Under the pieces are notes generated by a model. The model was not told the DNA's origin. It did no database searches and saw nothing but the letters and a program-made list of their open reading frames with translations. From contig JAFUIK010000020.1 in assembly GCA_017473955.1 (NCBI GenBank), positions 1 to 40,417 on the forward strand: a stretch of DNA of 40,417 nucleotides. Direction: 5' to 3'. The stretch is from Ruminococcus sp. Lineage in GTDB: Bacteria > Bacillota > Clostridia > Oscillospirales > Acutalibacteraceae. Positions 1 to 40,417 of the stretch are shown piece after piece; position 1 is the stretch's first letter; each line of letters starts with the position of its first letter. The position numbers were made by a program, and so were the translations under genes.

Positions 1-1536
1 AAATACGGCAACGATTTCTCACACTTTAGTGAGCACGCTGCTATTCAGCTCAACGATACTCACCCAGTATGCTGTATCCCTGAGCTTATCAGACTTTTAG
101 GTCTTGAGGGTATCTCATTTGAAGAAGCATTCCAGATTGCTCAGAAGACTTTCGCTTACACTAACCACACAGTTATGGCTGAAGCACTTGAGAAGTGGGA
201 TATCTACCTCATGAGAAACGTTATTCCTGAGGTTTACCACATCATCGAGCTCATCAACGAGCGTCTTTGGAACGACTTCAAGGGCAGAGGTATGACAGAT
301 GACGTTATCCGCAGAATGTGCATCCTCTCTGATGACAGAGTTCATATGGCAAGACTTGCCATCTATGGCTCATCATACGTAAACGGCGTTGCTTGGATTC
401 ACACAGAAATCCTCAAGAACGACGTATTAAACGACTGGTACAAGATTTATCCAGAGCGTTTCCAGAACAAGACTAACGGTATTACACAGCGTAGATGGCT
501 TGGTCTTTGCAACCCAGAGCTTTCATCTTTCATCACAGAAAGAGTTGGCGACGGCTGGCAGAGAGATATGGCTAAGGTTGATAAGCTTGCACAGTGCATC
601 GATAAGGACGCTGTAAAAGCATTCAATAAAATTAAGGCTACAAAGAAGAAGCAGCTCGCAGCTTACGTTAAGAAGATGGAGGGCAAGGAAATCAATCCTA
701 AGTTCATCTTCGACGTACAGGTTAAGCGTCTCCACGAGTACAAGCGTCAGCTCTTAAACGCTTTCTCAATTATGTGGATTTACTTTATGATTAAAGACGG
801 CAAGCTCCCTGATTTCGAGCCAACATGCTTCATCTTCGGTGCTAAGGCTGCTCCTGGATACAGAAGAGCTAAGGCTATCATCAAATATATCAACGAAATC
901 GCAGATTTAGTAAACAACGACCCTGATACAAAGGACAAGCTTCAGGTTATCTTTGTTTCTAACTACAACGTTTCTTACGCTGAGAAAATCGTTGTTGCTG
1001 CTGATGTTTCAGAGCAGATTTCAACAGCAGGTACAGAGGCTTCAGGTACAGGTAATATGAAGTTTATGTTCAACGGTGCTGTAACACTCGGTACTTACGA
1101 CGGTGCTAACGTTGAGATTACTCAGGCTGCAGGCGAGGAGAACGAGTACATCTTCGGCGGCAGAGTTGAGGACATCGAGAACTTAAAGCGTAACGGTTAC
1201 GATCCAAAGGCTATCTATATGACTAACCCAATGCTCAAGAGAGTTGTTGATACTCTTGTTGACGGCACATTCGATGACGATGGTGCTCAGGGTGAGGGTA
1301 GCTTCGCTGAGCTCCACAACGCTCTTGTTAACGGTACACATTGGCACATCGCTGACCACTACTTCCTGTTCTACGATCTCCCAATGTACGTTGAGGCTAA
1401 GCTTCAGGTTAACCGTGACTACAAGGACAAGATGCTCTTTGGCACAAAGTGTCTTGAGAACATCGCTCACTGCTCACAGTTCAGCTCTGACAGAACAATC
1501 CTCCAGTATGCTAAGGAACTTTGGATGGTTAAATGA
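1..1536 (+). CDS. glgP: Glycogen/starch phosphorylase, 3' part (5' end outside window)
   Basis: The reading frame is open from base 1, so the gene starts before the window; 511 C-terminal residues are present of a family length of about 800. The enzyme uses phosphate to release glucose-1-phosphate from alpha-1,4-glucan in the cytoplasm, with pyridoxal phosphate as cofactor. Diagnostic sequence includes IQLNDTHP near the left edge, FAYTNHTVMAEALEKW, and the cofactor site EASGTGNMKFMFN, whose lysine codon is at 1060-1062 and should carry the pyridoxal phosphate. The C-terminus (ILQYAKELWMVK) is complete. Codon use is strongly biased towards a few codons, as in highly expressed genes. A strong hairpin terminator follows directly. 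The product is certain at family level; whether it prefers glycogen or maltodextrin cannot be told. Confidence 0.97.
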   Translation, partial: KYGNDFSHFSEHAAIQLNDTHPVCCIPELIRLLGLEGISFEEAFQIAQKTFAYTNHTVMAEALEKWDIYLMRNVIPEVYHIIELINERLWNDFKGRGMTDDVIRRMCILSDDRVHMARLAIYGSSYVNGVAWIHTEILKNDVLNDWYKIYPERFQNKTNGITQRRWLGLCNPELSSFITERVGDGWQRDMAKVDKLAQCIDKDAVKAFNKIKATKKKQLAAYVKKMEGKEINPKFIFDVQVKRLHEYKRQLLNAFSIMWIYFMIKDGKLPDFEPTCFIFGAKAAPGYRRAKAIIKYINEIADLVNNDPDTKDKLQVIFVSNYNVSYAEKIVVAADVSEQISTAGTEASGTGNMKFMFNGAVTLGTYDGANVEITQAAGEENEYIFGGRVEDIENLKRNGYDPKAIYMTNPMLKRVVDTLVDGTFDDDGAQGEGSFAELHNALVNGTHWHIADHYFLFYDLPMYVEAKLQVNRDYKDKMLFGTKCLENIAHCSQFSSDRTILQYAKELWMVK

Positions 1537-1564
1537 TTTAACTGAATATTTGTGTTCAAAACAT

Positions 1565-1595
1565 ATCCCCATCGCTTTTGCGGTGGGGATTTTTG
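1565..1595 (+). terminator. Rho-independent terminator after glgP
   Basis: An 11-bp stem (ATCCCCATCGC with GCGGTGGGGAT, one G-T wobble) with a TTTT loop is followed by five T. It sits 28 bp after the phosphorylase stop codon. Confidence 0.93.
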
Positions 1596-1656
1596 CGTGT
1601 TTTTTGAGTTGTTAACTTGAATAAGCGGACGTGCCAGTATTTGGGAAATATCACAA

Positions 1657-1686
1657 TTGACAGTAAATAACTACAGTGTGTATAAT
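1657..1686 (+). promoter_or_regulatory. Strong sigma-A promoter (P1) upstream of subtilase
   Basis: TTGACA at 1657-1662 and TATAAT at 1681-1686 with an 18-bp spacer match the consensus exactly. A transcript from here would have a leader of about 260 nt before the subtilase start at 1954. The rest of the gap 1596-1953 holds the paired repeats, a second possible promoter and a five-codon leader ORF listed separately. Confidence 0.75.
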
Positions 1687-1773
1687 TTAATTGTGAGAAA
1701 TTCATATAAATTTTGCAAAATAATGGGTGAGATACACAAAATAGCGAATATAATTCTGTTTTAGAAATAAAAG

Positions 1774-1809
1774 GTGCTATTTTTACCAGAAATCGTGCAT
1801 TTTTTACCA
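1774..1809 (+). repeat. Tandem 15-nt direct repeats, possible regulator sites
   Basis: GTGCTATTTTTACCA at 1774-1788 and GTGCATTTTTTACCA at 1795-1809 differ at one base and start 21 bp apart, two helical turns. They lie just upstream of a weaker promoter-like pair: TTGATT at 1812-1817 and an extended -10 TGACATAAT ending at 1842, with a 19-bp spacer. The geometry fits a regulator binding one face of the DNA, but this is inference. Confidence 0.45.
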
Positions 1810-1882
1810 CTTTGATTTTTAGTAATATTTTTATGACATAATATAAACAGAAAAAATAACCTTTCATAAGGAGATGATTAAG

Positions 1883-1900
1883 ATGGTTTTAGTAGTTTGA
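1883..1900 (+). other. Five-codon leader ORF (MVLVV) with its own ribosome site
   Basis: AAGGAG at 1868-1873 is followed after 9 nt by ATG GTT TTA GTA GTT TGA. This is a well-formed initiation site for a peptide of only five residues, in the leader of the subtilase gene. It could be a regulatory leader peptide or the remnant of a broken gene start; the sequence does not decide. Confidence 0.35.
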
Positions 1901-1953
1901 TTTTTTTATTATCACTAGGTAATATGAAATTTTCAGAAATTAAGGAGAAAATT

Positions 1954-3900
1954 ATGAAAACAAGTAAACTAATTATGTCTTATTTATTGGCTTTGATTGT
2001 TTTATTATTATCAGTAACTTCTACGTTTGCGGTGGATGTTGTTGACATAGATAATAAAATTTCAGAGGAATTGCTAGATATCATTTCTACAAACAAAAAC
2101 GATACTATATCAGTTTGCATTTATCTAAACAACTGTGACAAAAACATTGTAAATAAACGATTAAACGAAAAGTACAAGTATAATGTGGAAGCATATGAGA
2201 ATAAAAGGGTCTATTATAACGAAGTGGTTCCTAATATAATTATTGATAATAAAACTATTGCGGTGACTGTAGAGGGAGAAAAAATCACCCCTCAAATTCT
2301 TAGTCTCGATAATAGCAACTCTTCTTTGGATATAGAGACTAGAATGAAAATTAATAGAGCAATGACCGAAGATGTAAATAAGTTCTTGCGATGTTATAGG
2401 GAAGAAATTTCTAGTGTAGTAGGTACTTATGTGTCTGATTTTGTTGAGAATAATATAGAATTATTTGCTAAGATTATTTTTCAACCTAAATACGGAGAAT
2501 TTGTTATAGCTGAAGTTTCAGCTCAAAATGTTTATAATCTTTCAAAGTTATCCGAAGTTTGCAGGATTGATTATTTTGAAAATGTTGAATATCAGAATTG
2601 TAGTTGGAATGCTAATTCTGTTGTCCAATCAGATGATAATATTGGTTTAGGAAGCAATTTGTATAATGATGGTACTGGTTATGATGGTACTGGCATAAAA
2701 ATAGGTGTCATTGAGGCAGAGTATAGTCGTTATGACGAAACAAATTACAATTTATTAGATGCAAATATCTCTTATGTTGATGCACCAGCTGTTTCTGAAA
2801 GAATCATTAAAGCTTATCATCCAACGAAAGTTTGCTCGCTTATATGCGGAAGAAAAACAATTATTGATGGAAAAACATATGGTGGAGCAGCTGCTGGTGC
2901 TACTGTTTATCAAACTGGAATCGATAATCTTGTTGAACTTTTATCTGCAATTGAGAAATTCAGCAGTATGGGAGTAAATGTTATCAATTTTAGCGGAGGA
3001 GAACAAACGGGTACGGGATATGATTATGATGCCCAATGCGTTGATAATATACTTCATAATACAAGAGTATCTTTCGTTGTGTCCGCTGGTAACAATGACA
3101 ATGGGATAACAGATGTACACACTCCTGGTAAATCATACAATGCGATAACAGTTGGGAATGCAATTACTAAATTAGGTAACGAAGCACGAGATTTTATTAC
3201 TGTTGCTGTCGCTTCAAGTTACGAGGAGGATAGTTACTGTGCTAATAAGCCTGATGTAGTCGCTCCGGGAACATATATTTATTGGCCAGTATCAGAAAGT
3301 GAAGTGTTTCTTTTGGGACACGGGACTAGTTATTCAGCCCCAATTGTTACCGCTGTAGTAGCACAAATTATGCAAAGTGATTGTTTAGCAATATTTAATC
3401 CGAATGCTGCAAAAAATTACATCATTTGTGGTTCTAGCAACGAAAATATAGATGGAACTACCGTGTCTTACGGTGAGTTAATGGATGAGAGTGGGGCTGG
3501 TTTAGTTAACGCAGTTAGGTCGTATGAGTGTTCGAATTATGGAACAGAGTATTATGGGGTGTATTCGGCTTCTCAAACCGCACCCACCGAGTATAAAACT
3601 GTAGCGACCTATAATCTTAAAAAAGGTGAAAGTATAAGAGTAGCACTTACTTTTGAAAAAGAGGAAAACATACTTTTATACGAAGAATATGGAAACAATA
3701 TAGATATAAGACTAGTTCGAGACAATCCCTACTCAACATATTGTGTAGCTTCGGAATCAACCAATAATAATGTTGAGTTAATTGATACTAAGATTCAAAC
3801 TACTGGTAATTATTGTTTGCAAGTGAGATTGACTAGCTCTATGCTTGATCCTAGTGGTAATAGCGATTTGCATTATTGGATTTCGTGGAGAACATACTAG
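1954..3900 (+). CDS. Secreted subtilisin-like (S8) serine protease with Glu at the catalytic Asp position
   Basis: The start at 1954 is chosen because AAGGAG (1942-1947) lies just before it and a clean signal peptide follows (MKTSKLIM, a hydrophobic run, then TSTFA). Product: 648 aa. Residues about 30-225 look like a propeptide, beginning DNKISEELLDII and ending VCRIDYFENVEY. The subtilase domain follows. H289 lies in YHPTKVCSLICG (usually HGTHVAG), the oxyanion Asn is N380 in VVSAGNND, and the nucleophile is S459 in GTSYSAP after KPDVVAPG. The catalytic Asp is replaced by Glu (GVIEAEY, E254), so activity may be weak or lost. A C-terminal beta-rich domain of about 110 residues resembles P-type or pre-peptidase domains. 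No dockerin or cell-wall anchor is seen. The next gene, 61 bp downstream, encodes a dockerin protein with a module like this propeptide. Confidence 0.88.
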   Translation: MKTSKLIMSYLLALIVLLLSVTSTFAVDVVDIDNKISEELLDIISTNKNDTISVCIYLNNCDKNIVNKRLNEKYKYNVEAYENKRVYYNEVVPNIIIDNKTIAVTVEGEKITPQILSLDNSNSSLDIETRMKINRAMTEDVNKFLRCYREEISSVVGTYVSDFVENNIELFAKIIFQPKYGEFVIAEVSAQNVYNLSKLSEVCRIDYFENVEYQNCSWNANSVVQSDDNIGLGSNLYNDGTGYDGTGIKIGVIEAEYSRYDETNYNLLDANISYVDAPAVSERIIKAYHPTKVCSLICGRKTIIDGKTYGGAAAGATVYQTGIDNLVELLSAIEKFSSMGVNVINFSGGEQTGTGYDYDAQCVDNILHNTRVSFVVSAGNNDNGITDVHTPGKSYNAITVGNAITKLGNEARDFITVAVASSYEEDSYCANKPDVVAPGTYIYWPVSESEVFLLGHGTSYSAPIVTAVVAQIMQSDCLAIFNPNAAKNYIICGSSNENIDGTTVSYGELMDESGAGLVNAVRSYECSNYGTEYYGVYSASQTAPTEYKTVATYNLKKGESIRVALTFEKEENILLYEEYGNNIDIRLVRDNPYSTYCVASESTNNNVELIDTKIQTTGNYCLQVRLTSSMLDPSGNSDLHYWISWRTY

Positions 3901-3961
3901 TTGAAATTGGATTGTTAGCAAAGTTTTGATTTACTTAAAGTTGAGTTTTGGAGATGATTTT

Positions 3962-4921
3962 ATGAAGAAAACATTGTCTATGGTATTAGCATTGGTTATT
4001 ATTTTACTCTGCGGAAATGTAGTGGCAGTTGCTTATGACAATAAAATCTCACCTCAATTGTTAGAGGTGATTGAAAATGGTGACCCGAATGATACAGTCG
4101 GAATAGGTATTTCTTTCTACGGAAAACAACCTAATGCATCACAAATGCCTAGCTGGCCTGACGTAGAACAGGCTAGAATAGAGTTAGAGGAATATTACGA
4201 TAACTGGTATAAAACTGAAATAGTTCCAGTAGTTTTTGATGGAATTGAGTACAAAGAGCTTTTTGTTGGTAGCGGATTGGTTATTGTGTCTGTCAAAATT
4301 TGTGACATAGAAAAGATAGCCGATAACAGCATTGTTATGCAAATCAATTATTTCAAAAACAGTGATATGGATTATGCAGATGATAAGAAATACGAAAACA
4401 AATTTATAGAGTGTTATGTTGGTGATAGAGAATACTATGAATACGAAGAAGTATATTATCACTACTCAAATAATGAAGTAATTGATTGGTGTCTTGTCAA
4501 AGGCGAAGCTAGCCAAGTAGCACTTACGACAATGTGTTATCTAAAGTTTGATGATTTTGTCCTAAAATCTCCTAGTCTATGCTATCCTTTCGATATGAAA
4601 TATGCGGTGTACGATGTGGAGAAAGAAGAGTTTGTTGACTTGGTAGATGACTATGATAAATTAGAGCAATATGAAGGGCTCATAGATGTTTTGCGAGCAC
4701 TTGATAAAAGTGTAATGCTTGGTGATGGCGATGAAGACGGTGAGCTGTCCATACTTGATGCGACAAGTATTCAAATGGAGCTTGCCGGGTTAGGACGAAT
4801 TTGGGATAATTACACAGACCGAAGAGGTGTAACCGGTCGTTTCTCGGATATAGACAGCGACGGCGAGCTCAGCGTTCTTGACGCAACTGCAATTCAGCTA
4901 AAGCTCGCAGGACTTGAATAA
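3962..4921 (+). CDS. Secreted protein: subtilase-propeptide-like module, shared C-domain, type I dockerin (A)
   Basis: The start at 3962 is supported by GGAG at 3950-3953 and a signal peptide (MKKTLSMVLALVIILLCG...VAVA). Product: 319 aa. Residues about 25-130 match the propeptide region of the upstream subtilase: DNKISPQLLEVI against DNKISEELLDII, a shared NDT nearby, and MQINYFKNSDMDY against CRIDYFENVEY. Residues about 175-235 (DWCLVKGE...LCYP...YAVYDVEKEEF) form a domain also found in the genes at 5103 and 38928. The C-terminus is a dockerin with two calcium-loop repeats (GDGDEDGELSILD, DIDSDGELSVLD) ending LKLAGLE. It is probably co-transcribed with the subtilase. An inhibitor, chaperone or adaptor role is inferred from this layout; the exact function is unknown. 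Confidence 0.85.
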   Translation: MKKTLSMVLALVIILLCGNVVAVAYDNKISPQLLEVIENGDPNDTVGIGISFYGKQPNASQMPSWPDVEQARIELEEYYDNWYKTEIVPVVFDGIEYKELFVGSGLVIVSVKICDIEKIADNSIVMQINYFKNSDMDYADDKKYENKFIECYVGDREYYEYEEVYYHYSNNEVIDWCLVKGEASQVALTTMCYLKFDDFVLKSPSLCYPFDMKYAVYDVEKEEFVDLVDDYDKLEQYEGLIDVLRALDKSVMLGDGDEDGELSILDATSIQMELAGLGRIWDNYTDRRGVTGRFSDIDSDGELSVLDATAIQLKLAGLE

Positions 4922-4955
4922 TTTCACTCTAATTAAGAAACACGAGCATAAAAAG

Positions 4956-4986
4956 CCTGACCGATAAAAAATCGGTAGGGATTTTT
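4956..4986 (+). terminator. Rho-independent terminator after dockerin protein A
   Basis: The stem ACCGAT (4960-4965), loop AAAAA, ATCGGT (4971-4976), extended by outer CCT/GGG pairing, is followed by ATTTTT. It closes the subtilase/dockerin A unit. Confidence 0.75.
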
Positions 4987-5111
4987 GTGCGATTTATCAA
5001 AAAAAGGGCGGTAAATTCTACATTGAAAAGTCGAGGTTGTATTGACTCGATGATGCGTGCAATGTTACCACTAATGTGTATAAATATCAAAGGAGGCTTA
5101 TTATGAAAAAG
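4978..5111 (+). repeat. 134-bp leader repeat, copy 1
   Basis: This segment, from the tail of the terminator to the third codon of the gene at 5103, matches 5842-5975 over 134 bp with seven substitutions and no gaps. It contains TTGACT at 5042-5047, an inverted TCGAG/CTCGA pair around it, and AGGAGG at 5091-5096. The likely -10 (5066-5071, 18-bp spacer) is TACCAC here and TATCAT in copy 2, so copy 2 should be the stronger promoter. Confidence 0.9.
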
Positions 5112-5789
5112 ATAATGAGATTAGTCGTAATATTATGTATGATATTTATGCTTGTTACCACTTCGGTATCAGCAGCAAGCTCTAGGTACGCTAATGGTGT
5201 ATATGCAGATGAATTCGAAAAATATATGACGGATTGTGGATACGGACCAAACTATGAAGGTGAAGATTGGTTTACATATTCCGAGCTTTACCAGTATTTT
5301 GCTGAAGATAATGATACTGAAGTTCCAGATTGGTTATTGGTAGCTGGTAGGTATAGTGGTGTTGGTCCGATGCCGTGTTATGGTGTTTTTGGTGATTACT
5401 ATATACAGTTGATGAGTTATTGCATACCTTACCCATTGATTTATCACATTTATGTACCAACAGAGAACAAGTTTTACACACTTGAACAAGCGTGGACAGC
5501 AGACTTTGAGAATATAGAAAATGCTTTTACAGAGTATATCATTCCAAATGGGTCAGGTAGCTTTATAGGTGATGTTGATGATGACGGAAAACTCACAATT
5601 ATAGATGCTACTTATGTGCAGAAAGCTTTAGTAGGATTGTGTGTATTCAATTCATATGATGATTTAACATCATATAAAAACGCAACCAACACAGCAACGC
5701 TATCTTATGTTTCTGATATAGATAGAGACGGCAACCGCACGATTATGGATGCAACCACAATCCAGCTCAAGCTTGCAAAGGTTGAGTGA
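5103..5789 (+). CDS. Secreted small dockerin protein (B) with shared DW...YP domain
   Basis: The start at 5103 lies 6 nt after a perfect AGGAGG and opens a signal peptide (MKKIMRLVVILCMIFMLVTT...VSA). Product: 228 aa. Residues about 30-75 are acidic and aromatic with no family recognised. Residues about 76-148 (DWLLVAGRYSGVG...YCIPYP...YHIYVPTENKFYTLEQA) match the domain before the dockerin in the proteins at 3962 and 38928. Residues about 156-228 are a type I dockerin with repeats GDVDDDGKLTIID and DIDRDGNRTIMD, ending LKLAKVE. It presumably docks to a cohesin on a scaffold; the function of the front domain is unknown. Its upstream region is duplicated before the next gene, a cohesin-like protein, which suggests joint control. 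Confidence 0.85.
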   Translation: MKKIMRLVVILCMIFMLVTTSVSAASSRYANGVYADEFEKYMTDCGYGPNYEGEDWFTYSELYQYFAEDNDTEVPDWLLVAGRYSGVGPMPCYGVFGDYYIQLMSYCIPYPLIYHIYVPTENKFYTLEQAWTADFENIENAFTEYIIPNGSGSFIGDVDDDGKLTIIDATYVQKALVGLCVFNSYDDLTSYKNATNTATLSYVSDIDRDGNRTIMDATTIQLKLAKVE

Positions 5790-5821
5790 GTAAAAACTGA
5801 ATAACTGACTTTATCCTTATC

Positions 5822-5850
5822 TCCCCACCGCAGAAGCGGTGGGGATTTTT
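5822..5850 (+). terminator. Rho-independent terminator after dockerin protein B
   Basis: A perfect 10-bp stem TCCCCACCGC/GCGGTGGGGA with loop AGAA is followed by five T. The 3' arm and T-run are nearly the same as those of the terminator after glgP. Confidence 0.92.
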
Positions 5851-5975
5851 GTACGATTTGTCAAAAAAAGGGTGTTAAATTCTACATTGAAAAGTCGAGT
5901 TTGTATTGACTCGATGATGCGTGCAATGTTATCATTAATGTGTATAAATATCAAAGGAGGCTTATTATGAAAAAG
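5842..5975 (+). repeat. 134-bp leader repeat, copy 2
   Basis: Second copy of the segment at 4978-5111, placed identically relative to the next start codon. A promoter candidate is TTGACT at 5906-5911, an 18-bp spacer and TATCAT at 5930-5935. AAAGGAGG precedes the ATG at 5967. Confidence 0.9.
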
Positions 5976-7658
5976 CTACTTTCTATCTTGCTTGCACTCA
6001 TTATTACGCTGTCAGCGTTTTTATCTCTTTCCTTCGCGGTTTTTGCTGAAGATGCAGACACCCTCGCTGTTACTGTAAACGGCGTTACAACAAACATTCC
6101 TGTAGGCGAAAAGTTCACTTATACCTACACACTGACAGACATTAAAATCCTCAACGCAGAGGCAAGGGTTAACTACGAGTCATCGAAACTCGCTGTCACA
6201 CCTATTGATGATACAGAGGAGGCATACGATGTTGTTTTCCCTCGCGTGTCATCATACGCTGTGTGCAACACTGACCTTACTGATAGAATTCTTTACAACT
6301 TCTCAACCACTAAGGGCATCAGCTTTACAGGCGAGCAGGTTCTCGCACAGTTTGAGTTCACAGCTCTTGCTGCTGGTGAAACTACACTCAGCACAGATAT
6401 GATTGAGATGGTTGACTCTGAGAAAAACTACTACGTTGATAAAACCCCTGAGGGCCCTGTTGTGGTTAAAGAGTTCACTCACAACGAATATCTCACATAC
6501 GTAGCTGATGAAGAACCGACAGAAGCTCCTACAGAGCCTGTAAAAGCTGAAAAGGTGTCGAATGTAACAGTTACAGGTACCACTAAAGCAACTTTGACTC
6601 TTTCTTGGGACAAGGTTGACGGTGCAGTTAAGTACTGGGTGTACAAACAAATGAGCGACGGTTCCTATGCTTGCGTTAAATCTGTAGCAGATACAACATA
6701 CACAGTTGCTAACCTTAACCCTGGCACAGAGTATAGCTTCAAGGTTATTTACAGCGACGCAAACGGATGGATAAGCCCTATAGCTTCGGCTGATGTAGTA
6801 ACAGCTACAACCGAGAAAGCCGCTGACGTTGAACAGATTACAGGCGTAGCAGGACTTATTGATGCTGAAATCAGCTGGGAGCCTGTTGACGGAGCTGTTA
6901 AATACTGGATTTACAAGGCGTGGGACGAAAACGGCCCGTTTTACTGCTATGACCACACAACTGAGACTTCATACAAAGTAAGAAATCTTCAGGCTGCAAC
7001 AGATTACTATTTCAAGGTAATCACAGTTACAGAGGAAAACGGCAAGCTCGTGCTTTCAAATCTTGCAGATGCACCGGTACTTCATATTCTTACCGAAGCA
7101 GCTGAGAGCATCACAGTAAAGCTTGACAGCATTTCAAAGAATTCTGCAACAATCAGCTGGCCTGCATTTGAAAATGCCACACAGTATTGGGTTAAGTATT
7201 CTAACACAACAAAGAATGTCAACCTTGACGACCAGTGGCTCACATATGATGCAACAACTGAAACTACATATACATTCAACAACCTCAAGCCAAACAGAAC
7301 ATATTACTTCACAGTAGTAGCTAAATATGCTGACGAACAGTATGGCTATCTGGTAGCGAACTACATCGCAGTAGATACAAAGACACTGTATTCTGACGAA
7401 AACTTCTTCACATTTGAGAAGCAGGAAAACGGCGGTCTTGTTGTATCATGGCCTGAAGATGTAAATTCAGCTAAGTCGTGGATGGATGTATATGACAAAG
7501 ATGGCAACTATGTTGTCACAAACTCAACAACAACAAACTCAGTATCCTTTAGCTTTGCTTATGATTGGGAGAACTGCACATTTGCACTTAAAACTCTTGA
7601 TGCAGACTCAACAGGTCGACTCATCACACCAAAGCTTGGCTGGGAGTACAAAGAATAA
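5967..7658 (+). CDS. Secreted cohesin-like protein with fibronectin type III repeats (probable small scaffoldin)
   Basis: The start at 5967 follows AGGAGG and opens a signal peptide ending near residue 27 (FAVFA). Product: 563 aa. Residues about 30-165 have the pattern of a cohesin: an N-terminal strand with VPVG-like text (NIPVGEKFTYTYTL), then ARVNYESSKLAVTP, and later VLAQFEFTALAAGETTL. A short threonine/proline linker (EEPTEAPTEPVKAE) leads to three clear fibronectin III domains (about 195-282, 283-377, 378-472), each with SW...A.YWV/I and YTF/YKV..L......Y.F.V motifs, and a weaker fourth to the C-terminus. No dockerin, LPXTG or S-layer anchor is seen. The protein could present a dockerin-binding site on a surface or polysaccharide. 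The cohesin call is by pattern and should be tested structurally. Confidence 0.72.
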   Translation: MKKLLSILLALIITLSAFLSLSFAVFAEDADTLAVTVNGVTTNIPVGEKFTYTYTLTDIKILNAEARVNYESSKLAVTPIDDTEEAYDVVFPRVSSYAVCNTDLTDRILYNFSTTKGISFTGEQVLAQFEFTALAAGETTLSTDMIEMVDSEKNYYVDKTPEGPVVVKEFTHNEYLTYVADEEPTEAPTEPVKAEKVSNVTVTGTTKATLTLSWDKVDGAVKYWVYKQMSDGSYACVKSVADTTYTVANLNPGTEYSFKVIYSDANGWISPIASADVVTATTEKAADVEQITGVAGLIDAEISWEPVDGAVKYWIYKAWDENGPFYCYDHTTETSYKVRNLQAATDYYFKVITVTEENGKLVLSNLADAPVLHILTEAAESITVKLDSISKNSATISWPAFENATQYWVKYSNTTKNVNLDDQWLTYDATTETTYTFNNLKPNRTYYFTVVAKYADEQYGYLVANYIAVDTKTLYSDENFFTFEKQENGGLVVSWPEDVNSAKSWMDVYDKDGNYVVTNSTTTNSVSFSFAYDWENCTFALKTLDADSTGRLITPKLGWEYKE

Positions 7659-7668
7659 GTAAATGTGC

Positions 7669-7697
7669 TTGACATTCTGATGTGAGTGTGCTAAACT
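7669..7697 (+). promoter_or_regulatory. Sigma-A promoter of the rimP-nusA-infB operon
   Basis: TTGACA at 7669-7674, a 17-bp spacer and TAAACT at 7692-7697 with an extended TGC before the -10. Transcription would start about 70 nt before the rimP start codon. Confidence 0.8.
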
Positions 7698-7726
7698 AAG
7701 CTTAAGTTGAATATACTATTAAAAGA

Positions 7727-7753
7727 GAGTGGGTCTTGACGACCCGCTCTTTT
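7727..7753 (+). terminator. Hairpin terminator/attenuator in the rimP leader
   Basis: GAGTGGGTC (7727-7735), loop TTGAC, GACCCGCTC (7741-7749) and four T form a terminator 20 bp before the rimP ATG and downstream of the operon promoter. It could end transcription from the gene before, but its place inside the leader suggests attenuation of the operon. Confidence 0.75.
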
Positions 7754-7773
7754 GTATTGTTTGAGGTGAATTT

Positions 7774-8256
7774 ATGGCAAATGCTAAGAAAAAGGGCACC
7801 GCAACCGTTGTATGGGAGTTGGTAGAGCCTATCGTTGTGGGCTTTGGTTTAAAGCTGTGGGACGTCCGCTATGTTAAAGAGGGTTCGCAGTGGTTCTTAA
7901 GAGTTTTCATCGACAAGGACGGCGGTGTTGACATCAACGATTGCGAGAACGTTTCCCGTGCTATCGACAAACCGCTTGACGAGCTTGACCCGATTACCGA
8001 TAACTACATTTTGGAGGTAAGCTCTCCGGGAGTTGAACGTGAGCTTTTGCTCGACGCTCATTTTGAGCAGTTTATCGGTGCTGATATTATGGTCAAAATG
8101 ATTAGACCGATTGAGGGCATCGGCAAGGAGTTCAAGGGTGTTTTAAAAGCATATGCTGACGGCGAGGTTACAATAAGGGACCATTCAGACGAAAATGAAA
8201 TCGTTATAGCTAAAAAAGATGCTGCATACATCAAGCTCGACGATTTTGATATATAA
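7774..8256 (+). CDS. rimP: Ribosome maturation factor RimP
   Basis: 160 aa, close to the family length of about 150. RimP assists late assembly of the 30S ribosomal subunit. The N-terminal domain shows LWDVRYVKEGSQWFLRVFIDKDGGVDINDCENVSR split by family-typical positions, then YILEVSSPGVERELL, the most conserved segment of the family. The C-terminal SH3-like domain follows (GVLKAYADGEVTIRD). The start at 7774 has GAGGTG at 7763-7768. It is the first gene of the operon, 40 bp before nusA, the usual order in Firmicutes. Confidence 0.96.
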   Translation: MANAKKKGTATVVWELVEPIVVGFGLKLWDVRYVKEGSQWFLRVFIDKDGGVDINDCENVSRAIDKPLDELDPITDNYILEVSSPGVERELLLDAHFEQFIGADIMVKMIRPIEGIGKEFKGVLKAYADGEVTIRDHSDENEIVIAKKDAAYIKLDDFDI

Positions 8257-8296
8257 GTTTAAAATACATCATATATAAAGGGAGAGATTATCAAAA

Positions 8297-9382
8297 ATGG
8301 CTAGTAACAAAGAATTATTTTTAGCATTACAGCTACTGGAAAAAGAAAAGGGTATTCCTGTTGAGTATATGATTGCTCAAATCAGCAAGGCTATCGTTTC
8401 AGCTTGTCGTAACCTTTACGGCGGTAACGAAAATGTTGATATCAAAATGGACCCAGATAAGAACGCTTTTGCGGTTAAGCTCAACAAAATGGTTGTAGAA
8501 GAAGTAGAGGACGAAAACTTCGAAATCTCACTCGAGGACGCAAGAGTTATTTCAAAGCGTGCGACAGTCGGCAAGGAAATCGGTATTCCGCTTGAGCCTA
8601 AGAAGTTCGGCAGAATCGCTGTACAGACTGCCCGTTCAGTTATCCGTCAGGGTATCCGCGACGGCGAAAAGGGTCAGATGCTTGTTGAGTTCCAGTCAAA
8701 ACAGCAGGAAATCGCAACAGCTTTAATCGAGCGTGTTGACCCTGTTTCAGGTAACGCAACAATCCGCTTCGGTAAGGCAGAGGCTGTTCTTCCAAAGAGC
8801 GAGCAAATTCCGGGTGAAGAGCTCAAAGAGGGCGACAACGTTAAGATTTACGTTGCAGGTGTTAAAGAGGGCGACCGCGGTCCACGTGCTATTATTTCCA
8901 GAACACACCCTGACTTTGTAAGAAGACTTTTTGAAAACGAAGTTCCTGAGATTTTCGACGGTGTTGTTGAGATTAAGTCTGTTTCCCGTGAGGCAGGCTC
9001 TCGTACTAAGATGGCTGTTTTCTCAGAAGACAGCGAGGTTGATGCAGTAGGTGCTTGTATCGGTACACGCGGTGCAAGAGTAGGAGCTATCGTTGACGAG
9101 CTTTGCGGCGAGAAAATCGACATCGTGCTCTTTAGCGAAGACCCTGCAAAGTACGTTGCGGCGGCTTTATCTCCTGCGTCAGTAGTAGGCGTTGAGATTA
9201 TCGACCTTGAAAACAAGTCATGTAAGGCAACAGTTCCTGATTCTCAGCTGTCCCTTGCTATCGGTAACAAAGGCCAGAACGTTCGTCTTGCGGCAAAGTT
9301 AACAGGTTGGAAAATTGACATCCGTCCTGAATCAGGCTTCTGGGGCGAAGACACAGAGAACGACTCAGAAACAGAAGAGTAA
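8297..9382 (+). CDS. nusA: Transcription termination/antitermination factor NusA
   Basis: 361 aa, the short form usual in Firmicutes. NusA binds RNA polymerase and nascent RNA and controls pausing, termination and antitermination. Layout: N-terminal polymerase-binding domain (1 to about 125), S1 domain (about 130-200), KH1 and KH2 (about 200-345) with IGTRGARVGAIVDELCGEKIDIV split over KH1 and AIGNKGQNVRLAAKLTGW in KH2. The C-terminus is acidic (EDTENDSETEE). AAGGGAGAG at 8278-8286 precedes the ATG. Because a terminator-like hairpin sits in the operon leader, NusA could regulate its own operon; this is inference. Confidence 0.97.
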   Translation: MASNKELFLALQLLEKEKGIPVEYMIAQISKAIVSACRNLYGGNENVDIKMDPDKNAFAVKLNKMVVEEVEDENFEISLEDARVISKRATVGKEIGIPLEPKKFGRIAVQTARSVIRQGIRDGEKGQMLVEFQSKQQEIATALIERVDPVSGNATIRFGKAEAVLPKSEQIPGEELKEGDNVKIYVAGVKEGDRGPRAIISRTHPDFVRRLFENEVPEIFDGVVEIKSVSREAGSRTKMAVFSEDSEVDAVGACIGTRGARVGAIVDELCGEKIDIVLFSEDPAKYVAAALSPASVVGVEIIDLENKSCKATVPDSQLSLAIGNKGQNVRLAAKLTGWKIDIRPESGFWGEDTENDSETEE

Positions 9383-9411
9383 TTTTTATCACATAAAAGA
9401 AGGAGAAAGCT

Positions 9412-9681
9412 ATGGCAACTCAAAGAAAAGTACCGCTTCGAAAATGCACAGGCTGTGGCGAAATGAAAGAAAAGCGAGAGCTTGTGCGTGTAGTTCGCTC
9501 TAAAGAGGGCGAGGTTTCGCTCGACTTAGTTGGTAAAAAACCGGGTCGAGGAGCGTATATCTGCAAAAACGCGGAGTGCTTGAAGCTTGCACGAAAAGCA
9601 AAGCGAATCGAGCGTGCCTTAAGTTGCACGATTTCTCCGCAGCTTTACGATATGATGGAAAAGGAGATAGAAAATGACTGA
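9412..9681 (+). CDS. rnpM: YlxR family RNA-binding protein (RNase P modulator RnpM)
   Basis: 89 aa. Family features are the two-cysteine start KCTGCGEMKEKRELVRVV and the conserved KKPGRGAYICKN..CLKLA. In Bacillus subtilis the homologue binds RNase P RNA and modulates its activity. The start has AAGGAG at 9400-9405. The gene overlaps ylxQ by 8 bp and lies between nusA and infB, the standard place. Confidence 0.93.
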   Translation: MATQRKVPLRKCTGCGEMKEKRELVRVVRSKEGEVSLDLVGKKPGRGAYICKNAECLKLARKAKRIERALSCTISPQLYDMMEKEIEND

Positions 9682-10000
9682 CAGATTGTTGTCACTTTTA
9701 GGTCTTTGCAGAAGAGCAGGAAGGCTCACCTTAGGCTTTGACCCTGTTATGGATTCTATCAACCTGAAAAAAGCGAAGCTCGTTATAGTAGCATCGGACT
9801 GCTCACCGCACACGGCAAGGGATACTTTAATCGCTTGTCATAAAATGGGAGTAAAATCCCACACTGTAGCCTACACTAAAGAGGAGATATCTTTAGCTGT
9901 CGGAAAATACACAGCGGTGCTGTCAATTACAGACGAGGGCTTCTCTCAAAAAGCCGACACACTCATAAAAGGAGGAATAACGCATGGCTATGATGATTAA
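9674..10000 (+). CDS. ylxQ: L7Ae-family RNA-binding protein YlxQ
   Basis: 108 aa with the L7Ae/L30e fold signature: [18 protein letters not shown], then [15 protein letters not shown] and the later [17 protein letters not shown]. Members bind kink-turn RNA; the exact bacterial role is not settled. The start overlaps the end of rnpM by 8 bp and the end overlaps infB by 17 bp, so translation is probably coupled across the three genes. AAGGAG lies just before the start. Confidence 0.9.
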
Positions 10001-12365
10001 ATATAAAATTAAGGATGTAGCAACAGACTTAGGCGTCTCAGCTAAAGACGTTATCGCAGTACTTGAGCAGTATTGCAAGGTTAGTAAAAAGACAATGGCA
10101 TCACTCGAGGAAAACGAGCTTGATGTTGTATTTGATTACTTCACACAAAAACACGCTGTAGAAAACTTAAACGCATATTTTGCAGTTAGAGATAAGGCTA
10201 TCGAAAAGGCTGAACAGGCTCAAAAAGAGCGTAAAGAGGAAGAAAAGCGTAAGCGTGAGGAGGCTAAGGACAGCCTTCGCCCTGAGAGTGCTAAAAAGGC
10301 TAATAAGCCATCTGCACCTAAAAAGGAAGAAAAGCCACAGGCTCCAAAACAGGAAAAGGTTGTTGACCTTAATTCTGAAATTAAGTCACGTCGCGGTCAG
10401 GGCAGAGTAGTTGATACATCTGCTGTTGAAATCAACGTTGACAGATACAATGAAAAGTACGACCGTATGGCATTTGAAAAGGTTAAGAACGAAAACCAGA
10501 TGTCATCTAAAAAGCAGAAAATCAACCAGCGTTCACAGAAGGGCAAGCGTCAGGGTAAGCGTGAAACAGAGCAGGAGAGATTAAAGCGTATCGCTGCTGA
10601 GCGTAAGGCTAAGCAGATGACTATCGAAATTCCTGACGAAATCTCTATTTCAGAGCTTGCACTTAGACTCAAGGCTACAGTTGCCGAGGTTGTTAAGAAG
10701 GCTTTCTTAATGGGCACAATGGTTACCCAGAACGACGTTGTTGACTTCGACACAGCTTCTCTTATCGCTATGGAATTCCACGCAAAGGTTGAAAAGGAAG
10801 TTGTTGTTACAATCGAGGAGAGAATTATCGACGACAGCGAGGATGATGAAGAAAATCTTGTTGAGCGTGCTCCGGTAGTTGTTGTTATGGGTCACGTTGA
10901 CCACGGTAAAACTTCACTTCTTGACTGCATCCGTAACGCCCATGTTACTGCAACAGAGGCTGGCGGTATCACTCAGCACATCGGTGCTTACAGAGTTAAC
11001 ATCAATGACAGAGATATCACTTTTCTTGATACCCCTGGTCACGAGGCTTTCACAACAATGAGAGCAAGAGGTGCACAGGCTACAGATATCGCAATCCTTG
11101 TAGTTGCTGCTGACGACGGTATTATGCCACAGACAGTTGAGGCTATTAACCACGCTAAGGCAGCAGGCGTTTCTATCATTGTTGCTATCAACAAGATGGA
11201 TAAGGTTGGTGCTAACCCAGAGCAGATTAAGCAGCAGTTAACAGAGTATGAGCTCATTCCTGAGGAATGGGGTGGCGACACACCAATCGTGCCTGTTTCA
11301 GCTAAAACTCAGATGGGTATTGACGACCTTTTAGAAATGGTACTCCTTGTTGCTGATATGAAAGAGCTTAAAGCTAACCCTAACCGTGCAGGTAAGGGTA
11401 TCGTAATTGAAGCAAGACTCGATAAGGGCAGAGGTCCAATTGCTACTATCCTTGTACAGAATGGTACTTTACGTCAGGGCGACACAGTTGTAGCAGGTAC
11501 AACTGTAGGTCACGTTAGAGTTATGCTTGACGATAAGGGCAAAAAAGTTAAAGAAGCAGGCCCATCAGTTCCTGTTGAGATTACAGGTCTTAGTGATGTA
11601 CCAACAGGTGGCGACATCTTCAACGTTGTTTCTGATGAGCGTTTAGCTCGTGAGCTTGTTGAGCAGAGAAAGACAGCTCAAAAGGAAGAGATGTTCAACG
11701 CTCAGACTAAGGTAACACTCGACAATCTCTTCGACCAGATGAAGTTAGGCGAGGTTAAGGAGCTCAAGATTATTGTTAAAGCTGACGTACAGGGCTCTGT
11801 TGAGGCTGTAAGACAGTCGCTCGAAAAGCTCTCTAACGATGAAGTAAGAGTAAATATTATCCACGGTGCCGTTGGTGCTGTAAACGAATCAGACGTTATG
11901 CTTGCTAATGCATCTAATGCTATCATCGTAGGCTTTAACGTTAGACCTGACTCAAACGCACAGGCTAGTGCAGAGCGTGACGGCGTTGATATGCGTATGT
12001 ATCGTATTATCTACGATTGTATCGAGGAAATCGAGTCTGCTATGAAGGGTATGCTCGCTCCGAAAACCAGAGAAGTCATCCTTGGTACTGCTGAGGTTAG
12101 AAATATCATCCGTATCAAATCTATCGGTAACATCGCAGGCTCATACATCAAGAGCGGTAAGATTCAGCGTGGTGCAGGCGTAAGAGTTGTTAGAGATGGT
12201 ATCATCATCGCTGACGACACAATTGCATCTTTACAGCGTTTCAAAGACTCCGTTAAGGAAGTAGCTGAAGGCTACGAGTGTGGTATCGGTCTTGAGAAAT
12301 ATTCAGATATTAAAGAAGGCGACATCTTCGAGGTATTCACAATCGAAGAGTATCGTGAGGACTAA
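9984..12365 (+). CDS. infB: Translation initiation factor IF-2
   Basis: 793 aa. IF-2 is the GTPase that brings initiator tRNA to the 30S subunit and promotes subunit joining. Residues 1-60 form the N-terminal IF2N domain ([22 protein letters not shown]). A lysine/glutamate-rich linker runs to about residue 210 ([15 protein letters not shown]). A second IF2N-type domain precedes the G domain, which has GHVDHGKT (G1), DTPGHEAF (G3) and NKMD (G4). Domains II-IV follow, with the closing [20 protein letters not shown] typical of domain IV. AAAGGAGG at 9968-9975 supports the start at 9984, inside the end of ylxQ. Confidence 0.98.
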
Positions 12366-12370
12366 TAATT

Positions 12371-12748
12371 ATGGCTAATCATAGAATGGGACGTACAACC
12401 GAGGACATCAAGCGTGAGCTCACGGCAATTTTCCGTGAGCTTAAAGACCCTAGGGTTACAGAGGTTTTTCTCTCAATTGTGCGAGTTGAGGTTACATACG
12501 ACTTGTCTTATTGTACAGTGTTTGTCAGTGCACTTGAGGGTTTAGACAAAGCAAAGGGTGCGTGCAAGGGCTTAGATTCAGCGTCAGGTTACATCCGTCG
12601 CGAGCTAGGTCACAGATTAAAGCTAAGACACGTGCCATCTCTTATTTTCACTGCTACCGACTCAATCGAGTACAGTGCTGAAATATCGAGAATCTTAAAT
12701 TCTCTTGATATTAAGGAGAGCGAAGATGCAGAAGATAACACTCCTTGA
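12371..12748 (+). CDS. rbfA: Ribosome-binding factor A
   Basis: 125 aa. RbfA binds the 30S subunit near helix 1 of 16S rRNA during maturation and cold adaptation. Features: MANHRMGRTTEDIKRELTAI at the start, then LKDPRV (usually lkDPRv), a KH-like core with AKVYVS-type strand text (CTVFVSALEG), and RRELGHRLKLRHVPSLIF near the end. It begins 5 bp after infB and overlaps the next gene by 23 bp. The ribosome site (GAGG about 10 nt upstream) is modest, consistent with coupling to infB. Confidence 0.95.
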   Translation: MANHRMGRTTEDIKRELTAIFRELKDPRVTEVFLSIVRVEVTYDLSYCTVFVSALEGLDKAKGACKGLDSASGYIRRELGHRLKLRHVPSLIFTATDSIEYSAEISRILNSLDIKESEDAEDNTP

Positions 12749-13673
12749 AGTATCGAAACTGCTTTTGAAAAACGACAACTTCCACATACTTACACACCGC
12801 TATCCTGACGGTGACACCTTAGGCTGTGCCTATGCTCTGTGCTTTGCATTGAGAGCTTTGGGCAAGAAAGCAAACGTGAAAATAAGCGGAAAGCTTCCGT
12901 CAAAATTCAGTTATCTTGCTAAAAATTACGTTGAGCAGGATTTTTCCTGTGACTATGTTGTGTCTGTCGACGTAGCGGCAATGTCCCTGCTCGGCGAGCT
13001 TGAAGATGAGTACAAGGATAGAATTAACCTGTGCTTAGACCACCACGGCTCTAACACTATGGTGGCGGATAATATCTTTGTTGACGCTTCCTGTGCCGCT
13101 GCTTGCGAGATAATTTATGTGCTTGTAAAAGAGCTTGGTGTCAAAATTACAAAGGATATCGCTAACGCGTTGTATACGGGTATTTCAACTGATACAGGCT
13201 GTTTCTGTTACTCAAACACAACCGCCCAAACTCACCGTATCGCGGCTGATATTATGAAAAACGAGTGCGATTTTGCGATGATTAATCGCATCAATTTTGA
13301 AACAAAAAGCCGTGCAAAGCTCAAAATGGAGCGTATGGTGTACGATACAATGGAGTTTTACTGCTCTGGTAAATGTGCGATAATTTACACAACTCTTGCT
13401 ATGCAGAACGCACTTAACGCAGGTGATGACGAAATGGAGGGCTTGGCTTCCATTCCTCGCCAGATTGAGGGTGTCAAAATGGGCATCACAATGCGTGAGA
13501 AAGAGGACGGCACATACAAGGTATCTGTCCGCACTAACGACGGCATAGATGCCTGTGCTTTCTGTAAACGCTTTGGTGGTGGCGGACACGTGGCGGCTTC
13601 GGGCTGTTCAATCAAGGGCGATATGCAGACCGTAAAGTATCTGCTTATCAAGGCGGCTGAAGAGGTGCTATGA
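12726..13673 (+). CDS. nrnA: DHH/DHHA1 phosphoesterase, NrnA type (oligoribonuclease / pAp phosphatase)
   Basis: 315 aa. The start at 12726 is preferred to the frame's earlier ATG because AAGGAG (12713-12718) sits 7 nt before it. Family enzymes degrade short RNA fragments and dephosphorylate 3'-phosphoadenosine 5'-phosphate, using Mn. Metal-site motifs in order are HILTHRYPDGDTLG, VSVDVA, LDHHGSN and STDTGCFCYSNT. The DHHA1 domain carries the glycine-rich FGGGGHVAASGC. The gene lies between rbfA and truB, as in many Firmicutes, overlapping both (23 bp and 4 bp). Confidence 0.95.
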   Translation: MQKITLLEVSKLLLKNDNFHILTHRYPDGDTLGCAYALCFALRALGKKANVKISGKLPSKFSYLAKNYVEQDFSCDYVVSVDVAAMSLLGELEDEYKDRINLCLDHHGSNTMVADNIFVDASCAAACEIIYVLVKELGVKITKDIANALYTGISTDTGCFCYSNTTAQTHRIAADIMKNECDFAMINRINFETKSRAKLKMERMVYDTMEFYCSGKCAIIYTTLAMQNALNAGDDEMEGLASIPRQIEGVKMGITMREKEDGTYKVSVRTNDGIDACAFCKRFGGGGHVAASGCSIKGDMQTVKYLLIKAAEEVL

Positions 13674-14575
13674 ACGGAGTAGTTGTAATAAACAAGCCTA
13701 CTGATTTCACCTCATTTGACGTGGTTGCCGTTGTGCGTAAGACATTGGGCACCAAAAAGGTCGGTCACTGCGGAACGCTCGACCCTAACGCGACAGGTGT
13801 TTTACCCGTTTTGGTCGGCAACGCAACAAAGGCTCAGGACATCATCCCTAACCACGACAAAAGCTATGTTGCTACATTTAAGCTCGGGCTTTCTTCGGAT
13901 ACGCTTGATATTTGGGGAGAAATAAGCTTTGAAAACGGCGATGATGTAACAAAGCAGGAGCTAGAAGAAGCTTTTGCAAAATTCGTCGGCGAGATAATGC
14001 AGGTGCCTCCGATGTACTCCGCCGTGAAAAAGGACGGAGTAAGGCTTTATGACCTTGCACGACAGGGAATCGAGGTTGAGCGTGAGGCTCGAAAAATCAC
14101 TGTGTACTCGCTTAATTTGATGGAGTTTGACGAAAAAACGCAGGAGGGCAAGCTTGCTGTAAGCTGTTCTAAGGGTACATATATCCGTACTTTAATATCG
14201 GATGTAGCTCAAAGCTTAGGCACCAACGCAGTTATGACAAGTCTTGTAAGAACAACAGCGTGCGGTTTCACCTTAGACGAGGCTATAACACTTGATGAAC
14301 TCAAGGCTATGGCAGAAAACGGCAGTATAGAAGGCAAAGTTCTCTCAACTGAAAGCCTTTTTGTAAATTACAAGGAGCTAATAGTAAGTGAAAAGCAAGC
14401 GGTTAGGTTTTACAACGGCAATCCGCTTGATATTACTCGCACAGCTCTTAGAGATATGAGCTTTTTAGACTCAGAGATTTTCCGCGTTAAAGACAGCGAA
14501 GGAACATTTTTGGGACTTGGCAGTGTCGATTTATCAAAAGGCGTTTTAAAGATTTACAAACATTTTTCAAAATAA
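13670..14575 (+). CDS. truB: tRNA pseudouridine-55 synthase TruB
   Basis: 301 aa. TruB makes pseudouridine at position 55 of the T-loop in tRNA. The N-terminus has NGVVVINKPTDFTSFDVV and the catalytic segment KVGHCGTLDPNATGVLPV, whose Asp is the nucleophile. The conserved MQVPPMYSAVKKDGVRLYDLA and CSKGTYIRTLISD follow; the last residues form a small PUA-like domain. The start ATGA overlaps the nrnA stop, with GAGGTG just upstream. The operon ends here: the ribF and rpsO genes that often follow are not in this window. Confidence 0.97.
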   Translation: MNGVVVINKPTDFTSFDVVAVVRKTLGTKKVGHCGTLDPNATGVLPVLVGNATKAQDIIPNHDKSYVATFKLGLSSDTLDIWGEISFENGDDVTKQELEEAFAKFVGEIMQVPPMYSAVKKDGVRLYDLARQGIEVEREARKITVYSLNLMEFDEKTQEGKLAVSCSKGTYIRTLISDVAQSLGTNAVMTSLVRTTACGFTLDEAITLDELKAMAENGSIEGKVLSTESLFVNYKELIVSEKQAVRFYNGNPLDITRTALRDMSFLDSEIFRVKDSEGTFLGLGSVDLSKGVLKIYKHFSK

Positions 14576-14581
14576 ATATAT

Positions 14582-14646
14582 GGGCGACCTTTGTGTTGTC
14601 GCCCAAAAAATAAAACAGCGACAAGGCTTGTACCCTGTCGCTGTTT
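14582..14646. terminator. Two hairpins; the second is a likely bidirectional terminator
   Basis: GGGCGAC (14582-14588)/GTCGCCC (14598-14604) is followed by an A-rich stretch. Then AAACAGCGACA and TGTCGCTGTTT pair (about 14613-14645) and are followed by T in the plus direction; read on the minus strand the stem is followed by TTTTATTTTTT. This fits termination of both truB and the convergent transposase gene. Confidence 0.85.
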
Positions 14647-14653
14647 TTGCGTT

Positions 14654-15139
14654 TTAATTTAAATCGTCAAGATTCCGTTTTATGGGATTGTTGTCGATGT
14701 AATTCCATCTTGCTAGGTAATCTTGTTCATCTCTTATGATATGGTCATTATAAGAACGTTGAAATATATTTTCTCCAACCTCTCTGTTAACGAAGCGTTT
14801 AAGGGTGCCTACAAACGATGGAATTATATCATTCGTAGGGGATGGCGACCTAGACATCCCGTTATCATAAACACTTAACAAAATGTGGATATGATTAGGC
14901 ATTATAACGTAATTGTCAATTCTAATGTTGTCATATATTTTGTTCATATATTCAATGTGTTTCTCTATAATTTTGCCGTGTCTATATAGGCAAACTCTTG
15001 GGACGTCGAGGTCGCCGTCCCCTACGATTCTGCTGAATATTAGTTTTCTATCTTTACTGCAAATCGTTAAAAAATACACACCTGCACTCGAATAATCATA
15101 ATCTTTCAAACGTGTAGGTTTTCGCTTTGACTGTTCCAT
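14654..15139 (-). CDS. REP-associated tyrosine transposase (Y1, IS200-like HUH family)
   Basis: 161 aa, full family length. These single-strand HUH endonucleases move or spread short palindromic REP hairpins. The HUH motif is PNHIHILL, and the nucleophile Tyr is likely in FQRSYNDHIIRDEQDYLAR. The N-terminus DYDYSSAGVYFLTICSKDR is also typical. The weak upstream site and the 8-bp gap suggest read-through from the DUF6062 gene. Two 27-bp stretches inside the gene (14834-14860 and 15000-15026) are inverted copies of each other and match the intergenic hairpins near 27.4-27.7 kb. They encode VGDGDLDVPRV and MSRSPSPTN in frame. The gene is intact and has no flanking insertion-sequence ends, so it is probably a domesticated RAYT. 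Confidence 0.88.
   Translation of the reverse strand: MEQSKRKPTRLKDYDYSSAGVYFLTICSKDRKLIFSRIVGDGDLDVPRVCLYRHGKIIEKHIEYMNKIYDNIRIDNYVIMPNHIHILLSVYDNGMSRSPSPTNDIIPSFVGTLKRFVNREVGENIFQRSYNDHIIRDEQDYLARWNYIDNNPIKRNLDDLN
14834..14860. repeat. REP-like arm inside transposase gene, copy 2
   Basis: Begins CGTAGGGGATGG and ends ACATCCC. The reverse complement matches 15000-15026 at 24 of 27 positions. It is read in frame through the transposase. Confidence 0.8.
15000..15026. repeat. REP-like arm inside transposase gene, copy 1
   Basis: Begins GGGACGTCGAGG and ends CCCCTACG. It matches the intergenic element at 27668-27694 at 24 of 27 positions. Two of the three changes (positions 3 and 20) are a paired T-A to G-C swap that keeps the hairpin. 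Confidence 0.85.
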
Positions 15140-15147
15140 ATCCTAAT

Positions 15148-15849
15148 TTATTTTACTTCGTCTACTTCATTCGATGTAATAAATTTCACGCTTCTCTCAA
15201 CTGAGTCTTTAGAATTCTTCCAGTCACCGCCGGCGTTACGATAGTCAAACATTGTCGTAAAATGTGTGACATCGCTATACAGTGTTTCGAGATAATTTTT
15301 GCACAACGCGTTTGTAATTTCGCAGAACGCTTTCATATCCTTACTTTTGATACCGCCTTTAGCGTTTGCCCCTCTGTGAAGCAGTTCGTAGTGGTTAAGG
15401 CAGAGGTACTCCTGCTTTTTAAGCAGTTCTCTAAAACTTGGGTCAGCAGAAAATTGAACATAAAATGTCTGCAACAAATGGTTAATGTCAAAGTCGATTC
15501 TATCACATACGTAGCAAGACGAGCGTGCGTTTTTAATTGCATCCAGTTGAGCCTTAGATGGTTTAGCAGATGCATTTTTCGGCATCATATTATCGTTTAT
15601 ATACTGCAAGCGAGTCTGCATAAGCAACGCGTTTGAAAGCTTAGGCCCCGAGCCTAACATCATTTCGTAGTGATGGTGACAAAAGCCTTTTTCGTTAGTT
15701 ATGACCCTAATGTTTGGTGCCATCATAGCGGCTCCTGTGATGTACTCAACGTACTGCTTTTCAACTAAATCTCTCATACGGCAGATAGGACAACCGCCGA
15801 CTTCATTAAAAATATCGTTAATCGGAATAGTGCAGATAGTTTCTTTCAT
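15148..15849 (-). CDS. DUF6062-like cysteine/histidine-rich cytoplasmic protein
   Basis: 233 aa with start chosen at 15849, where GGAG lies 8 nt upstream and MKETICTIPINDIFNE matches the usual family start. It contains four putative metal-binding groups: CPICRMRDLVE, GFCHHHYEMM, CYVCDRID and LCLNHYELL, spaced like a duplicated CxxC/CxxH unit. The last part (FDYRNAGGDWKNSKDSVERSVKF) is also typical of the family. The function is unknown; the Cys/His pattern suggests a zinc or iron-sulfur site. It is divergent from the glycosylase gene; both have extended -10 elements in the gap. Confidence 0.7.
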   Translation of the reverse strand: MKETICTIPINDIFNEVGGCPICRMRDLVEKQYVEYITGAAMMAPNIRVITNEKGFCHHHYEMMLGSGPKLSNALLMQTRLQYINDNMMPKNASAKPSKAQLDAIKNARSSCYVCDRIDFDINHLLQTFYVQFSADPSFRELLKKQEYLCLNHYELLHRGANAKGGIKSKDMKAFCEITNALCKNYLETLYSDVTHFTTMFDYRNAGGDWKNSKDSVERSVKFITSNEVDEVK

Positions 15850-15897
15850 TTTATCAACTCCACTAATAGTTTGCGTTCCATACATTTACATACGCAT

Positions 15898-15930
15898 AGT
15901 ATAGCATATTATTTTTCATTGTGGTATACT
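15898..15930. promoter_or_regulatory. Divergent extended -10 promoters
   Basis: Plus strand: TGG then TATACT at 15925-15930, serving the glycosylase at 15961. Minus strand: TGC then TATACT, reading 15906 down to 15898, serving the DUF6062 gene at 15849. Neither has a good -35, which is common for extended -10 promoters. Confidence 0.55.
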
Positions 15931-15960
15931 AAATTCAGATTTTACGAAAAGGGTTTTGTT

Positions 15961-16776
15961 ATGGGAAAGTTGATTTTTGAAAATATATATCCGTTTAATC
16001 TCTCACAGACCTTAGATTGCGGGCAGAGCTTTCGTTGGGTTGAGAACGAGGACGGTTCATTCACAGGTGTTGTAAAAAATATTGTCGCTAATGTTTCGTA
16101 TAATAACGGCACGCTCACTATAGTAAGCGACAGCGAGCTTGACGATAAAATGTGGCGAAATTACTTTGACCTTGATTTAGACTACAAAAAAATTAAAGAT
16201 GATTTATCTAAAATGCATCCTGTTTTAGCAGAAGCGTCGGCTTATGCGGGAGGTATACGCATTTTAAATCAAGAGCCGTTTGAAGCTTTAATTACGTTTA
16301 TTATTTCGCAGAATAATAATATAGGCAGAATAAAGGGAATAGTTGAGCGATTGTGCGAAAATTTCGGCGAGAGTATAGACGGTGTGCATTATGCATTTCC
16401 GACCGCTGAAAGGTTAGCAAAGCTTTCCCCTGATGACTTAGCACCAATTAGAGCAGGTTTTCGCCATCGTTACATAATTGACGCCGCACAGCGTGTATAT
16501 TCAGGCGAAATCGACCTCGAAAAATTAAGAGATATGGATTACTTAAAGGCTCAAAAAGAGCTGATGAAAATAACGGGAGTCGGGGTCAAGGTCGCTGACT
16601 GTGTGCTTCTTTACGGACTTCACCGTCTTGAGTCCTTCCCGCTTGACGTGTGGATGAAGCGAGCTTTAGGCGTGTTGTTTATTGGTTATAAGGGCGATGA
16701 GTTTGGTTTATACGGCGGAATTGCTCAGCAGTACATCTTCCATTATTCACGTATGCATAAGGAGCTGTTTGATTAA
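15961..16776 (+). CDS. ogg: 8-oxoguanine DNA glycosylase (OGG1 type, HhH-GPD)
   Basis: 271 aa from the ATG at 15961; the frame's earlier ATG lacks a ribosome site, while AAAGGG lies just before this one. The enzyme removes oxidised guanine and cuts the backbone as a lyase. The N-terminal OGG domain begins with FNLSQTLDCGQSFRW, a family hallmark. The helix-hairpin-helix KITGVGVKVADCVLLYG contains the likely catalytic Lys (GVK), and FPLDVWMKRAL holds the conserved Asp. ISQNNNIGRIKGIVERLC is also typical. The gene stands alone. Confidence 0.93.
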   Translation: MGKLIFENIYPFNLSQTLDCGQSFRWVENEDGSFTGVVKNIVANVSYNNGTLTIVSDSELDDKMWRNYFDLDLDYKKIKDDLSKMHPVLAEASAYAGGIRILNQEPFEALITFIISQNNNIGRIKGIVERLCENFGESIDGVHYAFPTAERLAKLSPDDLAPIRAGFRHRYIIDAAQRVYSGEIDLEKLRDMDYLKAQKELMKITGVGVKVADCVLLYGLHRLESFPLDVWMKRALGVLFIGYKGDEFGLYGGIAQQYIFHYSRMHKELFD

Positions 16777-16793
16777 TAGTGGTGTTTTATACA

Positions 16794-16817
16794 GCGGACA
16801 CAATGCTCGCCCCTACA
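16794..16817. repeat. REP-like element (diverged)
   Basis: On the minus strand it reads TGTAGGGGCGAGCATTGTGT..., the same TGTAGGGG start as the other elements in the window, with an imperfect hairpin. It lies between the glycosylase and the next gene. Confidence 0.55.
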
Positions 16818-16895
16818 TTGTGTAGTGTAGATGTAGCATTAATAAACAACACATAAATTCGCCTTGGTTGCAAAAACTACTATCGGGGTGAAAAT

Positions 16896-17336
16896 ATGAA
16901 CAATGAAAATTTAAATGATGAAAAAATGCTTAATCTTATTTCAAAAAATGCCGAGATGGGCGTTGTCGGCATAGATGCTGTTAAGGACTACGCGAGTGGT
17001 AAAAAGTTTAAACAAGAGCTTTTAAATCAACGCGAGGAGTACAACAAAATCTACACATCTGCTCATAATATGCTTGTAGAAAACGGGTGCGACGTTGCAC
17101 ATCCGAGTGCAATGGCGAAGATGTCCACAGAGATGATGAGCAGAATGAAAACTATGACCGACCCGACAGACTCGAAAATTGCCGAAATGATGCTACAGGG
17201 AAGTGCGATGGGTGTTGCAAAAGTTATAAGAAACGCTAACGAGTATATAGGCGAAAACGAACAAATTCGCGATTTAGCTCACAAGCTACAAGAAACTGAG
17301 GAGCTTAACATCGAGAATATGAAACGCTATCTTTAA
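16896..17336 (+). CDS. Predicted four-helix-bundle protein (ferritin-like/DUF2383-like)
   Basis: 146 aa, soluble, no signal peptide or membrane segment. The sequence is almost wholly amphipathic helix: MLNLISKNAEMGVVGIDAVK, KFKQELLNQREEYNKIYTSA, a Met-rich stretch (MAKMSTEMMSRMKTMT), then IAEMMLQGSAMGVAKVIRNA and LAHKLQETEELNIENMKRYL. This layout resembles Firmicutes proteins of unknown function annotated as ferritin-like bundles, but the clear metal-ligand pattern of true ferritins is not obvious. GGGGTG lies 5 nt before the ATG. The gene is followed by a strong terminator and seems to be its own transcription unit. Confidence 0.6.
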   Translation: MNNENLNDEKMLNLISKNAEMGVVGIDAVKDYASGKKFKQELLNQREEYNKIYTSAHNMLVENGCDVAHPSAMAKMSTEMMSRMKTMTDPTDSKIAEMMLQGSAMGVAKVIRNANEYIGENEQIRDLAHKLQETEELNIENMKRYL

Positions 17337-17344
17337 GTTGCAAA

Positions 17345-17386
17345 AGAGGTTGTCAAACTTTTAATTAGACAACCTCTAATTTTTTT
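17345..17386 (+). terminator. Rho-independent terminator
   Basis: A perfect 10-bp stem AGAGGTTGTC (17345-17354)/GACAACCTCT (17368-17377) is followed by AA and seven T. Confidence 0.9.
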
Positions 17387-17419
17387 GAACCCATAAGTTA
17401 TATTCAAAGCGTTTTGTTG

Positions 17420-17448
17420 TTGAAAAGACTGTTTCTGTGTGGTATATT
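17420..17448 (+). promoter_or_regulatory. Sigma-A promoter of the large membrane protein gene
   Basis: TTGAAA at 17420-17425, a 17-bp spacer and TATATT at 17443-17448 with an extended TGG. It lies about 33 bp before the start codon. Confidence 0.72.
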
Positions 17449-17480
17449 TAATTATATATTTTATGAGTAGGGAGGACAAG

Positions 17481-19793
17481 ATGGACGTTTTGTTTTTGTT
17501 ACAGGTTATCTCTCTGGCTGTTATGACAGTAACAGCGATTATGAAAAGGGATTTTAAGCCAAAAGAGCCCCTTAAGCTCATTGCAACTGTACTAGCCGTT
17601 GTGCTCGGCTTAGGTGTATTTTTTACAGGCTCGGCATTTGCTAACGTAGGTTTAGGCGTTAGTATTTGTGCGGTTGTATCACTACTGCTAAGCATTTTTT
17701 CAAGGGGCAAGAGTAAATCAGAGGGCTTAAAAAACACCGCCTTGTTTGCATCAAAAGCCTTGCTTGTTATTTTGCTTTTAGAAAGTCTTGTCTTTAACTT
17801 CAATTCATTTCACGTTTGGGGCAGTAATTTTGAGGAATTTGACCTGTCTTTGTCCGATGCATCGGTGCAGAATTTATCTTTAGCACAAAACGATACATAC
17901 AGACTTGAAAATAGTGACAACGAGGCTGTAATTGAGTTTACGGATATTAACAGGGAAATTGGCACAATTTACTTTGATATTAACTCAACCTCAGCTTGTA
18001 TTAATTACGATATCGACTTTGCCGACGAGAGTAACAGCTCGTACTATATCCGTCAGGGTTTGGTAAAAGGCGAGATTTTCCCTGAGATTGAGGACAGCAA
18101 GTACGTTATTTGTAACTTCTCGGGCGATGTGTCAAAGCTTAAAATCAAGCTCTCAAGCGATTCTTCGTTCACCCTGTCTGACACAATCGGCTTTAACTAT
18201 TCACATCCGTCAACATTCTCGGTTTTAAGAGTGCTGACATTCCTGCTTTTTGCAGTATTTGTATTCCTGTTTGTAAAATCAGTGTTCTTAAACCGCTCAG
18301 TAAAAGAGCAGGAGAACTCTTTAAAATCCGTCACAGCCTTGGTTGTTTTGGTTCTGCTTTGCATTATGATGTTTATGACATCTAATGCGGTTGGTGGCAA
18401 CGATATTTTCCATATGACTGACGGAAACCAAATGACAAAAGAGCTTGTTGATGCTTTTGAACAAGGCAAGGTAACCCTTGACACAGTTCCTGCCCCTGAG
18501 CTTTTGGCACTGGATAATCCATATGACTGGAGCCAGCGTGTCGAAAATGATGTGTACGCCTTGTGGGACCACGTTATGTATGACGGCGAGTACTATTCAT
18601 ACTACGGCATCGGTCCTGTGGTGTTATTGTTTTTGCCGTACCATCTCATTACAGGCTACTACTTCCCGAGTATGATAGCTACGTTCATTTTCTCCAGTGT
18701 CGGTCTTGTTTTCTTGGCACTTACCTTTATGAAGCTGTGTAAGCGATATTTCTCTGACATTCCTATGTCGATGTATATCGTTTCATTGATTATGGTGCTT
18801 TGCACCTGCGGTATTTGGTACTGCCTGTTGCCGTCGAATTTTTACGAAATTGCACAGACCTCGGGCTTCTGTTTTGTAACAATGGGTGCTTACTATTTAG
18901 TTAGTGCCAATGTTTTTTCAAAAGGTAAAATAAGTGTTGTTAAGCTGATGCTTTCATCACTGTTTTTATCAATCGCAGTTACCTGTCGTCCGACAACCGC
19001 TATCTGGTGTGTTGTTTCATTGTTGTTCATCGGTACGGGTATTATCAAAATCAAACGCAATAAAAAGCAGGGCGAAAATACGGTTTCTTATGTTAAGTAC
19101 TTAAGCTTTGCACTCTTGCCGTTTGTTGTAATCGGTTCATTACAGATGATTTACAACTATATCCGTTTCGATTCATTCACAGATTTCGGTATCCAGTATT
19201 CGCTTACTATTAACGATTTCTTGAGTGCTCAATATCACACTCAGTTTGCCGCTATCGGTTTTTATAACTACCTGTTAGCACCGCCGAGCTTTAGCTCAGA
19301 GTTCCCGTTTGTTGCGACAAATATTTCACAGCTTGACGTAAACGGCTACTACTTCACAGCAACTAACAACGGTGTGGGTCTGTTCTTCAGAGCGTTGCCG
19401 ATGCTTGCACTTTTCCTTTCGCCTTGTGTATTAAAATACATAAAAAAGGAAAACAAGGGCATAGTGGCGACATTGTTCTTAGCGGTAGCAGTAATCGCTC
19501 CGTGTATTATCATTTTCTCTGTATGGGAGAGTGGCTACGGTGTGCGTTATATGGTGGACTTTGCGTGGCAGATGCTCACCTGTGCGTTGTTTGTAGTCTT
19601 TATGCTGTATCGTCACACAAAGAGTGAAGAAACAAGACGTATCTATCGCTATTTTATGCTGGTGTCAATGCTGTGCTGTATTGTGATAAATTTCGGGCTT
19701 ACATACTCATACATTAGTGTGAACAGCATTTCCAACGAAACAAAGGTTATGCTCGAAGAGGTCGCACGTGCTTTTTCGATTTTCAGAACATAA
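17481..19793 (+). CDS. Large polytopic membrane protein, possibly a GT-C type glycosyltransferase
   Basis: 770 aa from ATG 17481, chosen because GGGAGGA at 17469-17475 lies just before it. Three N-terminal membrane helices are followed by an outside-facing beta-rich segment (about residues 115-245: FEEFDLSLSDASVQNLSL...). A second block of ten or so helices follows from about residue 255, with charged loops such as LDNPYDWSQRVENDVYALWDH and WESGYGVRYMVDFAWQ. The alternation of many helices with one large extracytoplasmic loop resembles GT-C family sugar transferases that use lipid-linked donors, but no motif proves this. It is probably monocistronic. Confidence 0.6.
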   Translation: MDVLFLLQVISLAVMTVTAIMKRDFKPKEPLKLIATVLAVVLGLGVFFTGSAFANVGLGVSICAVVSLLLSIFSRGKSKSEGLKNTALFASKALLVILLLESLVFNFNSFHVWGSNFEEFDLSLSDASVQNLSLAQNDTYRLENSDNEAVIEFTDINREIGTIYFDINSTSACINYDIDFADESNSSYYIRQGLVKGEIFPEIEDSKYVICNFSGDVSKLKIKLSSDSSFTLSDTIGFNYSHPSTFSVLRVLTFLLFAVFVFLFVKSVFLNRSVKEQENSLKSVTALVVLVLLCIMMFMTSNAVGGNDIFHMTDGNQMTKELVDAFEQGKVTLDTVPAPELLALDNPYDWSQRVENDVYALWDHVMYDGEYYSYYGIGPVVLLFLPYHLITGYYFPSMIATFIFSSVGLVFLALTFMKLCKRYFSDIPMSMYIVSLIMVLCTCGIWYCLLPSNFYEIAQTSGFCFVTMGAYYLVSANVFSKGKISVVKLMLSSLFLSIAVTCRPTTAIWCVVSLLFIGTGIIKIKRNKKQGENTVSYVKYLSFALLPFVVIGSLQMIYNYIRFDSFTDFGIQYSLTINDFLSAQYHTQFAAIGFYNYLLAPPSFSSEFPFVATNISQLDVNGYYFTATNNGVGLFFRALPMLALFLSPCVLKYIKKENKGIVATLFLAVAVIAPCIIIFSVWESGYGVRYMVDFAWQMLTCALFVVFMLYRHTKSEETRRIYRYFMLVSMLCCIVINFGLTYSYISVNSISNETKVMLEEVARAFSIFRT

Positions 19794-19808
19794 TGCGTCA
19801 AATTGCGG

Positions 19809-19837
19809 TTGAAAATATCGCTGCTATGTGATATATT
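19809..19837 (+). promoter_or_regulatory. Sigma-A promoter of the small membrane protein gene
   Basis: TTGAAA at 19809-19814, a 17-bp spacer and TATATT at 19832-19837 with TGA just before it. Confidence 0.65.
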
Positions 19838-19871
19838 TGTGGGGTGAATTTTAAAAAAAGGAGTGCTTTTT

Positions 19872-20174
19872 GTGTCAACTAAAACTGACAACACACCTAA
19901 GGTGGCAAGTAAAAGTAAAAACAAAACGCTGTGGTGGTCGCTTTTGTGGGCAAATGTTGTGATGCTTATTGTGCTTCTTTTAACCTTTCTGTTTCAACGT
20001 TATTTGTACGCTCAAATGTCGGCTCGCCTGCTCGTTGATGTTGAAATTAACCCGCTTATCATAGCCTTGGGTTACATAGTCGGAGTGCTATTGATGTGGG
20101 CAGTTGTGTATAAACTCATCAAAGTTGAGCCTGCAGATTTTGACGACTCAAATCAAAACCATAATATTTATTAA
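19872..20174 (+). CDS. Small two-helix membrane protein, unknown function
   Basis: 100 aa starting at GTG 19872, favoured over GTG 19863 because AAAAAAAGGAG ends at 19863 and gives an 8-nt spacing. A basic N-terminus (STKTDNTPKVASKSKNKT) is followed by two hydrophobic helices (LLWANVVMLIVLLLTFLF and PLIIALGYIVGVLLMWAVVY) and a short acidic, Asn-rich tail. The family is not recognised. It has its own promoter and terminator, so it is probably expressed separately. Confidence 0.65.
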   Translation: MSTKTDNTPKVASKSKNKTLWWSLLWANVVMLIVLLLTFLFQRYLYAQMSARLLVDVEINPLIIALGYIVGVLLMWAVVYKLIKVEPADFDDSNQNHNIY

Positions 20175-20179
20175 AAGAA

Positions 20180-20216
20180 GGGGCTGTTTCACTTTGCGGT
20201 GAAACAGCCCCGTTTG
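20180..20216 (+). terminator. Rho-independent terminator
   Basis: A perfect 13-bp stem GGGGCTGTTTCAC (20180-20192)/GTGAAACAGCCCC (20199-20211), followed by GTTTG. The T-run is short but the stem is very strong. Confidence 0.8.
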
Positions 20217-20253
20217 TGCTTAATTATAGTTAATTAATTGTATCAATGAAAAA

Positions 20254-20285
20254 TGTAGGGGAGGGTATGGAAACCCTCCCTTACA
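20254..20285. repeat. REP-like palindrome
   Basis: TGTAGGGGAGGGT and ACCCTCCCTTACA are near-perfect inverted arms around a 6-nt loop. It belongs to the same family as the elements near 27.5 kb. Confidence 0.75.
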
Positions 20286-20347
20286 ATTTCCTTGGAGTAT
20301 TTAAACCAGCTAAACTATAATCGAAAGGTCGAGCGTTAAGTTTAATT

Positions 20348-20923
20348 TTAACTAAACCTTGTTTTAGAGATATAGTTTGAAGTGTTTTTGTAGCTTTCCA
20401 GATAACTTAGCACAGCCTCCACATCATCGCTTACAAAAAACAGCTCAAGGTTGCTTTCTCTTAAGAAATTTTTTTCAACGCCGTTTTTCAGAAAACTCAA
20501 CAAATCGTTGTAGTAGCCGTTTGTGTTTAAAATCGCAATCGACTTTTTATGTCGGTCTAAAGAACGAAGTGTCAGTATCTCGAAAAATTCTTCAAATGTG
20601 CCTATTCCGCCTGCGGTGACAATAAACGCGTCGCTACAGTCTTCCATAAGCTTTTTGCGTTCACGCATTGTATCGGTTTTTATCATTTCATCGCATTTGT
20701 CAAACAGTGCACCGTCAACATTGAAAAAGTGAGGAACTATGCCTTTGATTTGACCGCCGTTTTCGCTTACACCTTTAGCAACGGCTCCCATCATTCCGTT
20801 TGCTCCGCCGCCGAAAACGAGGGAGTGACCTCTTTTTGACATCTCTCTGCCTAAGTTTTCGCCGGCATTAAGATAAGAACGGTCGATTTCGTTCGATGCC
20901 GCACCGTATACGCAAATTTTCAT
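20348..20923 (-). CDS. LOG-family protein (TIGR00730, nucleotide 5'-monophosphate phosphoribohydrolase type)
   Basis: 191 aa. Family enzymes split the N-glycosidic bond of nucleoside monophosphates (in plants, cytokinin ribotides); the bacterial substrate is often unknown. Features are MKICVYGAASNEID at the start, LVFGGGANGMMGAVAKGV for phosphate binding, and TAGGIGTFEEFFEILT, the equivalent of the signature PGGxGTxxE with Pro replaced by Ala. GGAGG precedes the ATG. It begins 15 bp after the alcohol dehydrogenase gene and is likely the last gene of the marR operon. Confidence 0.9.
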   Translation of the reverse strand: MKICVYGAASNEIDRSYLNAGENLGREMSKRGHSLVFGGGANGMMGAVAKGVSENGGQIKGIVPHFFNVDGALFDKCDEMIKTDTMRERKKLMEDCSDAFIVTAGGIGTFEEFFEILTLRSLDRHKKSIAILNTNGYYNDLLSFLKNGVEKNFLRESNLELFFVSDDVEAVLSYLESYKNTSNYISKTRFS

Positions 20924-20938
20924 AAATATAGCCTCCGA

Positions 20939-22105
20939 TTAAATGCACATTTCAAAGATTTTCTCTATGTCTTCGGCTGTTAAATCAACAAAGCCGTGGA
21001 TGACGTCACCCTCACATGCTTTTTCAGCCATTGTTTTGAAGTGCTCGTCTGTGATACCAACCTTTGAGAAAGTGTCGTCTAAGCCTAAGGTGTTGAACAA
21101 GAAGTTTGAAAGCTCATCAATCGCCTTGTTTGCGATTTCCGTCTTAGGTAAGCTCTTGTCGATATCGAAAACGTTAACACCAAACTGTACGTACTTGTCA
21201 ATATTGTTTTCATTTAAGCAGTAACGCAAAAATCTTGGAGTGAGAATAGCAAGCCCCAAGCCGTGGGTAATGTCGTAAATAGCCGACAATTCATGTTCCA
21301 TCGGGTGACAGCTCCATTCGTGCTGTTTGCCTCCCGTTACAAAGGTGTTGATTGCCCAAGATGATGCCCACATTAGGTTTGCTCTTGCTTCGTAGTCATC
21401 AGGCTTTTGCAAAGCAATTGGGGTGTACTTTATAACTGTTTTGAGTAAACCCTCCATAAAGCTGTCGAGCATATATAAATCCTGTTTTGGTGCAAAATAT
21501 ACCTCTAAAATATGGCTTAAAATGTCCGCACTGCCACACGCGGTCTGGTACGCACTGACAGAATAGGTTAATGTCGGGTCTAAAAACGAAACCTTCGGAA
21601 GTAAAGGCTTTGCAAGTCTGCCGATTTTGTCTTTTGTTTCCAGGTTTGAGATAACACCGCCACAGTTCATTTCAGAGCCTGTAGCAGAAAGTGTGAGGAC
21701 TGTGAGCACAGGAAGTGCTTCATTTACGTCAGACCACTTACTGAAAAAGTCCCACGCATCGTGTTCAACCTTAGCTGCTGCGGCAATCCACTTTGTGCAG
21801 TCGAGCGTTGAACCACCACCTACAGCAAGTAGTACGTCGATATCGTTTTCCTTACAAATTTTTGCACCCTCTCTTACTGAGTCGATTCGTGGGTTAGGTT
21901 CAATGCCTGATAACTCAAAACATTCAAGCCCTGCTTTTTCAATTTGTTCTACTACCTTGTCATAAAGACCGCTCTTTTTGATAGAGCCTCCGCCGTAGCA
22001 AAGTAAAACCTTTTTGCCGTAGTTTTTAAGCTCGTCGCCTAAGTGGTTTACAGCGTTTTCGCCGAAATGTATTTTAGTCGGTACGTGATAAGTAAAGCTG
22101 TTCAT
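20939..22105 (-). CDS. Iron-containing alcohol dehydrogenase (butanol dehydrogenase/YqhD type)
   Basis: 388 aa. These NAD(P)H-dependent enzymes reduce aldehydes to alcohols in the cytoplasm. The N-terminal dinucleotide domain has KVLLCYGGGSIKKSGLYDKV and AVGGGSTLDCTKWIA. Metal ligands are expected at the Asp and three His around SADILSHILE (D and H), GKQHEWSCHPMEHELS and ITHGLGLAILTPRFL. The opening YHVPTKIHFGENAVN is typical of the BdhA/YqhD branch. AAAGGAGG supports the start. It lies 12 bp after the ABC transporter gene in the same operon, which may link it to detoxification. Confidence 0.93.
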   Translation of the reverse strand: MNSFTYHVPTKIHFGENAVNHLGDELKNYGKKVLLCYGGGSIKKSGLYDKVVEQIEKAGLECFELSGIEPNPRIDSVREGAKICKENDIDVLLAVGGGSTLDCTKWIAAAAKVEHDAWDFFSKWSDVNEALPVLTVLTLSATGSEMNCGGVISNLETKDKIGRLAKPLLPKVSFLDPTLTYSVSAYQTACGSADILSHILEVYFAPKQDLYMLDSFMEGLLKTVIKYTPIALQKPDDYEARANLMWASSWAINTFVTGGKQHEWSCHPMEHELSAIYDITHGLGLAILTPRFLRYCLNENNIDKYVQFGVNVFDIDKSLPKTEIANKAIDELSNFLFNTLGLDDTFSKVGITDEHFKTMAEKACEGDVIHGFVDLTAEDIEKIFEMCI

Positions 22106-22117
22106 AATATCCTCCTT

Positions 22118-23962
22118 TTAATCTTGTTCAAACTGGCTGTTGTACAGCTCAGCGTAAAATCCGCCCTGTGCTAATAGTTCTTCATGTGTGCCGACAGAGT
22201 CTATGTCGCCGTCCTTTAAAACTAAAATGAGGTCGGAGTTTTTGATGGTTGAAAGTCTGTGAGCTATAACAAAGGATGTTCTGTCTTTTGTCAGCTCATC
22301 CATAGCCGCTTGAATAATACGCTCTGTTCGAGTGTCAACCGAGCTTGTAGCCTCGTCTAAGATAAGAAGCGGAGCGTTTTCAATCATAGCTCGTGCGATT
22401 GTAAGCTGTTGCTTTTGACCTGATGAAAGCGAGGTTTTGTCGTCAAGCACGGTGTCATAACCCTTTGGCAGGGTGCGTATAAAATGGTGAATACCAACCG
22501 CCTTGCACGCTTTTACAAGCTCTTCTTCGCTTACATCTTCCTTTGAGTAAACTAAGTTTTCCCTGACAGTTCCCTCAAACAGCCAAGTGTCTTGTAACAC
22601 CATACAGAAAAGCTCGTGAACATTTTCTCTTGTTAAGGTGTCAATCGGCACGCCGTCAATTAAAATATCACCCGAATTCACTTCGTAAAAACGCATCAAA
22701 AGGTTTACGATAGTTGTTTTGCCTGCACCGGTCGGGCCGACAATCGCGACTTTCTGACCTGCTTTTACCTTAACGCTGAAATCGTTGATGATGGTTTTAT
22801 CCTTTGTGTAGCCGAATTTTACGTTTTTAAATTCAACGTCACCCTTGACATTTGTGAGCTTTGCGGTTTTGTGTGATTCATCAGAAAGCTCTGTTGCCTT
22901 TAAGTATTCAAACACACGCTCGCTTGCAGCCGCAGTTGACTGCATACTTGTAAACGCCTGTGCGATTTGTGAAAGCGGATTTGTGAAAAGTCTGACGTAA
23001 ACCATAAATGCAACGATAACACCGAACGTGATGTGACCGTTTAAAGCAAGTAACGCACCTACGATACAAACTGCAACGTAGCCTAAGTTACCGATAAATG
23101 TCATAAGTGGTTGCATCATACCTGACAAAGCAGATGCCTTGTATGAGCTGTCGCGTAAATGACGGTTAATTCTATCGAATTCCTCTTTTGATGATTTTTC
23201 GGCATTGAATGCCTTTACAACCAAGTGACCTGAATAAATTTCTTCAACGTGACCGTTAATTGCACCCAAGTGTCGCTGTTGGCGAGTGAAGTGCTTTTGA
23301 GAGTTTTTCATAATAACACTCATCAGCACAAAACCTAAAATTGAGGTTGCAACGGCTGTCAGGGTGAGTGTTACATTTGTTATAAACATCATAAACAGCG
23401 AGCCTAAAAACAGCGTAACGTTTGAAACGAGCATACCGATACTTTGGTTTAAGGTCATACCGATGGTGTCGATATCGTTTGTAATACGAGAGAGCACATC
23501 ACCGTAGCTTACCTTGTCAAAATACGAGAAAGGCAGGCGGTTTGTTTTACTGATAATATCGGTACGCAGTTTTTTGGACAGCCTTTGTGTAACCGTTGCC
23601 ATAATAAACTGCTGTGAAAAGCTCAAAATCCAGCTCACACCGTAAAGAACCATCATAATAACCGACAGCCTTGTGACTTCATCGGTGTCGATTGTGGTCA
23701 TAAGACCAGCGGTAATTATGTCGGTAATCTGACTTAAAATGTCAGGGCCGATAAGAGAAATGATAGTTCCTGCCATAGCACAGATTATTGCAATAATCAC
23801 GGTAGGAACGTATTTCTTAGAATAGTTAATCAGCTCGCCCCAGGTTTTCTTGAAATCCTTAGGCTTTTCGCCGTGAAATTTGTTGCCACCGGGACCGCCT
23901 TGTCGCTGTACGGTTTTTTTAGCTGTTTTTTCGCCGACCATAGTTTTTCTTTTCTCAATCAT
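22118..23962 (-). CDS. ABC exporter half-transporter, subunit 2 (consensus ATP site)
   Basis: 614 aa from ATG 23962, where GGAGGAGC lies upstream and the start overlaps the stop of the preceding ABC gene (ATGA). Residues about 50-340 form six membrane helices of the type-I exporter fold. The nucleotide-binding domain has Walker A GPTGAGKTTIVN, signature LSSGQKQQLTIARA and Walker B LLILDEATSSVD with the catalytic Glu present. The first 40 residues are basic and Gly/Lys rich (GGPGGNKFHGEKPKDF). Together with the partner gene it should make a heterodimeric drug or lipid exporter. Confidence 0.93.
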   Translation of the reverse strand: MIEKRKTMVGEKTAKKTVQRQGGPGGNKFHGEKPKDFKKTWGELINYSKKYVPTVIIAIICAMAGTIISLIGPDILSQITDIITAGLMTTIDTDEVTRLSVIMMVLYGVSWILSFSQQFIMATVTQRLSKKLRTDIISKTNRLPFSYFDKVSYGDVLSRITNDIDTIGMTLNQSIGMLVSNVTLFLGSLFMMFITNVTLTLTAVATSILGFVLMSVIMKNSQKHFTRQQRHLGAINGHVEEIYSGHLVVKAFNAEKSSKEEFDRINRHLRDSSYKASALSGMMQPLMTFIGNLGYVAVCIVGALLALNGHITFGVIVAFMVYVRLFTNPLSQIAQAFTSMQSTAAASERVFEYLKATELSDESHKTAKLTNVKGDVEFKNVKFGYTKDKTIINDFSVKVKAGQKVAIVGPTGAGKTTIVNLLMRFYEVNSGDILIDGVPIDTLTRENVHELFCMVLQDTWLFEGTVRENLVYSKEDVSEEELVKACKAVGIHHFIRTLPKGYDTVLDDKTSLSSGQKQQLTIARAMIENAPLLILDEATSSVDTRTERIIQAAMDELTKDRTSFVIAHRLSTIKNSDLILVLKDGDIDSVGTHEELLAQGGFYAELYNSQFEQD

Positions 23963-25719
23963 TTTAAAAGCTCCTCCTGTGACAACTGTGATAGAGCAAT
24001 CTCCTTGTAAACAGAGCAAGTTTCAAGCAAGTCCTTGTGCTTGCCCATACCTGCGATTTCGCCCTCGTTTAGTACAATAATAAGGTCGGCATCTTTTATT
24101 GTACCGATACGCTGAGCGACAATGATGTTTGTGGTACCTTTGGTTTCCTCTTTTAAAGTGTTTCTAAGCACCTTGTCGGTTTTGTAGTCGAGTGCAGAGA
24201 ACGAATCGTCAAAAATAAGAATTTCAGGGTTTCTGCAAATCGCACGAGCGATACAAAGTCGCTGACGCTGACCGCCCGATACGTTAGTACCGCCTTGAGT
24301 GATGTCGGAATCGTAAGCGTAAGGCATTTTTTCGACAAAGTCAGAGCCTTGAGCGATTTTAACGGCACGCTTAACATCATCCTCTGTGTAGCCCTCCTTG
24401 CCGTTAGAGCCGAAAGCCACGTTAGTGTTGACAGTTCCCGAGAAAAGCAAGGCTTTTTGCGGAACGTAACCGAGCTTGTTGTGAAGGGCTTCTAAGTTGT
24501 AGTCCTTAACATCAATACCGTCAACGAGCACTTGACCCTTTGTTGCGTCATAAAAACGCGGTATAAGGTTAATAAGTGTGGATTTACCGCAACCTGTCGA
24601 GCCGATAATCGCAACCGTTTCGCCTTTTTTAGCCTTAAAGCTGATGTCCTTTAAGACGTAGTCGCTTGCGTCGGGATACATAAAGCTGACGTTTTTAAAT
24701 TCAATTTCACCTTTTATCTGAGTGTTGCTACCGTCATTTTCTCCGTCAAAAATCGTAGGCTTAGTGTCAACAACCTCGTTGATACGTTTAGCAGCAACAA
24801 CAGCACGCGGAGCCATAATGAATATCATATTAAGCACCATAAACGACATAATGACGTGCATTGCGTACTGGGAGAATACAATCATTTCAGAGAAAGTGTT
24901 GACTCTTTCCATTCCGACAGCGGCGTTGATGATAAATGCACCTAAAAAGTATATGACAACGGACATACCGTTCATTACTATCATCATAGTAGGGCCCATT
25001 AAAGACATAACACGCTGAGCACTCAAGTTGTTTCTTGTTATCTCATCGTTTGCTTTTTCGAACTTATTTTCCTGATAATCTTCTGCGTTGTACGCTCTTA
25101 TTACTCTAAGACCGGTTAAATTTTCTCTTGTAATTCTGTTGATATTATCGGTGAGTCGCTGAATTTTCTTGAATTTCGGCAAAGCAAAAAAGTAGCAAAT
25201 AATAAGCACAATGCACACTATAAGCACCGATACAACGGTGGTTAAGGTCCACTCTATGTGCTTGCCTGATATTTTGCTTATAGCCCATACACTCATAATC
25301 GGAGCTTTGATAAGAGCCATCATACCGAATACGATAACGTTTTGTACCTGAGTAATATCATTTGTTGAACGAGTGATAAGAGAAGCAGAGGAGAATTTAT
25401 TCATCTGCTCAAGTGAGAATGAGCTGACTTTATCGTACAGCTTTGTTCTGACTCTAAAAGAATAGTCGGATGCTACTCTTGCTGCGATAAGGTGCAGTAG
25501 AACCGCCATAACAAGTGAGCCTAACGCACAAAGCAGCATTTTAGCTCCTGCTGTGAGTATCGCACTCATTTCTGAGCCCTCAGTCTGCACTAGGGTTGTG
25601 ATTTCAGCCATATAGTCGGGCATTTTCAGCTCTAAAAACACCTGAAAGAATATGACTAACGCGTTGAGTGCAACGTACATCCAACTTTTTTTATCAAAAT
25701 GTCTTAGTATTTCTTTCAT
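23959..25719 (-). CDS. ABC exporter half-transporter, subunit 1 (degenerate ATP site)
   Basis: 586 aa from ATG 25719, chosen because AGGAGGACC lies just upstream and the ATG overlaps the marR stop by 4 bp. The membrane domain takes up the first 310 residues or so. The nucleotide-binding domain has Walker A GSTGCGKSTLIN, signature VSGGQRQRLCIARA and Walker B EILIFDDSFSALD, where the catalytic Glu is replaced by Asp. One degenerate and one normal site is the rule in heterodimeric exporters such as TM287/288 and BmrCD, so the two genes are partners. Substrate unknown. Confidence 0.93.
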   Translation of the reverse strand: MKEILRHFDKKSWMYVALNALVIFFQVFLELKMPDYMAEITTLVQTEGSEMSAILTAGAKMLLCALGSLVMAVLLHLIAARVASDYSFRVRTKLYDKVSSFSLEQMNKFSSASLITRSTNDITQVQNVIVFGMMALIKAPIMSVWAISKISGKHIEWTLTTVVSVLIVCIVLIICYFFALPKFKKIQRLTDNINRITRENLTGLRVIRAYNAEDYQENKFEKANDEITRNNLSAQRVMSLMGPTMMIVMNGMSVVIYFLGAFIINAAVGMERVNTFSEMIVFSQYAMHVIMSFMVLNMIFIMAPRAVVAAKRINEVVDTKPTIFDGENDGSNTQIKGEIEFKNVSFMYPDASDYVLKDISFKAKKGETVAIIGSTGCGKSTLINLIPRFYDATKGQVLVDGIDVKDYNLEALHNKLGYVPQKALLFSGTVNTNVAFGSNGKEGYTEDDVKRAVKIAQGSDFVEKMPYAYDSDITQGGTNVSGGQRQRLCIARAICRNPEILIFDDSFSALDYKTDKVLRNTLKEETKGTTNIIVAQRIGTIKDADLIIVLNEGEIAGMGKHKDLLETCSVYKEIALSQLSQEELLK

Positions 25720-26177
25720 GTTTGGTCCTCCTGTGACAGATTTTGCTTGATTTTTTCGCACGTCCTGTAAAACGCAGTGAGCTCTTCTTTAGTTATAGAG
25801 CCTGCCATAATTTCTTCAAGAGTATTTCTCTGGTGCTTGATTTCATCAGCAATCAGTGTTGCCTTTTGAGTAAGCACAATTTTTTTAAGTCTGCGGTCAG
25901 TACAGACCTCCTCGCGTTTTATGTAGTCCTTTTGCTCTAAAAGTGTTAAAATCTTGCTCATAGTTGAACGACGCACGTTGAACTCTTTCTCTAAATCACG
26001 CTGAAAGGTGTCAACGTCATTGTGGTCGTAAAGATAAGCAATTATACACGCACTGGAGTGCGACAGCCCTGACTTTTCGTCGCACTGTGGGGCATCACAG
26101 AAGGAGTGCTTCTGTATCTTTCGGTGTATAAGGTTGTTGATTTCGGCAATCTGTCTGCCTATTTGTGTGTTAGCCAT
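25716..26177 (-). CDS. MarR-family transcriptional regulator
   Basis: 153 aa with a winged helix-turn-helix: HSSACIIAYLYDHNDVDTFQ, then RDLEKEFNVRRSTMSKILTLLEQ as recognition region (shown in part), and the wing EEVCTDRRLKKIVLT. The N-terminus holds three Cys (FCDAPQCDE and SACII), so redox or metal sensing is possible. It is the first gene of the operon encoding the exporter, dehydrogenase and LOG protein, and it overlaps the exporter gene by 4 bp. Autoregulation through the palindrome at 26200-26210 is likely. GAGGTG precedes the ATG. Confidence 0.92.
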   Translation of the reverse strand: MANTQIGRQIAEINNLIHRKIQKHSFCDAPQCDEKSGLSHSSACIIAYLYDHNDVDTFQRDLEKEFNVRRSTMSKILTLLEQKDYIKREEVCTDRRLKKIVLTQKATLIADEIKHQRNTLEEIMAGSITKEELTAFYRTCEKIKQNLSQEDQT

Positions 26178-26199
26178 ACTTCACCTCTTTGTTAGTTAG

Positions 26200-26248
26200 C
26201 AAACTGTTTGACGTCTAACATTATATAATATATGGCAATATATGTCAA
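26200..26248 (-). promoter_or_regulatory. Consensus promoter and candidate MarR operator
   Basis: On the minus strand, TTGACA (26248-26243), a 17-bp spacer and TATAAT (26225-26220) match the consensus fully. CAAACAGTTTG (26210-26200), a palindrome around one base, lies just at or after the expected start site and is flanked by GTTAG and CTAAC. This is a typical place for an autorepressor site. Confidence 0.8.
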
Positions 26249-26302
26249 TCGGACGATATAAACATATTATTTGATTTGATGACTAAAAATTGTCGAAAAA
26301 AG

Positions 26303-26331
26303 TTGTATTTTAAACGTGTAAATGCTATACT
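26303..26331 (+). promoter_or_regulatory. Promoter of the lipid kinase gene
   Basis: TTGTAT at 26303-26308, a 17-bp spacer and TATACT at 26326-26331 with extended TGC. Confidence 0.65.
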
Positions 26332-26357
26332 ACCAAAAGATAAATGAGGTGATTTGA

Positions 26358-27236
26358 ATGGTACATATTTTATATAACCCAAATTCTAACTGTGGCTGTG
26401 ATACACAGGCTATGATAAATGACGCGAAAGCTAATTTTACAAAATGTGAGGTTAAGAGCCTGTTGGATATCGCTGATTTAAAAGCGTATTTTGAAACTTT
26501 TTCTATTGATGACGAAGTAGTGCTTATCGGGGGTGACGGCACATTAAACGTAGTGCTCAATAATCTTAGAGGCTATGATATTAAAAACAAGTTCTATTTA
26601 TATAAGGGCGGTACAGGCAACGATTTTTTAAGAGATATTTGTGGCACAAGCTTTGAAAACGAAAACCTAGTGCAGATAAACGAGTATATAGGCAATCTAC
26701 CTGTAGTAACAGTCAACGGTAAGGAGTATCTCTTTGTTGATAATGTCGGCTATGGCATTGACGGCAAGGTCTGCACAGCCGCTGAGGATTTAAAAGCAAA
26801 GGGTAAGCAAAAAATTAACTATACCACCTTAGCAATTAAGCTATTGCTCACATCCTACAAGCCAAACGGTGCAACAGTTACCGTTGACGGCAAAACAGAG
26901 AAGTTTGACAGAGTGTGGATGGCACCAGTAATGAACGGACTTTACTACGGTGGCGGTATGATGCCATGTCCAAAACAAGACAGAAAAAGCGATTTTATTT
27001 CCTGTTGCGTGGTTCATTCGACAAATGCGTTGCAAACACTCATTATATTCCCGTCGATTTTTAAAGGCGAGCATGTAAAGTATGAGTCAAAGGTAAGAAC
27101 TTTAAAAGGTAAGGAAATCAAGGTTGTGTTTGATAAACCTCAGGATGTCCAGATTGACGGAGAAACTATCCGCGGTGTGACAGAAATTTCTGCCGTTAAG
27201 TATGCATCCCTCAGAAAAACAGTAAAAGCTGACTAA
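26358..27236 (+). CDS. Diacylglycerol/sphingosine kinase-like lipid kinase
   Basis: 292 aa, normal for the family (DAGK catalytic domain, COG1597). These cytoplasmic enzymes phosphorylate membrane lipids such as diacylglycerol using ATP. The nucleotide motif VVLIGGDGTLNVVLNNL carries GGDGT, and YKGGTGNDFLRDI corresponds to the GTxNDFxR motif that follows it. The C-terminal beta-sandwich ends with VQIDGETIRGVTEI, the usual QxDGE signature. GAGGTG lies 6 nt before the ATG. It is divergent from the marR operon and has its own promoter and terminator. Confidence 0.9.
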   Translation: MVHILYNPNSNCGCDTQAMINDAKANFTKCEVKSLLDIADLKAYFETFSIDDEVVLIGGDGTLNVVLNNLRGYDIKNKFYLYKGGTGNDFLRDICGTSFENENLVQINEYIGNLPVVTVNGKEYLFVDNVGYGIDGKVCTAAEDLKAKGKQKINYTTLAIKLLLTSYKPNGATVTVDGKTEKFDRVWMAPVMNGLYYGGGMMPCPKQDRKSDFISCCVVHSTNALQTLIIFPSIFKGEHVKYESKVRTLKGKEIKVVFDKPQDVQIDGETIRGVTEISAVKYASLRKTVKAD

Positions 27237-27268
27237 ACGACTGTAACAATATCAATATAAAACAATGG

Positions 27269-27308
27269 GGCTGTCTTGCAATTTTCAGTAAGACAGCCTG
27301 TTGTTTTT
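27269..27308 (+). terminator. Terminator after the lipid kinase
   Basis: GGCTGTCTT (27269-27277) pairs with AAGACAGCC (27290-27298); TGTTGTTTTT follows. Confidence 0.72.
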
Positions 27309-27414
27309 AGGTAAATTATAATTTAGATGAGAATTGAACGTAAACGAACCGCCCGTAAACGTTCCTAAAAATGCATGTTGTATCTGTGCATCAAAACCAT
27401 AATGCAACACGAAT

Positions 27415-27441
27415 CGTAGGGTACGGCGTCCTCGACGTACC
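27415..27441. repeat. REP-like element, plus orientation
   Basis: Begins CGTAGGGTACGGC and ends CGACGTACC; GGTAC and GTACC pair. It is the exact reverse complement of 27668-27694. The wider gap 27309-27849 otherwise holds nothing that looks coding; it is a cluster of four such elements. Confidence 0.85.
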
Positions 27442-27505
27442 ATTATTCGAGCATTAATGAAAATGTGTATATTATTTGTGCGACAAACTAGAATGGATAG
27501 CAATT

Positions 27506-27533
27506 TGTAGGGGAGGGTCTCTGTGCCCTCCCG
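27506..27533. repeat. REP-like element, GGGAGGG stem variant
   Basis: TGTAGGGGAGGG, an 8-nt loop, then CCCTCCC. The flank TGTAG matches the others; the stem differs but pairs perfectly. Confidence 0.75.
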
Positions 27534-27591
27534 TTAAACATTCCTGATATACACATTATATTTGAGCATAAAACATAAATGTATCGCTGTT

Positions 27592-27621
27592 TGTAGGGGT
27601 CGGCATCCTTGACGACCCGCG
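27592..27621. repeat. REP-like element, GGGTCG stem variant
   Basis: TGTAGGGGTCGGC then TTGACGACCCGCG; GGGTCG pairs with CGACCC. Compared with the GTAC variants, two base pairs have changed together. Confidence 0.8.
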
Positions 27622-27667
27622 ATATACAAGGTTTTTGATTTGTAGTTCTATTGGTGCTATCGCACGC

Positions 27668-27694
27668 GGTACGTCGAGGACGCCGTACCCTACG
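27668..27694. repeat. REP-like element, minus orientation
   Basis: Begins GGTACGTCGAGG and ends GTACCCTACG. With 27415-27441 it forms an inverted pair (REPIN-like) about 225 bp apart; the inner gap holds the two other variants. Confidence 0.85.
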
Positions 27695-27849
27695 ATTTGC
27701 GATTCAATAAGGTTTATTGATACCATTAAACTATAATTTATCACTTAATTAGATAGCCCTATTTTAAACTTACAAATAAAGAATGTTAGATACTTTGCCG
27801 GTTTAGTGGACTAAATTTTGAACAAATAGCCGAAATTAAGCCTTGTTGA

Positions 27850-27878
27850 TTGACTTTATAAAGCAGTTGTAGTAAAAT
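27850..27878 (+). promoter_or_regulatory. Sigma-A promoter of hppA
   Basis: TTGACT at 27850-27855, a 17-bp spacer and TAAAAT at 27873-27878, about 35 bp before the start codon. Confidence 0.75.
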
Positions 27879-27913
27879 CTTATGCATATTTAATAAGGAG
27901 GAGTGCCATTTTT

Positions 27914-30031
27914 ATGGAAAACTATCTTGTTATTGCGACCTTTGTCGGTGCGGTACTGGCTATTCTTTTCGCTGTTATTATGGCTAAAAGAGTGCTAAGT
28001 TTCGACGAAGGCACAGAAAAAATGAAGAAAATTTCAGCAAATATCCGTCAGGGTGCTAACGCTTACCTCAAAAGACAGTACACAATTGTATCTGCGTTTT
28101 TCGGCGGTATGTTCGTTATCCTCTGCATAATGGCGGCATGTAAGATGCTCACTTGGTATGTTCCGTTTGCGTTTATTACAGGCGGTCTGTTCTCAGGTCT
28201 TTCGGGCTTTATCGGTATGAAGATTGCGACAGCCGCAAACGCTCGTACAGCTAATGCTTGCAGAACAGGTCTTAACAAGGGCTTGCGTGTTGCTTTCTCG
28301 GCTGGCTCTGTTATGGGCTTCACTGTAGTAGGTTTGGGACTTTTAGACATCTCTATCTGGTTCTTCTTACTCAGATATGTGTTCGGTTGCTCCGCTTCCG
28401 AAATCACAAGTGCTATGCTTACTTTCGGTATGGGTGCTTCATCAATGGCACTTTTTGCCCGTGTTGGTGGCGGTATCTTTACTAAAGCCGCTGACGTTGG
28501 TGCTGACCTTGTTGGTAAGGTTGAAGCAGGTATTCCTGAAGATGACCCACGTAACCCCGCTTGTATCGCTGACAACGTAGGCGATAACGTAGGTGACGTT
28601 GCTGGTATGGGTGCTGACCTTTACGAGTCATATGTAGGTTCAATTATTTCAGCTTCCGCTTTAGGTGTTGCCGCTTTCTCTAATCTTCACAACGGTGAGT
28701 TCGGCTTTAGAGCTATGGCTGTTCCTATGCTCATCGCGGCAGTTGGTATTCTCTGCTCAATTTTAGGTACATTCTTTGTACGTACAAAGGAAAACGCTAC
28801 ACAGAAAATGCTCTTAAAGTCACTTTCACGTGGTACAAACCTTTCAGCTGTTGTGATCGCTGTTGCGGCTTTCCCGCTTATTTACTTTGTTTTAGGTAAA
28901 GAAAACTTAGGTTTCTACTTTGCGATTATCGCGGGCTTACTTGCAGGTGTGCTCATCGGTCTTTCAACCGAGTACTTCACATCTGACTCTTACAAGCCAA
29001 CAAAGAACCTTGCTTCTAAGTCAGAAACAGGCTCTGCTACTATCATCATCGGCGGTTTAGGTCTTGGTATGCTTTCAACAGTGCTTCCAATCGTTATTGT
29101 TGGTGCTTGTGTACTTGTTGCTTACTTCGTTTCAGCAGGCAACTTAACAGAAGCAGGCGGTGCGTCCGCTGGTCTTTACGGTATCGCTTTAGCCGCTGTT
29201 GGTATGCTTTCAACTTTAGGTATCACTCTTGCAACAGATGCTTACGGCCCTGTTGCTGATAACGCAGGCGGTATCGCTGAAATGGCAGGTCTTGAGCCAG
29301 AAGTTAGACAGAGAACAGATGCTCTTGACTCACTTGGTAACACAACTGCTGCTACAGGTAAGGGCTTTGCTATCGGTTCAGCCGCACTTACAGCTTTAGC
29401 ACTTATCGCTTCATATATTGAGAAAGCTCAGGAAGTTGGTTCAACAGTTAACTTTGAAACATTCACAGTTATGGATCCGCTCGTACTTGTTGGCTTATTC
29501 ATCGGTGCTTGCTTACCATTCGTATTCGCAGCTCTCACAATGGACGCTGTAGGTCGTGCCGCTCAGTCAGTTGTTATCGAGGTTAGACGCCAGTTTAAGG
29601 CTATTAAGGGTCTTATCGACGGCAAGGCTGACGCTGACTATGCAAAATGCGTTGACCTTTGTACAAAGTCAAGCTTGAAGGAAATGATTCTTCCTACAAT
29701 CGTAGCGGTTGTTACTCCTGTTGTAGTTGGTCTTATCTTAGGCGTTAAGGGCGTAGTTGGTATGCTCGCAGGTGCTACAGTTACAGGCTTCTTGCTCGCT
29801 GTATTTATGTCAAACTCAGGCGGTGCTTGGGATAACGCTAAGAAGTACATCGAGTCAGGTGTTCACGGCGGTAAGGGTTCTGACCAGCACAAGGCTGCTG
29901 TTGTTGGTGACACAGTAGGTGACCCATTCAAGGACACATCAGGTCCATCAATTAACATCCTTATTAAGCTCCTTTCGATGGTTTCAATCGTATTCGCGGC
30001 TTTGGTTGTTAACTTCTCAATTTTAGGTTAA
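27914..30031 (+). CDS. hppA: Membrane-bound ion-pumping pyrophosphatase, K+-dependent type
   Basis: 705 aa, full length, with about 16 membrane helices. It couples pyrophosphate hydrolysis to pumping of H+ or Na+ across the cell membrane. The active site shows DVGADLVGKVEAGIPEDDPR and NVGDNVGDVAGMGADLYES in the first half, TDAYGPVADNAGGIAEMAGL in the middle, and GSDQHKAAVVGDTVGDPFKD near the end. In GNTTAATGKGFAIGSAAL the Ala after GNTTA, rather than Lys, marks the K+-dependent class. Na+ or H+ specificity cannot be fixed by eye. AAGGAGGAG supports the start. Codon use looks highly expressed. Confidence 0.97.
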   Translation: MENYLVIATFVGAVLAILFAVIMAKRVLSFDEGTEKMKKISANIRQGANAYLKRQYTIVSAFFGGMFVILCIMAACKMLTWYVPFAFITGGLFSGLSGFIGMKIATAANARTANACRTGLNKGLRVAFSAGSVMGFTVVGLGLLDISIWFFLLRYVFGCSASEITSAMLTFGMGASSMALFARVGGGIFTKAADVGADLVGKVEAGIPEDDPRNPACIADNVGDNVGDVAGMGADLYESYVGSIISASALGVAAFSNLHNGEFGFRAMAVPMLIAAVGILCSILGTFFVRTKENATQKMLLKSLSRGTNLSAVVIAVAAFPLIYFVLGKENLGFYFAIIAGLLAGVLIGLSTEYFTSDSYKPTKNLASKSETGSATIIIGGLGLGMLSTVLPIVIVGACVLVAYFVSAGNLTEAGGASAGLYGIALAAVGMLSTLGITLATDAYGPVADNAGGIAEMAGLEPEVRQRTDALDSLGNTTAATGKGFAIGSAALTALALIASYIEKAQEVGSTVNFETFTVMDPLVLVGLFIGACLPFVFAALTMDAVGRAAQSVVIEVRRQFKAIKGLIDGKADADYAKCVDLCTKSSLKEMILPTIVAVVTPVVVGLILGVKGVVGMLAGATVTGFLLAVFMSNSGGAWDNAKKYIESGVHGGKGSDQHKAAVVGDTVGDPFKDTSGPSINILIKLLSMVSIVFAALVVNFSILG

Positions 30032-30050
30032 TTTTATAGTTAAAATATAC

Positions 30051-30087
30051 AAACAGCGTGTGATATTTTTTACACGCTGTTTTTTTG
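30051..30087 (+). terminator. Terminator after hppA
   Basis: AAACAGCGTGT (30051-30061) pairs with ACACGCTGTTT (30072-30082), followed by T to 30087. Confidence 0.92.
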
Positions 30088-30093
30088 TATTCG

Positions 30094-30122
30094 TTGAAAG
30101 CTGTGCATAAGAAGAGTATAAT
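30094..30122 (+). promoter_or_regulatory. Sigma-A promoter of the dockerin/zinc-ribbon gene
   Basis: TTGAAA at 30094-30099, a 17-bp spacer and a perfect TATAAT at 30117-30122. Confidence 0.75.
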
Positions 30123-30159
30123 TAAAGAAAGGATTTGTATTTTAATTGGAGGTTAGAAT

Positions 30160-32301
30160 ATGAAAAAATATATAAGTATTTTGCTGGTTTTGACAATGCT
30201 TGCGTCGTTTGTTTCGATATCAGCATCAGCGTATAGCTGGGATGATCCTGATGCTATTACAGTTGATGAAGCGGTCGCTGAATACGAAGCTGAAACAGGC
30301 GAAGAGGTTGAAACATTCAGATATTACTTCCTTATGCCAAACGGCTCTAACGGAGAGCGTGGCAATGACGAGTTCTCAATGTATTATGATAAGTATCATG
30401 CAAGCTGGTACACAAGGTTTGAGGATGGTACACCTACAACAAACACAGCGTGTATTTACTGGTGGGACTCGGATGTTGCTGACCCTGATGGTTGGATTGG
30501 TTATCTCCCATCAGGAGTTGATGAAAATGACCCTGATGTTTACTATGCAGATGTTCCTGTAGCTGCAACAACAATTATCTGGAACAATGGCGTTGACGGT
30601 GGTATGGATCCTGATGATCCTATCTACTATAGCAGTGCCCAGACAGTCAACATCCCTTGTGAATATTATGACGCGGGCGAGTCACCAAACTATCCTAACG
30701 GCACAGAAAACTTCGATGAAATGATTTTTGTTATCACTCCTGGTCTTGTCCATACCAGTGATTTATCACTTAAGCTGACTTGCGATGGAGAATGGTACTA
30801 CTATTATGGCAACGGCTGTTATGGTTTTACTGAAAACGGTGACGAAGATGACTGTCTGCGTGACGATCACTTTGATGCATCAGGTAACCATATTGGAAAG
30901 CATACTCCTTCAGTTGACCTGACAAATTGTGTTATCGCAGGAGCTGACGAAACCGACCCGTCTAAAATCAATGGTACAGTCCACGGATATATGGGCGATG
31001 CTGACGGTGACGGCGAAGTTTCAGTTATGGATGCAACTGAAATCCAGCTTTATGTCGCTCGACTGAAAGCTATGGACGAAGTTTCTGTTCTGCTGTCTGA
31101 AGTTGACCGCGACGGCGATACATCCGTAATGGACGCGACAGAGATTCAGCTTTTTGTAGCTAGGCTTAAAACATCTGACGTAATCGGCAGAATTCTGTAC
31201 ACTCCTATCAACGAATTGGACCCTGAAAAGTACACCTACATCAAGGCGGATGGAGAGTACTATATGGTACCCCCTGATAGCAAAATCTTTACTTACACCT
31301 CATACTTAGCGTGCGACAGAAAGCTTGCTTCGGTTGATGTAGATATTGACTATGACCATAACGGTCTTAAATTTGTGCCCGATGTTGATAAATACGGCGA
31401 CTATACAGGAAACGAGTTTCCTAACCTTAAAGCTCCTGTATACAACTTTAGTGTGCCCAGTAGAATAAGTTATAATATGTCTTTTGTTTCGGGAGTAAGG
31501 TTCCCTGTTCAGGATAGCGTGAGGACAGAAGATAACATTCTGTTCTCAGGTCAGTTTGAAGTTATAGGTGGTCCGGGTGTTTATGAGCTGGATACACGCA
31601 TTATAGTATTAGGTGATACAAATAACAACAGAATTGTTTACAATTATGAACAGATAGACGAAACTGCTGTTGTAATGATAGACAGCGAAATTAACTGCGA
31701 TAAATCGCCTGTTCCGACAGAACCACCTACAGTTCCTGTACTGAAATGTGACATTTGCTCTTCATCGAATGCGTATTATTCTGATCAGGGATACCAGCTT
31801 TGTGGGACTTGTTTATATTACAATAAGCACCTTATTTGTGATAGCTGTGGAGATTATGGTGCAACATATAAATACGGTGACAAAAAATATTGTTACAATT
31901 GCAAGTACACCGATTGTGATAAATGTGGTACTGCTGTTTCTAGTCTTTACTACTATAATGGTTATGACCTGTGTTACAACTGTTACTATTCTATGAGGTA
32001 CACCAATTGTGACAGATGCGGAACTTCTGTATCTACCCCTTACTACTATGATGGCTATGAACTGTGTTTGAGTTGTTACAACAATTTGTCTTCAAGGATA
32101 TACTGCGACAATTGCGGTACCTATGTTTATAGTCCTAGTTATTACAAAGGCTATAAACTGTGTTACAGTTGTTATTTAAGTATGAGCAATTCTGTGACAT
32201 GTTATTACTGCAAAGATCATGTCTCCGCATATAAACAGATTGTAGTTTCAGGAATATACAGATATGTTTGTTATCCTTGCTATTATACTAAAGTGTATTG
32301 A
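30160..32301 (+). CDS. Secreted multi-domain protein: N-terminal module, central dockerin, cohesin-like module, six CxxC..CxxC modules
   Basis: 713 aa; TGGAGG 7 nt before the ATG; signal peptide ending SISASA near residue 24. Residues about 45-270 form a Trp/Tyr/Asp-rich module (FYYFLMPNGSNGERG-like text, CIYWWDSDVADPDGW, TIIWNNGVDGGMDPDDP, EWYYYYGNGCYGF) common in secreted Ruminococcus proteins and probably carbohydrate-related. Residues about 277-340 are a type I dockerin with two repeats (GDADGDGEVSVMD, EVDRDGDTSVMD). Residues about 347-510 look like a cohesin (FTYTSYLACDRKLASVDVDI, ILFSGQFEVIGGPGVYELDT). After a PTEPPTVPV linker, residues about 528-713 hold six CxxC-x(14-19)-CxxC units, for example CDKC...CYNC and CDRC...CLSC, 24 cysteines in all. 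These resemble LIM or zinc-ribbon modules but on an exported protein. Function unknown; an adaptor scaffoldin is plausible. Confidence 0.82.
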   Translation: MKKYISILLVLTMLASFVSISASAYSWDDPDAITVDEAVAEYEAETGEEVETFRYYFLMPNGSNGERGNDEFSMYYDKYHASWYTRFEDGTPTTNTACIYWWDSDVADPDGWIGYLPSGVDENDPDVYYADVPVAATTIIWNNGVDGGMDPDDPIYYSSAQTVNIPCEYYDAGESPNYPNGTENFDEMIFVITPGLVHTSDLSLKLTCDGEWYYYYGNGCYGFTENGDEDDCLRDDHFDASGNHIGKHTPSVDLTNCVIAGADETDPSKINGTVHGYMGDADGDGEVSVMDATEIQLYVARLKAMDEVSVLLSEVDRDGDTSVMDATEIQLFVARLKTSDVIGRILYTPINELDPEKYTYIKADGEYYMVPPDSKIFTYTSYLACDRKLASVDVDIDYDHNGLKFVPDVDKYGDYTGNEFPNLKAPVYNFSVPSRISYNMSFVSGVRFPVQDSVRTEDNILFSGQFEVIGGPGVYELDTRIIVLGDTNNNRIVYNYEQIDETAVVMIDSEINCDKSPVPTEPPTVPVLKCDICSSSNAYYSDQGYQLCGTCLYYNKHLICDSCGDYGATYKYGDKKYCYNCKYTDCDKCGTAVSSLYYYNGYDLCYNCYYSMRYTNCDRCGTSVSTPYYYDGYELCLSCYNNLSSRIYCDNCGTYVYSPSYYKGYKLCYSCYLSMSNSVTCYYCKDHVSAYKQIVVSGIYRYVCYPCYYTKVY

Positions 32302-32336
32302 TACTATTTAATACGGTATTAAAAATCATTTCTGTT

Positions 32337-32371
32337 ACCCCCGCTCGACTTTAATGTAGGGCGGGGGTTTC
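32337..32371 (+). terminator. Probable terminator after the dockerin/zinc-ribbon gene
   Basis: ACCCCCGC (32337-32344) pairs with GCGGGGGT (32361-32368); only a short T-run follows. The loop includes ATGTAGG, like the start of the REP elements. Confidence 0.6.
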
Positions 32372-32458
32372 CATAGATAAAACTTTACTTTTTTTACACG
32401 GCACTTTATGTGACATCAGGAGATTTTTACCGAATAATTCCCTTTTGGAACCAAAATT

Positions 32459-32472
32459 CGAACACTCGTTCG
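32459..32472. promoter_or_regulatory. LexA-box-like palindrome
   Basis: CGAACACTCGTTCG fits the Gram-positive LexA (DinR) pattern CGAAC-N4-GTTCG exactly, and the inverted repeat extends to ATTCGAAC/GTTCGAAT. No DNA-repair gene adjoins it. The gap 32372-32680 otherwise has no recognisable feature apart from a TGCTAAAAT extended -10 near 32610-32620. Confidence 0.5.
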
Positions 32473-32680
32473 AATAATTCGCAAGAAGAATTAACAATTA
32501 CCATTCTGTATCCTTTTTATCACTTTGAGAATTAACGATGAATAAACTGTAAGTCGGATATATAAAGGTGTAACTGGAAGTTCTGTGATGCTTTTGCTAA
32601 AATATAGTCATAAGATAGATATATGAATTATTTATATATAAACATTTATGAAATACTTTAGGATTTGAGGAGGTCTAAAA

Positions 32681-32851
32681 ATGCGTATTAGCGTAATGGG
32701 CGAAAAAGTGTCAGACACAGTAGTAAAAATGTATGTAAACGAACTTCTCAAGGTACACCCGGAGAGAAAGGTGTCCGCTGTGGATATCATCGTTGAGGGT
32801 GATTTTTTGAAGGTCAAGTGTGAATACGAACCGCTTGACAACATCGCGTGA
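32681..32851 (+). CDS. Small conserved-looking protein of 56 residues, unknown function
   Basis: The ORF begins 7 nt after GAGGAGG (32667-32673) and is followed within two bases by a strong terminator, so it is very likely a real gene. The product starts MRISVMGEKVSDTVVKMYV and ends CEYEPLDNIA. It has alternating strand/helix character, an even mix of charged residues and no membrane segment or signal peptide. The segment KVSAVDIIVEGDFLKV suggests a small alpha/beta fold. The family is not recognised. A LexA-like site lies about 210 bp upstream, but a link is speculative. Confidence 0.7.
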   Translation: MRISVMGEKVSDTVVKMYVNELLKVHPERKVSAVDIIVEGDFLKVKCEYEPLDNIA

Positions 32852-32852
32852 G

Positions 32853-32882
32853 AAAAGCCTCCTGAAAAACAGGAGGCTTTTT
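32853..32882 (+). terminator. Terminator after the 56-residue ORF
   Basis: AAAAGCCTCCTG (32853-32864), loop AAAAA, CAGGAGGCTTTT (32870-32881); 12 perfect pairs. Confidence 0.93.
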
Positions 32883-32887
32883 ACGTG

Positions 32888-32916
32888 TTGATTTATTTGC
32901 TTTTAACGGCTATACT
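32888..32916 (+). promoter_or_regulatory. Promoter of the Ca2+/Na+ antiporter gene
   Basis: TTGATT at 32888-32893, a 17-bp spacer and TATACT at 32911-32916. Confidence 0.68.
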
Positions 32917-32933
32917 ATTAGAGGATTTCATTT

Positions 32934-32955
32934 CACTGTTGATATATCAACAGTG
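32934..32955. promoter_or_regulatory. Perfect 22-bp palindrome in the antiporter leader
   Basis: CACTGTTGATA and TATCAACAGTG form a perfect palindrome between the promoter and the ribosome site GGAGGG (32961-32966). It could be an operator just downstream of the start site, or an RNA hairpin with loop TATA that affects translation. Confidence 0.7.
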
Positions 32956-32969
32956 TTTGCGGAGGGCTT

Positions 32970-33905
32970 ATGATATTACTTAACATATTACTGCTTTTAG
33001 TCGGCTTTGTATTGCTCATAAAAGGTGCCGACTTTTTTGTTGACGGTAGCTCGTCTATAGCAAAGCTGTTGAAGGTGCCGTCGGTCGTAATCGGTCTGAC
33101 GATTGTTGCACTAGGCACTTCTGCCCCTGAGGCGGCTGTCAGTATTGCAGCAGGTATTAACGGAAGCAACGAAATCGCAATAAGCAACGTTGTCGGTTCA
33201 AATATCTTCAATATGCTTATGGTTGTCGGTTTTTGTGCAATTATCAAATCGTTTGACCTAGACAAAACTATACTAAAACGCGACTTTCCAGTCAATATAG
33301 TTGCTGTCACTCTTTTGTTGGTAGTTATGTTTTTAGGAAGTATGCTTAGCAGGCTTGACGGTATTATTATGCTTGTGCTTATGATTGCATACGTCGTCTG
33401 GCTTGTAATAAATGCACTGAAAAACCGCGAAGAAGGTAATAGTAACATCAAAACTATTTCGCCGATATTAAGCGTTGTGTATATCGTGGGCGGTTTAGCG
33501 GCTGTAATATTCGGTGGCGATTTGGTTGTAGATAACGCAACTGTGCTCGCACAGGCTATGGGCTGGAGCGAGACGCTGATTGGTATGACAATTATCGCGA
33601 TTGGCACATCACTTCCTGAGCTTGTCACAAGCATCGTGGCATCCAAAAAAGGCGAAAACGGCTTAGCTTTAGGCAACGTTGTCGGCTCGAACATTTTTAA
33701 CATACTGTTCATTCTGGGTTTATCAAGTACGATATCTCCGATTGCTGTAGATACAAATGCGATTATAAATACAGTGTTGTTGCTTATTATGACCGTTTTG
33801 ATGTATCTCGTCTGCGTAGCAAGAAAGAAGCTTGGCAGACTCGAGGGCATAATTATGGTGTCTCTGTACGCATTATACACAGGATATCTGCTTTACGTAG
33901 GATAA
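32970..33905 (+). CDS. Calcium/sodium antiporter (CaCA family, YrbG type)
   Basis: 311 aa, about ten membrane helices in two homologous halves. It should exchange Ca2+ (or Na+) for another cation across the cell membrane. The two alpha-repeats are LGTSAPEAAVSIAAGING with NVVGSNIFNMLMVVG, and IGTSLPELVTSIVASKKG with NVVGSNIFNILFILG; the Glu in each PE is the expected ion ligand. The start at 32970 has GGAGGG close by. The gene has its own promoter, leader palindrome and terminator, so it is probably regulated individually. Confidence 0.94.
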   Translation: MILLNILLLLVGFVLLIKGADFFVDGSSSIAKLLKVPSVVIGLTIVALGTSAPEAAVSIAAGINGSNEIAISNVVGSNIFNMLMVVGFCAIIKSFDLDKTILKRDFPVNIVAVTLLLVVMFLGSMLSRLDGIIMLVLMIAYVVWLVINALKNREEGNSNIKTISPILSVVYIVGGLAAVIFGGDLVVDNATVLAQAMGWSETLIGMTIIAIGTSLPELVTSIVASKKGENGLALGNVVGSNIFNILFILGLSSTISPIAVDTNAIINTVLLLIMTVLMYLVCVARKKLGRLEGIIMVSLYALYTGYLLYVG

Positions 33906-33918
33906 ATATAACTAACGT

Positions 33919-33951
33919 AAAAACTCCCCACAGGAATGTGGGGAGTTTTTG
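33919..33951 (+). terminator. Terminator after the antiporter
   Basis: AAAACTCCCCACA, loop GGAA, TGTGGGGAGTTTT, then T. Very strong. Confidence 0.94.
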
Positions 33952-33961
33952 TATGTTTGAT

Positions 33962-33993
33962 TTTGTGAGGGCTGCGGACCTCAAACGCTTATT
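33962..33993. repeat. 32-bp direct repeat, copy 1
   Basis: Begins TTTGTGAGGGCTGCGG and ends AACGCTTATT. It is identical to 34250-34281. TGAGG and CCTCA within it can pair. Confidence 0.9.
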
Positions 33994-34021
33994 GATATCA
34001 CGTTTCGCTCACCTCGCGTCT

Positions 34022-34123
34022 TTTCTAAATCTCTACTGCTCCTTACTCTCTTGCTAAAATCAAAGAATGAATAATCTCTTTGATTTTTTAACGCGAGAGC
34101 TCGGTCGCTTTGAGATTTAGAAA
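34022..34123. repeat. Long inverted repeat enclosing a terminator-like hairpin
   Basis: TTTCTAAATCTC (34022-34033) and GAGATTTAGAAA (34112-34123) are perfect 12-bp inverted arms. Inside, CTCTC and GAGAG can also pair, and AAAATCAAAGA/TCTTTGATTTTTT (34056-34089) forms a terminator-like hairpin. A third, partial copy of the neighbouring repeat (CTCAAACGCTTATTTATCAC) follows at about 34133. No ORF of note lies in 33952-34276. Confidence 0.75.
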
Positions 34124-34249
34124 GCTCGGAGGCTCAAACGCTTATTTATCACGCCTCGTTGTCCTTCGCTTTTCCTCAAAAGTCCACATACTCTCTCACC
34201 CTGTATTGTTTACATTCGTAAACTGCAACAGGTTGGATTCGTATTCGAC

Positions 34250-34281
34250 TTTGTGAGGGCTGCGGACCTCAAACGCTTATT
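34250..34281. repeat. 32-bp direct repeat, copy 2, overlapping a stop codon
   Basis: Same 32 bases as 33962-33993. The last five bases cover the stop codon of the minus-strand glycosidase gene (34279-34277) and the edge of its last sense codon. Confidence 0.9.
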
Positions 34282-37200
34282 TATATGTTCCGATACCGTA
34301 GCCGTCGTCGTACTGTGCAAGGTATCTCTGGATGTTTGTAACGTCCATAATGTTGACCGAACCGTTAGAATCGGCATCAGAAGCCTTTTCGCTGTATGGT
34401 GTCGGGTTGAGCTCAGCGAGTGCGAGCTGTACGTTTGTTGCGTCTGTTACGTCAACCTTATCATCACAGTTTGAGTCACCTATCATATATGAGTCGCCTG
34501 AAACACAGATGTTGTCAGCCTTATCAAGAACGAAGTAATCATACTGTACGCTGTTGTCAGGTCTGTACTGTTCGCTTCCGTAGGTGTGGGAATCGTGAGT
34601 CATATTTGAGTCATAGTAGTTATCTCTGTCGAACTTAACAACGATTTCGTGCTCACCCTCTGAAAGCTGAAGGAGAAGGTGTGTACTTGTCTGGAAGTCA
34701 TAATTTACAACAGGGAATACAAGTGCACCAACGTCCTTGCCGTCAACGAATACTGAACGGATTGCTGCGTTAGAGCAGGATGTTGGGTCATTGGAGCTAT
34801 AGTCATTGTAACAAGCGAAGAATACATACTGGCCTGCTTGTTCGATATCTACGTTGATTGTGAGCATTCTTTCAAGGTTAGCACTGAATACGTCAGTGAT
34901 GACTGTTTTGCCACTTGCAGTTGCCTTTGTAAGGTTCTTGAGTGTGCAGTTTTCAGCCTCAATCTTGATGCGGTCAGGGCTCACAATTACAGGTCTTGAC
35001 ATTTCGCTCCATACGCCGTCTTTAGAAATAACTACAACGGAGTATGCACCGTAAACTGTAGGGTCGATTGTGTAAGAGTTTGTTTTTACGTCAACATACT
35101 CTGAACCTGTCCATACCTTGTATGTACAGCCACTCTGTGCTCCCCATGTAAGAGTGTTGCCTGAAAGTGTAGCAACTGGCATCTTTGGACAGATAACGTG
35201 GTTCTTCTCATCGTCTAAGTTAACAGTTTCGTCTGCGTACTCGTTTTCGCTTTCCTGTACAACGATGTCGATAGTGTAATTACCTGTTGCACCAAATGGG
35301 AGAGTGTATGATGTGCCTACGTTTTCGCCGTTTACTGTGATAGAAACAATTTCAGAGCCCTTACCTGTGAGAGAAAGGTCGATTGTAGCATCGCAGTATG
35401 TGTAGTCGTTTAAGTAGAACGGACCTTCCATCCACTCTGGGATATATGGCTCGAATGTAATACCGTCTGTATCGTAAATCATACCGAACAGTACCTTGTA
35501 GTAGCCTGAAAGTGTAGCAGCGATAGACCACAGCTGATGTCTTACGTGGATACCCTCACCTGTTGTGAAGTCTACAACCTCTCTGTTGTTAAGAGAAGTA
35601 GCAGCTGCTGTGATACAAGAGTTCCAGATTTCTTCGCTTAATAAATCATAGCCATGCTCTGCACCGGCAAGCATAAGCTGTGCTTCCCAACCAGGCCATA
35701 CGCCACGGTTGTGATATACTCTGTCTTTGTGCTCGAGGTCACCTTGCTTGTTAGGGTAAACAACGTTTGCACCATAAGTAACGAGCGGATAGTTTTCTGC
35801 GATAGAATCGAGCTGCTCCTGTGTACCAATATTGAACCAAAGAGCGTAGCCGTTAGCGATGCAGTCAATCTTGTAAGCAAGTGGTGAGCCCATATAGCTT
35901 GGGTATTCCCAAGCGGCGTAGCAACCGAGCTCATCGTGCCAGAGTCTTTCTGTTACTGCATCATAAAGTGCATCGTATTTAGCCTGTAAGTAAGCTGTGT
36001 CGTCTTTGCCTAAAATCTCGGCAGTTTTAATCATTCTTTCTAAAACGCCAAGGTAAATCATATTAACGCTTGCAGCCTTACCCTCTGCGATATTAGCAAG
36101 AGACTCCTCAACCTCGTTGCCCATCCAGTCAGGGTATGTCTGTGAACGCCAGTCAAGACCGCAGGTTTCGCCCTTCATAAGGCCTGATTCCTCGTCCCAA
36201 ACTGTGTTGTAGTCCTGCTTGATGTTGTCTAAGCAGATATCATAGAAGTATTCAAGAACAGATTCATCACCTGTTGAAAGGTAGATTTCCCAAACAGACA
36301 GGTAAGTGATAATCTTATCAGTTGAAACAGGGTAAGAACCGCCTGTACCTGTGTCTTCTTCAAATACCTTGAAGCCGTTGAAGTGAACAACCTTTTCTTT
36401 AGCACAGTTTAATGAAATTTCAGGGTAGATAGCAGCAAGTGAGAATTCACAAGACATAGCTGTATCTCTTGTCCAAACCTTTCTCCAGGTTTCACCTGTG
36501 TAGAAAGCTGTACCAAATTCGGACTCGAACTTGTTGATAACTGTTTCTTCCATTGTGAGGTTGTAAACAGCTTCAGCTAAAGGAGTGTTAGGAGCTGAAA
36601 ACTGTGGCATATCAGCAGTGCTCTTTTCCTGAGTCCAAGTCTGAGCTGTGCCTGAGGTAGTAGAAGTCATTGAAGTAGGGGAGTTTACTGTAACTGTACC
36701 CTTTGTGTCAACGATACCATCAGGTAAGAGTGTGTATGAATATGGATATACATAATCAAGGTCAATATCAAACTGTGTGCTTAAGTAGTAAGCAGGAAGC
36801 TGTGTTGCCTGTGCATATCCGTTCTGGCTTTCAATGTTGATAACAGCAAGCTCGGTTCCTACATTTAAAATGCGGTACTTTCCTGTTGTGTTGTCAACAT
36901 ACCATGTGTCAGCAAAGCCTGTAGCACCGTCTGCTGATGTGCGAATTTCTCCGTTTTCAGCAAGATAAATGTAGTTGCCGGTGTTAGCGTTCTGAATGCG
37001 ACATTTCTTTGCATCGTCAGTAGGGATGAAGTTCCATGTTGTGTTAGCTAAAGCAAAATCAGCAGCACTTGTACTGATGTATGAGAGCTTGCCGTCTTTT
37101 TCGCAAAGCACCTGATCAGCGTGGTCGCTCCATGCACTTACGATAGTGATGTTTTCCTGAGCTTCTTTGAACTCATAAATGTTCTTTGTGTCGCCTGAAA

Positions 37201-37822
37201 GCACAGTTGCCGCAAAAAGTCCTGTGAGAGCGTTTGCCTCAAAGAGCACAGTGCTTTCTTCTGTGAGAGTGATTTTAGCGTTGTCACCGCTTGGAACAGA
37301 CCATGACCAGTCAGCAACCGCAAACTTGTACTCGTGAACACCTGCAGGAAGAGTCTTTACAAGAGCGTAGTTGTTATTACCTGTTGATGTGAGCTTGTTC
37401 TCAGCTAATGCAGGCCACATCTCGCCATCAAAAGAGCCTCTTAAGTAAACATCTGCTGTAGGAGCTGACATAACCTTAGCACTCTGAGTGTATGCTGATG
37501 GGTTCATAGTGAACTGTACCATAGCAGGCTCTGTGAGTGTGAGGGTTGCGTCCTGACTTGGAACGGACCAAGACCAGTCCTGAACAGCCATTTTGTACTT
37601 ATGAGTACCTGCCTGTAAGGAAACAGTGATTGAGTATGTGCCGTTACCGTTGTCGGTAAGTATGTACTCGTTCAAAGCTTCCCAGCCGTTGAAAGTACCT
37701 CTAAGGTAGTAAGTTGTTGCCGCTGATGCCGAAAGTGGCATAATCATTACTGAAACAAGCAGTAATGTAAGCACTAATACAACTGAAACTAACTTAGAAA
37801 GCAAAGTTTTTGTTGTTTTCAT
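34277..37822 (-). CDS. Secreted dockerin-bearing six-hairpin glycosidase with starch-binding-like modules
   Basis: 1181 aa; ACGGAGG upstream; signal peptide ending LSASA near residue 34. Two X25-like modules (about 37-110 and 124-200; YYLRGTFNGW, VYLRGSFDGEMW, YKMAVQDWSWSVP, YKFAVADWSWSVP) resemble those on starch enzymes. Residues about 213-345 look beta-trefoil-like (CRIQNANTGNYIYLAENG). Residues about 400-800 form an (alpha/alpha)6 barrel with GETWRKVWTRDTAMS, ETCGLDWRSQTYPDWM and HVRHQLWSIAATLSGYYK, recalling debranching and related six-hairpin enzymes; the exact GH family is not certain. Ig-like segments, a CBM35-like sandwich from about 949 (IKIEAENCTLKN) and a C-terminal dockerin from about 1111 (GDSNCDDKVDVTDATN, DADSNGSVNIMD) follow. 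It is a likely amylosome-type enzyme acting on starch or related glucan outside the cell. Confidence 0.82.
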   Translation of the reverse strand: MKTTKTLLSKLVSVVLVLTLLLVSVMIMPLSASAATTYYLRGTFNGWEALNEYILTDNGNGTYSITVSLQAGTHKYKMAVQDWSWSVPSQDATLTLTEPAMVQFTMNPSAYTQSAKVMSAPTADVYLRGSFDGEMWPALAENKLTSTGNNNYALVKTLPAGVHEYKFAVADWSWSVPSGDNAKITLTEESTVLFEANALTGLFAATVLSGDTKNIYEFKEAQENITIVSAWSDHADQVLCEKDGKLSYISTSAADFALANTTWNFIPTDDAKKCRIQNANTGNYIYLAENGEIRTSADGATGFADTWYVDNTTGKYRILNVGTELAVINIESQNGYAQATQLPAYYLSTQFDIDLDYVYPYSYTLLPDGIVDTKGTVTVNSPTSMTSTTSGTAQTWTQEKSTADMPQFSAPNTPLAEAVYNLTMEETVINKFESEFGTAFYTGETWRKVWTRDTAMSCEFSLAAIYPEISLNCAKEKVVHFNGFKVFEEDTGTGGSYPVSTDKIITYLSVWEIYLSTGDESVLEYFYDICLDNIKQDYNTVWDEESGLMKGETCGLDWRSQTYPDWMGNEVEESLANIAEGKAASVNMIYLGVLERMIKTAEILGKDDTAYLQAKYDALYDAVTERLWHDELGCYAAWEYPSYMGSPLAYKIDCIANGYALWFNIGTQEQLDSIAENYPLVTYGANVVYPNKQGDLEHKDRVYHNRGVWPGWEAQLMLAGAEHGYDLLSEEIWNSCITAAATSLNNREVVDFTTGEGIHVRHQLWSIAATLSGYYKVLFGMIYDTDGITFEPYIPEWMEGPFYLNDYTYCDATIDLSLTGKGSEIVSITVNGENVGTSYTLPFGATGNYTIDIVVQESENEYADETVNLDDEKNHVICPKMPVATLSGNTLTWGAQSGCTYKVWTGSEYVDVKTNSYTIDPTVYGAYSVVVISKDGVWSEMSRPVIVSPDRIKIEAENCTLKNLTKATASGKTVITDVFSANLERMLTINVDIEQAGQYVFFACYNDYSSNDPTSCSNAAIRSVFVDGKDVGALVFPVVNYDFQTSTHLLLQLSEGEHEIVVKFDRDNYYDSNMTHDSHTYGSEQYRPDNSVQYDYFVLDKADNICVSGDSYMIGDSNCDDKVDVTDATNVQLALAELNPTPYSEKASDADSNGSVNIMDVTNIQRYLAQYDDGYGIGTYK

Positions 37823-37851
37823 AAAGTTTACCTCCGTATATTGGTAGGAGT

Positions 37852-37880
37852 ATTATACTATTTTTTATAACAATTTACAA
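37852..37880 (-). promoter_or_regulatory. Promoter of the dockerin glycosidase gene
   Basis: On the minus strand TTGTAA (37880-37875), a 17-bp spacer and TATAAT (37857-37852). Confidence 0.72.
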
Positions 37881-37923
37881 TAGATTTTGTGAAAAACAAG
37901 GCAGATTTTTTGATAAAACGCAC

Positions 37924-37954
37924 AAAAAACGCCACCCTTTTCAGAGTAGCGTTT
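37924..37954 (-). terminator. Terminator after the DMT transporter gene
   Basis: Read on the minus strand, AAACGCTAC pairs with GTGGCGTTT (one wobble) and is followed by T. Confidence 0.72.
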
Positions 37955-37960
37955 AGTAAC

Positions 37961-38821
37961 CTATACAGCTTGTGGTTTCTTTGTGCAAAGTACACAATTT
38001 ATAGTAACGGCAGAAATTACGATTAAACCGCCAAGTATAGCAAGCGGCGACGGAACATCTTTAGTAACCACCGCAACAAGCACAGGATTCAGCACAGGCT
38101 CGATAGCGGCAATCAGACAACATAAGAGTGCAGGGCAGTTTGCGTTTGCCAGACCGTACAAAGCGTACGGAATACCGAGCTGGAACACACCTAAGAACAA
38201 AAGGCACAGTATCGGAGTAATTTCCGTTGTAAAGCTGTTTTCCATAAAGAGCGAAACGACTATGCCGATTAAAGCGGTTAAAAACTGGCTGAGCATTATG
38301 CCGCTTAGCTTTTCGTCTTTGTCACATTCACCAACACACACAAACATCATTCCCATCGACACACCTGCCAATAGACCCAAGATGTTTCCTAAAAGCGAGC
38401 CGTCCTCTAAGCTTTCGATAAAAAACAGCACAATGCCTATAAGCGTGACTATAACTGTTATAAGGTCGTTTTTGGCTGTCTTTTTCTTTAGAAATATTGC
38501 AGAAAAAAGTACTATGTAAATCGGTGCGGTGTACTGGAGCACAATAGCGTTCGCCGCTCCTGCATACTTTGTCGAGCATACAAAGCACAACGCTGTACCT
38601 GACACAAACAGCATACTGATAAGCGAGCGTTTTGAAACTTTTACTTTGATTTTCATACAGAGCATCAAACACAGTATTGTGATTCCTGCGATAAGCCCTC
38701 TGTAACCTGCAATCGCAAAAGGGTTTAAGTTAATATACCCGATAAAAAGTCCCGCTGTACTCCATAGCACTGAGCAGATTATCATCTGGACTACTCCGAC
38801 CTTTGTTTTATTTTTAATCAT
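37961..38821 (-). CDS. EamA/DMT-family transporter
   Basis: 286 aa with ten hydrophobic helices in two EamA repeats. The first repeat opens ICSVLWSTAGLFIGYINLNP and contains the usual RGLIAG; the second contains MLSQFLTALIGIVVSLFM and ends with CLIAAIEPVLNPVLVAVV, matching the conserved glutamate-proline segment before the last two helices. Members export or import metabolites such as amino acids; the substrate is unknown. The start has GGTGATTTT upstream. It has its own promoter and terminator. Confidence 0.9.
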   Translation of the reverse strand: MIKNKTKVGVVQMIICSVLWSTAGLFIGYINLNPFAIAGYRGLIAGITILCLMLCMKIKVKVSKRSLISMLFVSGTALCFVCSTKYAGAANAIVLQYTAPIYIVLFSAIFLKKKTAKNDLITVIVTLIGIVLFFIESLEDGSLLGNILGLLAGVSMGMMFVCVGECDKDEKLSGIMLSQFLTALIGIVVSLFMENSFTTEITPILCLLFLGVFQLGIPYALYGLANANCPALLCCLIAAIEPVLNPVLVAVVTKDVPSPLAILGGLIVISAVTINCVLCTKKPQAV

Positions 38822-38837
38822 AAAATCACCAAAGGGA

Positions 38838-38866
38838 ATTTTATCACAAAAACAGAGTTTTCACAA
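38838..38866 (-). promoter_or_regulatory. Promoter of the DMT transporter gene
   Basis: On the minus strand TTGTGA (38866-38861), a 17-bp spacer and TAAAAT (38843-38838) with extended TGA. Confidence 0.62.
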
Positions 38867-38877
38867 TAATTTAGCAC

Positions 38878-38907
38878 AAAAAATGCCCGCCGAATATCGA
38901 CGGGCAA
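38878..38907 (-). terminator. Terminator after dockerin protein C
   Basis: Minus strand TGCCCGTCG, loop ATATT, CGGCGGGCA (one G-T pair), then six T. Confidence 0.88.
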
Positions 38908-38927
38908 GTGTTGCTATTGGTTTAGTA

Positions 38928-39620
38928 TTACTCAAGTTTCGCAAGTTTGAGTTGAATAGCGGTTGCATCTAACACAGTACGCTCGCCGTCAAAATCAAAG
39001 TCGGAAATGTAAAGTACCCCTTTTTCTCCCTGATAGCTGTAGGCATTTGGCAATAAATCCCTAACTTCAAAATCATTGATACCTGCCAAATATCCTTGAA
39101 TTAACGATGCATCTAGTATTGATATTTCGCCGTCAGCGTCCATATCTCCGCATTTATACACTGTATAGTTGCTTGAACCATTAGTTATTTCCTCGCTGTG
39201 ATTGTCTAAGAAATCTCTAAGGTAAGCTGTCACACTGTCTTGTGCTTCCTTGAAGGTATAAATTGTTTTGGCATCTACGTCGTAGATGTATAAGCCCATT
39301 GCAGGGTAACACTGATTCGAACGTTTTATTATATAATCAAGATATCTTGCCGCATTGACTGAATCAGCTCCACCAGATATGCTCCAAAGCACATAAACAT
39401 AGTCGATGGTATTTTCATCGGCATAGTGACAATATGTGTCATAAATTTGTCCTTCTCGTGTATCAGTAGTGTAATTCCTAAAAGCTTGTGTGACTTCGTT
39501 CAACACTCTAGTTTCGATATTTGAAACGTCTTGAGCATCGGCATCCACAGCAGAAACATTCATTATACAAGCAGAAATCAACATAACTGCAGTAAGCATA
39601 ATGCTAACAAGTCTTTTCAT
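38928..39620 (-). CDS. Secreted small dockerin protein (C) paired with a subtilase
   Basis: 230 aa; AAGGAG 8 nt before the ATG; signal peptide MKRLVSIMLTAVMLISACIM ending near NVSA (residue 24). Residues about 72-140 (DYVYVLWSIS...QCYP..GLYIYDVDAKTIYTFKEA) match the domain before the dockerin in proteins A (3962) and B (5103). Residues about 157-230 are a type I dockerin with GDMDADGEISILD and DFDFDGERTVLD, ending LKLAKLE as in B. The N-terminal part (NIETRVLNEVTQAFRNYTTD) is helical and does not show the propeptide-like module of A. It lies 26 bp after the subtilase gene and is surely in the same transcript. Confidence 0.85.
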   Translation of the reverse strand: MKRLVSIMLTAVMLISACIMNVSAVDADAQDVSNIETRVLNEVTQAFRNYTTDTREGQIYDTYCHYADENTIDYVYVLWSISGGADSVNAARYLDYIIKRSNQCYPAMGLYIYDVDAKTIYTFKEAQDSVTAYLRDFLDNHSEEITNGSSNYTVYKCGDMDADGEISILDASLIQGYLAGINDFEVRDLLPNAYSYQGEKGVLYISDFDFDGERTVLDATAIQLKLAKLE

Positions 39621-39646
39621 AAAATCAACTCCTTAAATCTCAGAAT

Positions 39647-40417
39647 TTAATAGGCACTAGCACTATATGTTATAGCGTAGTCAATGTTATTATTTGAGTT
39701 GGCTGTCCCTTGTCTATAAACACGGATTGAGTATTCACCATTTTCAGTCGCGTTGAATGTAATCACCTGTTTGTTGTCATACATATAATTAGATGTATAG
39801 GTTATACCGCTCGGCGTTACAACAGTTAAGCTCAAATTATCTAACGCAGGAGAAGTTGCGTTGTTGCTGTCGTGTTCTCCATTAACTGTATTGTACTTAT
39901 CCCAAGTCAAGCAAAATCTAAGGGTTTTATTAGCAACTTTGGTTATATTTCTAGTAACTACTACACCGGTGGAATTGTTAGAGAAAGAACCAGTTATGTA
40001 ATTTCCTTTTGTAATAAAAGTTTCGTACGCTTTAGTTAAATTCAATCTTCCAGCTCCGTATTTTCTACTTAAAGCTATTGCTTCTGAGCTGACAGTTGAA
40101 AATACAGGCTCATTTTCAAGCATATCCTGTGTAAGTGAGGATGAAGAAAGTAGTAGAGATTTCATCAAAGTAGGATTAGTTGCCAATATAGGACTAGCTT
40201 GAGAAAGCTGTATAACAGCAGATGTCACAAGAGGAGCCGAAAATGATGTACCAATTTGATCACCAAGTATAGGATTTACTAAATATACACCTGGTGCAAC
40301 TACATCAGGTTTATAGCTTAGATTGCCACTACTCGTATATGAGGAATCAAGTGCAATAATACCATCTCTATCACAATTTCCGACAGCTATAGCATTATAT
40401 GCTGTGTTTGATGGTAC
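39647..40417 (-). CDS. Subtilisin-like serine protease, C-terminal part (5' end outside window)
   Basis: The frame is open to the window edge; 256 C-terminal residues are visible. Reading from the edge: VPSNTAYNAIAVGNCDRDG, then KPDVVAPGVYLVNP, then QIGTSFSAPLVTSAVIQLS with the catalytic Ser in GTSFSAP. The C-terminal 100 residues form a beta-rich domain (LRFCLTWDKYN, ENGEYSIRVYRQ) like the one in the subtilase at 1954. The Asp, His and oxyanion Asn and the propeptide lie outside. No dockerin is present at the end, as in the other subtilase. The dockerin protein C follows after 26 bp. Confidence 0.9.
   Translation of the reverse strand, partial: VPSNTAYNAIAVGNCDRDGIIALDSSYTSSGNLSYKPDVVAPGVYLVNPILGDQIGTSFSAPLVTSAVIQLSQASPILATNPTLMKSLLLSSSSLTQDMLENEPVFSTVSSEAIALSRKYGAGRLNLTKAYETFITKGNYITGSFSNNSTGVVVTRNITKVANKTLRFCLTWDKYNTVNGEHDSNNATSPALDNLSLTVVTPSGITYTSNYMYDNKQVITFNATENGEYSIRVYRQGTANSNNNIDYAITYSASAY

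Follow-up and report, generated by a model that had tools for sequence, protein, structure and literature searches.

The present study focused on a secreted subtilase gene and the dockerin gene that follows it, both in a 40,417-nucleotide contig of a Ruminococcus species; the whole of this stretch is called the window below. The source genome, in which the window is contig 15, is a draft of 1.6 Mb with a completeness of 83 per cent; 62 dockerin matches were counted in it. Genes were called with a simple ORF picker and no gene finder. The relevant features of the window are as follows, where M1 and M2 are two modules of the dockerin proteins and the clade is the divergent group of subtilases that includes P0001.

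1565..1590, + strand: terminator-like hairpin at the end of the preceding gene (consensus match only)
1657..1686, + strand: promoter-like site TTGACA-18-TATAAT (12/12), 5' of the subtilase (consensus match only)
1954..3900, + strand: P0001, secreted S8-domain subtilase (PF00082 match; signal peptide by eye)
2032..2601, + strand: propeptide of P0001, approximately residues 27-216, about 190 residues (profile comparisons)
3962..4921, + strand: protein A (P0002), with signal peptide (by eye), M1, M2 and dockerin
4034..4375, + strand: M1, subtilase-propeptide-like (I9-like) module, residues 25-138 of protein A (profile comparisons)
4400..4696, + strand: M2 of protein A, residues 147-245, without credible known family
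4721..4897, + strand: type I dockerin, residues 254-312 of protein A (under the Pfam cut-off alone)
4960..4976, both strands listed: terminator-like hairpin 3' of protein A (consensus match only)
5103..5789, + strand: protein B (P0003), M2 and dockerin
38928..39620, - strand: M2 and dockerin protein, immediately 3' of the second subtilase
39647..40417, - strand: second clade subtilase, N-terminal part lost at the contig end

The stop codon of the subtilase and the ATG of protein A are 61 bases apart with no terminator-like site between them, and the two genes are likely to share one transcript. Promoter-like sites overall were not enriched in the window (26 observed vs 21.4 in shuffles). The dockerin of protein A scored 16.7 bits against a cut-off of 22.9 with Pfam alone; it was found by a dockerin profile built in this analysis, carries both repeats of a duplicated type I dockerin, and aligns with other dockerins. 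In the same genome (G000) one cohesin, C18, exceeds the Pfam cut-off with 26.7 bits, and two others are weaker. Pfam gave no serpin domain match in protein A, nor in 19 rows of M1-M2 proteins.

Several other features of the window were seen in passing. A 145-base leader stands before protein B (4970-5114) and again before the next protein, an fn3 protein (5834-5978), with 135 positions identical by alignment score. The gene for the latter looked cohesin-like by eye; Pfam gave fn3 and no cohesin, but Ruminococcus cohesins are reported to escape profiles (PMC11557425) and one may have been missed here. At 30160-32301 lies a dockerin protein with Cys-rich C-terminal repeats, for which the best match, a double zinc ribbon, is just under its cut-off (25.1 vs 27.3 bits).

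A divergent clade of subtilases

P0001 matches the S8 domain PF00082 with an E-value of 6.7e-22 (78.6 bits vs a cut-off of 21.8), and a Pfam scan of it found no dockerin. Peptidase families are defined by homology, and the Asp of the Asp-His-Ser triad is usual among S8 members and not required for membership; P0001 is placed in S8 by its domain only. Its active-site columns hold Glu254, at the position of the catalytic Asp of subtilisins (codon at 2713-2715 of the window), followed by His289, Asn380 and Ser459. Across the clade, this first column is Glu in 20 of the 28 subtilases that could be scored and Asp in the other 8, while S8 proteins outside the clade had Asp in 23 of 23. The remaining His, Asn and Ser are kept by clade subtilases wherever they were scored; a loss of the catalytic His in three of them, suggested by one alignment, disappeared in a better alignment that places a His there. 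Nothing to the point on Glu in a subtilase triad was found among the best 12 of 212 literature matches, and these Glu-for-Asp subtilases are a separate, testable oddity.

Counted as ORFs of at least 200 aa and more than 90 bits, with shorter fragments dropped, the clade has 34 members in the genus, 16 of which carry a dockerin of their own. The genome of the window has three S8 matches, each followed by a dockerin gene; a fourth, partial subtilase (N-terminal half) sits at the edge of its contig 45.

M1 and the subtilase propeptide

A first-pass annotation of the locus had pointed to motifs common to the propeptide of P0001 and the first module of protein A. These are indeed present in both, namely DNKIS..LL..I near the mature N-termini, NDT, and I(D/N)YF(E/K)N, and their order is kept. 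A direct BLASTP comparison of the two proteins returned one 53-residue match, signal peptide included, with an E-value of 2e-4 for a single comparison. This single-pair comparison is too weak, and homology was therefore decided by profiles.

In a profile-profile comparison, 18 M1 modules and 17 clade propeptides matched over 109 columns with a probability of 96.4 and an E-value of 1.1e-9. Removal of the rows from the window left this almost as it was (96.39, 1.2e-9), and with locus L144 removed as well the values were 95.5 and 1.4e-8. The best of 100 column-shuffled controls scored 21.7 against 60.25 for the real comparison, and the negative controls gave probabilities of 0.29 (reversed M1), 0.06 (M1 vs catalytic domain) and 0.13 (M1 vs M2). 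Six-frame searches of the genome agree: a profile of 22 M1 rows (A5) found the propeptide of P0001 itself at an E-value of 3.3e-6, and one of 55 M1 rows from which proteases were excluded (A7) found it at 1.5e-14, together with the propeptides of other subtilases. Intermediate modules also exist, in four non-protease proteins (L133, L142, L148 and L155), and these match both propeptides and M1 (E-values 3.5e-15 and 4.3e-15). The first-pass annotation is thus borne out in that M1 is related to the subtilase propeptide encoded upstream, and in that it is joined to a dockerin in protein A. Judged by sequence, M1 is homologous to S8 propeptides and falls with the MEROPS I9 / S8 propeptide inhibitors by their sequence criterion, as judged against the propeptides of the clade.

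The sequence of M1 has diverged strongly. M1 comprises around 110 residues and does not have the long central insertion found in clade propeptides, including that of P0001. Among 177,635 PDB sequences, the top two matches of profile A7 were propeptide chains of Tk-subtilisin, with weak E-values of 0.83 and 1.5, and the clade propeptide profile matched a chain of the same propeptide alone (E-value 1.1). The Tk-subtilisin propeptide (2z57, PF18237) is therefore the nearest solved sequence match of both profiles, weak as it is; the alignment of M1 to 2z57 covers the C-terminal half only, and the propeptide, unlike M1, is part of its own protease. The corresponding Pfam model, Tk-SP_N-pro, was matched by 5 of 20 clade subtilases, P0001 not among the five, at 3e-4 or weaker (best 25 of 32 families listed). 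In the scan of single M1 modules, where the best 25 of 38 families were listed, it was matched by 1 of 55 (E-value 0.0059), and the unrelated Acetyltransf_4 did better (6.9e-4). Over all M1 proteins scanned, no propeptide model rose above its Pfam cut-off, and M1 could be given no credible Pfam family. A recent copying of the neighbouring propeptide found no support: in the five M1 modules ranked (L155 and L142 not among them) the propeptide of the neighbour was never first, coming 5th, 12th, 4th, 20th and 19th of 26.

Gene pairing, M2 and the distribution of M1

Of the 34 clade ORFs, 29 have a readable downstream neighbour, the other five lying at contig ends, and in 21 of the 29 this neighbour is a dockerin gene. 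The controls came from 40 regions, a subset picked from the S8 list, in which 26 S8 ORFs passed the motif filter; two were at contig ends, and just 1 of the remaining 24 was followed by a dockerin gene (Fisher 2.4e-7). Without two near-identical loci, the clade figure is 20 of 27 (Fisher 3.2e-7). Pairing is seen with 13 of the 15 evaluable clade subtilases that have their own dockerin, and with 8 of the 14 that have none. Dockerin matches at E 1e-6 were counted in nine genomes, a small number: those with an unpaired locus had 11 (G151), 15 (G188), 26 (G176) and 38 (G147, which also holds a paired locus), those with a paired locus 43 (G135), 30 (G142) and 18 (G179), and those without S8 matches 43 (G136) and 23 (G214).

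One explanation for this arrangement is that protein A is an adaptor which, via M1 or M2, brings a dockerin-less subtilase to the scaffold, where the protease would act, any inhibition being incidental. It would suit P0001, which has no dockerin match while its neighbour has one, and the eight paired subtilases of the same kind. However, where the subtilase has a dockerin of its own an adaptor is unneeded, and because such subtilases are mostly paired too, tethering cannot be the general purpose of the partner. We consider an adaptor role improbable.

The feature that marks the partners most constantly is M2, which is common to many dockerin proteins; among the 21 dockerin partners of the clade it occurs in 18, and M1 in 5. 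No credible Pfam family was found for M2, and its PDB matches (arginine kinase, E-value 0.03) were short and were set aside as not credible. A search with the pattern of the M2 region gave 19 named loci, 15 of them from Ruminococcus sp., some originating from the gut of goat, sheep, roe deer and dairy cattle. Distances among subtilases and among M2 modules correlate (Mantel r 0.62, p 0.0002) over 15 pairs, all chosen for having an M2 neighbour and drawn from 18 such pairs, three of which were left out. This correlation shows joint inheritance and not contact. As the more constant feature of the partners, M2 may be the specific binder of the clade. The same correlation would be consistent with M1 or M2 aiding the folding or maturation of the subtilase in trans, given that propeptides of mesophilic bacterial subtilases are described as obligatory chaperones (PMC10580911), but the subtilase retains a full propeptide of its own and folding needs no dockerin, so that a helper of this type seems very improbable.

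M1 was found in 48 of 161 genomes of the genus at E 1e-4, or in 46 once G197 and G278 are dropped, whose sole hits are subtilase propeptides. In the regions fetched there are 74 M1-bearing ORFs that are not proteases, counted at E 1e-3 with profiles partly built from the same sequences, and of these 67 carry a dockerin and 50 carry M2; some proteins have M1 in tandem, with two or three copies. In a sample of the family, 14 of 398 genomes matched at E 1e-6; they belong to 8 of the 135 genera, own genus included. Four loci of other genera (L282, L283, L286 and L287) have M1 with a dockerin, and the other loci inspected proved to be subtilases.

A few individual loci can be described here as observations in their own right. 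The genome of the window has another M1-M2-dockerin gene (L131 6451-7425, equal to L010 1264-2238), beside which lie ORFs for a sigma-factor-like protein and an anti-sigma-like membrane protein (by eye). At L281 1495-1989 a 164-residue ORF resembles a free subtilase propeptide, with neither protease nor dockerin, and may be a broken gene. Two secreted, dockerin-less proteins (L133 6462-7709 and L141 3662-4933) have a common Lys-rich C-terminal region (by eye); one has M1 and M2, and one is directly behind a clade subtilase.

The gene pair of the window is repeated elsewhere. Dockerin genes of the M1 type stand directly behind a subtilase in the window and in L142, L144, L148 and L155, and two genes downstream of one in L118. 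The direct cases number 5 among the 69 M1 ORFs whose upstream neighbour could be read, and the proportion of all M1 ORFs (5/74) is above chance (binomial 3e-8 and 5e-6 under two assumed rates). With L118 added, six of the 74 lie within two genes of a subtilase; for the remaining 68 none was recognised at that distance, in regions some of which are truncated at contig ends. M1 and clade subtilases occur together in 10 genomes where 7.1 are expected (p 0.23); there are 27 clade genomes, of which 25 entered this test, G153, whose hit is an M1 dockerin ORF, and G172, with a fragment of 166 residues, being left out. In a sample of 100 genomes, S8 was undetected in 11 of 30 with M1 and 22 of 70 others (p 0.65). 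A general dependence of M1 on a subtilase, close by or elsewhere in its own genome, was accordingly not upheld: most M1 ORFs have none near, and presence is not associated. The first-pass annotation had envisaged a dockerin protein with a propeptide module encoded next to its own protease; this arrangement does recur, and the lack of repeated pairing that the annotation had named as a refutation was not observed, but it is not a general rule, the usual partner being an M2 protein.

Two further explanations draw on this distribution. M1-dockerin proteins could be a shield against foreign proteases only, inhibiting subtilases of competitors, plants or the host, with adjacency to an own subtilase being secondary. 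The lack of association with own S8 genes, and the M1 genomes in which S8 was undetected, would agree with this, and inhibitors from the cellulosome of C. cellulovorans are reported to target cysteine proteases of plants (PMC6547498). It does not account for the above-chance number of M1 ORFs directly behind a subtilase, and many genomes are incomplete, so the absence of S8 is not certain; as a sole function, such a shield appears unlikely. Alternatively, M1 may have been repurposed for plain binding or scaffolding within dockerin proteins, with no action on proteases. Its tandem copies, wide spread away from subtilases and strongly diverged sequence are what would be expected, but the neighbourhood with subtilases recurs, and this too we think doubtful.

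A proposed protease inhibitor on the cellulosome

The explanation we favour, and to which we would give as much credence as doubt, is that protein A serves as a secreted protease inhibitor, derived from a subtilase propeptide and tethered by its dockerin. All that goes further than homology and gene neighbourhood is what we infer, fold, binding and inhibition included. M1 would keep the propeptide fold and cap subtilases at the active-site cleft; it would differ from a propeptide in not being cut from a protease. M2 would be a second binding or folding module, for the clade, and the dockerin would put both modules on the cellulosome. In the window, protein A would restrain the co-expressed subtilase on the assembly, and in most relatives, which have no such subtilase near, M1 proteins would shield docked enzymes from other gut subtilases.

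Counted in favour of an inhibitor were the homology of M1, the dockerin on 67 of 74 M1 ORFs, the pairing of the clade, the Mantel correlation, and the presence of a cohesin in the genome. Counted against it were that most M1 genes have no recognised subtilase near them, that an association of M1 with subtilases is absent, that M1 is not closest to the propeptide of its neighbour, that M2 and not M1 is the usual partner feature, that the central insertion is missing in M1, and that known propeptide families are scarcely matched by M1 modules taken singly. It could be speculated further that the clade, in which Glu mostly replaces the catalytic Asp, and a docked partner with M2 and optionally M1 are passed on together, and that this partner keeps the protease locked on the cellulosome and frees it on demand, as a safety catch with an anchor of its own, related to a broader set of docked inhibitors derived from propeptides; this fuller scenario is rather unlikely to hold in all its parts.

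Proteins resembling propeptides are reported to inhibit subtilases, and the gene of one, SUB1-ProM, adjoins that of its target (PMC6993865), an arrangement that protein A and P0001 would parallel. The stand-alone inhibitors of this type (MEROPS I9, SUB1-ProM, TgMIC5) are like M1 in being propeptide-like modules outside a protease. The cases named in that source are, however, eukaryotic, whereas M1 is found on bacterial dockerin proteins, mostly together with M2 and sometimes in tandem, and its inhibition is putative.

Inhibitors bearing dockerins are held to protect cellulosomes (PMC12484212), and those described are serpins such as PinA, Dpi and cyspins (PMC12484212, PMC3444338, PMC6547498). 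Protein A, as a proposed inhibitor, shares with these the union of inhibitor and dockerin in a cellulosome; the cellulosomal serpins have a serpin domain, which is absent in protein A, and Dpi and cyspins are likened to it by description only. Another parallel is an S8 protease of C. thermocellum with a double dockerin, linked to the cellulosome as the 16 clade ORFs with their own dockerin would be; a partner with a propeptide-like module is not mentioned in the available part of that source (PMC12484212). Other articles describe dockerin-bearing serpins or peptidases, or have an S8 domain in a scaffoldin figure, and their available parts do not mention a propeptide module (PMC3573020, PMC5301203, PMC2721979, PMC11557425). 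Among the literature matches listed, titles and abstract openings describe no protein that unites a dockerin with a subtilase-propeptide module, with most subscription journals outside that coverage.

Some dockerin proteins of R. flavefaciens are reported to be without identified function (PMC3573020). The present study puts forward a testable function for 67 dockerin ORFs of a single genus and draws attention to M2 as a new module. If the proposal is true, inhibitors derived from propeptides would join the serpins and other inhibitors of cellulosomes, and it would show in what way a complex that degrades fibre can coexist with proteases; the docked propeptide-like module could represent a novel type of protease inhibitor on the cellulosome.
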